Source: Nitrospirota bacterium
GTDB taxonomy: Bacteria; Nitrospirota; Nitrospiria; Nitrospirales; Nitrospiraceae
DNA: 64,000 bases
Assembly (NCBI GenBank): GCA_016219645.1
Contig: JACRLR010000016.1
Coordinates: 248,001 to 312,000 of the forward strand
Reading direction: 5' to 3'
The notes beneath the pieces are model-generated. The model searched no databases. It was not told the DNA's origin and worked only from the letters and a program-made list of their open reading frames with translations. The position numbers were made by a program, and so were the translations under genes. This document shows, one piece after another, positions 1 to 64,000 of the stretch; the first letter of the stretch is position 1, and the number at the start of each line of letters is the position of its first letter.

Positions 1-790
1 GAATTGACATATCCCCTCCAAATCTGCCGGGATTAACCGTCACAAAGAGTACGCGGTTCATGCATGCGGTTATTGCGCGGACTCATTTATCTATCTTGCG
101 TCAAAGCTATGCGGTTCAACTCCTTCTGTTGCGTTTCTGGTCTCTACGTAAGCAAGCTGCAGGCCAGAGGGTTGTCGTCCTGACGAAGGGATCGGCACAA
201 AGATCTAAATCACCGGACTGGAACGACGATGTGCAGGTATGCCTTACCTCTTTCCCGTACAGCGAGCAGCCCAACCAGGCATTCTGTCTGAATGTAAAAC
301 GATCCATGCTGAATCTGATTTGATTCTCAGGACATGGACCTTTTCCTGATAGTGGCTCCATGCGCCTACCTTCTCGAACCAAAATAAAAAACGCCCTCTC
401 GCCCGTTGGGCTGGAGGACGTCATTGTCTAGCCGCAAATTTCTCGCGGCCCGCGGGAAACGCCGTTGTTCCCCTGTCCGATACATTCTAGGTAGGGGTTG
501 GACGCTAGCATGTCATAGGAAAGTCTGTCAACGCCCGTCAGAGAGTCTCGTTTGTTTAGAACCTATCTCAAAATCGATATTCAATCGCCACGCAGTGCCG
601 GAGTAGGTGGTACTGGACGATCAAGCAGCGCGCAGTTTGCCGATTTCCTGTGATTTTCTGGGGTCTACCTCTCGGTGTCTGACGTTTCATATCGCTTTGT
701 CTTGTTAATTGATTGGCTTCGTTCGAAGAACCAAAGAAACCAAACAAACCATATAAACTAAATGGACCAGATAAGCCCCTCTAGGGAGAC
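1..790. other. Intergenic region without a convincing gene
   Basis: I see no protein gene with a ribosome binding site or recognisable product here. It contains the minus-strand terminator at 381-419 and, at about 722-775, one arm of the family B repeat (tandem ACCAAA/ACCAGA words). The stretch 420-720 on the minus strand, directly before the terminator, could be a long 3' UTR or a small RNA, but I recognise no RNA family. Confidence 0.5.
381..419 (-). terminator. Rho-independent terminator, minus strand
   Basis: Read on the minus strand, a 12-pair stem (two mismatches) closes a 3-base AAC loop and is followed by GTTTTTTATTTT. It lies about 370 bases past the stop of the minus-strand ATPase gene at 791. 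It is either the end of that operon's transcript or the end of a separate short transcript arising between 420 and 790. Confidence 0.75.
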
Positions 791-2533
791 TCACAGGGCC
801 ACACGGAAGACTTCTTCAAGGGTTGTTTCACCCATGAAAGCCTTTGCCAGCCCATCTTGAAACATCGTCTTCATCCCCTTCATGATCGCGGTCGAGCGGA
901 TAAACGACGCCGGTTTCCGCTGCATAATCAAGTCTCGAATATCCTCATCGACTTCGAAGATCTCAAACAGGCCGAGCCGACCGGTGAAACCGCTGCCCTG
1001 GCATTGCGTGCAGCCTTTCCCGTTGTAGAGTCTGACTCCTGCCAGCCCAGTCTGCGATTTGCGCAAGATGCCGTCTCGCTTGAGCACATCGATCGTTTCT
1101 GAGAAATCCGGGCGCGATTGGATGGATTCGAGAATCCGGCTGCTGGGCGTCACGCTCTCGCGGCAATTCTTGCAAATTCTACGGGTGAGCCGCTGGGCTA
1201 CCACGAGGGTCAGGGACGATGACAGCAGATACGGCTCCACTCCGATGTCGAGCAAGCGAGGAATGCTTCCGGTGGAGTCGTTGGTATGCAGCGTGGAGAG
1301 GAGAAGCCGTCCAACCAGGGCAGCCTGGACAGCGATCTCGGCTGTTTCTTTATCGCGGATCTCTCCGACCATGATGACGTCGGGATCTTGGCGGAGCAGA
1401 GCCCTCAGCCCCGTGGAAAACTGGACACCTGTTTGATGATTCACCTGGGTTTGGTTGACTCTTGGGATCGAGTATTCGACTGGTTCTTCAATGGTCGAGA
1501 TGTTGACAATATTTTGGCGTTCCGTTCCGATCCGCATCAGCATGGCGTAGAGCGTCGTCGATTTGCCCGATCCGGTCGGGCCGGTGATCAGCACCATCCC
1601 GAAGGGTTTCATGATATTTCTGAGAATAATCTGGTAATCGGCGGGCACCAGTCCGAGGTCCTCCAAATCGATGATGACGTTGTCCTTTGAAAGAATCCGG
1701 AGGACGACTTTTTCTCCCCACTGTGTGGGAACTGACGCGACACGGAGGTCCACCTTAAAGCCGTCGAGGTTGGCTTCGAAGCGGCCGTCCTGCGGGATAC
1801 GTCGCTCGTCGATGCGCATGCCCGACAGAATTTTGATGCGCGAGACCAGAGGAAGCTGAAGCGCCGACGTGAGGCTGAAGACCTCGCGCATCACGCCGTC
1901 CACGCGGTAACGGATGACCGTTTCGAGCTCGAATGGCTCGATGTGGATATCAGACGCTCGTGTGACGGCAGCGTATAGCAGCAGCCGTTGAACTGCATCC
2001 ACGATGGTCGACTCGTTTGCATCATGCTGCTTTGCCGACGTGAGATCAGTCGTCTTCTCCGTCGTCGAACGGTCGAGAATCTCCCGCAACTCTTTCTTGT
2101 ACAACAGTTGCGCCCGCCTGATCGATGCCTCTGTCGCGAGAAACGGACTGACGCGCAGCCCCGTGATGCGCTCGATCTCACTCACAACGTTCCGCTCGCG
2201 AGGATCGGCCATGGCGACATGCAGCTGGTCGCCCTCGCGGTTGAATGGAATGAGGAGATGTTTGCGCGCGAAGGATTCTTGGAGGGTGCTGATGATGTCT
2301 CCCTTCACGTGGCCGATCGTCAGGTTGACAAATCCGACGTTCCAACTGCGGGCCAATTGCTCTAACAAGAAGGCTTGTGGAATGCGGCCCTGCTCGACAA
2401 GCGTATGGATCAGGGGAGATCTGAGCCGTTGGGCGAGGGTGCTTGCCCTGTCGAAGTCGGCTCGGTCGATGACTCCAAGCTGTTCCACCAAGAGCTTTTG
2501 AAGTTCTTCGTCGCGGACCTTCAACTCTGGCAT
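791..2533 (-). CDS. GspE/PilB-family type II secretion/type IV pilus assembly ATPase
   Basis: A 580-residue hexameric ATPase of the kind that powers pilus extension or type II secretion from the cytoplasmic face of the inner membrane. The N-terminal MshEN-type domain spans roughly residues 1-150. The Walker A motif GPTGSGKST is at about 318-326, the Asp box around STIEEPVE at 347-354, and the Walker B region DPDVIMVGEIRD at 383-394. The His box STLHTND follows at about 413. Two CxxC pairs (454/457 and 508/511) form the family's zinc site, so the protein is full length. The next upstream gene (a response regulator) overlaps it by 13 bases, and an Hpt protein and second regulator follow upstream, so this looks like a signalling operon controlling surface motility or secretion. 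No pilin or other pilus gene is in the window, so the exact machine is unknown. Confidence 0.9.
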   Translation of the reverse strand: MPELKVRDEELQKLLVEQLGVIDRADFDRASTLAQRLRSPLIHTLVEQGRIPQAFLLEQLARSWNVGFVNLTIGHVKGDIISTLQESFARKHLLIPFNREGDQLHVAMADPRERNVVSEIERITGLRVSPFLATEASIRRAQLLYKKELREILDRSTTEKTTDLTSAKQHDANESTIVDAVQRLLLYAAVTRASDIHIEPFELETVIRYRVDGVMREVFSLTSALQLPLVSRIKILSGMRIDERRIPQDGRFEANLDGFKVDLRVASVPTQWGEKVVLRILSKDNVIIDLEDLGLVPADYQIILRNIMKPFGMVLITGPTGSGKSTTLYAMLMRIGTERQNIVNISTIEEPVEYSIPRVNQTQVNHQTGVQFSTGLRALLRQDPDVIMVGEIRDKETAEIAVQAALVGRLLLSTLHTNDSTGSIPRLLDIGVEPYLLSSSLTLVVAQRLTRRICKNCRESVTPSSRILESIQSRPDFSETIDVLKRDGILRKSQTGLAGVRLYNGKGCTQCQGSGFTGRLGLFEIFEVDEDIRDLIMQRKPASFIRSTAIMKGMKTMFQDGLAKAFMGETTLEEVFRVAL

Positions 2534-2910
2534 GTGCCTTGTCCTTTGGTAAGGGTCTGTTCGACTTGGTTGACAAGCTCGCTGAGCGAGAAGGCGGATT
2601 TGTTGAAGTAGGCGATTGCTCCGAGGTCCAGCGCCTCCTGTTTATCTTGGTCCTGAGCCAGACTGCTTAAGACGATCACCGGGATGTGTGCTGTGAGGTC
2701 GTCCTGTTTGAGAACCTGGAGGACGTCGAATCCCTGGAGCTTGGGCATGATCAGATCGAGGACAATAAGATCCGGTTGCTCAGAACGGATGAGTTGGAGG
2801 GCTTCTTCCCCATCAGACGCGGTGGTCACTGAGTAGCCCTGCCGGCGCAGGGTCGTTTCTGCGGCTTTGCGGAACATCCGGTCGTCATCCGCGACCACAA
2901 CCTTCATCAT
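2521..2910 (-). CDS. Single-domain response regulator (CheY-like)
   Basis: About 129 residues forming one receiver domain. It has an acidic cluster VVADDD near the N terminus, a phospho-acceptor Asp in LIVLDLIMP, a conserved Ser in VIVLSS, and Lys in YFNKSAF. There is no output domain, so it probably acts through protein contacts. I chose the ATG at 2910 because a GGGAAGGA ribosome site sits 8 bases before it. The open frame continues further upstream, but that part looks non-coding. Its 3' end overlaps the start of the ATPase gene by 13 bases, which implies translational coupling and a shared role in regulating that ATPase. The Hpt protein encoded just upstream is a plausible phosphodonor. 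Confidence 0.85.
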   Translation of the reverse strand: MMKVVVADDDRMFRKAAETTLRRQGYSVTTASDGEEALQLIRSEQPDLIVLDLIMPKLQGFDVLQVLKQDDLTAHIPVIVLSSLAQDQDKQEALDLGAIAYFNKSAFSLSELVNQVEQTLTKGQGTCQS

Positions 2911-2960
2911 CTGGGCAGTCCTTCCCGATGCCTGGGCGTCCATTCGTCCGTCACCAGTGG

Positions 2961-3341
2961 TCAGTTCTTTCCTTGCCAGTCCGTTGCCTTGAGGTGATGC
3001 ATGACGCGAGCGAATTCCGCCAGCAACGTTGGAAGGAGCTCCGGGCCCTTCGACAAGTTCCCGGCCTTGCCCAGGTCTTCCATCTCGGCCGCAAGTCTCT
3101 GGGCCGATCTGGTGGCGAAACATGCGACCATGCCTTTCAAACTATGCGCGCTCTGCCTGACGCCGATCGCATTGCCTTCGCTCGCCGCCTGCTCGAGCTC
3201 CTGGAGTCTGCGGGGACAGTCCTCGAGAAATATTCCGATGAGTTCAGCCAGGAGCGCCTGGTCTCCATCGACCCAGCCAAGCGCCGCTGGAAAGTCCACG
3301 GGAGCCCCGATCCCTGTCGGTTCTTCCTGAGCGAGGTTCAT
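2961..3341 (-). CDS. Hpt (histidine phosphotransfer) domain protein
   Basis: A roughly 126-residue four-helix Hpt protein. The phospho-accepting histidine lies in the typical motif AHSLKGMVACF, preceded by the FLEDCPRRL helix. Such proteins relay phosphate between a hybrid sensor kinase and a response regulator. It is followed 50 bases downstream by a single-domain regulator and then the GspE/PilB-like ATPase, all on the minus strand. The start at 3341 is chosen for a GGAT-rich ribosome site; an open frame extends to 3425 but adds atypical sequence. No sensor kinase is encoded nearby. Confidence 0.8.
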   Translation of the reverse strand: MNLAQEEPTGIGAPVDFPAALGWVDGDQALLAELIGIFLEDCPRRLQELEQAASEGNAIGVRQSAHSLKGMVACFATRSAQRLAAEMEDLGKAGNLSKGPELLPTLLAEFARVMHHLKATDWQGKN

Positions 3342-3514
3342 CGTGAGATCCAATCCTTCATAGAAGTGACAGAGTCCAGTCGCGAGTCCTGTCGAACCCA
3401 ACGAAACAAGGCAGGGCCTCGCCATTCTCTGTCGGCAATATCTTGAATTACTTTAGGGGATTCGGCCGGATAGACCAAAGGACCAGACAGACCAGATAGA
3501 CCAGTGGAGTCTAT

Positions 3515-4594
3515 TCAGTGCCGTTGGGGCTGCTCGTGCATGGTGCTGCAGAACAGTTCGGTCAAGCCGGGATCGAAGGCTGTGCCTGCTTGCTGTTCAA
3601 TCTGTTGGAGCGCTTGCGTGATGGGGAGTGCTGTTTGCTCAGGCTGTTCGGCGGTCAGCTGGTCGAACACTTGGGCAATACTGACGATGCGGGCGAGCAA
3701 GGGTATGCGTTCTTCTTCTAGACCAAAGGGGTAGCCTGTTCCATCCCATCGCTCATGATGGAGTGCAATAATCTGCACGGCGTCGGCTGGTAATCCCATC
3801 GCTCGGCCCATCTTCGCACCGAGGCCGGGGCGATGGATCTGCTGGTCGGATTCCCTGTTCAGTATGTGGGGACCCGGGATGCTGATCAAGTCGAGGTCAT
3901 GCACGAGGGCGCCGAGTGCGAGGGATTGCTGTTCGGCGATGGGAAGGTCGAGCCGATTGGCAACCAGCGTCGCATAAAAACTGACGCGGCTTCCATGATT
4001 GAGCAGGTAACGATCCTTGGCTTCCAGGAGGTCGGAGACGAGGGGAACCAACGGCGATGTCTCATCGCCCTGGGACGCAGGGAGTGGGTTGATGGCGCGG
4101 TAGTCTGAGACGAGAGTCTCCCAGGCCTTCGAACAGGACGGCTCCGGGCCCCAGAGCGCCGTCGAATTGACGAGGGTCGGGCGCAGTTGATCGAGCCGAT
4201 GTTTCTTTTGTGCCGTCTGCAGAGAAATTGCCAGCAGTTCTGAGGCATTGAACGGTTTGAGGAGAAAGCCGGCTGCGCCGTGGCGGATGCAATCCATCGC
4301 GGATTGAAGGCTGCCGTAGGCCGTGACCATGATGACTTCGATTTCGGCATGCGCACGCTTGATCTCATGTAAAAGGTCCGATCCGGAACGGTCAGGCAAT
4401 TTCAGATCCAGCGTCACGAGATCGACGCCATGGTCGTTGAGGACAGCCAGGGCTGCGTGTGCATTCTCCGCCGTGAGGATGTGGAAGTCCTGCTTGAGGA
4501 TTTGGGTGAGAGCCGAGCGGGGAGCACTCTCATCGTCCACGATCAGGACCGTCGGTTTTCGGACGCTTATGTCTGGGGCGAGAGTCGAAGGCAT
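3515..4594 (-). CDS. Response regulator with degenerate HD-GYP-like output domain
   Basis: About 359 residues. Residues roughly 15-135 are a receiver domain (VLIVDDE, acceptor Asp in LVTLDLKLPD, Lys in LLKPFNA). The second half resembles an HD-GYP cyclic-di-GMP phosphodiesterase and keeps the signature HHERWDGTGYP and the following GLEEERIP. Other metal-site motifs are altered: the usual HDIGK is VHDLDL, the ExxxxxxH segment is not recognisable, and the usual DVFDAL is QVFDQL. It may therefore bind rather than hydrolyse a nucleotide. ATG at 4594 is preferred; a TTG start at 4630 is possible. It ends 174 bases before the Hpt gene on the same strand, with family B repeat DNA between. Confidence 0.8.
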   Translation of the reverse strand: MPSTLAPDISVRKPTVLIVDDESAPRSALTQILKQDFHILTAENAHAALAVLNDHGVDLVTLDLKLPDRSGSDLLHEIKRAHAEIEVIMVTAYGSLQSAMDCIRHGAAGFLLKPFNASELLAISLQTAQKKHRLDQLRPTLVNSTALWGPEPSCSKAWETLVSDYRAINPLPASQGDETSPLVPLVSDLLEAKDRYLLNHGSRVSFYATLVANRLDLPIAEQQSLALGALVHDLDLISIPGPHILNRESDQQIHRPGLGAKMGRAMGLPADAVQIIALHHERWDGTGYPFGLEEERIPLLARIVSIAQVFDQLTAEQPEQTALPITQALQQIEQQAGTAFDPGLTELFCSTMHEQPQRH

Positions 4595-4639
4595 AGGAGT
4601 ACTTGTATCTCTATCTCCGCTACTGGTCAATGAAATCGC

Positions 4640-4735
4640 TTGAATAGGCCGAAGGCTGAAGGTCTGAAGTGTTCGGAACTTCGAATCTGACCCACGATCT
4701 CTAACCTTCGGCCTTCAGCCTCAAACTCGGGCTAG
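4640..4735. repeat. Family H palindromic spacer
   Basis: GGCCGAAGGCTGAAGGTC on the left and CCTTCGGCCTTCAGCCT on the right form an imperfect hairpin between the regulator gene and recA. Single arms of the same word recur near 6493-6525, 30697-30710 and 34105-34130. Confidence 0.7.
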
Positions 4736-4756
4736 GTTTCTTTCTCTCAACTTGGG

Positions 4757-4790
4757 TATAATCGCCCCTGATCTCTCTATCACATGAGGA
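4757..4790 (+). promoter_or_regulatory. Probable recA promoter -10 and ribosome binding site
   Basis: A perfect TATAAT lies at 4757-4762; no good -35 is visible at 16-18 bases. A TGAGGAG ribosome site at 4784-4790 precedes the recA ATG by six bases. I could not identify a LexA operator. Confidence 0.5.
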
Positions 4791-4796
4791 GCAACC

Positions 4797-5891
4797 ATGG
4801 CTGAAAAAGACGAGAAGAAGCGCGCGCTGGATCTGGCCCTGTCCCAAATTGAGAAACAGTATGGGAAGGGGGCGATTATGAAGTTGGGGGGGGCCGATGC
4901 TCCCGGTGATATTCCGGCGATTTCAACCGGATCTCTTGGGCTCGACATTGCATTGGGGGTTGGCGGGCTTCCCCGCGGCCGGGTGATCGAGATATTCGGC
5001 CCTGAGTCTTCAGGCAAGACAACGTTGACGCTGCATGTCATTGCAGAGGCACAGAAGGCTGGAGGCACCGCCGCCTTTATCGATGCGGAACATGCGCTGG
5101 ATTTGACCTATGCGAAGAAGCTGGGTGTGCAGGCGGACGATCTGTTGGTGTCACAGCCGGACACCGGCGAGCAGGCGCTGGAAATTGCCGAGACGCTCGT
5201 CCGGAGCGGAGCGATCGATGTCATCGTGGTGGACTCTGTCGCAGCACTCGTACCGAGAGCCGAAATCGAAGGCGAAATGGGCGATGCGCATATGGGGCTG
5301 CAAGCGAGGCTGATGTCGCAAGCCCTTCGCAAGTTGACGGCAGCCATTTCCAAGTCGCAGACGACGCTGATTTTCATCAATCAGATCAGGATGAAGATCG
5401 GCGTGATGTTCGGCAACCCGGAGACGACGACAGGCGGCAATGCGCTCAAGTTCTATTCGTCCGTGCGTCTGGATATCCGGCGCATCGAGTCGATCAAGGA
5501 GGGGCAGGATGTCACCGGTAGCCGCGTGCGCGTGAAGGTGGTCAAGAACAAGATGGCGCCGCCGTTCAAGCAGGCGGAGTTCGACATCATGTTTGCCCAG
5601 GGCATTTCAAAGTCCGGCGAGCTGGTCGATCTGGGGGTTGAAAAGAAAGTGGTGGAGAAGTCCGGAGCCTGGTACTCCTATCAGGGCGAACGGCTTGGGC
5701 AGGGACGCGATGCAGTCAGAGACTTTTTGTTGAGTAACCAGCCGTTGGCTCGTGAAATAGAAGGGAAGCTGCGTGACCTGGCCGGTTTGCCGGGGCGTAC
5801 GCCGGACAAATCAATGGTGACGCCGGTGAAAGACGAAAAAAAGGCCGAGGATAAGCGCGAGGAGCGGCGCCCGCACAAGGTGGGAGTCTAG
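4797..5891 (+). CDS. recA: RecA recombinase
   Basis: The 364-residue strand-exchange ATPase that pairs homologous DNA and triggers the SOS response. Walker A is GPESSGKTT at about 66-74, the catalytic region contains FIDAEHALD, and the DNA-binding loop L2 region includes [14 protein letters not shown]. The length and the Lys/Glu-rich C-terminal tail are typical. The start has a TGAGGAG ribosome site. recX follows after 48 bases on the same strand, the classical pairing with its modulator. Confidence 0.98.
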
Positions 5892-5920
5892 AACGCCAGG
5901 AAAAACTATGTTGGCACAGT

Positions 5921-6003
5921 CGTTCGTGAAGCGTGAAGCGTGAAGCGTTCAAATGAATCCGGAAACGAACGACGCTTCACGAGATACGCTTCACGCATCA
6001 CGG
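5921..6003. repeat. Family A palindromic repeat, overlapping recX start
   Basis: Tandem GTGAAGC words on the left are answered by GCTTCACG words on the right, giving a long imperfect hairpin. The recX reading frame starts inside this element. Confidence 0.8.
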
Positions 6004-6455
6004 GTGTCGAACAGGATCAGTGGCTGCAACTCGCGGTGCGCGCTCTGGCCCGCAGGGACCGCACGACGGACCAGATCGCAAAGCTGCTCGCGGCGAAAGG
6101 GGCCTCTCCTGCTCAGGTTCGCACCGTAGTGCGGCGGTTGACTTCGTTGAAATACCTCGACGATGCCGCCTTCGCGTCTCGGTGGGCCGACCAGCGACTC
6201 GCGCGTATGCCGATGGGTCGTGCGCGCCTGCAAGAGGAACTGCTCACCACCGGTTGCTCTGAATCCATCGTGCAGGCGACATTAGGGGCTAGCTACCGCA
6301 AGGTGAGTGAACGGGACCTGGCCATGCAGGTGGTTGCGACGGCCGGGAAGCTCACCTCGCCCCGGATGCTGGGCCGGGTTGCGAGACTCTTGAGCCAACG
6401 TGGCTTCGGCGAAGATACCATACAGTCGGTACTAGGAATGTTGAATGATCAATGA
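5940..6455 (+). CDS. recX: RecX, regulator of RecA
   Basis: A 171-residue helical-repeat protein that modulates RecA filaments. Recognisable segments are LAVRALARRDRTTDQIAKLL, LKYLDDAAFASRWADQRL and the GxxRLQEEL repeat region. The only in-frame start giving a full first repeat is the GTG at 5940, which lies inside a family A repeat. The first roughly 21 residues (MKRSNESGNERRFTRYASRI) are therefore a translation of repeat DNA. A later GTG at 6036 would cut into the first helix. There is no clear ribosome site, so coupling with recA is possible. Confidence 0.85.
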   Translation: MKRSNESGNERRFTRYASRITGVEQDQWLQLAVRALARRDRTTDQIAKLLAAKGASPAQVRTVVRRLTSLKYLDDAAFASRWADQRLARMPMGRARLQEELLTTGCSESIVQATLGASYRKVSERDLAMQVVATAGKLTSPRMLGRVARLLSQRGFGEDTIQSVLGMLNDQ

Positions 6456-6534
6456 GGAATGTTGAATTGTCTGAATCGAAAGAGGTCACCCCAACCTTCG
6501 GCCTTCAGCCTTCGGACTGTGGGTTAAGCCTAGT

Positions 6535-9169
<2,635 letters not shown>

Positions 9170-9180
<11 letters not shown>

Positions 9181-9742
9181 GCGGATTCTCGCGCTCGATT
9201 ACGGGACCAAGCGGATCGGAGTCGCTCTGAGTGATGAGCTGGGCTGGACAGCACAGCCGCTTGAAACACTCAATCGGCATACGCTGGACCGGGACATTGC
9301 CCATATTGCATCCCTCGTCGGGACACATGAGGTCAGGCAGGTTCTGTTGGGTTTCCCTATGCAATTGGATGGCCGCGAGGGGCCGGCGATCCAGGCGATG
9401 CGAGAGTTCCAGACCCGGTTGGAACAGGGCGTGACCGTTCCCGTGATTCTGTGGGATGAGCGGCTGACGACGAAGGCAGCGGAAGATTTCTTGATCGCTG
9501 CCGATGTCAGCCGGAAAAAGCGCAAGGGTGTGGTGGATCGCATCGCCGCTTCGATCCTACTCCAGAGTTATCTGGCAAGCCTCGAGCCGGCGGTGAAGCG
9601 GGAACCGGAATCATGGGCGGACCAGGATGCAGAGGGAGAAACGGTAGAGCCACCTCATGAAACTACGGATCATTCTCGGGTGTCTGCTGGTCGTGACCGT
9701 CGCAATCGGCGTCGCCGCCTATCAGACGATTCGCTGGGCTGA
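9170..9742 (+). CDS. ruvX: RuvX/YqgF, pre-16S rRNA nuclease family
   Basis: A 190-residue RNase H-fold protein proposed to mature the 16S rRNA 5' end. The fold markers are ALDYGTKRIGVALSDE at the start, LLGFPMQLDG in the middle and VILWDERLTTKAAE toward the end, followed by the catalytic Asp region VVDRIAASILLQ. Residues after about 145 are an Arg/Glu-rich tail not typical of the family; most of it overlaps the first 86 bases of mltG in another frame. The start overlaps the end of alaS. Confidence 0.92.
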
Positions 9743-10739
9743 AGGTCCGGTCATCCCCACGGAGGAACACCCGCCTTCGAAAGTCGTCGTCATCCCGGAT
9801 GGCTCAACGTTTCAGCATGTCGCGGAGCTGCTTGAGCGTGAACAATTGATCAAGAGCAGTACGGCCTTTGTCCTCTTTGGAAAATCCCAATCGGCCGACA
9901 GAAAAGTTCATGCGGGGGAGTACGAACTGAATCCCGGCATGACGCCGGCCGAAATCCTCTCGAAGCTGTTGAGCGGCCAAGTGGTGCTCCATCCGGTGAC
10001 GGTTCCCGAAGGGCTCACCATCAACCAAGTTGCCGATGTTGCCTCGCAACAGGGCCTCACGGATCGTGAGGAATTTATCCGGCTTGCGAGGGACAGGGAA
10101 TTTATCCGATCCTTGGGGATCAAAGCCGAGACGCTGGAGGGGTATCTCTATCCCGACACGTATAAGTTCCCTCGCCCCATCAAAGCGCGGGAACTGTTGG
10201 TGGCTATGGTAGAGCGGCTCAAACAGGTGGTCGGACCGGATCTCCTTGCACGGATGGAGGAACTCAAGATGACGATCCACGAAGTCTTGACCCTTGCCTC
10301 CGTCATCGAGAAGGAAACAGGGGCCGGCAGCGAGCGGCCTGAAATTTCCGCGGTGTTTCACAACCGGCTGAAGAAGCATATTCCATTACAGAGCGATCCG
10401 ACCGTCATTTATGGTTTGCCGTCCTTCGACGGAAATTTACGCAAGAAAGACCTGTCCAGCCCCAGTCCCTACAACACCTATCGGGTGCAGGGGTTGCCGC
10501 CTGGACCGATTGCCAACCCGGGCATTCAGGCGATTCGCGCGACACTCTATCCGTCTGATTCCCGTTCCCTGTATTTTGTCTCCCGGAACGATGGAACCCA
10601 TCAGTTCTCAGGGACACTGATCGAACATAACAAGGCGGTCGAGAAATATCAGAAGCGGCCCTTTCGTCGTAGCCCCCATTCTCAGACGTCAATCGTCCCC
10701 GGGGAGAGGGCCCTTGTCCGCACAGCAGGAGTTTCTTGA
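9657..10739 (+). CDS. mltG: MltG-like endolytic murein transglycosylase
   Basis: A 360-residue inner-membrane protein with one N-terminal membrane anchor (residues about 4-23). It cleaves nascent glycan strands and is thought to terminate peptidoglycan polymerisation. A LysM-like region (PDGSTFQHVAELLEREQLI) precedes the YceG catalytic domain. The catalytic Glu lies in ASVIEKETG and the substrate-site motif is IPLQSDPTVIYGLP. It overlaps ruvX by 86 bases and its stop directly abuts the deoC start. Confidence 0.93.
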   Translation: MKLRIILGCLLVVTVAIGVAAYQTIRWAEGPVIPTEEHPPSKVVVIPDGSTFQHVAELLEREQLIKSSTAFVLFGKSQSADRKVHAGEYELNPGMTPAEILSKLLSGQVVLHPVTVPEGLTINQVADVASQQGLTDREEFIRLARDREFIRSLGIKAETLEGYLYPDTYKFPRPIKARELLVAMVERLKQVVGPDLLARMEELKMTIHEVLTLASVIEKETGAGSERPEISAVFHNRLKKHIPLQSDPTVIYGLPSFDGNLRKKDLSSPSPYNTYRVQGLPPGPIANPGIQAIRATLYPSDSRSLYFVSRNDGTHQFSGTLIEHNKAVEKYQKRPFRRSPHSQTSIVPGERALVRTAGVS

Positions 10740-11420
10740 ATGATGTCTGAATGGAACCTGCCGGCTCTCATAGACCACACGGTGCTTCGCCCGGATGCCA
10801 CAAGGATCGATGTTCTGCGACTGTGCCAGGAAGCGAAGGAGCATCGGTTCACCGTGATTTTCGTGCCGCCTTGCTATGTCGAGGATGCCGTGAGTGCTGT
10901 CGCAGGCACGGCAATTCTGGTCGGCATCCCTATCGGGTTTCCCCTCGGTGGTCACACGACAAAGACCAAAGTCACCGAAGCCGTCGATGCGGTGGGGCGC
11001 GGTGCACAGATCCTGGATATGGTCATCAATGTGAGCCGGCTGAAGTCGGGAGATTCTGAGTATGTGCGCAAGGACATTGCCGAAGTTGTGCAGGCGACCC
11101 CGGGCGTCGAACACAAGGTCATCCTCGAAACCTGTTATCTGACCAATCGAGAGAAATGTACGGCCTGCGAGTTGGTTGTAGAGGCGGGAGCCGACTATGT
11201 GAAGACATCGACCGGGTTCGGCGCCGCCGGTGCAACGGTGGAGGATGTGAGATTAATGAAAGAGACTGTGGCCGGTCGGGTGAAGGTGAAGGCCTCGGGC
11301 GGCATCAGAGACTGGAAGACTACGCTGGCCATGCTGGAGGCCGGCGCGGATCGGATCGGTACCAGCGCAAGCCTCGCAATCGTCGCTGAATGGGCCCGCA
11401 GGCATTCTCGATGCCCGTGA
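10740..11420 (+). CDS. deoC: Deoxyribose-phosphate aldolase
   Basis: A 226-residue TIM-barrel aldolase that splits 2-deoxyribose 5-phosphate into glyceraldehyde 3-phosphate and acetaldehyde. Markers are LIDHTVLRPDAT at the start, GFPLGGHTTKTK, the Schiff-base Lys in YVKTSTGFG and the phosphate-binding KASGGIRDW. It starts on the base after the mltG stop. The next gene is a deoB-like phosphomutase, normally the preceding step in deoxynucleoside salvage. Confidence 0.95.
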   Translation: MMSEWNLPALIDHTVLRPDATRIDVLRLCQEAKEHRFTVIFVPPCYVEDAVSAVAGTAILVGIPIGFPLGGHTTKTKVTEAVDAVGRGAQILDMVINVSRLKSGDSEYVRKDIAEVVQATPGVEHKVILETCYLTNREKCTACELVVEAGADYVKTSTGFGAAGATVEDVRLMKETVAGRVKVKASGGIRDWKTTLAMLEAGADRIGTSASLAIVAEWARRHSRCP

Positions 11421-11439
11421 GGCGTGAAACGTCAGGCGT

Positions 11440-11640
11440 GAGGCGCAGGATAGGCGGGGGTTTTGAGTTTTGAGTTCTGAGTTGTGAGTTTTCGGAGATT
11501 CGAGCCTCGAACTGTCATGCGCTCCGCTAGTCTTTACTTCAAAATCCGGCACTCAGCACTGGCTTCATCCCGCCTGTCTGACCCGTTCCCCTATTCCCGC
11601 GTTTAACTCACAACTCAGAACTTCTTTGCCTGTCGCGCTT
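11440..11640. repeat. Family C palindromic spacer
   Basis: Left arm words GAGTTTTGAGTTCTGAGTT and right arm words AACTCACAACTCAGAACTT can pair over a long distance. Cores of CCCGCCTGTCTGACCCG type sit between. The same family lies at 21420-21610, and a worn copy is at 55610-55740. Family A words precede it at 11410-11438. Confidence 0.7.
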
Positions 11641-11673
11641 TTCCCGCCTGTCTCGCTCTGCTATAGTGCTTCC

Positions 11674-12831
11674 ATGATTACACGCGTCATTGCGCTGGTG
11701 ATTGATGGACTTGGTGTCGGAGCTCTGCCCGATGCGGCAGAGTATGGCAACGCCGACCCCCATACCTTGTCCCATTTGGCCGATGCCGTTGGGGGGCTCA
11801 CCCTCCCCACGCTGGAAGGGCTCGGACTTGGACATATCGCGGAAGTCAGAGGTGTGCGGACGATGTCGCAGCCGGAAGCATGTTTCGGTCGCCTGGGATT
11901 TCTCTCGAAAGGGGTGGATTCCATGGCGGGCTATTGGGAGATGGCAGGCTATATCGCAACCGACGCCCTGCCGCAGTATACCAATGGATTTCCTTCCGAT
12001 GTAGTCGCGGTCCTCGAACAGGTCTTTGGCCGCAAGGTCATCGGCAATCGCTGCGCCCCCGATGTAGCCATGTTGCGCGACTGTGAGGCGGAGCACCTTT
12101 CGTCCGGGGCATTGATCATCTGGACGGATGGACGACGAACCTGCCATGTGGCGGCGCATGAGAAGGCGATGCGTCGGGACGATTTCTTTCAACGCTGTCG
12201 GGATGCAAGAAAATTACTCAAGAACCCCTGGGGTATTTGGCGGGTTTCGGCCCACCCCCTCGTGGGCGATGCTGGTGTGCTGAAGTTCGGCCCCCAACCT
12301 CGCGAGTTCGTGGTGGAACCTCCCGTTCCGACCATGTTCGACGTGCTGAACCGTGCGAGCCAGATTCTGGTTGGAGTGGGAAGAGTCAGCGATCTTTTCA
12401 GCGGTCGAGGCCTCACCTCGTCTCTCCCCGTTGGACCATGGGGGGCGTTATTTACCGAGGTCACGAAGATGCTGAAAAAGGTTCCACGAGGATTGATCGT
12501 TGCAGGGCTTGATGTCTTGGAATCGGATGCTGCACAATCGGCTGCGGCCCTCCATGATTTTGATCGACGGCTTCCCGGATTGCTGGAACAGCTTCGCCCA
12601 GGCGACCTGCTTGTGCTGACAGGTAATCATGGACGAGATATCACACAAGAGGGTCAGGTCGCGACGCGGGAATATGTTCCTCTCTTGGTCACTGGGCCGA
12701 AGTTGGCGCAGGGGGTCCATCTTGGCATCAGGACCTCGGCTGCTGACCTGGGACATACGATTGTCGAGGCTCTGCTAGGGGAGCAACTTCCTGTCGGGGA
12801 GAGTTTTCTCGATGCGCTCCGGGCGGGGTAG
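11674..12831 (+). CDS. Phosphopentomutase (DeoB)-like protein with altered active site
   Basis: About 385 residues with the overall design of DeoB, a metal-dependent phosphomutase of the alkaline phosphatase superfamily. Recognisable parts are VIDGLGVGALPDA with the first metal Asp (11), the cap-domain segment GPQPREFVVEPPVPTMFDVL, and GAALHD-like and TREYVPLL elements near the end. Key sites differ from my recollection of the family. The nucleophile motif DTxxGHWE is DSMAGYWE (Thr to Ser 83). The ADHG metal pair is GNHG (Asp to Asn 318). The DHTRE histidine is Ala 330, and the YGHRRD motif is LESDAA. It may be inactive or act differently. ATG at 11674 is chosen over an upstream in-frame ATG at 11626. 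Its neighbour deoC supports a link to deoxyribose phosphate metabolism. Confidence 0.75.
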   Translation: MITRVIALVIDGLGVGALPDAAEYGNADPHTLSHLADAVGGLTLPTLEGLGLGHIAEVRGVRTMSQPEACFGRLGFLSKGVDSMAGYWEMAGYIATDALPQYTNGFPSDVVAVLEQVFGRKVIGNRCAPDVAMLRDCEAEHLSSGALIIWTDGRRTCHVAAHEKAMRRDDFFQRCRDARKLLKNPWGIWRVSAHPLVGDAGVLKFGPQPREFVVEPPVPTMFDVLNRASQILVGVGRVSDLFSGRGLTSSLPVGPWGALFTEVTKMLKKVPRGLIVAGLDVLESDAAQSAAALHDFDRRLPGLLEQLRPGDLLVLTGNHGRDITQEGQVATREYVPLLVTGPKLAQGVHLGIRTSAADLGHTIVEALLGEQLPVGESFLDALRAG

Positions 12832-12847
12832 TCAGCGTTTCGCGTGA

Positions 12848-12957
12848 AATGGAATTAGGAATGCTGAATGGTAAATGTTGAATTGTCGGAGTCGGACTCG
12901 ATCTGATGACTTCTGAACATTCACCATTCAAAATTCACCATTGAACATTCAACAGCG
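12848..12957. repeat. Family F palindromic spacer
   Basis: GAATGGTAAATGTTGAATTG on the left pairs with CATTCACCATT and GAACATTCAACA words on the right. A one-armed copy lies after recX at 6440-6475. It directly abuts the ridA-like start codon. Confidence 0.7.
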
Positions 12958-13416
12958 ATGTCTTACGAACGTAGACTGAAGGAACTGCATATAGAGTTGC
13001 CTCTCCCGCCGAAACCGTTGGCGACCTACGTTCCGGCTGTCCGGGCCGGAGATCTCTTGTTCCTGTCCGGCGTGCTTCCCATGCGAGAGGGACAGTTGGC
13101 CTTTTCCGGTAAGCTGGGACGTGATTTGACGGTCGAGCAGGGCATGGAATCGGCCAGGCTCGCGCTCCTGAATGCGCTGGCCATTGCCAAGCAGGAACTC
13201 GGGACGGTGGATCGGATTACACGGATCGTGAAGGTCGTCGGGCATGTGGCGTCGGCGGAAGGTTTTGTGCAGCAACCTCAAGTTCTCAACGGGGCCTCGG
13301 ATCTCCTGGTTGAGATATTTGGGGAGGCTGGTCGTCATGTACGGGTAGCTGTAGGAGCGGCTGAATTGCCTCGCGGGGCTCCCGTCGAAATTGAACTGAT
13401 TCTCTCTGTCTCATGA
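12958..13416 (+). CDS. RidA/YjgF/UK114 family protein
   Basis: A 152-residue trimeric-type protein of the RidA superfamily, most like the UK114 subgroup that begins with an alpha-helical lead and LPPKPLATYVPAVRAGD. It keeps LLFLSGVLPM and the C-terminal LPRGAPVEIE. Family members deaminate reactive enamine/imine intermediates, but this subgroup's substrate is unknown. The characteristic Arg of active RidA (in the region before GxPVEIE) is not obviously present: the sequence there is GAAELPRGAPVEI, so activity is uncertain. There is no Shine-Dalgarno sequence; the start abuts a repeat. Confidence 0.85.
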   Translation: MSYERRLKELHIELPLPPKPLATYVPAVRAGDLLFLSGVLPMREGQLAFSGKLGRDLTVEQGMESARLALLNALAIAKQELGTVDRITRIVKVVGHVASAEGFVQQPQVLNGASDLLVEIFGEAGRHVRVAVGAAELPRGAPVEIELILSVS

Positions 13417-13419
13417 CTG

Positions 13420-13562
13420 GTTTATTTGGTCTATTTGGTTCATTTGGTTTGTTTGGTTGATTTAGTTCATCCGGTTAGTCTGGCTCACCCAACCAAATAA
13501 ACAAAACAAACCAAAGAAACCAGACAAACCAAAGAAACCAAACAAACCAAAGAGACCAGATG
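13420..13562. repeat. Family B palindromic repeat
   Basis: A left arm of tandem TTTGGTC/TTTGGTT words faces a right arm of AACCAAA/GACCAGA words, giving a hairpin about 140 bases long. The ATG of the downstream IPT gene lies in the last repeat word. Other family B loci: 722-775, 3466-3510, 22445-22537, 29837-29932, 35503-35582, 61550-61606. Confidence 0.85.
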
Positions 13563-15254
13563 AACCAATTGATAAAGGTATTCGGAGCTGGCGTGGCGAC
13601 GATGACGTTGTGGGCAGGTCTGAGCGTTGGTCTCTGCGTGGCTGCTCCGTCCGCGCCCGAGCTACATCCGGCAACGGCTGTCCCGGGCGCCACCGTAGCG
13701 ATCGGCGGCAAGGGGTTCGGCACGTTTCGATCTGTGCAAATGAATCGGGTGACGGTCGGTGGGATCCCAGCCTTGATTCAGCGGTGGGAGTCCGATCTGA
13801 TCGAGGTCAAGGTTCCCTTTCATGCTCAATCCGGTCCCGTCGAAGTCATCGCTGGAAAGAAGAGGATGGCAGCTGGAAAACTAATAATATTACAGCCGAT
13901 GATTACCGCGGTGACACCGGAGGAAATCGAACCAGGCCATACCGTGCAGATTACCGGCGCACATTTCGGTGCGACGGCAGGCCCCCGCGACCCTAATACG
14001 ATGTTCGGCGTGAACGATGTGAAGATCGGCGACGTGGTCGTCAGGCCCCGTCGCTGGAAAGATGACCTGATCGAAGTCGAGGTCCCTACGAATGCCGCGT
14101 CTGGTGACGTGGTCGTGCGATTGGCCTCGTCCGACCCTTTGCCCGACGGGTCCTGTTGTGCGCCGGTCCAGCATACGGTCAGCAACGCAGTTCCTCTGAA
14201 GCTGATACCGAGCATTAGGGTCGATCCCGTGAGCGGGCCGGTCGGGACGAAGGTCGTGTTTTTCGGCCAGGGGTTTGGCGCTGCGAAGGGTTCCGGTGAC
14301 AAAGTCACATTCGGCGGGCACCTTGCTACTATCGCTCAGTGGTCCGATCATACGATCGTCGTGCATCTCCCGATGGATGCCGAAACCGGACCTATCGCTC
14401 TGACCGTGCAGGGCCGTGAGCGAACAGTCGGAACTTTTACCGTTCACACACCAAGAGTGACCGGCATGACGCCTTCGACCGCTCCGATCGGCACTCTGCT
14501 CAGGATCAGCGGAGAACATTTCGGGTTCTATTCGGAAAGTGGATCGACCCCTTTCGCCTTCATGGATTTCAATACGGGAGAGAACCGAGTCGATATCGGC
14601 GGAGTCCGTGCCGTCATCTATCGCTGGCAGGACGATCGCATCGATGTATGGGTGCCGTTCAGTGCGAAGAGTGGGCCGGTTGTGGTGTATCGAGGGGCGG
14701 CGATGCCTCACCCAGACGGTTCCTGTTGCGCGACGAAGGATACGCTAAAGACCGAGGCCGGCGTCTTCACCCTCGTGACGCCGAAGATCGATTCCTACAG
14801 TCCCCACTCAGGGGGGCTCGATGAGCTGATCACGATCAAGGGGTCTGGGTTCGGCTCGTTTTTGAAAACAGCCGAGCACGCGGACTTGCGCCTCAACCAG
14901 GGGGCCTATAAGCGGCGAGACAATCTAGAGCTGGATGAAAACGTTTCGCGCACGGAAGTGCTGTTTAACAATGTCGCGGCGCAGGTGGTGTCTTGGACCG
15001 ATACGGAAATTGTTGTACGAGTGCCCCGTCGGAATCTCTACGGTGTAGGGAAGCAGCATGAATTTCTCCCTGACCTTGCAACTGGCCCGTTGATCGTGCG
15101 GCGGGGTTCCTGGGATGTGCAACCTGACGATACGTGTTGTACCTCGAAGAAGTGGCTGACCCTGGAAGCAGGTACCTTCACGATTGTCGCCGAAGGCATG
15201 CCGGATTCTAGCTACTTCAATAACAACCGCCCCGACGCCGATACCGGCCAGTGA
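13560..15254 (+). CDS. Secreted IPT/TIG-repeat protein
   Basis: A 564-residue exported protein: a hydrophobic signal segment (about residues 7-30, MTLWAGLSVGLCVAAPSA) is followed by five immunoglobulin-like IPT/TIG domains. Each begins with a proline-led phrase (HPATAVPGATVAIGGKGFG, VTPEEIEPGHTVQITGAHFG, DPVSGPVGTKVVFFGQGFG, TPSTAPIGTLLRISGEHFG, SPHSGGLDELITIKGSGFG). Three domains carry an odd insert with a vicinal cysteine pair: PDGSCC, PDGSCC and PDDTCC. Such domains usually mediate cell-surface or matrix contacts. The start codon lies in a family B repeat. The following gene encodes another exported repeat protein. Confidence 0.8.
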   Translation: MNQLIKVFGAGVATMTLWAGLSVGLCVAAPSAPELHPATAVPGATVAIGGKGFGTFRSVQMNRVTVGGIPALIQRWESDLIEVKVPFHAQSGPVEVIAGKKRMAAGKLIILQPMITAVTPEEIEPGHTVQITGAHFGATAGPRDPNTMFGVNDVKIGDVVVRPRRWKDDLIEVEVPTNAASGDVVVRLASSDPLPDGSCCAPVQHTVSNAVPLKLIPSIRVDPVSGPVGTKVVFFGQGFGAAKGSGDKVTFGGHLATIAQWSDHTIVVHLPMDAETGPIALTVQGRERTVGTFTVHTPRVTGMTPSTAPIGTLLRISGEHFGFYSESGSTPFAFMDFNTGENRVDIGGVRAVIYRWQDDRIDVWVPFSAKSGPVVVYRGAAMPHPDGSCCATKDTLKTEAGVFTLVTPKIDSYSPHSGGLDELITIKGSGFGSFLKTAEHADLRLNQGAYKRRDNLELDENVSRTEVLFNNVAAQVVSWTDTEIVVRVPRRNLYGVGKQHEFLPDLATGPLIVRRGSWDVQPDDTCCTSKKWLTLEAGTFTIVAEGMPDSSYFNNNRPDADTGQ

Positions 15255-15263
15255 GAGACAGAA

Positions 15264-15480
15264 GGGAGTTGCCGGACCGTCCTTCTTGCTCGCGGAACAG
15301 GAGAGGGGATGGAGCCTGATGATCTTCTGTGCTCGCGCAACGCGCGGTCGCGGACTCCCCTCGTTGGACGCGCGCAGTGGAAGATCAATCAGCCCCCATT
15401 CCTGGAGAGAGAACGAGCAAGCTTGGAGGGAACATTCATATTGTTCGATGCGCGCAGTGAAGGACAGTCCGGTAACTCCC
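15264..15480. repeat. Element E, nested double copy
   Basis: Outer arms 15264-15284 and 15460-15480 are complementary at 19 of 21 positions. Inside lies a second complete copy with its own arms (15310-15326 and 15381-15398) and the conserved core TGCTCGCGCAACGCGCG ... CTCGTTGGACGCGCGCAG. The outer copy's core is split by the inner one, which suggests insertion of one element into another. Confidence 0.8.
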
Positions 15481-15497
15481 TTGAGCGAGACGGGGTG

Positions 15498-16565
15498 ATG
15501 GCGCAGAAAAGAAAACAGGAGATCCTTGCCAGGGTTGATGGTACGTCTTGGTGTGCCCATCCAGTTTTTCTGATACCTGCCAAATCATGGTGGGTCTTCA
15601 CTCTGTCACGTGGCGTATGCCGTGTGATTATGGTATTGATGATCCTGTTGTGCGTTTCGCCCTCGCGGGCTGCTGATTCTCCTCTGACGGTCACCCCTCA
15701 GGTAAGCCATACGGAAGCCCTCCTGATGGGGCTCTATTTTCATACTCCTTGGCTCGGCTGGGTTGTCGGATCCGGCGGTACAATTCTGAAGACGGTCGAT
15801 GGGGGAAAGAATTGGAAGAAGGTCGGCAGCGGTACCACAGCGAGCCTCATGAGCGTCTTTTTTTACGACGAGAAGCATGGCTGGGCCGTCGGAGCCAATG
15901 GAACGATTCGCCGGAGCCAAGATGGGGGAAATACCTGGCAGCAGCAACTTGTCGGCACGCAAGTGCCTTTTTATGGTCTCTCGTTTGTGTCGCCCAATGA
16001 AGGATGGGCGGTCGGTGGCAGCGGAACTATTCTTCACACAAAGGATGGCGGACTGCATTGGACCGATCAATCGAGTAAGACCAGTGCAGCCCTCTATGGC
16101 ATACAATTTCTCACCGCACAGCATGGGACAGTGGTTGGGGCAGTGGGAACCGTCCTGATGACGGACGATGGAGGGACGACCTGGACTCCACAAGAGACGC
16201 AGGGGGCTGTCACACTCTTCGATGTGTATTTTTCTGATCCGTCGACCGGGTGGACTGTCGGGAACGCGGGCGCGATTTTTCACACAACAGATGGCGGGCG
16301 TCATTGGATCGATCGCACGTTGCCCTGCGTTCGTAACTGCACGAAGCTGACCGATCTCTTGCGAGTGCGCTTTACCGATCCTCAAACCGGATGGATCGCG
16401 GGGGAGCGGGGCATGGTCTATCAGACCACCGATAGCGGTTTTACCTGGACAGAGCAGGGTGCGATCGCCAAGGTCTCTCTGTTCGGCCTCTCGTTCCCTG
16501 ACGGAACACAGGGCTGGGCCAGCGGAGAAAAAGGCACGATCGTTCACATGACCGTGGGCCACTGA
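15498..16565 (+). CDS. Exported Ycf48-like beta-propeller protein
   Basis: About 355 residues from the ATG at 15498. A hydrophobic segment (VIMVLMILLCVSPSRAAD) looks like a signal peptide; ATG 15630 would give it a short n-region and is an alternative start. The rest is seven or so repeats of the type GWAVGxxGTIxxTxDGGxxW, as in Ycf48/HCF136 photosystem II assembly factors and BNR-propeller proteins. In non-photosynthetic bacteria the role is unknown; extracytoplasmic protein binding is likely. Upstream in-frame codons translate element E and are excluded. Confidence 0.8.
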   Translation: MAQKRKQEILARVDGTSWCAHPVFLIPAKSWWVFTLSRGVCRVIMVLMILLCVSPSRAADSPLTVTPQVSHTEALLMGLYFHTPWLGWVVGSGGTILKTVDGGKNWKKVGSGTTASLMSVFFYDEKHGWAVGANGTIRRSQDGGNTWQQQLVGTQVPFYGLSFVSPNEGWAVGGSGTILHTKDGGLHWTDQSSKTSAALYGIQFLTAQHGTVVGAVGTVLMTDDGGTTWTPQETQGAVTLFDVYFSDPSTGWTVGNAGAIFHTTDGGRHWIDRTLPCVRNCTKLTDLLRVRFTDPQTGWIAGERGMVYQTTDSGFTWTEQGAIAKVSLFGLSFPDGTQGWASGEKGTIVHMTVGH

Positions 16566-16576
16566 CGAGCGGTGCA

Positions 16577-16655
16577 AACACGTGAAGCGTATCTCGTGAA
16601 GCGTCGTTCGTTTTCTGATTCGGACGTTTCACGCTTCACGTTTCACGAACGACAA
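16577..16655. repeat. Family A palindromic repeat
   Basis: GTGAAGCGTATCTCGTGAAG on the left and CACGCTTCACGTTTCACG on the right. Its right end encodes the last residues of RsmE (VVRET) on the minus strand. Confidence 0.8.
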
Positions 16656-17394
16656 GGGCGATTTCGTCGAGCCTTGATTGGAGAATGCTGAGGGCGGCGA
16701 TTGCTGCAGTCTCGGCCCGCAAGATTCGTGGCCCGAGGCTAAGCGGGAGGAAGCCCTGCTCTTGTGCGAGGCTCTGTTCGTTTGCTGCCCATCCCCCCTC
16801 CGGCCCAATTAACAAGACAATCGGATGCTGGCGGTCCTGTGGCAAGGATATGGTTGCGAGTGAGGGGTTGCTGGAGCGTTCCGTCAGGATGCCTTTTAAA
16901 GGTACTGTGGCGTAGCGCTGGCAGATCTCTGCGAGGTGTATTGGGTCTTCGATAGTGGGGATATTCCAGCGTTCGGATTGCTGCGCTGCGTCACGCGCAA
17001 TGCGATGCCATCTGGTTCGTTGATGATCGAGGCGTTGGGGGTTGGGCTTGATGACGCTGTGCAGGCTGTATATGGGCACGATAGTCGCGACTCCGAGCTC
17101 TGTCGCCTTCTGAATGATCCAGTCCATCTTGTCGCCTTTGATCAAGGCCTGTCCGAGTACAATGGGCGAGGTCCTTCCTGTCGGCTCGATCTGCCGATCA
17201 AGGATTCGGCTGTCTATGGCTTGCGAGCTGACATGGGTCACTTCTACACGATAGCGGGTTCCACATGCATCGTTCAGAGTGAGAGAATCTCCTGGGTGTA
17301 GGCGGAGGCTATCGCGAAGATGATGGAGGAGATCACCGGTTATGCGGATCGTGGGGGGAGTGATCGCGTCAGGGCCAACGAAGAATATGGACAT
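16636..17394 (-). CDS. rsmE: 16S rRNA m3U1498 methyltransferase
   Basis: A 252-residue SPOUT methyltransferase that methylates U1498 in the ribosomal decoding site. The N-terminal PUA-like part includes HHLRDSLRLHPGDSLTL. The trefoil-knot cofactor site is VLLIGPEGGWAANE and LSLGPRILRAETAAIAAL. The C-terminal residues VVRET are encoded by family A repeat DNA. It is last in a minus-strand series grpE-dnaK-dnaJ-rsmE, a conserved arrangement in many bacteria, separated from dnaJ by 179 bases with a worn family D repeat. Confidence 0.95.
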   Translation of the reverse strand: MSIFFVGPDAITPPTIRITGDLLHHLRDSLRLHPGDSLTLNDACGTRYRVEVTHVSSQAIDSRILDRQIEPTGRTSPIVLGQALIKGDKMDWIIQKATELGVATIVPIYSLHSVIKPNPQRLDHQRTRWHRIARDAAQQSERWNIPTIEDPIHLAEICQRYATVPLKGILTERSSNPSLATISLPQDRQHPIVLLIGPEGGWAANEQSLAQEQGFLPLSLGPRILRAETAAIAALSILQSRLDEIALVVRET

Positions 17395-17459
17395 AGTGCA
17401 GGTGTCTGGCTACGGCAAACGATCTGCAAGTATCTGCGTCGTTCTCGGCTCGAAAAAAG

Positions 17460-17530
17460 CCTCAACGTATTCCACCGAATACGCCTCCGGTTTTTTCGAG
17501 CCTGCGGCCTCGCAGCTACCAGCAGCTCCT
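17460..17530. repeat. Worn family D fragment
   Basis: CGAATACGCCTCCGG and GCCTGCGGCCT match the interior of the intact family D copy at 43032-43159. No clear terminal repeats remain. Confidence 0.5.
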
Positions 17531-17573
17531 TTGCCTCGCAACGATGAATTTACCTGGACAGAGGGGCCCGACG

Positions 17574-18698
17574 CTATTCGAAAAAAGTCTTCATTTTGTC
17601 GAAGAAACCATCGCCGTCTTCTTCGACCGTCATACCGCTCTCTTTGCCGAATTCCTTGAGCAATTCCTTCTGGCGAGCGGTCAGTTTGGTGGGAATTTGA
17701 ACCTTCACGACAAATAATTGGTCGCCGGTACTCTGGCCCTTGATGCTGGGAATACCCAGGCCCTTGATGCGCAGGGTCTTATCCTGCTGTGTGCCGGCTG
17801 GAATTTTGAGGACCGTATTGCCTTTGAGCGTGGGGACCTCAATTTTCCCACCGAGTATGGCGGTGACAATATGTATCGGGACGTCGCAGAGAATATCCTG
17901 CCCTTGACGTCTGAAGGTCTGGTGCGGTTTGACCGTAATCGCCACATAGAGATCGCCTTGCGGGCCGCCATTGACTCCATGTTCCCCTTCGTTCGAAAGG
18001 CGCAGGCGCATGCCTGATTCAATACCGGCCGGGATGTGTACGGCGATGGTCCGTTCCCGATAGATGCGTTGACGACCCTGGCAAGCAGGACAGGGCTCTG
18101 TGACGATTCGTCCCTCCCCCTCGCATTGGCCGCAAGGCCTGGTGATACTGAAAAACCCCTGCTGGAAGCGCATCTGCCCGGCCCCTTTGCAGCTGGGGCA
18201 TGTCTTGACGGATGCCGCGCTCTTCGCACCGGTCCCTTTGCAGTCGTCGCACATTTCCCATCGCGGGATTTTGAGTTTGGCGTCTTTTCCATAGACGGCT
18301 TCTTCGAAGGTCAAGTCTAGGTTGTACTGGAGGTCGTTGCCGCGCTCTGCCCGACTGCCGCCGCGCTGGCCGCCGAAAAAATCCTCGAAAATGTCGTTGA
18401 AGGCGTCGCCGAATCCACTTCCACCAAATCCGAAGCCGTCCGCACTGCCGCCTTGCTGGGCTCCGGCATGGCCGAACATGTCGTAGCGCTTGCGCTTTTG
18501 CTGATCGCTCAGCGTCTCATAGGCCTCGTTGACTTCTTTGAACTTTTCTTCTGATGCTTTCTTTTGAGCCTCTCCCGTCTGGAGGTCGGGATGGTGGCGG
18601 CGGGCCATATTCCGATAGGCCTTCTTGATCTCGTCTTCGGAGGCAGTTCGATCGACGCCTAAGGTTTCGTAAAAGTCACGCTTCGACACAGGTGCCAT
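17574..18698 (-). CDS. dnaJ: Chaperone protein DnaJ
   Basis: The 374-residue Hsp40 co-chaperone that delivers substrates to DnaK and stimulates its ATPase. The J domain (1-75) has the HPD motif in ARRHHPDLQ and is followed by a Gly/Phe-rich linker (FGFGGSGFG). The four zinc repeats are CDDCKGTG, CPSCKGAG, CGQCEGEG and CPACQGRQ. The last departs from CxxCxGxG but keeps both cysteines. It lies 74 bases downstream of dnaK on the same strand. Confidence 0.97.
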   Translation of the reverse strand: MAPVSKRDFYETLGVDRTASEDEIKKAYRNMARRHHPDLQTGEAQKKASEEKFKEVNEAYETLSDQQKRKRYDMFGHAGAQQGGSADGFGFGGSGFGDAFNDIFEDFFGGQRGGSRAERGNDLQYNLDLTFEEAVYGKDAKLKIPRWEMCDDCKGTGAKSAASVKTCPSCKGAGQMRFQQGFFSITRPCGQCEGEGRIVTEPCPACQGRQRIYRERTIAVHIPAGIESGMRLRLSNEGEHGVNGGPQGDLYVAITVKPHQTFRRQGQDILCDVPIHIVTAILGGKIEVPTLKGNTVLKIPAGTQQDKTLRIKGLGIPSIKGQSTGDQLFVVKVQIPTKLTARQKELLKEFGKESGMTVEEDGDGFFDKMKTFFE

Positions 18699-18772
18699 CT
18701 CTTGCGGTGAAAGTGCAGCAAGACCGAGCCTCGTATATCGACGAAGCTCGGTCTCGTTGAGGGTATTCTAAC

Positions 18773-20692
18773 TTATTTCTTATCCTTGTCCACTTCTTCG
18801 AATTCCGCGTCGACGACTTTGTCATCTGTCTTGGTCTCACCGGCTCCACTTGTCGTTCCGGCGCTTCCACCTGCCGCAGCTGTCGCCGAAGCGTTTTTAT
18901 ACATTTGCTCAGCCAGCTTGTGGGACGCGGTCGTCAAGGTGTTGGTGGCAGACTCGATCGCATCAGGGTCCGTTCCCTCCAGTGCTTTCTTCAGCGCGAC
19001 CACTGCTTCTTCGATCTTGGTCTTGTCTTCCGCGGAGATTTTGTCGCCGTGCTCACTCAGGTTCTTTTCCGTCTGGTAGATCAGACTGTCGGCCTGATTC
19101 TTGGCTTCTGCGGCTCTCCGTCGCTTCTTATCCTCTTCTGTGTGGGCTTGCGCATCCTTCACCAACTTTTCGACTTCCTCCTTGCTCAAGCCGCTGGACG
19201 CCGTGATCTTGATGGACTGTTCCTTTTGTGTCGCCAGGTCTTTGGCTGAGACATGGACAATACCGTTGGCATCGATGTCGAACGTCACTTCGACTTGCGG
19301 CATCCCGCGGGGGGCGGGAGGAATGCCGACCAGGTCGAACTGCCCGAGCAGCTTGTTGTCGTTCGCCATCTCGCGTTCACCTTGGAAGACGCGAATGGTC
19401 ACGGCCGTTTGATTGTCGGCAGCCGTCGAGAAGACCTGGCTCTTCTTCGTCGGAACGGTGGTGTTCCGGTCGATCAGCTTGGTAAAGACACCGCCGAGTG
19501 TTTCGATGCCCAGCGAGAGGGGTGTCACGTCGAGGAGCAGCACGTCCTTCACTTCGCCCTTGAGCACGCCGCCCTGAATGGCTGCGCCGATGGCCACCAC
19601 TTCGTCGGGATTCACACCACGGTGCGGTTCTTTTCCGAAGAACTCCTTGACGGCCTGAATGACTTTCGGCATGCGTGTCATGCCGCCGACGAGGACGACC
19701 TCTTTGATGTCGCTTGTGGATACGCCGGCGTCGGAGAGGGCCTTCTTGCAGGGTTCGATCGAGCGTTTGATCAGGTCGTCGACCAGCTGCTCAAGTTTCG
19801 CACGGGTCAGTTTCATCACCAGGTGTTTCGGTCCGTTGGCATCCGCGGTGACGAAGGGCAGATTGATCTCGGTTTCCTGCGACGAGGAGAGCTCGATCTT
19901 GGCCCGTTCCGCCGCCTCTTTCAGACGTTGGAGGGCCATCCGATCTTTTCGAAGATCGATGCCTTGATCTTTCTTGAACTCATCGACCAGCCAGTCCATG
20001 ACGCGCTGGTCGAAGTCGTCCCCGCCGAGGTAGGTATCGCCGTTGGTCGACTTGACTTCGAAGACGCCATCGCCGATCTCAAGAATGGAAACGTCGAAGG
20101 TGCCGCCACCCAGGTCATAGACGACGATCCGTTCGTCCTTTTTCTTGTCCAGGCCGTAGGCGAGGGATGCGGCTGTCGGTTCGTTGATGATCCGGAGGAC
20201 GTTCAAGCCGGCGATCTGGCCGGCATCTTTGGTGGCCTGGCGCTGGCTGTCGTCAAAGTAGGCTGGGACGGTGACGACCGCTTCGGTGACTTTTTCGCCG
20301 AGATAGTCTTCCGCAGTTTGTCGCATCTTTTGTAGAATCATGGCAGAGATTTCCGGCGGACTGTACCGTTTGCCGCGCAATTCGACGTAGGCGTCGCCAT
20401 TGTCTCCCTCGATCACCTTATAGGGCAACCGCTTGATTGCGTCTGTCACTTGCTGGCTGCGGAATTTGCGGCCCATCAGGCGCTTCACCGAGAAGATCGT
20501 GTTCTCCGGATTGGTAATCGCCTGGCGCTTCGCAATCTGTCCGACGAGGCGCTCGCCTTTTTCTGTGATAGCGACGACGGACGGTGTCGTGCGGGCTCCC
20601 TCCGCATTCGCGATAACCACCGGCTCACCGCCGCTCATAATGGAAACGCAGGAATTCGTGGTTCCAAGGTCGATGCCGATCACTTTGCCCAT
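18773..20692 (-). CDS. dnaK: Chaperone protein DnaK (Hsp70)
   Basis: A 639-residue Hsp70. The ATPase domain begins [17 protein letters not shown], with [14 protein letters not shown] and the adenosine-site [12 protein letters not shown]. The substrate domain follows, and the tail ends in FEEVDKDKK as usual. It sits between grpE and dnaJ, all read leftward; the gap to grpE is 40 bases. Confidence 0.98.
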
Positions 20693-20732
20693 GTGGCTAC
20701 TCCTCTCTATACTAGGTCTGTCGTTGATGTTG

Positions 20733-21332
20733 TTACGATGAACCGATCGCCTTGTCTGTTCCCGATGCGCCGCCGCCTGGTCCAGCGGATACGCTCACCA
20801 TGGCCGCACGCAGGATACGATCATGGAGGAGGTATCCTCGCTGCAACTCGTCCACGACATGCCGCTCCGGAACGTTTTCGGACGCGACAGACGCAACGGC
20901 TTGATGTTTTGCGGGATCGAACAGCTGGCCGGCCGTCTCGACCGGTATGACGTGAAATCTCGTCAAGGCTCCTGTTAATTGCTTGAGGGTGAGGTCCACA
21001 CCCTGAATCAAAACCTCGCTGGTTCCACCGTTCCTGGAGGCCTTGATAGCCCGCTCGAGATTGTCGACGACCGGCAAGAGCTCTTTGATCAATTGCTCAT
21101 TGCCAAACCGAATGAGATCGCGTTGGTCCCGCTGATTCAACCGTTTATAGTTATCGAACTCGGCGGCAAGCCTGAGGTACTTGTCGTTCCAACCTTTCAC
21201 CTCATCAGCCTTTGCCGCGAGAGCCTGCTGAAGCTCATCAACCAGATTTGTGTCCTGCATCGCGAGGCCATCACCGGGCGATTGATTGTCCAAGCTCTCG
21301 ATTGTATTCGCATTCTTCGGCTCTTCGGTCAT
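20733..21332 (-). CDS. grpE: GrpE nucleotide exchange factor
   Basis: About 199 residues; it releases ADP from DnaK. A long N-terminal helix ([20 protein letters not shown]) leads into the conserved [18 protein letters not shown], and the beta-wing domain ends near [20 protein letters not shown]. The ATG at 21332 has a GAGGAG ribosome site six bases upstream. An ATG at 21365 would overlap the promoter's -10 region, so it is rejected. Confidence 0.95.
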
Positions 21333-21354
21333 ACAAGACTCCTCTGTTTGTGAG

Positions 21355-21382
21355 AAGATAGCCATAGGGCGTATAAAGTCAA
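21355..21382 (-). promoter_or_regulatory. Probable sigma-70 promoter of grpE-dnaK-dnaJ
   Basis: On the minus strand TTGACT (21377-21382) and TATCTT (21355-21360) are spaced by 16 bases, about 25 bases ahead of the grpE ATG. No CIRCE inverted repeat is visible, so HrcA control is not indicated. Confidence 0.6.
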
Positions 21383-21419
21383 CGGGGCCAGAAAAATTAA
21401 TTACTTGTGCATGGGGCGG

Positions 21420-21610
21420 CGAGGCTGGCGGGATTTGAAGTTCTGGGTGCTGAGTTCTGAGTTTTCTGACCTTCGGACATCAGCCTTCAAACTCTACCTA
21501 ATCGATCCTCGAACGTTCCTCCGTCTGCCTATTTCAAATTCCTAATTCAAAACTCAGCACTCATAACTCAGAATGCAGAACTGGCTTCATTCTGCCCGTC
21601 TCGCCTTTCT
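21420..21610. repeat. Family C palindromic spacer
   Basis: GCTGAGTTCTGAGTTTT on the left faces AAAACTCAGCACTCATAACT on the right. Outer words GGCGAGGCTGGCGGG and CTGCCCGTCTCGCC also complement each other. Confidence 0.75.
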
Positions 21611-21629
21611 CGCGCGTCACGCTATCCGG

Positions 21630-22421
21630 CTAAACGAACAAAGCGGGGGGAGAGTCACCTCGGGTTCGTCGATAGAGGAGTTCAAGACCTTCTAACGTCA
21701 GGAGTGGCTCAACTTTTTGAATGGAAGAGGTTTCGGCTGCCAGGATGGAACTGAGCCCTCCGGTGCCGATCACGTAGGCAGAGCGTCCGAGTTCCTGCTC
21801 CATTCGCCGCACGACAGTATCGACCAGTCCTGCATAACCGAATAACAGACCTGCTTGAATGCTACCGGCTGTGTCCGTGCCGATCACGGTTTTCGGACGG
21901 ATCAATTCCACCTTGGCCAGTTTGGCGGCCCGTGTGAACAGGGCTTCCGCCGAGATTCCAAGACCAGGGGCGATGACGCCTCCGAGGTAGTGGCCTTCGG
22001 CCGTGATGGCACAGAAGGTTGTGGCGGTGCCAAAATCGACGACGATGAGATCGCGGCGATGCTTATGGTACGCAGCCGCGGCATTGACCAGCCGGTCGCT
22101 GCCAATTTCCTTTGGGTTGGGGTAACGGAGCGTGAGTCCCGTGTCCGTATCCGAGGTGACGACCAGAGGACGCTGATGAAAATATTGTTCGAGCATGTCT
22201 TCGAAGGTTCCGGTCAGCGCGGGGACGACGCTGGAGACGATGGTGCCGGAGATCGAGGGAGGGGGAATTCCCACTGCTGTCAGGAGGCTGACAAAGAGGA
22301 TGCCGTACTCATCCGAAGTTTTTTTTACTTCTGTGGCCAGTCGCCAGTGAGCCGCCAGGGTGCGGTCGTTGTAGACGCCCCAGACAATGTTGGTGTTGCC
22401 GATGTCAACGACGAGGAGCAT
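21630..22421 (-). CDS. coaX: Type III pantothenate kinase
   Basis: About 263 residues; it phosphorylates pantothenate in the first step of coenzyme A synthesis. It has the ASKHA-fold signature LLVVDIGNTNIVWG at the start, GSDRLVNAAAAYH and VVDFGTATTFCA, and GGVIAPGLGISAEALFTRAA. ATG 22421 gives the normal family N terminus; a TTG at 22442 is the alternative. The gene is followed upstream by birA on the same strand, a common pair (in some bacteria the two are fused). Confidence 0.94.
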   Translation of the reverse strand: MLLVVDIGNTNIVWGVYNDRTLAAHWRLATEVKKTSDEYGILFVSLLTAVGIPPPSISGTIVSSVVPALTGTFEDMLEQYFHQRPLVVTSDTDTGLTLRYPNPKEIGSDRLVNAAAAYHKHRRDLIVVDFGTATTFCAITAEGHYLGGVIAPGLGISAEALFTRAAKLAKVELIRPKTVIGTDTAGSIQAGLLFGYAGLVDTVVRRMEQELGRSAYVIGTGGLSSILAAETSSIQKVEPLLTLEGLELLYRRTRGDSPPALFV

Positions 22422-22444
22422 GGGATCTATTGTACGTTTCAATC

Positions 22445-22537
22445 GGGTGGTTTAGCCAGTAGGTCATCCAGTTTATCTGGTTTGTTTCGTTTGTCTCAGT
22501 CAACCAAACACACCAAAGAGACCAAACACACCAAAAA
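22445..22537. repeat. Family B palindromic repeat
   Basis: TTTATCTGGTTTGTTTCG words face CAACCAAACACACCAAAGAG words between coaX and birA. Confidence 0.8.
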
Positions 22538-22546
22538 ACGCTCGGC

Positions 22547-23389
22547 TCATGTTCTCAGGTGGATGATGTCAGCCACGCGCAGGCGCTGAATTTCCGGGGG
22601 GCGGCCATCGGTGGGAAGGGGGCGTTGGATGACTCGCAACGCCCCGTCTGGCTCGATAGTTTCGGCGAGTCCCACAAATTCCTTGCCGTCGGTCAGCGTG
22701 GCTTTGACGTGCTTTCCGATTGTGCTGCAGCGTTGTCGGTACGCCAAAGCGATTCGTTCCGATCCACGGGACTCACACTCGACAAGACAGGCTTCGAGCT
22801 CATGCAGGAACTGCGTAAGAAGCCGATGGCGCTCGACGCGGCGTCCTGTTTCTTGGTAGATGGTTGTGGCCGTTTCTCGCAGGTCTTCTGGGAACTCGCT
22901 CCGATCCCCGTTGACGTTCAACCCCATGCCGATCACTTGAAACGGCTCAGATCGCGCTCCCGTTCCACTTTCGCACAGGATGCCGCCGACCTTGCGTTCG
23001 CCGAGGAGCATATCGTTCGGCCATTTGACTGCGACGCCGGCTGCGGCAACCAATTCGATGGATTCAGCCGCAGCCAGGGCAGTCAGTAACGGGAGCCAAG
23101 AGAGCCACTCGGCCAGCCGATCGTGGCGGATCGGTTTTCTGATGACGATGGAGCAATAGAGGTTGACGCCCGGGGGAGAAAACCACTGTCGCGAGAGCCG
23201 GCCGCGGCCTTCCGTTTGGGACTCGGCTACGATGACGGTGCCGTGCTCAACACCAGCGTGGGCGAGGGCGACCGCCTCTCGGTTCGTTGAATCGATATGA
23301 TCGCGCAGTTCGATGCGATGGCCGAGGGCTTGCGTGGCCAATGTGTTGCGGATTGCATCAAGGCTGAGCGGTGAGAAGGGGCGGGTCAC
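22547..23389 (-). CDS. birA: Biotin--[acetyl-CoA carboxylase] ligase
   Basis: About 280 residues. The enzyme activates biotin with ATP and attaches it to the carboxyl carrier protein. The catalytic signature is ESQTEGRGRLSRQWFSPPG, with KWPNDMLLGERKVGGILCE and IGMGLNVN following, and a small C-terminal SH3-like domain. There is no N-terminal DNA-binding domain, so it is a monofunctional ligase rather than a repressor. The GTG at 23389 is chosen because codons upstream translate element E and other non-coding DNA; this start lies within the left arm of the element at 23383-23472. Confidence 0.92.
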   Translation of the reverse strand: MTRPFSPLSLDAIRNTLATQALGHRIELRDHIDSTNREAVALAHAGVEHGTVIVAESQTEGRGRLSRQWFSPPGVNLYCSIVIRKPIRHDRLAEWLSWLPLLTALAAAESIELVAAAGVAVKWPNDMLLGERKVGGILCESGTGARSEPFQVIGMGLNVNGDRSEFPEDLRETATTIYQETGRRVERHRLLTQFLHELEACLVECESRGSERIALAYRQRCSTIGKHVKATLTDGKEFVGLAETIEPDGALRVIQRPLPTDGRPPEIQRLRVADIIHLRT

Positions 23390-23472
23390 CTGGTCGTCCT
23401 CCTGCTCGCGGAACGCGCACGATAGGAATGTGCTCGTTCGACGCGCGCAATCGAGGACCGACCAGGTGACCC
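23383..23472. repeat. Element E
   Basis: Arms 23383-23400 (GGGTCACCTGGTCGTCCT) and 23454-23472 are complementary with one extra base. The core TGCTCGCGGAACGCGC ... CTCGTTCGACGCGCGCA lies between. It overlaps the first codons of birA. Confidence 0.85.
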
Positions 23473-23488
23473 TTGCATTTGAACATAC

Positions 23489-23551
23489 GGGGTCAGGCAC
23501 CATTTGTCGGAACGACCTGAAGGACGCTGCGCACAAATGGTGCCTGACCCC
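23489..23551. repeat. Perfect 19-bp inverted repeat (REP-like)
   Basis: GGGGTCAGGCACCATTTGT (23489-23507) and its exact complement (23533-23551) flank a 25-base loop between nadC and birA. From memory, GGGGTCAGGCACC palindromes occur as REP-like sequences linked to IS200-type (Y1) transposases; no transposase is in the window. Confidence 0.85.
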
Positions 23552-23588
23552 ATACGCACTCCCACCATTCTCAACCTTAACCTCAACC

Positions 23589-24476
23589 TCAGCCTTCTTC
23601 ATGCGTTATGGATCTGCCCGTAAGCGGCTCGACCACCAGGCTCATGGTCGCGCCAGGGGCTGAATGGGTAAGGGCTCCGATGGAGATGCGGTCCGGGCCC
23701 GCCGCTGCCATCGCTCGAACGTTCTTCAATGTGATGCCGCCGGATACTTCGACGAGCGCTCGCCCCTTGATCAGCCGGACGGCTTGACGGACTGCGGCCA
23801 CGCTCATGTTATCGAGGAGAATGATGTCGGCTTGTCCTGCGAGGGCCTGTCGCACATCTGCCAACGATTCCACTTCAACAATAATTTTCATGGTCCGAAG
23901 GTTGTTGGACCTTGCCTTGCGGCAAGCAGTCTGGACCGGCCTCGTCGTGTGGCTCAAGAGGGCTAGGTGATTGTCCTTGATGAGGACTGCGTCGCTCAGC
24001 GACTGGCGGTGATTGGCGCCTCCTCCGAGGAGGACCGCCCACTTCTGAAGGGCGCGTAGGCCTGGGATCGTCTTTCTCGTGTCGAGGATGGCCACGGGGT
24101 ATCCTCGCACCGCGTCGCAGAATCGACGCGTCAACGTTGCGACGCCGGAGAGGTGTTGGAGAAAGTTCAGGGCCACTCGTTCGGCCTTCAGGATGGATCG
24201 CCCGTCTCCTTCGATCTGGAGGAGACAATCTCCGCTCTGCGCTCGTTCCCCATCCTGGCGATGGATGGATAAGGCAAGGGCTGCATCCACGGTCTGAAAG
24301 GTTCGCACGGCAGCGGCAAGACCAGCGACCACCAACGGTTGCTGGGCAATAATGCGGGCAAGCGCCGGTGTGGGAGAGGGAAAGAGTGCGGCTGTTGTGA
24401 CGTCGTCTACAGGGAGATCTTCTTGGAGTGCCAGTCGAATTGCGCGCCGTATATCGGCAACCGGAGGGATGATCAT
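23589..24476 (-). CDS. nadC: Nicotinate-nucleotide pyrophosphorylase (carboxylating)
   Basis: A 295-residue quinolinate phosphoribosyltransferase of NAD synthesis. It has ALQEDLPVDDVTTAALF at the start, LNFLQHLSGVATLTRRF, the substrate-site ILDTRKTIPGLRALQKWAV, and the C-terminal VEVSGGITLKNVRAMAAAGP. The start ATG lies 3 bases after the valS stop, so the two genes are likely co-transcribed. The upstream part of this run (valS) begins near a family A repeat. Confidence 0.96.
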   Translation of the reverse strand: MIIPPVADIRRAIRLALQEDLPVDDVTTAALFPSPTPALARIIAQQPLVVAGLAAAVRTFQTVDAALALSIHRQDGERAQSGDCLLQIEGDGRSILKAERVALNFLQHLSGVATLTRRFCDAVRGYPVAILDTRKTIPGLRALQKWAVLLGGGANHRQSLSDAVLIKDNHLALLSHTTRPVQTACRKARSNNLRTMKIIVEVESLADVRQALAGQADIILLDNMSVAAVRQAVRLIKGRALVEVSGGITLKNVRAMAAAGPDRISIGALTHSAPGATMSLVVEPLTGRSITHEEG

Positions 24477-24479
24477 CGA

Positions 24480-27266
24480 TTACGACCCCAGCATGCCCTG
24501 TACTTGTTGTGCACTGCTGGCGAGCATGGATTGATCCCGGCGCAGGTTTTTCACACGATTCTGATGATCGGCAATGACATCAGGTGGGGCCTTGGCAATA
24601 AACTCTTGATTGCGCAGTTTCCCTTCCAGCCGCTGGATCTCCTTCGCCTGTTCAGATTGCTCTTTGTTGATGCGATCCAGCGCCTTCTTGAGATCCACGT
24701 CGCCCGCCACCGTCATACCGACGGATAAGCCTTCCGTCACCAACCTCAGGAGGTTGCTGGTCGGCCAGCTGATCGGCGGGGCCAGATCAACAGTGCCGCG
24801 GCCGAGATGGGCGAGGTAGCTTCGGAGTTCATGTAGATGATCCTGTCGCTGCTGCTCGTCATGTGCGACGTAGAACGTGGTCTGTTGCCCTGGTGGATAG
24901 TTCAATAGGACGCGCGAGGTACGTACCAGGCTGATGGTCTGTTCGAGCAGTGTAAATCGTTGGTCCATCTCCGGCGCTGTCCACGAAGATTCAGGGGTCG
25001 GATAGTTCTGAACCACAATGCTCTCACCCTGATGGGGGAGGGTATGCCAGATCTCTTCGGTGAGATACGGCATGAAGGGGTGCAGCAGGCGCATGGTCGT
25101 TTCGAGCGTCTCGACAAGGGTCTGTCTGGTCCCTGACCCTTCCGGGCTCGCCGAGTTTTGAAGGGTGGGCTTGATCAGTTCGAGGTACCAGTCGCAGTAC
25201 TCGTGCCAGATGAATTGGTACAGGGCATTCGCTGCGCGGTCGAATCGATAGGCCTCCAACTCAGAGGTGACCGACTGGATGGTCTGGTTCAGGCGGCTCA
25301 GAATCCAGCGATCGGGGAAGGTCCGTTCGGATGGCGGTATGGCCGTTCGCGGTCCATCGAGATTCATGAGGCTGAAGCGGGCTGCGTTCCAGATTTTGTT
25401 CGAAAAATTCCTGTAGCCTTCGATCCGCTCCTCGGCAAGTTTAATGTCGCGTCCCGGCGAGGCCATCGACGCGAGCGTAAAGCGGAGCGCGTCGGTGCCG
25501 AACTGCTCCATCACATGCAACGGATCAATGACATTGCCTTTCGACTTGCTCATTTTCTGCCCGTCGGCATCACGGACAAGGGCATGGATATAGATATCAC
25601 GAAAGGGGACATCGCCCATGAATTTCAGGCCCATCATGATCATGCGGGCAACCCAGAAAAACAGAATGTCGAGTCCGGTGACGAGGGTCGAAGTCGGATA
25701 GTAGGTCTTCAACTCAGGCGTGCGGTCAGGCCATCCCAGTGTAGAGAAGGGCCAGAGGGCAGAGGAGAACCAGGTATCGAGGACATCGGGGTCTCGCAAA
25801 AAATCCTGACCGCCACATTCGGGACACTGTGCGGGGGCAGACCGTGACACGATCGGTTGCGCTTCTTGCGTGAACGTATACTGCCATATTGTCACTTCGG
25901 GAGGGAGGTCATCTTCTCCTGATGTTCCGACGGAGTGCCCGGCCTTTAATATATGGTCGTGGTTGCATTTCGTGCAGTACCACGCAGGAATCTGATGCCC
26001 CCACCAAATTTGTCGTGAGACACACCAGTCTTTGATGTCCCGCATCCAACCGAGATAGTTATTGGTCCAGCCTTCCGGGATGATCCGAATCTTTCCGGTT
26101 TCGACAGCTTCGATCGCTGGTGTGGCCAGTGGCTGAATCTTTACGAACCACTGAGGAGACAGGTAGGGCTCGACCACTGTCTTGCAGCGATAGCATTTCC
26201 CGAGCGCCATCTTGTGGTCTTCGACCTTCTCAAGATGACCGCGTTCTGTTAAGGCGTCCACCACAGCTGAGCGTGCTTTTTGGACAGGCTTGCACGCGAG
26301 ATTCAACGACGGATCAACTTGGGCTTCGTGGAGTCCAACCCCGTCCATTTCAGCTCGTGCGGTGAAAATAGAAATTCGCGGTAGCTTGTGGCGCTCACCA
26401 GCCTCAAAGTCGTTGAAGTCGTGAGCCGGAGTAATTTTCACGGCGCCGGTGCCGAACTCGAGGTCCACCAAGATCGGATCGCCCACAACTGGAATTTCAC
26501 GTGTGGTCAACGGCAAACGGACTTTTCTCCCGATGAGATGGCGATAACGCGGGTCGTCGGGATGGACTGCGACTGCCGTGTCGCCCAGCATCGTCTCCGG
26601 TCGTGTCGTGGCCACGATAAGGGTATGGTGTGGGTCGTCCACAAGAGGGTAGCGGATATGGTAGAGCTTCCCTTTCACATCTTCATGCTCAACTTCGATG
26701 TCCGACAGAGCCGTCAGACAGCGCGGGCACCAATTGATCAGACGTTCTCCACGATAGATTAGTCCATCTTCATAAAGCCGCACAAAGACTTCGAGCACGG
26801 CTTTCGAGAGCCCTTCATCCATGGTGAAGCGGAGACGATCCCAATCGCAGGACTCTCCGAGCCGTTTCTGTTGACGGATAATAGTGTCTCCAGAGGCCGC
26901 CTTCCATTGCCAGACCCGCTCGATGAAACGTTCGCGTCCAAGGGATTCCCGGGAAAGGCCTTCGGCCATGAGCTGCTTTTCCACGACGTTCTGTGTGGCA
27001 ATCCCGGCATGATCAGTGCCCGGAAGCCAGAGCACATTGAGGCCCTGCATACGTCGCCAGCGTATCAGTATGTCCTGTAGGGAATGGTTCAACGCATGGC
27101 CGACATGGAGTGAGCCTGTGATGTTGGGTGGCGGAATCACGATGCAGTATGGTTGGCCTGGATGAGTCGGCGAGGCATGGAAATAGCCCTGCTGGCTCCA
27201 GACCTGAGACCAACGCGCTTCGACCGCTTTGGGGTCGTAGATTTTATCGAGCTGAGGTGTGCTCAT
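24480..27266 (-). CDS. valS: Valyl-tRNA synthetase
   Basis: About 928 residues; class I synthetase. HIGH-type motif in IPPPNITGSLHVGHALNHS, KMSKS motif in DGQKMSKSKGNVIDPL, a zinc-like CxxC region (CTKCNHDH, CPECGGQD), an editing domain, and a C-terminal coiled coil ending in SMLASSAQQVQGMLGS. The ATG at 27266 is taken as start. The frame stays open to 27344, but those codons translate a family A repeat. Confidence 0.97.
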   Translation of the reverse strand: MSTPQLDKIYDPKAVEARWSQVWSQQGYFHASPTHPGQPYCIVIPPPNITGSLHVGHALNHSLQDILIRWRRMQGLNVLWLPGTDHAGIATQNVVEKQLMAEGLSRESLGRERFIERVWQWKAASGDTIIRQQKRLGESCDWDRLRFTMDEGLSKAVLEVFVRLYEDGLIYRGERLINWCPRCLTALSDIEVEHEDVKGKLYHIRYPLVDDPHHTLIVATTRPETMLGDTAVAVHPDDPRYRHLIGRKVRLPLTTREIPVVGDPILVDLEFGTGAVKITPAHDFNDFEAGERHKLPRISIFTARAEMDGVGLHEAQVDPSLNLACKPVQKARSAVVDALTERGHLEKVEDHKMALGKCYRCKTVVEPYLSPQWFVKIQPLATPAIEAVETGKIRIIPEGWTNNYLGWMRDIKDWCVSRQIWWGHQIPAWYCTKCNHDHILKAGHSVGTSGEDDLPPEVTIWQYTFTQEAQPIVSRSAPAQCPECGGQDFLRDPDVLDTWFSSALWPFSTLGWPDRTPELKTYYPTSTLVTGLDILFFWVARMIMMGLKFMGDVPFRDIYIHALVRDADGQKMSKSKGNVIDPLHVMEQFGTDALRFTLASMASPGRDIKLAEERIEGYRNFSNKIWNAARFSLMNLDGPRTAIPPSERTFPDRWILSRLNQTIQSVTSELEAYRFDRAANALYQFIWHEYCDWYLELIKPTLQNSASPEGSGTRQTLVETLETTMRLLHPFMPYLTEEIWHTLPHQGESIVVQNYPTPESSWTAPEMDQRFTLLEQTISLVRTSRVLLNYPPGQQTTFYVAHDEQQRQDHLHELRSYLAHLGRGTVDLAPPISWPTSNLLRLVTEGLSVGMTVAGDVDLKKALDRINKEQSEQAKEIQRLEGKLRNQEFIAKAPPDVIADHQNRVKNLRRDQSMLASSAQQVQGMLGS

Positions 27267-27279
27267 CAAGTTTTCATCC

Positions 27280-27362
27280 GTCGTTCGTGAAGCGTGAAGC
27301 GTGAAGCGTGAAACGTCAGAATCCGGAAACGAACGACGCTTCACGAGATACGCTTCACGGGT
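27280..27362. repeat. Family A palindromic repeat
   Basis: GTGAAGCGTGAAGCGTGAAA on the left and GCTTCACGAGATACGCTTCA on the right, just upstream of valS. Confidence 0.85.
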
Positions 27363-27606
27363 TTTATGAGGGTCAACTGCCGTGCGGTTTCACGCCCCGC
27401 TTGAAACGCGTGGCATCTTAGCATGCGGATGGCGCCCTCTCAAAGCGACGTGGGAGACACAGATAGGCGTATCCCTGAGAACGCTGAAAAAGCCTGTCCA
27501 GCTGCATTCTCGACTTGAGGGGTGCCGAGCCCTATGTTATACAGACCCACACAAGGCGAGGGCGAAGGATTCGTTCCGCTTCCACTTTTTACAATTTGGA
27601 GAGACT

Positions 27607-27726
27607 ATGGCCACAGGGCGTGAGAAAGACCGTAAGACGAGAAAGAAGCATCGAAAGAATATTGCACGGAAGAAGGCCTTGGTGGCAGCCAGTCGGGGGA
27701 AGGCTAAGAAGGGCAAGAAAGGGTAA
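27607..27726 (+). CDS. Tiny lysine/arginine-rich protein
   Basis: A 39-residue open frame with a good ribosome site (TTGGAGAG) five bases before the ATG. About half of the residues are Lys or Arg (segments REKDRKTRKKHRKNIARKK and GKAKKGKKG). Size and charge recall small ribosome- or nucleic-acid-associated proteins, but I do not recognise a family. It stands alone on the plus strand between valS and the regulator at 27847, and is followed by a family G hairpin that could end its transcript. Confidence 0.55.
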   Translation: MATGREKDRKTRKKHRKNIARKKALVAASRGKAKKGKKG

Positions 27727-27729
27727 AGC

Positions 27730-27830
27730 GAAGCAGGTTGAGGCTAAGGTCGAGGTTGAGCAAAGATCAGACTCTTTCCATCTCCGCCTTAACCTTAGCC
27801 TAAACCTCAACCTTCCCGAGAGCTGGCAGA
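27730..27830. repeat. Family G palindromic repeat
   Basis: AGGTTGAGGCTAAGGTCGAG faces CTTAACCTTAGCCTAAACCT. One-armed words of this family also precede nadC's end at 23565-23600. Confidence 0.75.
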
Positions 27831-27846
27831 CTTTTTCAGCATCCTG

Positions 27847-28980
27847 CTAGGCAGCTCGTGTGAGGCGTGAAATCTCCGCTTTAATCTGCTCTTCGGCTAG
27901 GTTTGGTACGAGATGTAGAACGGCCTGTTCAACCTGCGTTTGGGCCGTTGTCTGAACGAGGGCTTCAACCACACCAGAAGTCTGTTTGGCGGCGGCCTCT
28001 TGAATCTCTGCTTTGACGAGTCCCTCAAGTGATTGGAGTTCCCCCCGTACCATATCGGACAGGGCGGTGCGCACAGCGTTGAGTTCTTCGCGGACGAATT
28101 GATCGATGCGCTCTTTGATCAGGGGGCTCGCGACTTCGGAAATGCTCTGACGAATGATGGGTGTGAAGAGAGACATTTCCTGTGAGAGGATTTTCGGAAA
28201 CGCTCCCATGATCAACGGTTCAAGCGCCTGAGTCAACCGCGTTTCCGAGATGGCCTCGCCCATTTGTGTGCGTACCTCTGTTTCCACCGCTTTGGCGACG
28301 AGGGTTGCGAGATCTTTCCCTACCATCTTGGGGAGCAGCTCGACAATCTTTTTTTCCGTCCGTTCCGACATGGACTGAAGGAGTTGACCAAAGAGGCCCT
28401 TCATCGCTTCTTCCGGGCCGGCTGTTGAGGCCTGTGTTGCGCTGGTGGTAGTCACGGGGGGATCTTTCGGTTGGGGGTTGTGTGTGATGGCCTGTTCCTC
28501 TTCTTCCTCGGTTACGTTGTCATTGTCGAGGGCGTCATCATCGAAGTCGGTTGAGCTTGAGACGGGAGGCCAGGAGCGAGACTTCTTCTTTGTTCCGTTC
28601 TTTCTGGATGCCTGCTGTGTTTCCAAGTCCTTGATCACGTCGATGAGGCTTTCGGACTGAAACGGTTTGTTAAGAAAGGCCTTCACCCCCAGCGAACGGA
28701 GGTGGCCTTCATCCACACGATCGGAAGGGCTGGTGAGGGAGACGATATAGGTTTCTGCCAGGTTATCCAGCTTGTGGATTTCTTTGCAGAACCCCGAGAA
28801 GGTCATGCTCTCCAAATGATAGTCCGCGATGATGAGATTCGGACTCATCCGGCGTGCCGCTTCCAAGGCTGTTGGGCCATCCTGGAATCCCACGACATCG
28901 CATCCTTCCGGTTTCGAGATCTCCTCCACCAACCGGCGGACGGCGGGACTACTGTCGACGACAAAGATGGTCGAAGCCAC
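27847..28980 (-). CDS. Receiver-domain protein with long helical C-terminal region
   Basis: 377 residues. Residues 1-120 form a receiver domain: FVVDSSPAVRRLVEE (one acidic residue of the usual DD pair is Ser), acceptor Asp in LIIADYHLES, and Lys in FLNKPFQ. A low-complexity acidic linker (DFDDDALDNDNVTEEEEEQ) follows, then about 190 residues of amphipathic helices with a repeating pattern, ending LVPNLAEEQIKAEISRLTR. The tail recalls the C termini of FrzS-like gliding regulators but I cannot assign it. GTG start with a GGAGGG ribosome site. The TAG stop coincides with the end of a family D element (GCATCCTGCTA). Confidence 0.75.
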   Translation of the reverse strand: MASTIFVVDSSPAVRRLVEEISKPEGCDVVGFQDGPTALEAARRMSPNLIIADYHLESMTFSGFCKEIHKLDNLAETYIVSLTSPSDRVDEGHLRSLGVKAFLNKPFQSESLIDVIKDLETQQASRKNGTKKKSRSWPPVSSSTDFDDDALDNDNVTEEEEEQAITHNPQPKDPPVTTTSATQASTAGPEEAMKGLFGQLLQSMSERTEKKIVELLPKMVGKDLATLVAKAVETEVRTQMGEAISETRLTQALEPLIMGAFPKILSQEMSLFTPIIRQSISEVASPLIKERIDQFVREELNAVRTALSDMVRGELQSLEGLVKAEIQEAAAKQTSGVVEALVQTTAQTQVEQAVLHLVPNLAEEQIKAEISRLTRAA

Positions 28981-29063
28981 CTAACCCTCCAATGTTATTG
29001 AACTATATCGAAGCTAACAGTGGGGGTATTCTTTGTCAAGAAATCGCATGATAGATGCGCGTT

Positions 29064-29093
29064 TTGACTTCAGATTTTTGAACTGACTACAAT
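29064..29093 (+). promoter_or_regulatory. Probable sigma-70 promoter
   Basis: TTGACT (29064-29069) and TACAAT (29088-29093) separated by 18 bases, about 26 bases before the HAD-family gene at 29120. Confidence 0.6.
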
Positions 29094-29119
29094 TCAGCCG
29101 CAGTAGGAATGTACGACCA

Positions 29120-29836
29120 ATGAAAACCCCTATCCAGGTCATCTTTTTCGATGCAGCCGAGACCCTGTTTCACGTCAAGGGCTCAGTGGCGGAGATCTAC
29201 TTGACTCATGCAGTTCAGCATGGGTTTCGGCAGACTCCTGATTCCCAGGCATTGATTACGCAAGCCTTTCAGCGCGCATTTCGCGACGCGCCGCCGCCGG
29301 TGTTTTCCACAACCGTTCCTGCCAGGTTAAAGGAATGTGAGCGGCTGTGGTGGTTCGACATCGTGCACAACGTGTTTTATCGCGTCGGGATGTTCGCGCG
29401 GTTCGATGAATTTTTCGAGCGGGTGTTTCAGGTGTTTGAAGATCCTCATTCCTGGGTCTTGTTTCCCGAAACTCATGCCGTGATGACCAGGCTGCGTGAA
29501 GAGGGGTTCGAGCTGGGGATCCTGTCCAACTTCGACTCTCGGCTTTTCCCTGTAATGCGGGGGCTCGGAATCGACGGGTTCTTCGATACCGTCACCATTG
29601 CAAGCCTCGCCAAGGCTGCCAAGCCGGCATCGAAGATTTTCGAAATCGCGCTTGAAAAACACGCATTCGATCCGGACGAAGCGATGCATGTGGGTGACAG
29701 TGTCCGGGATGATCTGGAAGGCGCAACAAGGGCTGGGCTGACCGGCGTGTTGTTGGATCGGACAGGGCGCACTCAGGCGCCGGGCGGGCATGTGATTCGA
29801 ACCTTAGAGGAACTGCTTCCACTGTTAGGACGTTAA
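29120..29836 (+). CDS. HAD-family hydrolase (HDHD3-like)
   Basis: 238 residues of the haloacid dehalogenase superfamily. Motif I is VIFFDAAETLF (Asp nucleophile; the usual second Asp is Ala, as in the HDHD3 subgroup), motif II ILSNFD, motif III Lys in KAAKPASKIF, and motif IV HVGDSVRDDLEGA. The replaced second Asp is a feature I associate with dehalogenase-like members, so phosphatase activity is not assured. Substrate unknown. It converges with the sirtuin gene, with a family B hairpin between. Confidence 0.85.
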   Translation: MKTPIQVIFFDAAETLFHVKGSVAEIYLTHAVQHGFRQTPDSQALITQAFQRAFRDAPPPVFSTTVPARLKECERLWWFDIVHNVFYRVGMFARFDEFFERVFQVFEDPHSWVLFPETHAVMTRLREEGFELGILSNFDSRLFPVMRGLGIDGFFDTVTIASLAKAAKPASKIFEIALEKHAFDPDEAMHVGDSVRDDLEGATRAGLTGVLLDRTGRTQAPGGHVIRTLEELLPLLGR

Positions 29837-29932
29837 AAACGGTCTATCTGGTTCATTTGGTCGATCTGGTTAGTTTTCAAACCGATCACACGAGACAGAC
29901 CGAATAGACCAGATAGACCGAACAGACCGGGT
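29837..29932. repeat. Family B palindromic repeat between convergent genes
   Basis: GGTCTATCTGGTTCATTTGG words face AATAGACCAGATAGACCGAA words. The position between two converging genes fits a bidirectional terminator. Confidence 0.8.
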
Positions 29933-30660
29933 TAAAGCAGCTGCGGAACCAGATCTTTTGCGCGGCCTTGCAGCGAGAGGTCAACGAGGTTCGATTGCGG
30001 GGTGCTCTCGAGATTGATCTCAATGACCAGTGCTCCGACTGTCTTTGCGACTGACGCAAAGCCTGCGGCTGGGTAGACGACTCCTGACGTGCCGATCACA
30101 AGGAGGAGGTCGCAGCTACGGATGGCCTGGTCACAGCGACGCAGGTCTTCCTCCCAGAGCGATTCTCCAAACCAGACGATATGGGGCCGAAGTTGTGCAT
30201 GGCACAGCCGGCAGGTCGGTAAGATGGAAAGAGGGACCTCCCGGTTTTCAGAGATGTCGCCGCAGCCTGTACAGCGAACCTTCCAGATATTGCCGTGAAT
30301 CTCGGAGAGGCGTTGTGACCCGGCGGCGCGATGGAGTCCGTCAACATTTTGCGTAATCAGCCACATATGATCAGTCCATTGCCGTTCAAGCTCCACGAGC
30401 GCGTCATGGGCAGGATTCGGCTGTTTGGTGGCGATCAATTCTCTCCGCCAGTTGTACCATTCCCAGACCAGCCGAGGGTCCCGCTCAAAGGCCTCCGGGG
30501 TTGCGAGATCTTCCGCGCGAAAATTGCGCCACAAACCATCAATTCCTCGGAATGTCGGTACGCCACTATCGGCAGAAATGCCAGCTCCTGTGAGGATAGT
30601 CACGTTCCGGGCGGAGGCGAGGTGTGCGCGGGCGAGAAGAATCTGCTCGTCGGTGGCCAT
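29932..30660 (-). CDS. cobB: Sir2-family NAD-dependent protein deacylase
   Basis: 242 residues. Class III sirtuin markers: TGAGISADSGVPTFRG, the catalytic His in the region TQNVDGLH, and four zinc cysteines in CTGCGD and CRLC. VWFGESL and VIGTSGVVYPAA complete the Rossmann side. It likely removes acyl groups from lysines, for example on acetyl-CoA synthetase. It stands alone. Confidence 0.93.
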   Translation of the reverse strand: MATDEQILLARAHLASARNVTILTGAGISADSGVPTFRGIDGLWRNFRAEDLATPEAFERDPRLVWEWYNWRRELIATKQPNPAHDALVELERQWTDHMWLITQNVDGLHRAAGSQRLSEIHGNIWKVRCTGCGDISENREVPLSILPTCRLCHAQLRPHIVWFGESLWEEDLRRCDQAIRSCDLLLVIGTSGVVYPAAGFASVAKTVGALVIEINLESTPQSNLVDLSLQGRAKDLVPQLL

Positions 30661-30798
30661 TCTTAGTTACCCAGGTGATCTCCGGCCCCCTAACAGCCTT
30701 CAGCCTATCTACCTATCAACCGGCGTCGATTCTAGCGCATTTCGAGGTGGCGAATCTGCGTGGTATAGTACGCCTCCCTTTCTTATGTGAGGTGAATG

Positions 30799-32133
30799 AT
30801 GAAACAGATTCTCATGGTCGGGGCTGGGTCAGTCGGTGGATTTTTCGGCGCACAGTTGGCACAAGCGAATATTTCCGTGTCGTTCCTGCTCCGGCCCAAG
30901 ACGCTCGCAGCAGTCAAGCAGAATGGCCTCACGATCCGCAGTGCCCAGGGTTCCTTCACCGTCCATCCACCGGCTGCGTCCGATCCGCGAGATCTCCCGA
31001 AGCCGGATCTGATCATCCTTTCCGTCAAGGCCTATGATCTGGATGAGGTGTTCACCCAAATCGAGCCGGTCCTGACGGATCGGACCGTCATCCTAACCCT
31101 GCAGAATGGAGTCGACACCGAAGACCGTATCGTGGCGCGTTTTCACCGGGATTGCGTCGTCGGCGGGATCGCCTATATCTATTCCAAGATCGCTGAGCCG
31201 GGCGTCATCGATCATTATAAGAAGGGGGCTGTGGCGATTGGAGAGATGATGGGCCATCACAGCGCTCGCCTGTTGGCCATCGCGGACCTCTTCAAGCAGG
31301 CGGGGATTCCTTGCCAGCTGGTCGACGACATCAGGCGTAGCAAGTGGGAGAAGCTTTGTTGGAATTGTGTCTTCAACCCCTTGACCGTGTTGATCGACGA
31401 CAAGGTGGCCAAGGCGCTCGATCATCCCGAGATGCTGCGAGTGATTCACCAGCTCGTGGGTGAAATTGTGGCAGTGGCGGCCACAGCGAAGGTACCGCTT
31501 GCTGCCGATATGGCGGACAAGGTCGTGCGTTGGACTCAGGAGATTCGGGATATCCATACCTCGATGTATGACGATTGGAAGGCCGGTCGCCCGACTGAGA
31601 TCGAATTTCTCAATGGGTATGTCGCGAAGCTCGGACGGCAATTCGGCATCCCGACGCCGCTGAACGATATGCTGACGGCCGTCATAAAGACCATCACGGA
31701 GCGGGATCGAACCGGTCCCGGCATCCTGCGGATCGAGGGGGCGGTGGTGCAGCCTGTCTCGCTCGATCGTGTTGCGATCGCATCGTTACCGGCAGAACAG
31801 CATCTCGATATTTCGACCGTGATGCCAGGTATGCAGGGCAAAGGGATTCGCCTCAAAGCTTTGCTGGATGTCCCGGCCCTGGCGATCAAGGCCGATCATG
31901 TGGCGGTACATTCGGGAGACGGAAAGTATTCAGCCTGTCTCACGCTGGAGCAGGCTAAATCATTCGGGGTGTTGGTCTATGAGCTCGATGGAGCACCGTT
32001 GCCGGAATCGAAGGGCGGACCGTTTCGATTAGTCACCCCGGGGCTTGGAGATCTGTGCGCGAACGTGAAGGGGGTGACGAGAATCGAGGTGACGATCGGA
32101 ACGGGGAAGGACACGAGGCCAAAGAATTGCTAG
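30799..32133 (+). CDS. Ketopantoate reductase-like protein fused to a molybdopterin-fold domain
   Basis: About 444 residues, much longer than the usual 300 of PanE. Residues 1-310 look like 2-dehydropantoate 2-reductase (NADPH site VGAGSVGGFFGAQLA, LTLQNGVDTED, and KWEKLCWNCVFNPLTVLID). Such enzymes make pantoate for coenzyme A. From about 315 a second domain resembles the sulfite-oxidase-type molybdopterin-binding fold: GKGIRLKALLD, VHSGDGKYSACLTLEQA, YELDGAPLPESKGGPFRLV and NVKGVTRIEV. The cofactor Cys of that fold is not present, so it may be a structural or sensing module. ATG at 30799 has GAGG six bases upstream; ATG at 30796 is possible. coaX at 21.6 kb is in the same pathway but not linked. 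Confidence 0.8.
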   Translation: MKQILMVGAGSVGGFFGAQLAQANISVSFLLRPKTLAAVKQNGLTIRSAQGSFTVHPPAASDPRDLPKPDLIILSVKAYDLDEVFTQIEPVLTDRTVILTLQNGVDTEDRIVARFHRDCVVGGIAYIYSKIAEPGVIDHYKKGAVAIGEMMGHHSARLLAIADLFKQAGIPCQLVDDIRRSKWEKLCWNCVFNPLTVLIDDKVAKALDHPEMLRVIHQLVGEIVAVAATAKVPLAADMADKVVRWTQEIRDIHTSMYDDWKAGRPTEIEFLNGYVAKLGRQFGIPTPLNDMLTAVIKTITERDRTGPGILRIEGAVVQPVSLDRVAIASLPAEQHLDISTVMPGMQGKGIRLKALLDVPALAIKADHVAVHSGDGKYSACLTLEQAKSFGVLVYELDGAPLPESKGGPFRLVTPGLGDLCANVKGVTRIEVTIGTGKDTRPKNC

Positions 32134-32164
32134 CAGGGGAGGCGAGGGGACAGGCAACCATCCT

Positions 32165-32217
32165 TCTTGCTCGCAGAACGCGCACGATAGGAATGTGCTC
32201 GTTCGACGCGCGCAGAG
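32165..32217. repeat. Element E core without matching arms
   Basis: TGCTCGCAGAACGCGC ... GCTCGTTCGACGCGCGCAG is present, but the flanks do not pair, unlike the other copies. Confidence 0.7.
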
Positions 32218-32346
32218 TCGAAAATCGGGACATTCTGCATTTCTATCGATGTGCGGACGTGGAGGGGAGTGTTCAGCTTGTCGGTCAGTCATGGAACTGG
32301 TCATAGCGTAGAATGTTTCCGACCCCGTGGGTTTCTGCTGCTGTGA

Positions 32347-32390
32347 CGCACGTGGCTGAGTCGCAACCGTTGGGTCCTCCAAGGGTGGAG
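32347..32390. repeat. Direct repeat, left of toxin-antitoxin pair
   Basis: GGCTGAGTCGCAACCGTTGG and following TCCAAGGGTGG resemble the copy at 33177-33222 (GGCTGAGGCGCAGCCGTTGG, TCCAATGGTGG). Confidence 0.65.
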
Positions 32391-32456
32391 CTGAAAAGGT
32401 TCCAGGAGCCATTGATTGTTGGATGCTCTGGGAGACGTATGAGATGGTATTCAAGT

Positions 32457-32474
32457 TATAGCGGATATGCTATA
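32457..32474 (+). promoter_or_regulatory. Operator-like palindrome overlapping the toxin promoter
   Basis: TATAGC-6-GCTATA is a perfect inverted repeat. It overlaps a -10-like TATAGT at 32471-32476, nine bases before the toxin GTG; the transcript would be nearly leaderless. A site here suits autorepression by the neighbouring XRE-type antitoxin. Confidence 0.45.
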
Positions 32475-32482
32475 GTGTAATC

Positions 32483-32809
32483 GTGATCTGGGCCATATCC
32501 TTCTACAGTCAACGAGTAGAAGAAGAAATTCTCGCTCTGCCGGCCGGTATTCTTGCTCGTTTTCTCCTGTATGCCGAGAAGATGGAGACTTATGGCCCAG
32601 ATCTTGGTATGCCGCACACTCGGGCCATGGGCGGAGGGATTTTTGAACTTGGGATCAAGGCTGCAGAGGGAATTGCGCGGGTGTTGTATTGCACCGTGGT
32701 CGGCCGCCGAGTTATTTTTCTTCACCAGTTCGTGAAGAAGACGGAGAAGACACCATCCAGGGAACTTGACCTCGCGCGGCGGCGGATGAAGGAGGTAAAG
32801 CATGACTAA
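32483..32809 (+). CDS. RelE/HigB-like toxin (Gp49 family)
   Basis: A 108-residue member of the phage-derived Gp49-like/HigB toxin family of ribosome-dependent mRNA nucleases. Typical segments are EEEILALPAGILARFLLYAE, GIFELGIKAAEGIARVLYC and VIFLHQFVKKTEKTP, with the DLARRRMKE helix at the end. GTG start. It overlaps the antitoxin gene by 8 bases; toxin-first order is usual for HigBA-type modules. Confidence 0.88.
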   Translation: MIWAISFYSQRVEEEILALPAGILARFLLYAEKMETYGPDLGMPHTRAMGGGIFELGIKAAEGIARVLYCTVVGRRVIFLHQFVKKTEKTPSRELDLARRRMKEVKHD

Positions 32810-33152
32810 CACTCTCAAGCGATTCAAAGTACGTGCGCTTGTGCGTCCGGATGTGAAGAAGGCCTATGATGACTTGGCCGAGGAGTTTGCATTTCTCGAT
32901 GAGCTGTTGAAGGCAAGGGCAGGGTCCGGCCTTACACAGGCGGAAGTTGCGGCTCGCATTGGCACGACTCAATCGGCCATTGCGCGTCTGGAGTCAGCCG
33001 AACCGAAGCATTCTCCCTCGATCGCCACGCTTCAAAAGTATGCGAAGGCTCTTGGCTACAAAGTAGAGATTCGTCTGATCAAGAACTCTCTCCGGCGTAC
33101 GAGGGGCTCGACCGCACATGCTGCAAAGGTGGCAATGCGCCGTTCAGCCTAG
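32802..33152 (+). CDS. XRE-family antitoxin (HigA-like)
   Basis: 116 residues with a helix-turn-helix at about 44-70 (SGLTQAEVAARIGTTQSAIA RLE region) and a final helix KYAKALGYKVEIRL. It should neutralise the preceding toxin and repress the operon. The C-terminal tail is basic and lacks similarity I know. GGAGGTAAAGC precedes the ATG as a strong ribosome site. Confidence 0.9.
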   Translation: MTNTLKRFKVRALVRPDVKKAYDDLAEEFAFLDELLKARAGSGLTQAEVAARIGTTQSAIARLESAEPKHSPSIATLQKYAKALGYKVEIRLIKNSLRRTRGSTAHAAKVAMRRSA

Positions 33153-33176
33153 TCCCCGCTTCGTTTCCTGCGGCAT

Positions 33177-33222
33177 GCCACGCGCGGCTGAGGCGCAGCC
33201 GTTGGCTCTTCCAATGGTGGGT
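33177..33222. repeat. Direct repeat, right of toxin-antitoxin pair
   Basis: Partner of 32347-32390; the two copies bracket the toxin-antitoxin genes. Confidence 0.65.
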
Positions 33223-33224
33223 GC

Positions 33225-33602
33225 ATGAAGACATTCAATGTGTATCGACACCCAGTCCAGGGTCTCGAAGCTGTGAAGGTCGGCTTCTCCTGGCCGGCGG
33301 CATCTGCCGGGCCGATATGGATGCTCGCCAAGCAGCTCTGGGGCTTGGCCGCTCTTTGGGTCGCCCTGTACTTATCCCTGTCACTGGTCGACCCCGGTAC
33401 CGACAAATTCGAACCGGGTGTCGCTCAAGCTCTGATCTATCTTCATCTCGTCGTGGGATATTGTGCGCTCAGTCTCATACCAGGGCTCAAAGGAAACACA
33501 TGGCGGGAGAGGAATCTCGTCCGGCGCGGATTCGAAATGGTCCGCACGGTTCAGGCTGAAACCCCCGAGGCGGCAATTTCGCAGGTGGCAGGTGAACCCT
33601 AG
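33225..33602 (+). CDS. DUF2628-type small membrane protein
   Basis: 125 residues. The start MKTFNVYRHP and SWPAASAGPIWML fit the DUF2628 family, followed by two membrane segments (LAALWVALYLSLSL and LIYLHLVVGYCALSLIPG) and the typical C-terminal NTWRERNLVRRGFEMV plus a tail with TVQAETPEAAI. Function unknown. Ends 43 bases before a strong hairpin. Confidence 0.8.
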   Translation: MKTFNVYRHPVQGLEAVKVGFSWPAASAGPIWMLAKQLWGLAALWVALYLSLSLVDPGTDKFEPGVAQALIYLHLVVGYCALSLIPGLKGNTWRERNLVRRGFEMVRTVQAETPEAAISQVAGEP

Positions 33603-33644
33603 TCCAGTGGACCGGGCGCTGCGCTCCTCGGTGGGAAACAACAA

Positions 33645-33670
33645 GGGGGCGTGCCGTGAGGCACGCCCCC
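33645..33670 (-). terminator. Strong hairpin, terminator for the minus-strand redox gene
   Basis: An 11-pair perfect stem (GGGGGCGTGCC) with a 4-base loop. On the minus strand it is followed by TTGTTGTTT, fitting termination of the gene at 33702-33938. Confidence 0.8.
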
Positions 33671-33701
33671 TGCATTCAGTGCCGTCAGAAAACTGCCGTG
33701 G

Positions 33702-33938
33702 TTACTTCAATGCGTCAATGCCGGCGCCGAAGTTAATGTGAAACGCCGCGCCATTCATCACTAAGGCCGGCACAGACTTCACGCCGGCAGCTTCAGCTTC
33801 TTTTATCCGCGCCTTGCTCGTGCCGAGGTGAACGTGCTCCACCGTATATTTCGCCGGATCCAGAGCGTTGGCGACGCTCTGTTCAGCCGCAACGCATACC
33901 GGACAGCCCGCGTGGTAAAAAATCGCTTTCGTTTTCAT
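33702..33938 (-). CDS. Small thioredoxin/glutaredoxin-like protein
   Basis: 78 residues with a thioredoxin-fold active site YHAGCPVCVAAE (CPVC) and the cis-proline in VKSVPALVMNG. It is shorter than classical thioredoxin and close to glutaredoxin size. Probable cytoplasmic thiol-disulfide exchange. GGGAGGGGG ribosome site. A 7-bp palindrome (34022-34039, AGGCACC-GTGT-GGTGCCT) lies upstream and could be an operator. Confidence 0.8.
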   Translation of the reverse strand: MKTKAIFYHAGCPVCVAAEQSVANALDPAKYTVEHVHLGTSKARIKEAEAAGVKSVPALVMNGAAFHINFGAGIDALK

Positions 33939-34142
33939 AATGATCCCCCTCCCGATGTGATGGTGTTGGTACGAGTGCCGTAATTCGGGCAGAATTGAAA
34001 CTGCGTCCGACTCCAGCTAGTAGGCACCGTGTGGTGCCTCGATTGTCATGTGAAGTAACGTACTAATTATTTAATATTGAATGCAACAGGAAAATCCCGC
34101 CTCATGCTTTCAGCCTTCAGCCTCGAACCTCAAACCCTGCAC

Positions 34143-35468
34143 TCAGCGAATCACCTGAATCTCCTTCCACCGTTCCGACCGGTAGCGCCACAGCAAGAGT
34201 CCCATCCGAACGGTCCAGTCGACGATCATCGCGCTCCACACGAAGAGCACATCGAGTGCGAGCCAAGGCCCTGCGATCATCGCGAGCGGTATGCGGACTC
34301 CCCACATGCCGATCGTCGTCGTTACCATGATGAACCTGGTATCGCCTGCTCCACGCAACGAGCCGGCCAGAACCATGGTGAGTGCGAGCGGGATCTGTAA
34401 GATTGCCACGATACGCAGGAATATCGTCCCGAGTTCGACGACCGCTTCGTCATTGGTAAAGGCTCGCAGAAGTAGGTAAGGAAAGAAAAAGAAGAGGACG
34501 CCCATTGCGGCCATGGCTATCGTGGCCAGACGGTTGGCTTCCCAGTTTTCGAGTTTGGCCCGGACATACTTTCCCGCGCCGATACTCTGGCCCACCATCG
34601 TGGCTGCCGCGATCGCGAAGCCGTAGCCTGGCAGGAACGATAGAGATTCGATCGACAGGCCGACTTGATGGGCGGCGTACGTCACCGTGCCGTAGAGCAG
34701 GACGATTTTCGTATAGAGGATGATTCCCGTCTGTTGAAACATTCGCTCGCCGGAGACCGAGGCTCCGATCTGCCAGGTGGAGCGGAGGAGATCGTATCTA
34801 ATATGGAAAGATTTCTTGAAGAGCGTTCGGCAGGCCCAGAGCAGATAGACCACGCCTGCTGCTTCCGCAACCCCCGTTGCAACTGCTGCTCCCGTGATGC
34901 CCCAGGCAGGGAAACCCCAGAGTCCGTAGATCAGGGGGTAGGCGATTGTCAGATAGAGGAGATTGATCACGATCAAGGCATACATCGGAGTCTTGGTGTC
35001 TCCGGTGCCTTGCATGATCGATGAGAGCACCTGCAAGAAGATCGTACAGGGAATGACCAGGAAGATGAGGTTCGAATAGGGAAGGGCCAGTGAGATGACG
35101 TCGTTCTCTGCGCCAAGCAGATTCATGAGGACACGATTCAGGGACCAACCGAGTGCCATGAGCATGCAGGATATGATAGCGGCCAATCCCAGGAGATGGG
35201 TGGCAGCCTCCCCGACGTCTTTGGTCCGGCGAGCACCCCAGAGTTGGGCGATGAGGACATTCGCACCCACCGATAATCCGGAAACGAGTGTGGTGGCCAT
35301 GAAGGCCAGCAACTGGCCGAGTCCGACCGCTGCAATGGATGTAGCGCCGAGACCGCCGACGAGGAACACGGCGGCGATACCCTCGGTACGTTGGAGCAGG
35401 GTGCTGACCGTGACTGGTAAGGCAAGGGTCAGGACGGAGCTTCTGATCTGTGCAACGCGAGATGCCAT
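34143..35468 (-). CDS. MATE-family efflux transporter
   Basis: 441 residues with about 12 membrane segments in two similar halves. Each half carries the family pattern; NVLIAQLWGA in the first and TMVGQSIGAG in the second. Exports drugs or metabolites in exchange for Na+ or H+. Substrate unknown. Upstream of the start lies a small palindrome GCATCCTAGCAGGATG made of two family D ends, then a family B repeat. Confidence 0.9.
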   Translation of the reverse strand: MASRVAQIRSSVLTLALPVTVSTLLQRTEGIAAVFLVGGLGATSIAAVGLGQLLAFMATTLVSGLSVGANVLIAQLWGARRTKDVGEAATHLLGLAAIISCMLMALGWSLNRVLMNLLGAENDVISLALPYSNLIFLVIPCTIFLQVLSSIMQGTGDTKTPMYALIVINLLYLTIAYPLIYGLWGFPAWGITGAAVATGVAEAAGVVYLLWACRTLFKKSFHIRYDLLRSTWQIGASVSGERMFQQTGIILYTKIVLLYGTVTYAAHQVGLSIESLSFLPGYGFAIAAATMVGQSIGAGKYVRAKLENWEANRLATIAMAAMGVLFFFFPYLLLRAFTNDEAVVELGTIFLRIVAILQIPLALTMVLAGSLRGAGDTRFIMVTTTIGMWGVRIPLAMIAGPWLALDVLFVWSAMIVDWTVRMGLLLWRYRSERWKEIQVIR

Positions 35469-35502
35469 GCGCTCAGCATCCTAGCAGGATGAAGCAGACA
35501 GT

Positions 35503-35582
35503 TACTTGGTTTATTTGGTTTGTCTCGTTTGTTTGGTTATACAAGACCAACCAGATAAACAAAACAAACCAGATCAACCAGT
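35503..35582. repeat. Family B palindromic repeat
   Basis: TTGGTTTATTTGGTTTGTCT words face CCAACCAGATAAACAAAACA words between divergent genes. Confidence 0.8.
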
Positions 35583-35657
35583 CTCAGCCGCCTCGCGATT
35601 CTCGCGAGGCTATCGGGCTGGACAAACGCCGGTCTGGCCGTTTAGGGTCTATTGATC

Positions 35658-37199
35658 ATGAGTGAACTCAGCGATCTCTCGCCGACGGCTCCTCTGAAGG
35701 CTTTGCGCCTGTCAAAGTCAAAATTCCTGTCAGGCCTTCAATGTCATAAGCGTCTGTACCTCGAAGTCCATCATCCGTCTCTGGCGACGAAGCCGGATGC
35801 GGCAACTCAGGCGATGTTCGATATGGGAACAGAAGTTGGAGAATTGGCACGGAGCCGTTTTCCTGGCGGTATCCTGGTGACGGCTGGGTATCGCCAATCA
35901 GAAGCAGCGCTTGAGCAGACTGCCGCACTGGTCCAGGACCTTGCCGTGCCTGCCATCTTCGAAGGGGCATTTGTGCACGGTGGGGTGCTGATTCGCGCAG
36001 ATGTGCTGGCGCGTGTCAGGACCGAAGAGGGACAATTTCGTGGCTGGCGTCTGATCGAGGTCAAGTCTTCGACCAGGGTCAAGGACGTGCACCTCGAAGA
36101 CCTCGCCGTTCAAAGCGAAGTGATATTAGGGGCGGGCCTGGCGCTCGCGTCCGTCTGTCTCATGCATATCAATACCGGGTACCTCTACCGGAATGGCGCG
36201 ATTGATCTGACTGAATTGTTTGCGATTCAGGACCTATCGGAGGCTGTCGCGCAACGGCGGGCTCAGGTACCTGAGCGGTTGGCCGAGATGGGTCGTATGT
36301 TACTCCAGACGGAACCTCCTGCCATTGAACCGGATCGCCATTGTCACACACCCTATGATTGCCCCTTCTGGGACCATTGCACCAAAGACAAGCCGGCTCG
36401 GTGGATTCATTACTTGCCTGGATCGAAGCAGGTGGTCGATCAGTTGACTCAGCAGGGGGTGATGACAATCGATGAGATACCAGTTGGCACGAAGCTGTCC
36501 GCGGTCCAGCGTCGTGTGAAGGAGAATATTGAGTGGGTGTCACCGAAACTGGGTCCTGTGCTGAAGGCGGTCCAATATCCGGTACATCACCTCGATTTTG
36601 AAACGGTGATGCTGCCGGTGCCGCGATTTTTGGAAACGAGACCCTATCAAGCCTTACCGGTCCAGTGGTCGAATCATATCGAGCAGGCAACCGGCGAACT
36701 GCAGCACGAGGAGTTTCTGCATAAGAACCTGAGCGATCCCCGGAACGTCCTTGCTGAGGCTCTGCTGGCTTCGCTTGGAAGCAAAGGGAGCATCTGTGTG
36801 TACTCGGCCTATGAAAAGTCCGTCATCGAGCAGCTGGCGGAGGCGCTTCCTACGTTGCGAACGGCTCTCCGAGCACTGGTGCAACGCATCTGGGATCTGC
36901 ATCCCATCGTACGCGATCATTACTATCATCCACGTTTCAATGGATCTTACTCACTGAAGGAGGTTCTTCCCGCTCTCATCCCATCGCTAAGGTATGACGA
37001 CCTGGCGATCAAAGAAGGAGGACATGCGGCCAGTGAGTACTACCGTATGGTCTTTGTCGAAACGGATTGGGTTGAGCGGGCGACGATTGAAGAGGCGCTG
37101 CTGCGATACTGTGCCCGGGATACCTTGGCGATGGTGGAGCTCCGGCGCGCATTAATGGAAAAGGCGCAGATGTCAAGCGACACTAGTCAGATGGGGTAG
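35658..37199 (+). CDS. DUF2779-type protein: RecB/Cas4-like nuclease plus DEDD-like domain
   Basis: About 513 residues. The N-terminal half is Cas4/RecB-like: LSKSKFLSGLQCHKRLYLE, a metal Asp in GGVLIRADVL, and the catalytic LIEVKSSTRVKDVHLEDLAV. A cysteine cluster (CHTPYDCPFWDHC) probably holds an iron-sulfur cluster, with an N-terminal Cys (QCHKR) as partner. The C-terminal half starts with VHHLDFETVMLPV and ends with YCARDTLAMVEL, the outline of a DEDD 3'-5' exonuclease. Biological role unknown; no CRISPR or addiction genes adjoin it. ATG 35658 preferred over TTG 35652. Confidence 0.8.
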   Translation: MSELSDLSPTAPLKALRLSKSKFLSGLQCHKRLYLEVHHPSLATKPDAATQAMFDMGTEVGELARSRFPGGILVTAGYRQSEAALEQTAALVQDLAVPAIFEGAFVHGGVLIRADVLARVRTEEGQFRGWRLIEVKSSTRVKDVHLEDLAVQSEVILGAGLALASVCLMHINTGYLYRNGAIDLTELFAIQDLSEAVAQRRAQVPERLAEMGRMLLQTEPPAIEPDRHCHTPYDCPFWDHCTKDKPARWIHYLPGSKQVVDQLTQQGVMTIDEIPVGTKLSAVQRRVKENIEWVSPKLGPVLKAVQYPVHHLDFETVMLPVPRFLETRPYQALPVQWSNHIEQATGELQHEEFLHKNLSDPRNVLAEALLASLGSKGSICVYSAYEKSVIEQLAEALPTLRTALRALVQRIWDLHPIVRDHYYHPRFNGSYSLKEVLPALIPSLRYDDLAIKEGGHAASEYYRMVFVETDWVERATIEEALLRYCARDTLAMVELRRALMEKAQMSSDTSQMG

Positions 37200-37315
37200 G
37201 CAGACGGGAACCCAAGGCCTGTGCACCATCCACGCCCTGTCTCTTCGGCGGCGATGGTAGGTGTGTGAAGCGGGCCAGTGCCGGACTGAAGGACTAGGAA
37301 CGAGGGCCACACCGG

Positions 37316-37462
37316 TTAGAATTGGGCGAGCTTGCGGTCAGCCCATCGAGTCGGACGCAAGACAGCACTTAACGCGGCGATAGTACAGATGAGGGCCAAT
37401 GCGGCCAAGCCCGCCATCAGAAAAAAACCGCCCCGAATATCATGGAGGACCGTATCATTCAT
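37316..37462 (-). CDS. Small single-pass membrane protein
   Basis: 48 residues from the ATG at 37462, which has an AGAAGAGG ribosome site. One membrane segment (GFFLMAGLAALALICTIAAL) followed by basic residues. No family recognised. The frame opens 14 codons earlier at 37504. Confidence 0.45.
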   Translation of the reverse strand: MNDTVLHDIRGGFFLMAGLAALALICTIAALSAVLRPTRWADRKLAQF

Positions 37463-38165
37463 GATGGGCCTCTTCTCTTGGTGATTGTGCTCTTGTCCAC
37501 TCATCCATCCGCAGGGCAGATCCAGCCTGTTGCGAGATCAAGCCTGATCAACTGATATCCGCAACAGGGACAATGTCTCGTGCGGATCTGCTGCTGCCAG
37601 CTATCTACGAATTTTCCGCTGGAAGCTCTCACAGGATTTGTCTATGCCTCACATCACGCAGACGCCCCATGAATCCTGCTTCTTGCTGTAAAAGTACTGT
37701 TGAAGAGCCTGAAAATCTATGCAGCTTTCGTGGGGAGATGGCCACCTCGAAAGGGCTAAGGTTTACTCAGGCTTGTAACGCACTGCCGGTCATGAGCTTC
37801 GTACCTGGCATTCTGAGTCCGTCCGGTTGCCACTAGATTGGGTAGTCCCCATCTTCTGGGGATAATCCTGTGTATAACATTGGGCTCGAGTGCAGAATGG
37901 GCCGGAGTAACCTCCCGGATAGCACGGTGCCTATTTTTTGGGCATTGGGCCTCACAAATCCGACCCGCTATATGTTGTGGTCATCGAAGTCATCCGGGGC
38001 AATAATCCACATTTGCTATTGACTCGACTATTCGCGTTCGGTTGGTACGGGTGTACTTGCCGGAATACCCAGAGATCACCCCTAGATCACAATACTTATC
38101 CACAGCTAAGGGTCCTTTCGAATTCTTCCCATGTCCCGCACAACAAATTTATGTGTCTAGCAGGG

Positions 38166-38258
38166 TGTCGACAAACTACTTGAACAGAACAGACACACAA
38201 GGTCTGGATACTCGCAGCCCCTTTCAGAAGCCATCGCAGGCTGTTCAGAAAGGCTAGC
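38166..38258. repeat. Long family D segment, copy of 51741-51830
   Basis: TGTCGACAAACTACTTGAAC, GGTCTGGATACTCGCAG and CCATCGCAGGCTGTTCAGAA recur almost unchanged at 51741-51830. Confidence 0.8.
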
Positions 38259-38366
38259 CTTCTCACCCACCCAACCCCGGCGCGTCAAGACGCGCCGTTG
38301 CCACGGGCAAGGCCACAGCAAGCGATCTAAGATAGGTCTTCCAATCTCGTTCGTTTACTTTATCCT

Positions 38367-38463
38367 AGGGATGGCCCGGATGAGTCCCCCACTGCGCGCG
38401 TCCAACGAGGGCCTTCTGAGGCCGCGCGTTGCGCGAGCACAGGGGACTCACCGGGCCATCCCT
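38367..38463. repeat. Element E
   Basis: Arms 38367-38390 and 38442-38463 (AGGGATGGCCCGG... versus complement) pair with one extra base. Core is the GCAACG/CGTTGG subtype. A family D end (CTGGCGGACTTTGTCAAC) follows at 38468-38512. Confidence 0.85.
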
Positions 38464-38809
38464 CCCCCTGCTGGCGGACTTTGTCAACAGTCTGCTAGTA
38501 AGGTATCTGCTCATGGCCCCTTGCAGTAGCGCCTCACTCAATCCGCTACCGACAAGCGACTCTCCTGTATTCAGAAGGCATATCCCCGAGATACCGCTTT
38601 GGGAGGCTGAGTGCCCCACTTAGGGTTATGGCGCTTGGCCATGACTCGGGGTAATCTCTTTGTATGACCACCCCTCTTCATGGCTTGAGTCATGCATTTA
38701 CCCCATAAGTTCGCGGTCTACGAGAGGCCGGCCGAGAGGCGATCCGACGTCATCCAACGTTGTAATAGGCACTCGACGCAAGATGTGCGCAACTAAAGGA
38801 GGGACAAGG

Positions 38810-39067
38810 ATGAACCTGAAACACAAACAAGAAATACGGAAGTATCCTCAATCATGGGGTAATTTGGCTGTCGATCATGAAGTCCTTGATGCCACTCAAG
38901 GCCTCAGGACTCGGCACCGCTCTCTTGCACCGGTTTCGGTATTGAACGTTCCTGAGGAGGAATCTGAAGCTGATTCCCTCGGTCCCGCAAAGGGAATCAG
39001 CTTGGGAGTTGGATTGTCCATCCTACTGTGGTCCGTCATCATTCTTGTTATGTCGAGGATCCTCTAA
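38810..39067 (+). CDS. Small C-terminally anchored membrane protein
   Basis: 85 residues from an ATG with an excellent AAAGGAGG ribosome site. The first 60 residues are soluble and charged; the last 23 (GISLGVGLSILLWSVIIL...) form one membrane helix at the very C terminus. No family recognised. It is the only well-supported gene between 37.5 and 39.6 kb. Confidence 0.6.
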   Translation: MNLKHKQEIRKYPQSWGNLAVDHEVLDATQGLRTRHRSLAPVSVLNVPEEESEADSLGPAKGISLGVGLSILLWSVIILVMSRIL

Positions 39068-39654
39068 CCGTTAGCATCAACAGTCCACAAGAGATTCTTC
39101 GTTGGAGCAGCTCGCCCGCATTATTCATGACTCTTGTGCTGCAATCGCCGATCCGCTGTTGCGATACGCCGGCGGCCGGCGGGCTCGCCCCTCAGCGGGG
39201 CTGGTTCTAGGCCGGCGCTCAAGGAGGGTACAGGAGAAGGAGAGATTCTCTCCTTTCAGTGGGATATGCACATGGATATGGAGTAGTACTATATTCGTCT
39301 GGAGCCTGAGCCGGCCCAAACGCATATGTCACGTCGTCCGGAAATAACCGGATGATTTCTTGAAGGTGATGTTAAAAGCGAAGGAAGTATGAAGCTGTGA
39401 ATATTCAAGCAGCCCACGGATGATGTGTGCGAAAGGGCCAGCGCGTGAAGAGTCTTGAGCATGATTGGACTGCCTTCAGGAAGCGGCTGGACATGTCAGG
39501 GGTACTGTTCCATGATCTGGGACGGACTGGAAGGCGGAATCTTCTGAGGCAGGGATGCTGGGCAGTGGCTATGAAGATTTGCGGCTACCGGTTACAGTGG
39601 GGGGAGGTACCAGGCCTGAGTAAGTCGGGCCTGGCCGTGAAACCTGTTACAAAT
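39068..39654. other. Intergenic region
   Basis: No supported gene. Two hairpins are visible: GGAGAAGGAGAG/CTCTCCTTTC near 39232-39257 and CCAGGCC/GGCCTGG near 39610-39634, the latter just past the tRNA 3' end. Confidence 0.5.
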
Positions 39655-39744
39655 TGGCGGAGAGGGTGGGGATCGAACCCACGGTCCCGTTGCCAGGACA
39701 GCAGTTTTCGAGACTGCCCGATTCGGCCACTCTCGCACCTCTCC
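39655..39744 (-). tRNA. tRNA-Ser (anticodon CGA)
   Basis: On the minus strand the acceptor arms GGAGAGG and CCTCTCC pair, the discriminator is G and CCA is encoded. The anticodon stem-loop is GCAGT-CTCGAAA-ACTGC, giving CGA, which reads UCG. A long variable arm (GTCCTGGCAACGGGAC) marks a class II serine tRNA, and the T arm GTGGGTTCGATCCCCAC is complete. Confidence 0.96.
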
Positions 39745-39867
39745 GCTAGGTAGAACTTTCCTCACGCCGAGGTAGGGTTGCTGGCATAAGTAGCATCGCT
39801 GCGATCGGCTGTGGGAGCTTACCCTGGAGAGTCTGATTTTTCAATCCCCTGAACCGGGAACGTATCA

Positions 39868-40656
39868 ATGAATCCTAGCATAGCTGAGCCGGTCGTGGCC
39901 TTCCCGTCCATTGAAGGACTGACGACGGCAGATCATTCTCTGCCACTCAGACTGGTCGGCCGGACTGTTCATGTTTGGGGCTTTTCTCTTGATGGAAACG
40001 CCGCGGTGTTGAAACGTTGCCGTGCCTGGCTGAGCGAGGAAGAGTGTGGAAGGGCTGCTCGGTTCATCCGCCGGGAAGATCAGATCCGATACGGCCTCGC
40101 GCATGGCGGTTTGCGGGCTGTGCTTGCTCGCTACACCGGACTCGATCCGGCGGCATTGCGGTTCCAAGCCGGCGCGACCGGCAAACCAGCCTTGTTGGAT
40201 GAGCAGGGGAACCAGCACGAACTCCGTTTCAATCTATCTCATTCTCGCGGGCGTATGCTCATTGCTGTGACCCGGGGACAGGATGTCGGGATCGATCTCG
40301 AAGAGGTAAGGGACAAGGCCGAGGTCGACAAGCTCGCCGAACGGTTTTATTCGCCCGTTGAATATCAGGAGATCATGAGCCGGTCCGGACTTGCCCGGGT
40401 GCAGCAGTTCTATCGCTACTGGGTAGCCAAGGAAGCGGTACTAAAAGGTCAAGGGGTTGGCCTACTGTCACTGCGTAGCTGCGAGGTCTTCACTCCACCC
40501 GATGCGACGGGCTCGGGGGTGTGTCCACCCGACGGGGCAGGGCTCCAGCCAGGATGGATGATTCGATGGCTTGCCTGTGGTGGCGGCTGGCAAGGAGCAG
40601 TGGCCCTCTACGGAAAGGATTGGAACGTGAGCGCACAGACCGCCGAGGAGGTTTGA
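39868..40656 (+). CDS. 4'-phosphopantetheinyl transferase (Sfp type)
   Basis: 262 residues. Moves phosphopantetheine from coenzyme A to carrier proteins. Magnesium and catalytic motifs GQDVGIDLEEV and FYRYWVAKEAVLKGQGVGL are intact, as is FNLSHSRGRMLIAV. The length fits the Sfp/Gsp class, which acts on secondary-metabolite carriers and can replace AcpS. No carrier protein or synthase is nearby. Confidence 0.92.
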   Translation: MNPSIAEPVVAFPSIEGLTTADHSLPLRLVGRTVHVWGFSLDGNAAVLKRCRAWLSEEECGRAARFIRREDQIRYGLAHGGLRAVLARYTGLDPAALRFQAGATGKPALLDEQGNQHELRFNLSHSRGRMLIAVTRGQDVGIDLEEVRDKAEVDKLAERFYSPVEYQEIMSRSGLARVQQFYRYWVAKEAVLKGQGVGLLSLRSCEVFTPPDATGSGVCPPDGAGLQPGWMIRWLACGGGWQGAVALYGKDWNVSAQTAEEV

Positions 40657-40705
40657 GGCTGGGGGGATGTTAGAGGTTGGAGGCTTAAGGCTGGAGAAAG
40701 GCGTG

Positions 40706-41311
<606 letters not shown>

Positions 41312-42331
41312 CTATGACCGGCTCAAGAGGTATATCTGTCCAGTCGGTTGCGGGCTGCCGCCCGAGGGCTCAAGGCTGACAGCAAAGTTCTTCGCCTCGT
41401 TGAAGGTCGGCAGCTTTTTAACCAGGAGGCGAGCGGTTTCTCCGGCATTCATGCGAAACGTTCCAATACCCACCGGTTTGTCGTGAACAGCCCATAGTTG
41501 GTAGGTCGTACCAGCGGGGCATTCCGGGAGGTTCACAGAGTAGAGCCAAGCGTTTTGCGTTCGAGAATCGTACAGCAGGAATCCTACGGCTTGCTTCGCC
41601 ACGTCCGATCCGGCGAGAGACACGGCCTTAATGTTGGGACTTCGAAGCAGGGTGGCGAACTCGTCTTGCGGAGTCGCGATAGTGCGACTCCCGTTGCGCT
41701 GGGTCAATTGTGTATGCGCCTCTTCCAGCTCAGTCTCACGCAGGGCCAGTTGTTCCTTGGCCACCGTTATTTCGTGCGTTCTCCGCTGCAGTTCGTCGCG
41801 CAATTCGTCGAGGGTTTTGGCCTGTTCCTTGGCCTCGCGCTGCGCAGCGGTTAGCGCTGCCGACTTGTCCTTGAGCGAGGCTTCGAGTTGGTTGATGTTC
41901 GATGTGTCGATGGAACGTTGTGTCGAAATATTCCACACGAGTAGCCCGACGACTGCCACGACCAGGACTGCTGCGATGCCAAGAGCCCATGGTAGTGACG
42001 ATGATTTGGCAGGGGCCACAGGAGGAAAGAGATGGTCCATCCATTCACCCGGTTCCAAACTCTGCCGGACCGGTTCGACCTTTGGCGGCAGTTCCACTGG
42101 AACCGGCGCCGGGCCTCGCTCAGCCATGATCTTGGATTTGAGGGCCTGTGGGGGCTTGATCGGACTGAGGCTCAGCGGGAGGAGCGCCGCGATGGATTGA
42201 TAGTCCTTCAGCGCAGCATGACAGGCGCTGCAGCCGGAGAGTAAGTGGGCTTCCAGTGCCTGTCGCTCGGTTCGGTCCAGGGCGCCTGCGGCATACAAGG
42301 GAACTGATGCTTCAAGTTCTTCGTGTGTCAT
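41312..42331 (-). CDS. Membrane anti-sigma factor (RskA-like)
   Basis: 339 residues. N-terminal anti-sigma domain (MTHEELEASVPLYAAGALD, and a Cys pair GCSACHAAL), then a membrane helix at about 115-135 (LPWALGIAAVLVVAVVGLLV), a coiled coil of about 80 residues and a periplasmic RskA-type C-terminal domain (GFLLYDSRTQNAWLYSVNLP, PTGQIYLLSR). It should hold the sigma factor encoded directly upstream (4-base overlap) at the membrane until a signal. Its TAG stop is part of a family D end. Confidence 0.88.
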   Translation of the reverse strand: MTHEELEASVPLYAAGALDRTERQALEAHLLSGCSACHAALKDYQSIAALLPLSLSPIKPPQALKSKIMAERGPAPVPVELPPKVEPVRQSLEPGEWMDHLFPPVAPAKSSSLPWALGIAAVLVVAVVGLLVWNISTQRSIDTSNINQLEASLKDKSAALTAAQREAKEQAKTLDELRDELQRRTHEITVAKEQLALRETELEEAHTQLTQRNGSRTIATPQDEFATLLRSPNIKAVSLAGSDVAKQAVGFLLYDSRTQNAWLYSVNLPECPAGTTYQLWAVHDKPVGIGTFRMNAGETARLLVKKLPTFNEAKNFAVSLEPSGGSPQPTGQIYLLSRS

Positions 42332-42930
42332 TGCAGATCACCAGTGTTCCGCCACTGTTGGAGAACCTCCCGGAGTTTGGACATCCCAAGTTTGATTCTG
42401 GTTTTCACAGTACCGAGCGGCTGGTTCAACCGCGACGCGATCTCGGTATGGGAGAGTCCCTCATAGTAGGCCAATTCAATCGCTTGTTGCTGGGCCTGGG
42501 GCAATCCCGCCACAGCCGTTATTACCGCAGTACGGAGTTCTTGATCGGCTTTCGTTTCAAACGGACTCGGGCCCTCATCGGTTAGCTGCGTCGCAGTCCC
42601 GGCTTCCACCGAGCCCGTAGTGTGATGGCCTCGCGCGGTTCTGGCGCGTAGCCGGTCTATGGCACGGCTCTTGGTGAGGGTGATCAGCCATGCAATCGGT
42701 GTTCCCCGCCCGACGTCATAGCGAGAGACCTTTCGCCAGACTTCCAAATAGACATCCTGCAAGAGTTCTGCAGCCTCCTCGTGATTTCCCAAGATCCTCA
42801 CTGCCAGCGTAAACAAGAGCGTGCTCGAATGGTCATAGAGTTGGCTGAAAGCCTGGTGATCACCTTTAGCCACGCGGGCCAGTAGGGTCGGATCAATCGT
42901 AGAGGTGGCTTGCTGTGAGGGTGTATCCAT
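42328..42930 (-). CDS. ECF sigma factor (SigK-like)
   Basis: 200 residues. Region 2: FSQLYDHSSTLLFTLAVRIL and DVYLEVWRKVSRYD. Region 4: AGLPQAQQQAIELAYYEGLS and HTEIASRLNQPLGTVKTRI. It is the partner of the following anti-sigma gene. Its target promoters are unknown. Confidence 0.93.
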   Translation of the reverse strand: MDTPSQQATSTIDPTLLARVAKGDHQAFSQLYDHSSTLLFTLAVRILGNHEEAAELLQDVYLEVWRKVSRYDVGRGTPIAWLITLTKSRAIDRLRARTARGHHTTGSVEAGTATQLTDEGPSPFETKADQELRTAVITAVAGLPQAQQQAIELAYYEGLSHTEIASRLNQPLGTVKTRIKLGMSKLREVLQQWRNTGDLQ

Positions 42931-43031
42931 AACGAACGAACGTCAGACTGTAACGAAAATCCAGGATCGCCCCATGTCCGCCACGACTATAGCATCCTAC
43001 GGAGAGAACCGGCAAAAGGATGTGCGTTTCA

Positions 43032-43159
43032 GCAGGATGCTGAAAAAGTCCGCCAGCGGCGTTCTCGCCTTGAACGCATCCTCAATGTACCCCTGAGGGT
43101 ACGCCTCCGGTGCGTTCATCGGCTGCGGCCTTGCTGGACGATCTTTTTGAGCATCCTGC
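43032..43159. mobile_element. Family D MITE-like hairpin, intact copy
   Basis: 128 bases with near-identical inverted ends (left GCAGGATGCTGAAAAAGTCC, right complement GCAGGATGCTCAAAAAGATC). The centre has a perfect palindrome GTACCC-CTGA-GGGTAC (43087-43102). No transposase is encoded. Confidence 0.7.
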
Positions 43160-43213
43160 GGGAGAGTTATGCACTTGGGGACTTGTTTGGATACTATTCG
43201 GGTGTCTCGCTGT

Positions 43214-43993
43214 TCAATGCAGCATTGTCAGAAAGAATGGCTCGAGACCGGCATCCCGGAAAGATTGACGGAGCAGGAGAGATGCTGTAGCCGGATCGTA
43301 TTGTGCTACCCGCCAGGGCCCCAGCCGGACGACATAATTTGCTTGCTTCTGTCTGTTGGACGCAGCAAGAAGGTCGGCCATGTGCGGGGATATTGGGAAT
43401 GTGAGCGAGGCGATCTTGGAGTGAGAGGGGAGAGATCGGAGTGGTGCAGGGGCAAGGACATCAACCGTGGCTACCCATCGGAGTAGCAGGGCCAGAAGAT
43501 GCTGGAAGATGGAAAGTCTCGCGAGCGCATGAATAGTCCTGGTGCCAGATTGGACGACCACAGCCCACGCCTGAGTCTTGAGGCTATTCTGTTGTTCCGA
43601 GGCGGATACTGCCGGTAGGCCTTGTCCGAATGATATGTAAGTGCCCTCGCGCAGCACTCCCGTAACTATTCCGATTACAGAGCTTGGCTCGACGATCTCG
43701 CAGCTGCTTTCTGTTGCGTCGCCTCTGGTCAGGAGGGTGCCTCGTGGATCGATAGAGGTAATGCGGTGGCAGACGAGCAGAGAGCCATTCCGAAATACAA
43801 CGATCGAGCCAACGGTCAGAGAGGTCGGAGGACTGAGTTCAAGCCTGTCGCCAGCCTGAATCGTCGGTGTCATGCTCGAAGAGACGATACGAGGGACGAC
43901 CATGTTGCTGAGGAGCGGCAGTTGAAGTTCATCCGGTAAGTCCTGCACAGCAAAACGGCGATCCAAACTGAACGAGGGTAGGAGCTGGATCAT
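43214..43993 (-). CDS. S26 (SipW-like) peptidase domain protein in RiPP-like cassette
   Basis: 259 residues. Residues about 33-115 resemble the Ser/His signal peptidases: nucleophile Ser40 in SSSMTPTIQAGD, VGSIVVFRNG, the His76 motif VCHRITSID that replaces the usual Lys, and LLTRGDA. There is no obvious N-terminal membrane anchor; a hydrophobic stretch (IFQHLLALLLRWV) follows near 170. It overlaps the nucleotidyltransferase gene by 4 bases and is last in the cassette. A protease in this position could remove the leader of the cassette's peptide, but that is inference. Confidence 0.8.
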   Translation of the reverse strand: MIQLLPSFSLDRRFAVQDLPDELQLPLLSNMVVPRIVSSSMTPTIQAGDRLELSPPTSLTVGSIVVFRNGSLLVCHRITSIDPRGTLLTRGDATESSCEIVEPSSVIGIVTGVLREGTYISFGQGLPAVSASEQQNSLKTQAWAVVVQSGTRTIHALARLSIFQHLLALLLRWVATVDVLAPAPLRSLPSHSKIASLTFPISPHMADLLAASNRQKQANYVVRLGPWRVAQYDPATASLLLRQSFRDAGLEPFFLTMLH

Positions 43994-44955
43994 GAGGATG
44001 TCCTGGCTCTTTGGTCAGCGAAGAGACGGATCATCATGCGGACGAGCAAGATGTTTCCCGCTCTTGCGAGTTGCCACCATCTGGCGATGGTGGTCTGCCG
44101 GGGCCGCTTTGCACGGTCACTTCCATACCGATAAGCCAGGAAGAGCGAGGAGGGGAGGAGGGTGTGTCGGAGCCAGGCAAGCCTGCGCCCAGGCGGTTGT
44201 GTGATCCACAATAAAAAATGGCCCAGTTCGGGAAGCGGCTGGGTCGTCACTAATCGTCGGAAAAGGAACTCCAGTGCCTGTTCAGCCATCGTCTCCGGCG
44301 CGAGTTGCTGGATTACGGAAGAAGGAATATCGATGGTCGCATTCGACAATGCCAGTTGGCGAAGGCCGTGGTAGAAAGGAATCTTGAGGTGGTGTCGGAT
44401 CGATTCCTCGACAAGCCGGGGCCAATGGAGCGGTTCCTTCTGGAACAATAACTGGAGATCGGTGAAAAAAGAAGGGGAGAGATGCCCCCGATGCACGACT
44501 GTGTAGGCGATGAGATAGAGCAACAGGTCGTCGGATGCCAGGTGCTTGACCGTTACCTGACCAAGCTGTCTCGTACATGCTCGTTTCCATAGAGCGGCAA
44601 GGCCCTCTTCGTCGAGATACCAGAGCTCCGGGATTAGATCCAGAGCGAGTGCGGAGTTGGACGAACGATAGGCAGGGTTGCCATCGATCTGTTGTGTAAA
44701 TCCTGCCTCAAGCAGCAGCCGGTGAATAGAAGGAAGGTCCCGTTCATGGACCAGCAGATCCACGTCTGAGAGGGGCCTGGTCCCACGCATGCCATAAAGG
44801 CGCGAGAGCAGATCGGCCCCTTTCAGAAGGATGCAGTCTATGCCCTGCTGCTGGAACATCCGGCCGACGAGTTCATACTCATCGAGCAGACGTTTGTTGA
44901 CCTGGCTGACCAGCTGGTAGGCGTCAGCGAGATCGTCGAGGGTCAAGGAGGGCAT
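43990..44955 (-). CDS. Nucleotidyltransferase family protein (NTP_transf_5 type)
   Basis: 321 residues. The nucleotidyltransferase core is LLKGADLLSRLYG then PLSDVDLLVHERDLP, with the metal Asp pair at 64 and 66. This family (PF14907) recurs in peptide-modification clusters, including lasso peptide clusters with HPr-kinase-like genes; its reaction is not established. Overlaps the radical SAM gene upstream by 32 bases and the peptidase gene downstream by 4. Confidence 0.85.
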   Translation of the reverse strand: MPSLTLDDLADAYQLVSQVNKRLLDEYELVGRMFQQQGIDCILLKGADLLSRLYGMRGTRPLSDVDLLVHERDLPSIHRLLLEAGFTQQIDGNPAYRSSNSALALDLIPELWYLDEEGLAALWKRACTRQLGQVTVKHLASDDLLLYLIAYTVVHRGHLSPSFFTDLQLLFQKEPLHWPRLVEESIRHHLKIPFYHGLRQLALSNATIDIPSSVIQQLAPETMAEQALEFLFRRLVTTQPLPELGHFLLWITQPPGRRLAWLRHTLLPSSLFLAYRYGSDRAKRPRQTTIARWWQLARAGNILLVRMMIRLFADQRARTSS

Positions 44956-45982
44956 GGGTGTGATACTCCAATTGTGCCCACTCCTTAAAGTGCGGGAGGC
45001 ACGAACTCATATCTCCTGTTTCGAGCCAAGCATCGCTTCGACCCTGCCGGCAGTGGGGCCGCACCTCACAGGTGGGACATTCGTAACGGTCGCTCGGGTG
45101 CGCTTGGTCGACAGTCTGCTTGAGCAGCTCCCAGCCTTCTTTCACCGTCCCGGTGCGGAGATCATAGCTCGGGATCGGGAAGGCGGTGCAGAGGTTCATT
45201 TTTCCATAGGGAGTGATCGCAAATCGAGTGTGGCCGCAGGCGCATTCGATGAAGGACTCCGGAGTGGAACAGGCTGTTTCCGGCCCGTCATTGCTCCGGT
45301 ATGAGAGCAGCTCACGATCGATCAGAGCCTTGTGCTCGGGAGCAAGGCGATATTGTAATGGCATCCGGTCGCCGGTGATGGTGGTCATGATCTCCAGACA
45401 ATATTGGAATTTCATCCGTAGGGATTCCACGAGGTGTCGACATGCCTGGATTTCATTGTAGTTGATGGTAGTCACAGGCATCCGAACGACGACGGGCAAC
45501 GAGGCAGCGGCAAGATTGAGCAGACCCTGTCGAAACTGGCGATAGGAGCCTGGGACTCCGGTCATCTGCTCATAGACTTCTTCTGTCGCGCCATAAATCG
45601 AGACATTAATTTGACTGACCGCAGCTTCATGGAGGAGATCCGCGAAGGATGCGGTGATTCGGGTGGCGTTGGTCATGAGGTGAGTCATCAATCCCTGCCG
45701 ACGTGTATGTCGAAGAATGTCACCGATGTCGGGGCGTATGCTTGGTTCGCCTCCGGTAAACGTGATGGTGAGCACGCCAAGATCAGAGATCTGGTTGAGG
45801 AGCGTACAAATCTCTAAGGTCGTGAGTTCATGGGGTAGTGCACGATGGGTCGGATTGTAGCAATGGACGCATCGCAGGTTGCAGCCGTAGGTCAACTCGA
45901 AGGTCACCCCTTCCGGCCGGCGTGACGCATTTGCTTTGGTCGAGAGCAATTCATGAAAGGTATCAGCATCCAGGTTCTTCAT
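44924..45982 (-). CDS. Radical SAM/SPASM protein (third of three)
   Basis: 352 residues. SAM-cluster Cys at 34, 38 and 41 in FELTYGCNLRCVHCYNP, GGEP in TFTGGEPSIRPD, and a C-terminal SPASM domain with CACGHTRFAITPYGKMNLC, then CPTCEVRPHC and a last Cys in SSCLPHF. SPASM enzymes usually modify peptides. Overlaps the kinase-like gene by 4 bases and the nucleotidyltransferase gene by 32. Confidence 0.9.
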   Translation of the reverse strand: MKNLDADTFHELLSTKANASRRPEGVTFELTYGCNLRCVHCYNPTHRALPHELTTLEICTLLNQISDLGVLTITFTGGEPSIRPDIGDILRHTRRQGLMTHLMTNATRITASFADLLHEAAVSQINVSIYGATEEVYEQMTGVPGSYRQFRQGLLNLAAASLPVVVRMPVTTINYNEIQACRHLVESLRMKFQYCLEIMTTITGDRMPLQYRLAPEHKALIDRELLSYRSNDGPETACSTPESFIECACGHTRFAITPYGKMNLCTAFPIPSYDLRTGTVKEGWELLKQTVDQAHPSDRYECPTCEVRPHCRQGRSDAWLETGDMSSCLPHFKEWAQLEYHTHALLDPRRSR

Positions 45983-46881
45983 GGAGACACCAGTGCTATC
46001 CCTTCCAGCTGATTCTGGACGTAGTCCACAATATCAGGACATTTCGCAAATATGAGTCGCCGGCAAGGAACATGAGAGACCAGGTCGCTCAAAAACGCCA
46101 GTGTGGATTCCATGGCGGCGCGATCCCAATGGGGAAGAAAACATTGGGGGAGGATCAGTGCCAGCGCGGCAGCGGGAGAGAGCTTGTCGATCTGGTGTTG
46201 TGGCCCATGACTGATGCAAAATAGTTCTGTCAGCGGGCCCGACTCGTTCTTCGCGTAGGCGCCGCTGCCGACCCACGGCGTCCCATGTACGACAAAGTCC
46301 CCTCCGTCCTTGCGGATGATCATGCGCTCATCGCTTAACACACATGCGCCACGGGCATCGAAGAACTCCGACAGCGTGGATTTGCCTGTGCCAGAGGCCC
46401 CAGTGAAGATGTATCCTCCTGTCGGTGAAAGGACCCCTGCCGAGTGGAGGAGAATCCCTCCCTCACGCGCAAGTCTGGTCAATAGACATGCTTCAACAAT
46501 AGGGTTAATGATCTTCATTGGCACCCAGCCCACCGCCGAGCCGGTCTTTTCACCTTTTGTCCACACATCTACATGTGAAAAGTCTTTGGTGATGAGTGCG
46601 AGAGCGTAGGGTTGGTGGGTCTCGGTATCCAGAGACTCTAATAGCGAACCAGCAGCTGTCTCATAGAGACGCCAAAGGCCGTGGCAGGCATCGAATTGGA
46701 GTGGCCCATGTGTCAGGCTCGGGAGTGCCTCGACAACCGTGACGGCGGTCTCGATATCCATCTGTCGGTCGGAATGGTCGAGGAATCCACCGAACGGATG
46801 CATCGGCCAGCTGATGGGCGGATGGTCTTGGGCTTCCGTCAGCCTGATTCTATAACCGGCGATAGAAAGTTCGATTTTCAT
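45979..46881 (-). CDS. HPr kinase-like (HprK-related) protein
   Basis: 300 residues. The P-loop GASGTGKST is at 161-169, preceded by the HprK-type ILLHSAGV (His146), with SDE at 183-185 and HGTPWVGSG further on. It lacks the N-terminal domain of true HprK. Such proteins phosphorylate the C-terminal Ser of paeninodin-type lasso peptide precursors. Here the gene begins 2 bases after the 62-residue peptide gene, whose last residue is Ser, so the peptide is the obvious candidate substrate (inference). Confidence 0.85.
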   Translation of the reverse strand: MKIELSIAGYRIRLTEAQDHPPISWPMHPFGGFLDHSDRQMDIETAVTVVEALPSLTHGPLQFDACHGLWRLYETAAGSLLESLDTETHQPYALALITKDFSHVDVWTKGEKTGSAVGWVPMKIINPIVEACLLTRLAREGGILLHSAGVLSPTGGYIFTGASGTGKSTLSEFFDARGACVLSDERMIIRKDGGDFVVHGTPWVGSGAYAKNESGPLTELFCISHGPQHQIDKLSPAAALALILPQCFLPHWDRAAMESTLAFLSDLVSHVPCRRLIFAKCPDIVDYVQNQLEGIALVSP

Positions 46882-46883
46882 CT

Positions 46884-47072
46884 TTACGAAGGGCGCATGC
46901 CACTGTCACCCACAGCGGCTGCTTTCTTACAGGCTCCTGGTCGGCAGCGGATATCACCGCCGCCTGCCATGGGATTGGAGGCGGTTAAACTGCAGGCGCT
47001 CAAGATGGCCTGCTCCTGGCTCAGCTCGACTCGGAAGAGTTGGGGAGGGCTGTAGGGTTTTTTTTCAGTCAT
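46884..47072 (-). CDS. Candidate RiPP precursor peptide
   Basis: 62 residues with the best ribosome site in the cassette (AAGGAGGT, about 11 bases before the ATG). The leader-like part starts MTEKKPYSPPQLFRVELSQ and continues EQAILSACS; the K-P-Y-x-x-P-x-L pattern resembles leaders bound by PqqD-type recognition domains. The probable core is Gly/Cys-rich (MAGGGDIRCRPGACKKAA) and the peptide ends GDSGMRPS. Cysteines are at 27, 43 and 48; the C-terminal residue is Ser. It sits between a SPASM radical SAM gene (8-base overlap) and the HprK-like gene. I know no named family for it. Confidence 0.75.
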   Translation of the reverse strand: MTEKKPYSPPQLFRVELSQEQAILSACSLTASNPMAGGGDIRCRPGACKKAAAVGDSGMRPS

Positions 47073-48201
47073 GATGTGCCACTACCTCCTTGCTCGTTCT
47101 GCGCAATGGGTGAATCAATGTCTGATGCATCGTCGATTGTGCCAGCGCAAGCGCGACGTCACAATCATAAGGAATTGGAGCTTCGGCTGCGCCACATTCC
47201 CAGCGCGCGTCCGAGGGCTTCTTATCGCAAAATGTATGGATTTCGCAGGCGCGGCAGGGCGACTCGCCCTGGTATCGCATGTTCCAAATCTCCCTGAAGA
47301 GCGTTGCAATGGCATCTGCAAGTCGATGTGTACGGAGCGAGACCCGTCGTTCATATTGCAGGGTGCAGCTGCCGAGTTCCCCCCAGGCATTGATGTGGAT
47401 TGTGTCCGTTCCACAGCCGCAGCGATAGAGTCGGTCTGTGTCGGGAGTCTGTAACATGGTGGACAGACTGCAGGACTCCTCGTCTCCCTCGGATGCCGAT
47501 TGATCCTCGTGCAGCGAAGCCACGTCGTCTGGAGCCATCCGGTAGGTAAGGGACGAGAGCTCGCCGTTGAGTCGAGGCGAGAGCGAGGTCGTGAAGCCGA
47601 AGTTCTGCCCGAATGATTCCACGAATTGTCTGATGGCGGGAATCTCATGCCTATTCCAGTTCATGGCTTTCGTTTTGAGGGTAAAGGGCAGGCCACTCTC
47701 TCTCAACAATTCAAGCCCGCGAGTGAAGGCACGGAAGGAGCCCGGAATTTGTGTGAACCAGTCGAACGGTTCTTCCGTTACGGAGTGGCAGGAAATATCG
47801 ATGGTAAAGGGCGGCATTTCCTGCAGCCGTTCGATGACGGCCTTCGTGAAGAGCGTGCCGTTGGTGTAGAGCTGGAGTAAGAAACCTTTCCGAACGGCGG
47901 CTTCATAAATCTCAAAAAACTGAGGGTGCATGAAAATATCGCCCCCGGTCAGATTGAGCCAGACAATGCCGATCTGCTGCATTTCGTCCAGCAGTCGATG
48001 GATTTCATCGAGCATCAGTTCGCGCGGAAAGAAGTCCTTGTGGTTATAGGGATCCGTGTAGCAATGGCGGCAATGGAGGTTGCAGCGGTAGGTCAGTTCG
48101 AGTTGGGCCTTGATGACACGCTGCTGCGCCGCTGCCTGCTCGTGGACTCGCTGACTGAAGTCGCCATACTGGATGGTTGGAATGGTTCTCTCGTCAGGCA
48201 T
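47065..48201 (-). CDS. Radical SAM/SPASM protein (second of three)
   Basis: 378 residues. SAM-cluster Cys at 40, 44 and 47 in LELTYRCNLHCRHCYTD, GGDIFMHP in place of GGEP, and a full SPASM region: YRCGCGTDTIHINAWGELGS, CTLQYER, then CRACEIHTFC and two more Cys (WECGAAE, YDCDVAL). It lies directly upstream of the peptide gene, overlapping by 8 bases, which makes it the likely core-modifying enzyme. It overlaps the other radical SAM gene by 8 bases. Confidence 0.9.
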   Translation of the reverse strand: MPDERTIPTIQYGDFSQRVHEQAAAQQRVIKAQLELTYRCNLHCRHCYTDPYNHKDFFPRELMLDEIHRLLDEMQQIGIVWLNLTGGDIFMHPQFFEIYEAAVRKGFLLQLYTNGTLFTKAVIERLQEMPPFTIDISCHSVTEEPFDWFTQIPGSFRAFTRGLELLRESGLPFTLKTKAMNWNRHEIPAIRQFVESFGQNFGFTTSLSPRLNGELSSLTYRMAPDDVASLHEDQSASEGDEESCSLSTMLQTPDTDRLYRCGCGTDTIHINAWGELGSCTLQYERRVSLRTHRLADAIATLFREIWNMRYQGESPCRACEIHTFCDKKPSDARWECGAAEAPIPYDCDVALALAQSTMHQTLIHPLRRTSKEVVAHHD

Positions 48202-49105
48202 GGTGCATCGTGGGTTGAATTAGAGCCGGTTCCAGGGGGACTTTCCAGTCGCAGGCGAAGTCCGGTAGGACTTCGAAAAACCCTCTCTGGAATGAGCCGC
48301 TTCGCAAATCGTAACTCTGTCGGCGATTACCGGAGCACAGTTGCAATTGGCCATAGGCATCGATATGGAATCTTTGCATGCCGCTTCGACAGGGCGCCGG
48401 TTCCACCGAATTACGTTGGACAGCATCTCTCTGGAGATCCAGATCCTGTCGATTCAGAGCTGCAAGGTCCTGTTCTAATAGCGCATATTGAAATGGACCT
48501 GCGCCGCCGTCAAGCTCCGGTCTCATTTCTTCGCCGAGCTTGTAGCTCACCGCACCCAGAGACTCGACATACCGCTTGATATCGAGGATCTCTCCCTGAT
48601 TCAGCGTCATTGCCGTGCTCTTGAGAACCAGAGGAATCTGTCGCTCGAGGAGGATCCTGATTGCCAGGAGGCATCGGTCATAGGAGCCCTGTCCCAGGGT
48701 AATCAGTTCGAAGGTCTCGCGGGTTATGCCATGCAGGCTGATTTCAATGCGGTGGGGCCGCAGCGCGGCAAAGCGGTCGGCCTGCGCTTCCGTGATCAGG
48801 GTCCCGTTTGTAAAAACCGTAACCAGGAATCCACAGTGGATGGCATATTCATAGAGTTGAAAAAAGTCCGGGCGGGCAAGCGGTTCCCCTCCTGTCAGGC
48901 AGAGCTCCAACGTCCCGGCCTCGGCCAGCTCATCCATGATGCGGAGGATATCAGCAGTGGGGAGCTCTTGACGGATCGCATCCGGACGATTGAAGCAATC
49001 CGTATAACACATGACACAGTGTAGGTTGCAACGGCAGGTCACCTCCCATTGGCAGGAGTAGGGGAAACGGTCGGGAAGGTGGGTCAGTTTATCCTGCACA
49101 AGCAT
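48194..49105 (-). CDS. Radical SAM protein with shortened SPASM region (first of three)
   Basis: 303 residues. SAM-cluster Cys at 26, 30 and 33 in EVTCRCNLHCVMCYTDC, with extra cysteines at 18, 24 and 37; GGEP in CLTGGEPLARPD. The C terminus has only part of a SPASM/Twitch domain (PCRSGMQRFHIDAYGQLQLC and one later Cys, FACDW) and lacks the final CxxCxxxxxC. It may bind one auxiliary cluster. It follows the PqqD-like gene by 3 bases. Confidence 0.88.
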   Translation of the reverse strand: MLVQDKLTHLPDRFPYSCQWEVTCRCNLHCVMCYTDCFNRPDAIRQELPTADILRIMDELAEAGTLELCLTGGEPLARPDFFQLYEYAIHCGFLVTVFTNGTLITEAQADRFAALRPHRIEISLHGITRETFELITLGQGSYDRCLLAIRILLERQIPLVLKSTAMTLNQGEILDIKRYVESLGAVSYKLGEEMRPELDGGAGPFQYALLEQDLAALNRQDLDLQRDAVQRNSVEPAPCRSGMQRFHIDAYGQLQLCSGNRRQSYDLRSGSFQRGFFEVLPDFACDWKVPLEPALIQPTMHHA

Positions 49106-49108
49106 GAG

Positions 49109-49402
49109 TCATCTCGCCACCTCTTCGACCGCCCGGATGGAGAGGAGGTCGTCAAGCAGCGACGTGAAGTCCTTTGCCAGCTGGTCTGATCCAACCTCAT
49201 ATTCGTTGCAGAAGTCAGCCATGATGGCTTGCGCCGACCGCTGGCCGTCGATTCGGTTCCAGAGTGCTGCCCCGGTTTCGTTCAAGACATAGATGCTATT
49301 GGCTTCGGTTAACGTCCGTCGAATAGGGACCAGTATACATTCGCCTGCGACGTCACGCTGCACATAGTCGGGGTGCTTGGTATAGATCGCAGAGGGATTC
49401 AT
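49109..49402 (-). CDS. PqqD-family peptide-binding protein (RRE)
   Basis: 97 residues of the PqqD fold, which presents precursor peptides to radical SAM enzymes. Characteristic parts: VLNETGAALWNRIDGQRSAQ, IMADFCNEYEVGSDQLAKDF and LLDDLLSI. It opens the tightly coupled part of the cassette. There is no clear ribosome site; a TATCCT -10-like box lies about 10 bases upstream. Confidence 0.88.
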   Translation of the reverse strand: MNPSAIYTKHPDYVQRDVAGECILVPIRRTLTEANSIYVLNETGAALWNRIDGQRSAQAIMADFCNEYEVGSDQLAKDFTSLLDDLLSIRAVEEVAR

Positions 49403-49483
49403 TACTAGTAGAGGATAGCAAATCCTTTGGGGGCCTTCTAGCGCTAATTTCTGGAATGATAAGCTCTGGGCTGGCTCGGGCCG

Positions 49484-50293
49484 TTACGAGCACCATGAAA
49501 GTACGGCATAGCCTTCGTGCCAGGATAAGTAGTCGACTGTAGCGCCTGCGCCACGGAGTTCTGACCTGATCTCTTCTTCATCGACGAAGGCATGTAGGAA
49601 GTGGTTCTGGGAACAGGTGTCGCCAAATTGATATGACTGATTGGCTCCCGGAAGCCTGATGAACCAACAATTGAGTCTGTGAATGAGCCGCTGGGTTCTT
49701 GTGTTCATGTCCCGAGCGATCAAAAAGTTGAGCACAACAAGGCCATGTTCGTTCATGCATGAACGCAGGCTCTGGAGCCAAGCCTGTCGCTGCTGTCGGC
49801 CGGGAATCGAACTGTACATGATGCCGGACATGAACACATAGTCCACTCGCGCGGGGCCGACCGGGATGGCTAGGAAATCCGCTTGGGCAAAGACAGGCTT
49901 CGAGCAGTTGATCGAAGATTGCCGGGAGGCGACGCACAGGCTTTCACGATTGATATCGAGGCCCGCGACGAGAAAACCTCGCTGTGCCAGTGCGATAGAC
50001 TCGCGACCTACGCCGGCTCCAAGCACTAAGACGGTGCCGGACGTCATTTTGTGGCGCGCGAGCACGGCTTCTTCCCAGCCCTCCAATGTCCACTTGTACC
50101 AGGTTTCAGGAAGGCGTTCTGCCACATCCTTGTAACTGTTGTTGTAGTGGTTGCGGATCAGTTCGGTCAGCTCTTTTGGCGACAACAATGCTGGGAGCAT
50201 TCCGGTGAGGAGCTGCTGAACGCGGAACAGGAGCCCTGCCGTCTTCTCGCAGATTCGGACGAGAACGATGATGATATGAGCAACTAGGCGCAC
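49484..50293 (-). CDS. SAM-dependent methyltransferase
   Basis: 269 residues. Class I fold: TVLVLGAGVGRESIALAQ (motif I), GLDINRESL (motif II), VDYVFMSGIMYSSI and the following helices. An amphipathic, hydrophobic N-terminal helix (LVAHIIIVLVRICEKTAG) suggests membrane contact. GTG start with AAGGAGAT seven bases upstream. It lies 81 bases upstream of the PqqD-like gene on the same strand, so it may belong to the RiPP-like cassette, though it could be independent. Confidence 0.8.
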   Translation of the reverse strand: MRLVAHIIIVLVRICEKTAGLLFRVQQLLTGMLPALLSPKELTELIRNHYNNSYKDVAERLPETWYKWTLEGWEEAVLARHKMTSGTVLVLGAGVGRESIALAQRGFLVAGLDINRESLCVASRQSSINCSKPVFAQADFLAIPVGPARVDYVFMSGIMYSSIPGRQQRQAWLQSLRSCMNEHGLVVLNFLIARDMNTRTQRLIHRLNCWFIRLPGANQSYQFGDTCSQNHFLHAFVDEEEIRSELRGAGATVDYLSWHEGYAVLSWCS

Positions 50294-50308
50294 GATCTGA
50301 TCTCCTTA

Positions 50309-50524
50309 GGAGACTGTTGAACAAGTTCGCCAGCAGGAGGAAGGATGGCCCGGTGAGTCCCCTGTGCTCGCGCAACGCGCGGCCTCAGCAGGCCCTCGTT
50401 GGACGCGCGCAGTGGGGGGGACTCATCCGGGTCACTCTTAGGGTCTATAAACCGAGCCAACTTGGAAGAACTCTCTTTGGTCGCTCGCTGCGGCCTTGCT
50501 GGACGACCTTCTTGAACAGTCTCC
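50309..50524. mobile_element. Family D element carrying a nested element E
   Basis: Ends GGAGACTGTTGAACAAG and its complement CTTGAACAGTCTCC enclose a full element E (arms 50343-50362 and 50415-50433). It separates the methyltransferase and glycosyltransferase genes. Confidence 0.75.
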
Positions 50525-50619
50525 CAGTTCTGCGCGAATCATCCGTGACCGTCTGCTCCGTATCTTTTTCCTTTCCTGGACGGCTTTTCAACCCCTGTCA
50601 GCCGGGCATTGGTTTGCGC

Positions 50620-51711
50620 TCAGATTTTGCTGAGTTGCTGCGCGATGACGGCTGCCGCTTCGGCTCCACCGGTTGGGGAAGGCGCCGGCAACGAGGGCAC
50701 TGACGAGGCCCAGACTTGCTGTAAGCCAGGCTCCCACCGGCCCCGCACAAAGTCGGCGGCCGACAATTCGACGCCGCGTCCGTAGCGATGCAGATAATCA
50801 ACCAACGGCGGTTCGTCGGCAAAATTGTATCGCCGGACGTACAGGAGGGGTTGTTGAAGTTCGACCGCCTCTGCAATTGTGCCGTAGCCCGGTTTTGTCA
50901 TGATGATATCGACAGAAGCCATCAATGTTTTGAATGAGAAAGGGAGAGAGTGAGTCGAGACGAACCTGGTGCTGCCTGGTAGTATGGGCCCATCGAACAG
51001 AAACCGATAGTTTGTGAGTTGCTCGAGATTGGCAAATGGGAGGGAGGTCATCGGAATACCGCCGAATCCGACAAGCACGGTACGTTCGCCCGGAGACAGA
51101 GCCAGCACTGCGGCGAGCTGTCTGTGAGCCGGCGCAGCCGGCTCGGCGATGGGGCTGATGTCGTTGACGCGCTGAAAGACATCGATCTTCGGGGCAGGGA
51201 TGATGCGCAGGGCCACATCGGCTTGCGCGTAACTCTGACGAATTGAATGAAGGAGCCCCGCTTTGTCGATGGAAGGAGGGGCAACGAAATCCGACAGAAT
51301 CAGATCCCAGGTGAAGCTCGCCAAGGCGACGGTGGGAATCGCTGCGGCCTTTCCAGCCGCGAGGGCCAGATAGGGCGTATCGGCAAGAACCACATCAGGC
51401 CGGGCGGCCTTCATCGCGGTCACTTCCTGCTGAAGCCGGTCGTTCCATGTTCCGTGGAATCGCTCGTGCTCCCGCCAGGTCGCTTCCACGTCGATGGTCA
51501 GAGGACCATCCTGAATGCAGCCGATGTCTTGCTGGACGGCGCTCAGTTCCCAGGGTATCACGAGACGATTTTTGAAGAACGAGGCAGGGACGGTGGTTCG
51601 CAAGATGGCATGCAGACCGGGAAGGAGTCGCCCGAGGGCATTAAGGACCGGCACGACCTGCGCGGCATGTCCAAACCCATGTGCAGAAATCGCAGCCCAG
51701 ATCAGTGGCAA
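50620..51711 (-). CDS. Glycosyltransferase (MurG/UGT-like GT-B fold)
   Basis: 363 residues. Opens with AAISAHGFGHAAQVVPVLNA, the substrate-side start of MurG/UGT-type enzymes, and has FGGIP and IIMTKPGYGTIAEAVELQQP, the nucleotide-sugar motif. The sugar and acceptor are unknown. TTG start without a clear ribosome site. It is 326 bases upstream of the methyltransferase, beyond a repeat, so membership of the RiPP-like cassette is uncertain. Confidence 0.8.
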   Translation of the reverse strand: MPLIWAAISAHGFGHAAQVVPVLNALGRLLPGLHAILRTTVPASFFKNRLVIPWELSAVQQDIGCIQDGPLTIDVEATWREHERFHGTWNDRLQQEVTAMKAARPDVVLADTPYLALAAGKAAAIPTVALASFTWDLILSDFVAPPSIDKAGLLHSIRQSYAQADVALRIIPAPKIDVFQRVNDISPIAEPAAPAHRQLAAVLALSPGERTVLVGFGGIPMTSLPFANLEQLTNYRFLFDGPILPGSTRFVSTHSLPFSFKTLMASVDIIMTKPGYGTIAEAVELQQPLLYVRRYNFADEPPLVDYLHRYGRGVELSAADFVRGRWEPGLQQVWASSVPSLPAPSPTGGAEAAAVIAQQLSKI

Positions 51712-51740
51712 GGCGGGGTGACTCTCACTGGTTAGGAATG

Positions 51741-51938
51741 TGTTGACAAACTACATGAGCAGAATAGCCACGCAAGGTCTGGATACTCGCAGACCAGTTG
51801 AAAAGCCATCGCAGGCTGTTCAGAAAGGCCGCCCAGCAAGGCCGCAGCAAGCGACGAGGCGAAGCGTACTCTCTGTAGTACGTTGAGCCTCTGAGCGCGG
51901 CGAGAACGCCGCTGGTGGACTTTCTCAACAGCCTGTTA
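51741..51938. mobile_element. Family D element, long form
   Basis: The inverted ends CAGGCTGTTCAGAAAGGCC (from 51812) and the complement at 51920-51935 (CTCAACAGCCTG) define a 125-base hairpin. The left part to 51830 is duplicated at 38166-38258. Its right end supplies the TAA stop of the next gene. Confidence 0.75.
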
Positions 51939-52136
51939 GCTGCTCGAGTAGCCCGACTCCATCGGGGCAATACCGTACATGAGTTCCAAGTCGAACTCCT
52001 CGACCAGTTCGTTGAATGCGCCAGCGCCCATGTCGGACCGAACTTCGCTCATGACCAAATCGATCGCTGGAGCAGCATGTTGTCCATACTGCGTGACAGC
52101 CGAATCAATACGTTTTCTGGCGTCGTCGAGATTCAT
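51936..52136 (-). CDS. Small hypothetical protein
   Basis: 66 residues with an AAGGGAG ribosome site. Helical and acidic (MNLDDARKRIDSAVTQYG; FNELVEEFDLELMYGIAPM). No family recognised. Its stop codon coincides with the end of a family D element. It follows the TPR gene by 29 bases. Confidence 0.6.
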   Translation of the reverse strand: MNLDDARKRIDSAVTQYGQHAAPAIDLVMSEVRSDMGAGAFNELVEEFDLELMYGIAPMESGYSSS

Positions 52137-52165
52137 GACGGACTCCCTTAGTCGTGCCGCCGTAT

Positions 52166-52513
52166 TTATCCGAGAGTGCGAAGCAACTGCTGCAGTTCCG
52201 GCACGAGGTCCTGTCCACCGTTGGACCGGCCCGATACAGCAGCGTCAATGCCGGCCGTGAGAACCCGCCTGGCTTCATTGTGTTTGCCAAGTCCGATGAG
52301 CGCGCGGCCCAGGGCCAGATGCGATGCCACGTGCGTCGGGTCAAGCTGTGTGGCGACGGTCAGGTGCTCAACGATCTCTTCGAGACTCCCGCCTTCTTGA
52401 ATAAGTTTATTCCCGAGCCCGAAACGGCCGAGAAAGCCCCGTGGGTTTTTTGCGACCATCTGCCTGAACGAATCAAGATCCACGCCGGCCTCCTGGATGA
52501 GTGTCGGGCGCAT
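52166..52513 (-). CDS. Small TPR-repeat protein
   Basis: 115 residues with about two tetratricopeptide repeats (GRFGLGNKLIQEGGSLEEIV; ASHLALGRALIGLGKHNEAR). Probable protein-interaction module in a small operon with the following 66-residue protein. Partner unknown. Confidence 0.8.
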   Translation of the reverse strand: MRPTLIQEAGVDLDSFRQMVAKNPRGFLGRFGLGNKLIQEGGSLEEIVEHLTVATQLDPTHVASHLALGRALIGLGKHNEARRVLTAGIDAAVSGRSNGGQDLVPELQQLLRTLG

Positions 52514-52529
52514 GATACCACTTTTGTTC

Positions 52530-52625
52530 GTCGTTCGTGAAGTGTCGTTCCTAACTCGTGTCCGTAAGTGGTCTCTCGTCGTTCGCGAGAGACCACTTTA
52601 TGCTTCACGGTTTCGTGATTCGTGA
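52530..52625. repeat. Family A variant with internal hairpin
   Basis: Flanking GTTCGTGAAGTGTCG and TGCTTCACGG words enclose a strong palindrome AAGTGGTCTCTCGTCG ... CGAGAGACCACTT (about 52566-52600). Confidence 0.7.
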
Positions 52626-52630
52626 TAGGG

Positions 52631-53377
52631 CTATTGAGGAGAAGTTTTTTCGATCGGTTGAGACACGGGGATTGCACGTGGAAGCGAGCGGCGGACTCCG
52701 ACCGAGACGGTGCGAATCGGGGTGTCCTGGGGGTGCTCCTTGCTCGCAAGATAGAAGGGCGCGTCCTGAATCACCTGATTGAGTAGGGAGGATAGACAGA
52801 CCTCCGTGACCTGACCTTTCAACTGCTCGATGACTTCCGGATTCGCGCCGAACAGATTGTAGTGGGCTGATCCGTGAGACGTGGCGTGATAGCGCTTGAT
52901 CTGCCCGTCCCATCGTTCCGTCTCAAGCGACATCTCTGCAGCGTAGTCGTACCTCAGCGAAATGAATGGCGCCAGTGTAAACATCGACGCGCTGATGACG
53001 AAGCCACGCCAGGCAGCTTGTCCGGCATGGGGCTCCACAACATTGTCGATCGACAAGCGTACTGTGACGCGAGCCTGGTCCGCAGCTGGTTGAGAGTGTC
53101 CAGACTGAAAATGTTGAGAGAACAGACGCGTCGCTTCGATGGCCCCGAGCACCTGCCGTTCAAGAAGGGCGGGTGGCGCGATCGATGAGCCGTTGTGGGT
53201 GACCCGTATCGTTTCAAGCAGCAGAGGCACTCGATCGTCGGTGGCTACAGTGGTGTTGGCAGGCGGAGTGGACTCTATGGGTGTAGCGAGTTCGATCCAA
53301 TGGGAACAGCCGGCTCCGGTGCCCAACGTCATGGCGAGGGCGATGCTGATCAAGGGTCGTGAGGGAAACTGGCCCAT
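52631..53377 (-). CDS. Predicted lipoprotein
   Basis: About 248 residues. ATG 53377 has an AGGAGG ribosome site. A signal peptide with lipobox (TLGTGAGC) predicts a lipid-anchored envelope protein. The body has a beta-rich region ARVTVRLSIDNVVEPHAG, a hydrophobic stretch GFVISASMFTLAPFISL and YDYAAEMSLETERWDG. I do not recognise the family. Confidence 0.7.
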   Translation of the reverse strand: MGQFPSRPLISIALAMTLGTGAGCSHWIELATPIESTPPANTTVATDDRVPLLLETIRVTHNGSSIAPPALLERQVLGAIEATRLFSQHFQSGHSQPAADQARVTVRLSIDNVVEPHAGQAAWRGFVISASMFTLAPFISLRYDYAAEMSLETERWDGQIKRYHATSHGSAHYNLFGANPEVIEQLKGQVTEVCLSSLLNQVIQDAPFYLASKEHPQDTPIRTVSVGVRRSLPRAIPVSQPIEKTSPQ

Positions 53378-53396
53378 CGTCTTGCCTCCTCTTGAG

Positions 53397-53994
53397 TCAG
53401 AAATAGAATGAAAACCCGCCAAAGGGCAGGCTGGCATTGAGTCCGATATTCGGGTAACTCGTGCCAGCATTGGATATATGCTGAAAGCGATAGCCGATGT
53501 TGAGCGCGACTTGATCGGTCAGGAAATAGGAGACCCCGAATCCCGCTGACAGTATGAAGTTGAACTGCCCGGACTCTTCAGGAATCTTTCCGGTGAGATC
53601 GCTCCAAAAGGGACCTCCGGCGAATTCGGTATAGGGTCGGATACGATCCCATGCGACGAAGCTGTATTTGATTTTCGGGGTGAAGCCGACGCCGTGCGTG
53701 AGAATCGGTTCCTGGAACTGGATGTAGACCATCTCGGCCCCGACGGAGACCTGCCCCCGATACCAGCTGCTCCCCAGCGGATCAGTGATGGTGATCATCC
53801 ATGAGGGCATGAAGACCGGGCCCTCTTGTTATGTGGTCCTCCGTGAGACGATGGGGGAGTATGTAGCCGACGGCGAGTCCGACTTCTTGAGTGCCGACGG
53901 TGATGGTCGGTGAGCTCTCAGCGGCATAGAGGAAGGGAGTCGTCATGAGCGAGCCAAGGGTCAAGGCTGTGAGGACTCGGTTAATAAATGACAT
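53397..53994 (-). pseudogene. Lipid A 3-O-deacylase-like (PagL/acyloxyacyl hydrolase) gene, frameshifted
   Basis: The signal peptide and start of the barrel (GLAVGYILPHRLTEDHITRG) are in one frame, ending in a stop after DDHHH. The rest, from MPSWMITITDPLG through VYIQFQEPILTHGVGF to FQHISNAGTSYPN and the C-terminal GGFSFYF, is in another. The frames meet at a GGGCCCGG run near 53815-53825. Removing one base would restore one 190-200-residue outer-membrane protein with the His/Ser region HHISNA-type of PagL. Either a real mutation or an assembly error. Confidence 0.75.
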
Positions 53995-54316
53995 GAGGCG
54001 TCCACGTCACTGCCCCTGTCGGATTGTTCATGATGAAAGTTGAGGCCATAGGGTGATGTTCCAACGGTAACAGAGGATATATTTCTGTCCAGACATATGA
54101 GGCATTCGGCCTGATCGAAAGTGAATGATTGCTGGACAGCCGGTTGAGGCTGTTCAGATAAGGCCGGCTTCTGCGTCCATTGTTCGGGAATCGTCGACGC
54201 GGTTTGATAAGTCCTGCCGGATTCAATCAAGAAAATGAAAACAATGTTCAGATGGCGAAATCTGCCGTAGGATGGTCCGGGCTATTCACTTACGTCGTAC
54301 TGGCGAGCCAGCTGCC

Positions 54317-54583
54317 ATGCCAAATCTGCAAATTTTGTCAAAAGACGACACGGCTATCGAGGCTACACCGAGAGGTTGCTCTACGGCGAAGCTCGTGGTG
54401 CAATGGGCGGTCGGGGCGGTGCTCGCCTTTCTCATTGGATCGTGGTTGGTGTGGTGGGCGCTCTATCTTCAGCAGCACTTCGTGGAGGAGGAGATCCGGG
54501 GCGCCTGTCAACGCGTGATGCCTGAGACCCTGGAGCGTTGCGTGGACACAGTGATTATTCAACGCGGGGGAGCAAAACGGTGA
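54317..54583 (+). CDS. Small membrane protein
   Basis: About 88 residues with one membrane helix (VVQWAVGAVLAFLIGSWLVW) and a cysteine-containing periplasmic end (GACQRVMPETLERCVD). Its stop overlaps the GTG start of the outer-membrane protein gene, so the two are probably translated together. No family recognised. Confidence 0.6.
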   Translation: MPNLQILSKDDTAIEATPRGCSTAKLVVQWAVGAVLAFLIGSWLVWWALYLQQHFVEEEIRGACQRVMPETLERCVDTVIIQRGGAKR

Positions 54584-55602
54584 TTTGCTGGATGCGGTTG
54601 GCCTTGGTCGCTGTATTGTGTGGGAAACTTACAATCGTAGGTCTGGCATGCGCGGTTCAGAATGCAGCGGCGCAGGATCCCGGCACAGAATCACGACCCA
54701 AGTTCGACATCGCAATTGGCACTTGGATCAGCACTGGGGATACGCGGTGGAAGCACAATGCCTCTTCCGTTGCCGGCTTGGGGAATCCGACGTCAAAGCT
54801 TACCTATGAAGATGTTGGAACGAATGTGATTGAACTGACCGGGACGGTCTGGCTCACATCGCGATGGTTTGCACGCCTCAACGGAGGTGGCGCTGCTATC
54901 GGTGGTGGAAGACTGACCGATAACGATTATGGGTCAGTTGGAGGGCAGAGGTTGTTCTCGAGCACCAATAGCGACATATCAGGAAACAGCATGTGGTACC
55001 TGAATGCGGACGGCGGTTTTAGGATAGCGGAATACCCAAACCATCGCGGCTGGCTGGATCTGTTTGGAGGGTTTCAGTGGTGGTATACGAAATATGAAGC
55101 GACGGGAGTGGCGCAGGTGGCCTGCGACAATTCGGCCGTGCCTGTGTCGCTGGGTATCACATGCCCTCCAGTGGGAACTGTGACCAATCAAGGGGAAACA
55201 GTTATCACCAATACCACCAATTGGTATTCGCTGCGCGCTGGAGCCTCTACGGAATATCGACTGACCAGGCGATTAAGCGTGATAGGAACTGCAGTTCTTA
55301 TTCCTCTGAGCATCATCGACAACGACGATATTCATCACCTGAGAGTGTCCGGCCCCGATGCGCTCCAGCAAAATCCGAGTATCTCGATGTTGGGGTGGGG
55401 AGTTGGAGCCGATGCAGATGCCGGATTACGACTGGCGCTGGTCAAGAATTTTTTCGTCAATGTCGGCTACCGTGTCTGGTGGAACTACGCGGTTGACGGG
55501 AATGTGACGTTTCACGGCGTGAACGGCTCTTCCGAATATCCCCTCACCCAGTTTCAATCCTTCCGCCAAGGGCTCACTGCCAGTCTCAACTATACGTTCT
55601 AA
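54580..55602 (+). CDS. Outer-membrane beta-barrel protein
   Basis: About 340 residues. GTG 54580 is preceded by GGGGGAG and overlaps the previous stop. Signal peptide (ALVAVLCGKLTIVGLACAVQ) followed by alternating beta strands and a terminal NYTF. The segments TWISTGDTRW and LGNPTSKLTYEDVG fit the Protochlamydia-type outer-membrane/omptin-like barrel family as I remember it. Role unknown. Confidence 0.7.
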   Translation: MICWMRLALVAVLCGKLTIVGLACAVQNAAAQDPGTESRPKFDIAIGTWISTGDTRWKHNASSVAGLGNPTSKLTYEDVGTNVIELTGTVWLTSRWFARLNGGGAAIGGGRLTDNDYGSVGGQRLFSSTNSDISGNSMWYLNADGGFRIAEYPNHRGWLDLFGGFQWWYTKYEATGVAQVACDNSAVPVSLGITCPPVGTVTNQGETVITNTTNWYSLRAGASTEYRLTRRLSVIGTAVLIPLSIIDNDDIHHLRVSGPDALQQNPSISMLGWGVGADADAGLRLALVKNFFVNVGYRVWWNYAVDGNVTFHGVNGSSEYPLTQFQSFRQGLTASLNYTF

Positions 55603-55750
55603 AGGATGCGGATAACGGCGCGCGACACGCGAGACGAGCGGGAAAAGCGCGACGGGTGAGGATTTGAGTATTTCGGAACTGTGAACCCTGAGCTTCACGT
55701 CACGCCTTTCTCTCGAGTCCCGCCTGTCCCGCACACGGAGAGTGATAAGC
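55603..55750. repeat. Worn family C spacer
   Basis: CGCGAGACGAGCGGGAAAAG and CTCGAGTCCCGCCTGTCCCG recall the family C copy at 11620-11660. It lies between converging genes. Confidence 0.5.
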
Positions 55751-56815
55751 CTACCGCTTGCGGCCTGTCGGGAGAGTTTCGTCCTCGTATTGGGCAAAGA
55801 GCCGCTTGGCTTCCGGATGGAGGTGACTTGGATGGCCGTGAGGGATTCCGACGGTGCGAAAGAGCGGGGTAAGTTTGCCGTTCGGATGCAGGTAGCCGGC
55901 CCGAAGCGGGACGGTGCGCGTACTGTGGCGGATCAAGTGGCAGGGAGTCGGTCTGATCGAGGTAAGCCACTCGGCAATATCATGCGGGTTGCCGATTGAG
56001 GCAGAGAGCAAGAGCAGCCGCGCTTGACTTGGGCAGAAGATGATCGTCTCTTCCCAGACGACGCCCCGCTCCGGATCTGCGATATATTGCGACTCGTCCA
56101 AAATGACGAGACCAAGCGTGTCCAACCGGATATCGATCTCACCGCTTCCTGCGTCATAGAGCAGATTCCGCAAGATTTCCGTCGTCATGATGAGCAGGGG
56201 CGCCTGCCCGTTGTCGCGCCGATCGCCGGTCAGAATGCCGACCTGGTCTGGACCGAAGATTCTTGAGAACTCCGTGTACTTCGTATTCGAGAGAGCCTTG
56301 AGAGGAGAGGTATAGATGACGGTCCGATTCTCCTCGATGGCGCGGCGAGCCGCTTCGATCGCGACGTAGGTCTTTCCGCTTCCCGTCGGGACGCTCACGA
56401 CCACGTCACTTTCTTTGAGTTTGGTGATGGCGTCTTCTTGCCAGGCGTCCGGAACAAAGGCCTGCGGCTTCGGTACTCCCAGCCCTTCCAACCAGCTTGA
56501 CAGGGTGATGGCCGGTTCATGGGAATCCTGCTCGATCGGCCCCTGTGCCGTATGACGCCTGGATGCCACGGCCTTCGGTTTCGGCGCGGCGATGATTCGA
56601 GATGCGGGTGGAGCGGGGCGATCCTGGCGTTCGCCGATCAAGGTCATCAGGTCGGATTCAAAGCCTGCACGGTTCTCGGCGGAATGGCGTAACAAGATTT
56701 CGATAAGCCGGCGTTTGCCTGCGCGGAAATGTCGCTGCACACGCCCTCGTGCGAGGCGGTGCAAGAGGGCGATCGGTTGTTGTGCCAGGAGTTGTTCGAG
56801 TTCTTGGGTCGTCAT
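55751..56815 (-). CDS. Ski2-like helicase, N-terminal (RecA1) half
   Basis: 354 residues. A helical lead of about 120 residues, then helicase motifs: Q-like FVPDAWQEDAI, motif I VSVPTGSGKTYVA, Ia YTSPLKALSN, Ib MTTEILRN, II ILDESQYIAD (DESQ rather than DEVH) and III LLSASIGN. It ends soon after YLHPNGKLTPLF with no motifs IV-VI, so it cannot be a complete helicase. The missing half is the gene that precedes it at 56901-58760. Both read leftward, separated by a family A repeat. Confidence 0.85.
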   Translation of the reverse strand: MTTQELEQLLAQQPIALLHRLARGRVQRHFRAGKRRLIEILLRHSAENRAGFESDLMTLIGERQDRPAPPASRIIAAPKPKAVASRRHTAQGPIEQDSHEPAITLSSWLEGLGVPKPQAFVPDAWQEDAITKLKESDVVVSVPTGSGKTYVAIEAARRAIEENRTVIYTSPLKALSNTKYTEFSRIFGPDQVGILTGDRRDNGQAPLLIMTTEILRNLLYDAGSGEIDIRLDTLGLVILDESQYIADPERGVVWEETIIFCPSQARLLLLSASIGNPHDIAEWLTSIRPTPCHLIRHSTRTVPLRAGYLHPNGKLTPLFRTVGIPHGHPSHLHPEAKRLFAQYEDETLPTGRKR

Positions 56816-56821
56816 CTTTGT

Positions 56822-56895
56822 TTCGTTGATCGTGAAGCGTGAAGCGTGAAGCGTCCGAATCCAAGAACGAGATACGCTTCACGAACGGCGAGCGA
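56822..56895. repeat. Family A palindromic repeat between helicase halves
   Basis: GTGAAGCGTGAAGCGTGAAG faces GAGATACGCTTCACG. Confidence 0.85.
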
Positions 56896-56900
56896 CGTCT

Positions 56901-58760
56901 TCATGGCAATTCCTCCAGCACGCCACGACGGAGGGCAGCAATGGCGCGCGAGGCTGTGTCTGCCAACCCCGGGTGTGTGTCCTTCAGTTGGTGCAGTTGT
57001 GACAGGAATTCCAGGGTTCGCGCCAAGAGACGATAGATATCCCCTTCAGCCATCGTCGTGCTTTTGCAAAGACCTATCCAGGTGAGTGTGGGGTCGCCGA
57101 TCCACCGTTCTGTCACGGCGGCGACGTCGGCCCGCAAGAGAGGTGGATCTTCATGCGGCGAAAGTGCTGAGGCCAGTTTTCGGACTTGCCCGAGCAATGA
57201 GCCCAATCCGGAACTGACTCGCGGGAAAGCGCCGGGTCGATCGTCATCATGCGCGATGCTCGACATCACGGCGGCCAGCATCGCGGGATCGCCTCCGTTA
57301 AACGCCTCAGCCCGGATCAATTCCGTGATAAGCAACGAATGATCGATGCGGATGAGCCTGGCCCATTCGCCGTCAGCTGTCAGGTGTGTTGTCGGAGTGA
57401 GATACCCGAACTGTTGCAGGACGTCGATCTTCTCCTGGAAACGGTGCCAGAGACTCGTGCGCAGGGCCTGGATCGATTTGAGATGGCGGTGCTGCTCCTG
57501 CCGAAGTTTAGATGCGCGGGGATAGTCTCTTTGACAGGCAGACCGCGAAGGGCAGGTCGGGCAGGCAAAGTCGCCCAGAGTTTGCACGATAGCGTCTGGA
57601 ATCGGTTCATCATCCTTCGGAATCAGGATGGGAAGCTCCGGCAGCCTGCCGGGCAACTCTTCCAGGTGATGGAGTAATTCTTCCACGCTTTCCGGCGTGC
57701 ACCAGGGATAGACCGGCGCGTCCACACAGTCCAGGATACGGTCGGATACTTCGGTCACTGTAGAGGCGGGAGATTCGGTAATGCCTCCGCCTAGACGCAG
57801 CGCCGTAATCATCGGGCTCTTCTGTCCCTTGCTGCGATATTGCCGCAAGACCACGCCTCGGCTGCGGCCGAACCCCACCACACGACCGGGAGTGAGAAAA
57901 TGAAATCGTGCGGCGACTTCCGGTGGCTCGTGCCTTCTGACCGGGACCCGGTGTGATTTCTGCCGGCGGACCTGGTCGAAGGTTTGCCATTCTGTGATCC
58001 AGTCGGTGCAGACGCGCGGCCCGAACGGCTCCATCTGGTTGTGCAGATCGTCCAGCTTCCGTTCCAAAACCTCGGCGCGCTGGTTGAGCTGGAATTGTGC
58101 AAAGCTTTTGGCGAGAATCGGTTGGATTTGATCCAGGGGATGCGCTTTCAGGAGGTTGAGGACCATGGGATAGCTGATGAGAAATTGGCTGTTGATCGCT
58201 TCCGGATGGCCGGTGAAACCTTTGGTCAGTATATGAAGATCGATATACGGGGAAGGGGTCACGATGGCGAAGCCAACGAGATCTTTTCCCCGGCGTCCTG
58301 CCCTGCCGGCAATCTGCTGCACTTCGCCGATCGTCAAGTCCGTGAAGTCGCGAGACTTGCGAATGCTGGACTGCGTGATGATGACCGTCCGGGCAGGAAA
58401 GTCGACTCCGGCGGCCAGTGTGGTGGTGGCAAACACGGCATCGAGGCAGCCATGACGCATCAGTTCTTCGACCGCGATTTTCCATGAGGGGAGATGGCCT
58501 GCATGATGCGCGGCTACGCCGATGCGCTGGACGGTTGGGATGAGCGGGTGATCAGCGATGCTGGGATATTGGGCGATCACCTTGTCCAGCACGGCGGCGA
58601 TTGCTTGCTGACGAATCGGCGGGAGGAGGATTTGGCTGTGGTCAAAGCCCTGCATCGCTTCGTCGCAGGCGCGCCGCGACGTAAGGAACACAATGGCGGG
58701 GGTCAAATGCTTGTCGCGGAGAGCGAGAATCAGATCAACCGGATGAATCGAGGGAGGCAT
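56901..58760 (-). CDS. Ski2-like helicase, C-terminal (RecA2) half plus accessory domains
   Basis: 619 residues beginning directly at the second RecA lobe: LTPAIVFLTSRRACDEA (motif IV), GVAAHHAGHLP, ATTTLAAGVDFPARTVII (motif V) and GEVQQIAGRAGRRG (motif VI). A long winged-helix/helical-bundle part follows with a cysteine cluster CPTCPSRSAC, and a DSHCT-like end. No Walker A is present. It precedes the N-terminal half on the same strand, the reverse of the order in a normal polypeptide. It overlaps glgC by 26 bases. Confidence 0.85.
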   Translation of the reverse strand: MPPSIHPVDLILALRDKHLTPAIVFLTSRRACDEAMQGFDHSQILLPPIRQQAIAAVLDKVIAQYPSIADHPLIPTVQRIGVAAHHAGHLPSWKIAVEELMRHGCLDAVFATTTLAAGVDFPARTVIITQSSIRKSRDFTDLTIGEVQQIAGRAGRRGKDLVGFAIVTPSPYIDLHILTKGFTGHPEAINSQFLISYPMVLNLLKAHPLDQIQPILAKSFAQFQLNQRAEVLERKLDDLHNQMEPFGPRVCTDWITEWQTFDQVRRQKSHRVPVRRHEPPEVAARFHFLTPGRVVGFGRSRGVVLRQYRSKGQKSPMITALRLGGGITESPASTVTEVSDRILDCVDAPVYPWCTPESVEELLHHLEELPGRLPELPILIPKDDEPIPDAIVQTLGDFACPTCPSRSACQRDYPRASKLRQEQHRHLKSIQALRTSLWHRFQEKIDVLQQFGYLTPTTHLTADGEWARLIRIDHSLLITELIRAEAFNGGDPAMLAAVMSSIAHDDDRPGAFPRVSSGLGSLLGQVRKLASALSPHEDPPLLRADVAAVTERWIGDPTLTWIGLCKSTTMAEGDIYRLLARTLEFLSQLHQLKDTHPGLADTASRAIAALRRGVLEELP

Positions 58761-59973
58761 GCAATTTCATTCCCTTTGCAATCACGACCAAGCCGGATTC
58801 GGTGACGGTAAATCGCTTGGCGTCGGCTTCCCGGTCATACCCGATTTCCGAGTTAGGCGGGATGATGACATCCTTGTCGATGATGGCCCGTCTGATCCGG
58901 CTGTGTGCGCCGATGACGACGTTTTCCATGATGATCGATTCACGAACGTCCGCATTGTCCTGGACACGGACGTTCGGCGAAAGCACTGAGTTCTGCACCC
59001 GGCCACCGGAAAAGATGCAGCCGCCGCAGACGATGGAATCCAGGGCCACGCCCATCCTGCCGCCCTGATAGTCTTGCGCGAAAACGAATTTTGCCGGTGC
59101 AAATTGCCCTTGGTAGGTTCGAATCGCCCAATGCTGGTCGTAGAGATTGAAGAGGGGATCCACCGCGACGAGATCCATGTTCGCTTCCCAGTATGCGTCC
59201 AATGTTCCGATATCCCGCCAATACTTCACGTCCTTTTTGTTCGCGTCGACAAACTTGTAGGCGTAGACGCGACGATCTCGAATCATTTTTGGCATGATGT
59301 TTTTCCCGAAGTCGTGACTGCCGCCTTCCTGCGCGTCGGCCATCAAATACTCGCGGAGGACGTTGGTGCGAAACAGGTAAATGCCCATCGAGCCAAAGGC
59401 ATGGGTCGGGTCGTTGGGGATCGAGGGCGGGTGAGCCGGTTTCTCGATGAATTCCGTAATCCGAAAATCCTCATCCACACCGATCACGCCGAACCGATGG
59501 GCATCTTCGATCGGAATATCGATCGCGCCGACCACAGCATCGGCGCCTTTCGCAAGCAGCCAATGGAACATTTCCATATAGTTCATCTTGTAGATATGGT
59601 CGCCGGCAAGGATCAGGACATAGTCCGGTTGTTCGCTGTCGAGGAGAAACAGGTTTTGGTAGACCGCGTCGGCGGTGCCTTGGTACCATTCTTCGCTGAT
59701 GCGTTGCTGGGGTGGAATCGAGGCGATAAATTCGCCGAGTTCGCCGTTGAGGATGTTCCAGCCCGTGCGGATATGACGGTCAAGTGAGTGGGATTTGTAT
59801 TGGATAAGGACCGCGACTTTTCGAAGCCCGGAGTTGAGGCAATTGCTGAGCGTGAAGTCGATAATGCGATATTTCCCACCAAAGGGAACTGCCGGCTTGG
59901 CTCGATGCTCGGTGAGAGGGTAAAGACGTTCGCCCTTCCCACCCGCCAGCACCATGGTGAAAATGTTCCCCAT
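58735..59973 (-). CDS. glgC: Glucose-1-phosphate adenylyltransferase
   Basis: About 412 residues; makes ADP-glucose for glycogen. MVLAGGKGERLYPLTEHRAK, PAVPFGGKYRIIDFTLSNCL, the GTADAVYQN loop, VLILAGDHIYKMNY, and a left-handed beta-helix tail (NVVIGAHSRIRRAIIDKDVI). ATG 59973 is the normal family start; the frame opens further upstream. No other glycogen gene is in the window. Confidence 0.95.
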   Translation of the reverse strand: MGNIFTMVLAGGKGERLYPLTEHRAKPAVPFGGKYRIIDFTLSNCLNSGLRKVAVLIQYKSHSLDRHIRTGWNILNGELGEFIASIPPQQRISEEWYQGTADAVYQNLFLLDSEQPDYVLILAGDHIYKMNYMEMFHWLLAKGADAVVGAIDIPIEDAHRFGVIGVDEDFRITEFIEKPAHPPSIPNDPTHAFGSMGIYLFRTNVLREYLMADAQEGGSHDFGKNIMPKMIRDRRVYAYKFVDANKKDVKYWRDIGTLDAYWEANMDLVAVDPLFNLYDQHWAIRTYQGQFAPAKFVFAQDYQGGRMGVALDSIVCGGCIFSGGRVQNSVLSPNVRVQDNADVRESIIMENVVIGAHSRIRRAIIDKDVIIPPNSEIGYDREADAKRFTVTESGLVVIAKGMKLHASLDSSG

Positions 59974-60101
59974 TGCGGCGAATTGTAGCAGGACGCTGTG
60001 AAAATAGAAAGAAAGCGACTCGTTGACATCGAGAGGATCTGAGACGATACTACGCTGGAGAGTGGGAAAGTCACTGTGAGTATTCGAGCAAAGGAGCAAG
60101 C

Positions 60102-60389
60102 ATGAAGCGGGATGTACTGGTCACATCGCTTGTAAAACAGAAGGCGGCTCAGAAGCCGGCCCTGGACAGCCGGAAAGATTCGCTCTGGCGGTTAGAACAC
60201 CTTGAAAGCCAAATGGCAAAGTTGTCCGAATTGGTTCGTGAGCATGCGGAAGATGTCGATCGATTGGTGCGCATTGTGGCTGAAGATCGTGATGTCATTC
60301 GGCGTCAGTTATTGCGTAAACACCATGAGCAAGTCCGGGTCCGTAAGCATCTTCGTGACTCCAATGCCAAGGTAGGGCTCGACTTCTAA
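60102..60389 (+). CDS. Small coiled-coil protein
   Basis: 95 residues, AAAGGAG ribosome site. Mostly one charged helix (LWRLEHLESQMAKLSELVRE, VDRLVRIVAEDRDVIRRQLL). Divergent from glgC. No family recognised. A family D element begins one base after its stop. Confidence 0.65.
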   Translation: MKRDVLVTSLVKQKAAQKPALDSRKDSLWRLEHLESQMAKLSELVREHAEDVDRLVRIVAEDRDVIRRQLLRKHHEQVRVRKHLRDSNAKVGLDF

Positions 60390-60390
60390 A

Positions 60391-60500
60391 CAGGATGCTG
60401 AAAAAGTCCGCCAGCAGCTCGATCGAACCCGTGAAGCGTCGTTCGTTTCCGGACTCGGACGTTTCACGAACGACGAGAGCGGCCTTTTTGAGCATCCTGC
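60391..60500. mobile_element. Family D element containing a family A repeat
   Basis: Ends CAGGATGCTGAAAAAGTCC and complement CTTTTTGAGCATCCTG flank GTGAAGCGTCGTTCG ... GTTTCACGAACGAC, a family A hairpin. Confidence 0.75.
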
Positions 60501-60742
60501 GGGACGGTTCTCTCCTATCCCAGATATACAGACTATAAAAGTGCGGCTGGCCTCATTATAGTTTTTCCGCAGCCTGTTGAGCCTGTGCCCGGTGGTTTCG
60601 TCCCGTGGGATTCCGCCCGCGAGTCCATCCTTGCAGGATCTCACATAAGTCCGGCCCCATTGTTGGTGGTCTTATCGGTATCGTGCGAAATCGTCCATCG
60701 GCGCGATGCGAGTCATGGCGAAATGAAAGAAAGGGGATGATC

Positions 60743-61540
60743 GTGCAGCAACGAAGTGTCTGTCGGTGGGTAATCGTCCTGATGTCGCTGACGTTCGGAA
60801 TGGCTCAGACCCTGTGGGCTGAGCCGATAGGGAAAGGGTGGGCGATCCCGGTTCAGGTGCCCTACGAAGCGCCGCCAAAGGGGCAGGATCTCCCGGCAGA
60901 ATCCGTCCCACAGAATACGAAGCCGCTGACTCCTCAAGAGATTCAAAGGGCAGAAGCACTGCTGCCGTTGCTGGAGGGTGCACAGGAGTTTTGGGCGATG
61001 GGAGAATTCGTGCATCTCGGCGAGCCAGCCGTGCCGGTCCTGGTCAAAGGTCTGACTATGCCAGGACCGCGCATTCGGTATAACGCCATCGAAACAATTT
61101 CGATGTTGAAAGCCACCTCGGCAGTTCCGGCCCTTGTGGCAGCAGCCAAGGAGGTGAACGAAATCCCGCGGGTGCGCGAACATGCATTGCGGGTAGCCGT
61201 CCGATTGGATTCGGCGAAAGCGGTAGACGCGATCGAGGTGATGGCAAAGGACCAGAATTCATCGATTCGGAAGGCCGCTGCGTTTGAAGCGCGGTATATC
61301 AGAGAAAAGGCAGTGGTGCCGATTCTGATCGGGATGATTGCCGACGAGGAACGTTTTGTCGGACTCTCAGCGGTGCAGTCGCTTTGGATTCTCACGCGAC
61401 ATGAAACGGAGTTTCACGATTGGGAGACGTCGACCAAGCAAGACCGTCAGGAGTGGACGACTGAATGGGTGGAATGGTGGAACAGCCAGAAGGATAGCTT
61501 CGAATTTTCGGATCCGAAAAGGCCTTCGCGTGTGCGCTAG
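60743..61540 (+). CDS. Exported HEAT-repeat protein
   Basis: About 265 residues. GTG 60743 lies six bases after AAAGGGG; ATG 60737 is too close to it. A signal peptide (CRWVIVLMSLTFGMAQTLWA) is followed by a linker and about four HEAT repeats (HLGEPAVPVLVKGLTMPGPR, RYNAIETISMLKATSAVPAL, IEVMAKDQNSSIRKAAAFEA, ILIGMIADEERFVGLSAVQS). Probable periplasmic scaffold. Partner unknown. Confidence 0.75.
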   Translation: MQQRSVCRWVIVLMSLTFGMAQTLWAEPIGKGWAIPVQVPYEAPPKGQDLPAESVPQNTKPLTPQEIQRAEALLPLLEGAQEFWAMGEFVHLGEPAVPVLVKGLTMPGPRIRYNAIETISMLKATSAVPALVAAAKEVNEIPRVREHALRVAVRLDSAKAVDAIEVMAKDQNSSIRKAAAFEARYIREKAVVPILIGMIADEERFVGLSAVQSLWILTRHETEFHDWETSTKQDRQEWTTEWVEWWNSQKDSFEFSDPKRPSRVR

Positions 61541-61549
61541 GAGCTGGTC

Positions 61550-61606
61550 GAGACAAACCAGATGAACCAAACCAACCAAATAAACAAAACGAACCGGATC
61601 AACCAG
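61550..61606. repeat. Family B repeat, one arm
   Basis: Tandem AACCAGATGAACCAAACCAA and similar words between the HEAT-repeat gene and def; the opposite arm is missing. Confidence 0.75.
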
Positions 61607-61703
61607 CTTCGCTGTGTCTTGCGAGCGCGAAAAATGCTGTGTTATATTTTGTCGGTTCCCCATCGCGCCGTACTCTTCGACAGAAAGATTGTAGGTGCCC
61701 TTT

Positions 61704-62234
61704 ATGCCCAAGCTCACCATTGCGAAGCTCGGTAATCCAGTCTTGAGGCAGGTTGCGGCCAAGGTCGATCCCCGCGACATTCGCACGTATGACATGCAGC
61801 AATTCATCGACGATTTGCTGCAGACGATGCTGGCTGAACCGGGGATTGGGTTGGCAGCACCTCAGGTATCACGCTCGATTCAATTGGTCGTGATGGGTTG
61901 TGAAGGGGAAGACGGATTTCCGCAGACCGTGCTCATCAATCCCAAGATTATCTTCTATGGCCCGGAGCTTGTCGAAAACTGGGAGGGCTGCTTAAGTGTG
62001 GATGGGCTGCGGGGAAAGGTCACGAGGCCGTCGGTCGTAAGGGTCAAGGCGTTGGACCGTCAAGGCAAATCGATGGATTTCGAAGCGACCGGGCTCTATG
62101 CCGTCTGTATCCAGCACGAAATGGATCATCTCATCGGCAAAGTATTCTTGGACCGGATGACCGATATGTCCACGCTCACGCAACTCCCCGAATTTAGTAA
62201 GTACTGGCAAGATGAACCCATCCCCGTGATCTAA
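61704..62234 (+). CDS. def: Peptide deformylase
   Basis: About 176 residues. Removes the N-formyl group from new proteins. All three motifs are intact: GIGLAAPQ, EGCLS and QHEMDHL. ATG 61704 has AGGTG eight bases upstream. It is followed 23 bases later by an ABC exporter gene. fmt is not in the window. Confidence 0.96.
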   Translation: MPKLTIAKLGNPVLRQVAAKVDPRDIRTYDMQQFIDDLLQTMLAEPGIGLAAPQVSRSIQLVVMGCEGEDGFPQTVLINPKIIFYGPELVENWEGCLSVDGLRGKVTRPSVVRVKALDRQGKSMDFEATGLYAVCIQHEMDHLIGKVFLDRMTDMSTLTQLPEFSKYWQDEPIPVI

Positions 62235-62257
62235 CTTGCCGTGAAGATCCTGCGCTC

Positions 62258-63982
62258 GTGAAAACTCTCCTTCGAGTGCTCCAGTACCTCAGCCCGCACC
62301 GTTCAATGGTGGTCGGCACCTTCCTGTTCGCAGGGTTGGCGACGGCGTTCGAGCTGGTCCCCCCCTGGCTGATTAAAGTGATTATCGACGATGTAATTCA
62401 GGGGGGCCAGACTCAGCTCCTGCTCTGGGTATTTCTCGGGCTTTGTGCCGCCTATGTGCTGAGAAATCTCTGCGGGTCTATGAGGATTCGGTTGAACAAT
62501 GGGCTGGAGCAGCAAGTCGTCCACGATTTGCACGTCCAGGTATTTGCCGCACTGCAGCGGTTATCGATCAAGTTTTATGAGAGTCGTCCAACAGGCGAGA
62601 TCATGTCACGGGTGTTGAACGACACGGAGCATATGCAGCGCATCTTCGTCGACGGGCTGGAAGAAATCATTACGGCGGGGTTGACGCTGATCGGGATCAT
62701 GACCATGCTGTTCATGCTCAACTGGAAGTTGGCTCTATTGGCGCTCGTGCCTATTCCTCTGTTGGTCGTCGGCGCGGCGCTCTTTACTAAGCGAGTCCAC
62801 GGATACTATCGGGTGATCAGAAAAGGATCAGCGGAGCTGAATGCACTGTTGCAGGACATGTTGGCTGGCATCAGGGAGACGATGGGTTTCAATCGCCAGT
62901 CCTATGAGCAGGAGCGGTTTGATCGGAAAAGTGATCGTTGCCGCCAGGATACGTTGAAGGCCATGTACCTCTGGTCCTACTACTCCCCTGGCATGATGCT
63001 GATCGGGAGTCTGGGCGGGGCCATGGTGCTCTGGTTCGGCACAGCCGAAGTCCTGGAGCACCGTCTTTCCGTGGGCGAACTCGTGATGTTCATCTCATAC
63101 CTTGCGCTCTTCTATGTGCCGATCAATCAGATCCACTCTGTGAATCACATGCTCCAACATGCGTTGGCTGCAAGTGAGCGGGTGTTCGAAGTGCTCGATC
63201 TCGTTCCGGAGGTCCAGGATCGACCTGACGCGATTGCGCCAACCGCTCGGTTACGGGGAGAAGTCGCCTTTCATCGCGTCGGGTTTCATTATCGAGCCGA
63301 TGCGCCGATTTTGACAAACGTGACAATATCCGTTCAGGCGGGCGAACGCGTCGCGCTGGTCGGCCCGAGCGGCGCAGGAAAGAGCACGACACTCAAACTG
63401 CTGATGCGATTCTACGATGTGACCCAAGGCTCCGTGACCATCGACGGGTACGATATCCGCGATCTGCCCTTGCCCTTTCTTCGAAGCCAAATCGGGCTGG
63501 TTCAGCAAGAGCCATTCTTATTCAATGGGACGGTGAGAGAAAACATTCTGTATGGGGATCTATCGGCCGGGCAGGACGAGATTGAGATGGCTGCGAAGGC
63601 GGCGCGAGCCCATGACTTTATCATGGCTTTGCCGGAAGGGTATGACACCTGGATCGGAGAGCGTGGGGTCAAACTTTCCGTCGGGCAACGGCAGCGTGTT
63701 TCGATTGCCCGTGTCATTCTGAAGGACCCTCCGATCGTCATGTTCGATGAGGCCACCTCCAATATCGACACAGAGACCGAGGTCAAGATTCGTGAGGCGC
63801 TGGACGATCTGACGAAAGGGCGGACGACGATCATCATTGCCCATCGACTCTCCACCATCCAAGGGGTTGACCGCATCATTGTTGTGGACCACGGGCGTGT
63901 CGTCGAAGACGGGACGCACGAGACGTTGATCGGCCATGAAGGGGTGTATGCGCGACTCTATGACGCTCAATTTCAGGTGTAG
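62258..63982 (+). CDS. ABC transporter, fused permease-ATPase (MsbA-like exporter)
   Basis: 574 residues: six membrane helices in about 1-320, then an ATPase domain with Walker A VGPSGAGKST, Q-loop IGLVQQEPFLF, signature LSVGQRQRVSIARV, Walker B PPIVMFDEATSNID and switch His in IIAHRLST. A half-transporter that works as a dimer; substrate (lipid, drug or peptide) unknown. GTG start. A family D end begins just after the stop at the window edge. Confidence 0.92.
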   Translation: MKTLLRVLQYLSPHRSMVVGTFLFAGLATAFELVPPWLIKVIIDDVIQGGQTQLLLWVFLGLCAAYVLRNLCGSMRIRLNNGLEQQVVHDLHVQVFAALQRLSIKFYESRPTGEIMSRVLNDTEHMQRIFVDGLEEIITAGLTLIGIMTMLFMLNWKLALLALVPIPLLVVGAALFTKRVHGYYRVIRKGSAELNALLQDMLAGIRETMGFNRQSYEQERFDRKSDRCRQDTLKAMYLWSYYSPGMMLIGSLGGAMVLWFGTAEVLEHRLSVGELVMFISYLALFYVPINQIHSVNHMLQHALAASERVFEVLDLVPEVQDRPDAIAPTARLRGEVAFHRVGFHYRADAPILTNVTISVQAGERVALVGPSGAGKSTTLKLLMRFYDVTQGSVTIDGYDIRDLPLPFLRSQIGLVQQEPFLFNGTVRENILYGDLSAGQDEIEMAAKAARAHDFIMALPEGYDTWIGERGVKLSVGQRQRVSIARVILKDPPIVMFDEATSNIDTETEVKIREALDDLTKGRTTIIIAHRLSTIQGVDRIIVVDHGRVVEDGTHETLIGHEGVYARLYDAQFQV

Positions 63983-64000
63983 CGGCAAGATGCTGAAAAA

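Follow-up and report, generated by a model that had tools for sequence, protein, structure and literature searches.

What does a run of eight tightly packed genes, arranged around one for a 62-residue peptide, make in a member of the Nitrospiraceae? The run lies on the minus strand of a 64,000-nucleotide stretch of a Nitrospirota bacterium (contig JACRLR010000016.1, positions 248,001 to 312,000; the window), and an earlier note, made from the sequence alone, had read it as a possible new RiPP system acting on the peptide. The note considered it odd that there was no lasso cyclase, B2 protease or dedicated exporter, and that three radical SAM enzymes stood where one is usual. Here we find that the modified-peptide reading is supported, with the peptide kept at this position in relatives, and that the genes belong to an island (43214-50293) that is probably a radical-SAM RiPP cassette, in which the terminal serine of the precursor would be phosphorylated and its leader cut by an S26B protease.

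The eight open reading frames sit exactly where they had first been placed (43214-49402), with gaps of no more than 3 bases and otherwise overlaps. In the order of transcription, the island opens with a class I SAM-dependent methyltransferase (49484-50293, GTG start, above the Pfam cut-off for Methyltransf_25), 81 bp upstream of the eight-gene run. This is followed by a 97-residue PqqD-family RiPP recognition element (49109-49402; PF05402, E = 4.9e-15), the 303-residue radical SAM enzyme rSAM1 with a truncated SPASM-like C-terminus (48194-49105), the 378-residue radical SAM/SPASM enzyme rSAM2 (47065-48201), the 62-residue precursor peptide (46884-47072), a 300-residue HprK-like kinase (45979-46881), the 352-residue radical SAM/SPASM enzyme rSAM3 (44924-45982), an NTP_transf_5 nucleotidyltransferase (43990-44955; PF14907, E = 7.8e-29) and, as the last gene, an S26B protease resembling archaeal-type signal peptidases (43214-43993), all on the minus strand. 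The family assignments made from the sequence alone were borne out, as PqqD, NTP_transf_5 and the three radical SAM proteins (PF04055) exceed their Pfam cut-offs, and the HprK-like and S26 proteins are recognized by catalytic residues and fold. Neighbouring genes are separated by gaps of 3 bases (PqqD and rSAM1) and 2 bases (peptide and kinase), or overlap by 8 (rSAM1 and rSAM2, and again rSAM2 and peptide), 4 (kinase and rSAM3), 32 (rSAM3 and NTP_transf_5, taking 44955 as the start of the latter) and 4 bases (NTP_transf_5 and S26). Open reading frames, Pfam searches and neighbouring loci reveal no exporter gene within the island, in agreement with the earlier note.

The 62-residue peptide is a genuine gene. 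The canonical ribosome-binding site described for it is present (AAGGAGGT, separated from the ATG by 11 nt), and when 296 genomes of the phylum were searched, homologues came up in the family of the window, with E values down to 2e-35 and in one to three tandem copies. Compared with the closest homologue (L032), the peptide gene of the window has a dS of 1.01 and a dN of 0.032 (roughly 23.5 synonymous and 4.5 non-synonymous changes), and dN/dS values of about 0.03 to 0.08 correspond to strong purifying selection. Alignment of the homologues, set beforehand as the test by which the RiPP reading could be refuted, revealed both a conserved leader and a variable core: Y7, P10, Q21, A22, L24, C27, C43, C48, D56 and S62 never change among 44 distinct full-length homologues, and the core differs in length and sequence. 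The precursor is composed of a leader of about residues 1-27, a Cys-containing core and a DSGxRxS tail that ends in Ser62, and the leader common to such precursors reads [YW]xxPx..EQA[IV]LxxC. None of the eight precursors tested scored above the cut-off of any NCBIfam model.

The same gene order (peptide, PqqD, three radical SAM enzymes, HprK-like kinase, NTP_transf_5 and S26) recurs in about 38 loci of the Nitrospira family, which, together with the strong purifying selection on the peptide, puts the arrangement far beyond chance. Judged by the rSAM2 next to it, the peptide is present in 40 of 147 genomes of the family, covering 10 of 22 genera. The methyltransferase accompanies nearly all cassettes and is missing from empty sites, and we therefore draw the island from the methyltransferase to the S26 gene, a unit that occupies a fixed chromosomal slot. 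That this gene belongs to the island had been missed in the earlier note. Three flanking genes were considered as further parts and rejected: a glycosyltransferase (50620-51711) is syntenic in nearly all loci but persists without the cassette in 16 relatives, and the same ground removes the ECF sigma (42328-42930) and anti-sigma (41312-42331) genes. In those relatives, 141-614 bp separate the glycosyltransferase from the sigma gene, and all three genes are ancestral neighbours. A remnant of the S26 gene persists at one of the empty sites (G321, L112), a sign of at least one loss of the cassette. Three genomes (L109-L111) have a different occupant in the slot, a lasso cluster that includes an Asn-synthetase-like cyclase, PqqD, HprK-like and NTP_transf_5 proteins and a PRMT-like methyltransferase.

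The presence of three radical SAM proteins, which had seemed odd, can be accounted for by duplication. In a quick FastTree phylogeny, rSAM1, rSAM2 and rSAM3 form one group beside the single enzymes of simpler cassettes, and all three types are present in one deltaproteobacterial locus (L146); because of this they look like the products of an old triplication from a one-enzyme ancestor. It is the rSAM2 type whose relatives stand alone in the simpler cassettes. Both rSAM2 (C40/C44/C47) and rSAM3 (C34/C38/C41) have eight further conserved Cys, a full SPASM-type set, and rSAM1 has a shortened one (C26/C30/C33 plus C37, C69, C239, C257 and C285). Searched against the PDB, a profile of the rSAM2 type matches SkfB, PqqE and 5wgg, which we take to be CteB. 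The solved structures closest to the radical SAM/SPASM enzymes are those of sactipeptide and ranthipeptide maturases (SkfB, 6efn; 5wgg), whose systems share Cys-containing cores with the cassette. The cassette differs from them in its discrete PqqD, and we know of no kinase, NTP transferase or S26B protease in classical sactipeptide or ranthipeptide systems. For PqqD itself, the nearest solved chains are a lasso PqqD chaperone (9x90), TbiB1 and a PqqD protein (9x8z), all weak matches. The broad sequence features of radical SAM (SPASM) RiPPs are found here: a CxxxCxxC enzyme, SPASM-type auxiliary Cys, a PqqD/RRE, and a short precursor with a conserved leader and a variable core.

The kinase and the protease match known families weakly by sequence and keep their catalytic residues intact. 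The HprK-like protein reaches 32.9 bits against HprK_rel_B, below its cut-off, and conserves H146, the P-loop K167, D184 and E185 within the family. These read His-Lys-Asp-Glu in place of the paeninodin-type His-Lys-Asp-Asp, Ser62 is kept in 44 of 44 full-length family precursors, and the cross-phylum consensus is LSDDR (Asp-Asp) compared to Asp-Glu in the Nitrospira family. The first Foldseek match of its AlphaFold model (mean pLDDT 92.7) is the HprK/P-HPr complex 1kkl, whereas VIA-align places PEP carboxykinases first (Z about 14), with no HprK/P chain among the 50 matches listed, which does not count against HprK/P. PEP carboxykinases and HprK share the P-loop kinase fold; the modelled fold supports a place in the HprK/PEPCK superfamily, and sequence and motif point to HprK. 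Beside it, the nucleotidyltransferase conserves K45, G46, D64 and D66 and is a candidate for a second tailoring step on a phosphoserine.

The S26 protein scores 37.2 bits against sigpep_I_arch (TIGR02228), again below the cut-off, with a triad (S40, H76 and D92) that is invariant across phyla in 17 proteins. Its model is good in the catalytic core only, which resembles SipA and the LexA-type S24/S26 fold. The triad matches the catalytic roles of S29/H68/D93 in LppS (PMC13381572), and by this likeness the leader protease of the cassette is very probably this S26B enzyme. That neither a lasso cyclase nor a B2 protease accompanies the peptide, taken as odd at first, is what would be expected of a radical-SAM RiPP cassette with such a protease. 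A lasso reading was rejected, since neither an Asn-synthetase-like macrolactam cyclase nor a B2 leader protease is among the proteins of the island.

One feature of the precursors that the earlier note did not mention is an almost invariant C-terminal serine. A leader-only profile, which holds no information about the C-terminus, retrieves distinct precursors that end in Ser in 44 of 45 cases within the family and in 44 of 50 outside it; of the six exceptions, two end in Thr and the others in Cys, Tyr, Pro and Leu, the Leu belonging to a lasso precursor. As a further test, the leaders alone of 28 sequences were aligned and used to search 285 Omnitrophota and 297 Acidobacteriota genomes. Terminal Ser is found in 27 of 32 distinct precursors from the former (plus three Thr; genomes with many copies were sampled in part) and in all 27 from the latter. 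Pooled, this amounts to Ser in 54 of 59 and Ser or Thr in 57 of 59. None of the terminal-Ser counts, nor their binomial statistics, is corrected for relatedness, and the held-out set contains at least one duplicate (L258 repeats the earlier L139). The background of Ser in the remainder of the same cores is 11.4%, and the penultimate residue is varied, mostly Gly, Ala or Ser. The almost invariant terminal serine gives the HprK-like kinase a likely target. As a predictor of terminal Ser in the held-out set, however, the presence of an HprK gene within 1.5 kb gives a trend only (34 of 35 with it compared to 20 of 24 without; Fisher p = 0.15, with short flanks), and the lasso clusters in the same slot carry HprK-like and NTP_transf_5 genes, yet their precursors end in Leu; HprK presence alone therefore does not predict a terminal Ser.

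Characterized systems offer precedents for such chemistry. In paeninodin, PadeK places a phosphate on the C-terminal Ser, and in pseudomycoidin the corresponding residue is phosphorylated by PsmK and then hexosylated by PsmN (PMC9266682, a review). For the linear polyphosphorylated peptides (LPP), the leader is cut off by an S26B peptidase that the RRE assists, and a Ser is the target of an HprK-like kinase; as counterpoints, the target of LppK is the third residue of the core and not the C-terminus, and LppN was without visible effect in a heterologous test (Popov et al. 2026, PMC13381572). For the cassette, we infer the chemical steps, their order, the kinase target and the cleavage site as follows. 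PqqD would bind the YxxPxL leader of the 62-residue precursor and present it to the three radical SAM enzymes, of which rSAM2 and rSAM3 have a full SPASM domain and rSAM1 a shortened one, and these would put linkages or other radical modifications into the Cys-containing core. The HprK-like kinase would phosphorylate Ser62 in the manner of the lasso kinases PadeK and PsmK, NTP_transf_5 may then add to the phosphate, as is thought for PsmN, and the methyltransferase would make a further change. Finally, the S26B protease, probably helped by PqqD, would remove the leader near Cys27, a site predicted from the alignment of the Q-x-I element of LPP leaders with EQAI.

An alternative that keeps the radical-SAM RiPP but moves the kinase to an internal Ser or Thr would have the terminal Ser kept for another purpose, for example to let a processing enzyme recognize the peptide or to allow esterification at the C-terminus. 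The modification of core Ser3 by LppK (PMC13381572), the HprK-like and NTP_transf_5 genes of lasso clusters in the same slot whose precursors lack a terminal Ser, and the methyltransferase of the island all speak for it. We nevertheless consider it unlikely, given that the terminal Ser barely changes across more than 10 phyla while the cores around internal Ser cannot be aligned, and that the held-out exceptions are mostly Thr, also a hydroxyl residue.

PqqD together with SPASM enzymes is a hallmark of PQQ and mycofactocin, and in another alternative the peptide, like PqqA and MftA, would serve as the scaffold of a small redox cofactor rather than being secreted as a product. The kinase and NTP transferase would then use its C-terminus to assemble a nucleotide-linked cofactor. 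An island with no exporter gene, held in a fixed chromosomal slot in the family, would suit this reading. It is very improbable, however, as the cores vary strongly in length and sequence, unlike those of cofactor precursors, divergent precursors occur in one to three copies per cassette and in dozens in some Omnitrophota, and presence is patchy (the 40 of 147 genomes above). Least tenable of all, membership in or variation on the SynChlorMet cassette (ScmA-F; TIGR04248-TIGR04251), which likewise brings PqqD-like and HprK-like proteins together with two radical SAM proteins (more than one of the radical SAM/SPASM kind) beside short precursors and whose NCBIfam models match ours weakly, was rejected, because scores fall far below cut-offs (ScmC 25.9 of 125, ScmD 19.5 of 100, ScmE 87.5 of 400 and ScmF 79.7 of 400 bits), ScmC-hitting loci have Cys/Gly-rich repetitive precursors without terminal Ser, and the radical SAM enzymes of these loci fall into a clade of their own in the FastTree phylogeny.

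The radical-SAM RiPP cassette with a phosphorylated C-terminus, which we retain as the preferred reading, also resembles two other systems. Like LPP (PMC13381572), it has a discrete RRE, an HprK-like kinase, an NTP transferase, an archaeal-type S26B (SipW/SpI-like) leader peptidase with a Ser/His/Asp triad, although here the cleavage is predicted, and a YxxPx leader in which a Q-x-I element precedes the presumed cut. The LPP consensus YxxPxVLxHQxIxFETxxS does not fit the precursor of the window (YSPPQLFRVELSQEQAILSACS), in which the FET and the spacing differ and the leader ends in EQAILSAC rather than HQxIxFET. The cassette further adds three radical SAM enzymes and a methyltransferase, its island lacks the MsbA-like exporter of the LPP core set, and its conserved Ser is C-terminal rather than at core position 3. 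With lasso clusters of the paeninodin and pseudomycoidin type (PMC9266682) it shares a [Y/W]xxP-type leader, a discrete PqqD-like RRE, an HprK-like kinase, an NTP transferase and a conserved C-terminal Ser, which in the lasso case is phosphorylated by the kinase, but it has radical SAM enzymes and an S26B protease where these have a cyclase and a B2 protease. The cassette is neither SynChlorMet, LPP nor lasso.

Enzymes of the rSAM2 type beside PqqD and a short precursor, usually with HprK-like and S26 proteins, occur in more than 10 phyla, in lineages that include Syntrophaceae, Desulfobacterales, Omnitrophota, Anaerolineaceae, Acidobacteria, Planctomycetota, Aminicenantes, Kiritimatiellia, Verrucomicrobia, Myxococcales, Chlorobi and Methanomicrobiales. 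A cassette that joins radical SAM enzymes to a kinase, an NTP transferase and an S26B protease, with a near-universal terminal Ser, carries no name in NCBIfam, and we found no paper on it in the open-licence PMC literature on SynChlorMet, on RiPP precursors in Nitrospira and on HprK alongside radical SAM enzymes and either PqqD or RiPPs, which is weak evidence. Its parts are known, and as a combination it is apparently widespread and undescribed. We lean towards the view that the cassette is an elaborated branch of a large, undescribed cross-phylum class of RiPPs that would be modified by radical SAM enzymes, phosphorylated and further decorated at a C-terminal Ser and released by an S26B protease. 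Many precursors of this kind could then be found by a simple rule, a leader of the form [YW]xxPx..EEA[VI]LxxC plus a terminal Ser.

If true, this would join two RiPP logics kept apart so far, the core chemistry of radical SAM enzymes and the peptide phosphorylation of the lasso and LPP type. The signal-peptidase-like leader protease, first described in the LPPs of Bacillota, to which LPP were reported to be restricted (PMC13381572), would then extend to many phyla, adding Nitrospira, Acidobacteriota, Omnitrophota, deltaproteobacterial lineages and a methanogen.

A member of the precursor family of the window also occurs apart from a cassette. In genome G085, whose cassette lies on contig C23, a solitary precursor is encoded on contig C9 (L037, 8632-8949), close to a two-component system; it has a longer N-terminus and retains the terminal Ser. 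Across 285 genomes of the phylum Omnitrophota, a leader-only alignment search found leader-matching precursors, with 14 in G389, at least 28 in G580 and at least 29 in G625, spread in each of these small genomes (1.3-1.8 Mb) across many contigs.

Three divergent cassettes in the family (L096, L097 and L098, in G301, G302 and G310, respectively) carry additional methyltransferases and PqqD copies; close to that of L098 there are also genes for two other proteins, one with TPR repeats and one with an acetyltransferase domain. One of the two precursor copies at L094 of G300 (9497-9727) has lost its C-terminal part, ending ...LQVPPL, and is followed by the intact second copy.

In the Nitrospira relatives G320, G214 and G060 (L109, L110 and L111), a lasso cluster fills the slot of the radical-SAM cassette, between homologues of the window's glycosyltransferase (50620-51711) and ECF sigma (42328-42930) genes; its precursors end in Leu, despite the HprK-like and NTP_transf_5 genes there. 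At L112 of G321, a degenerate S26 fragment (2455-2844) remains between the glycosyltransferase and sigma genes, and this remnant is evidence of cassette loss.
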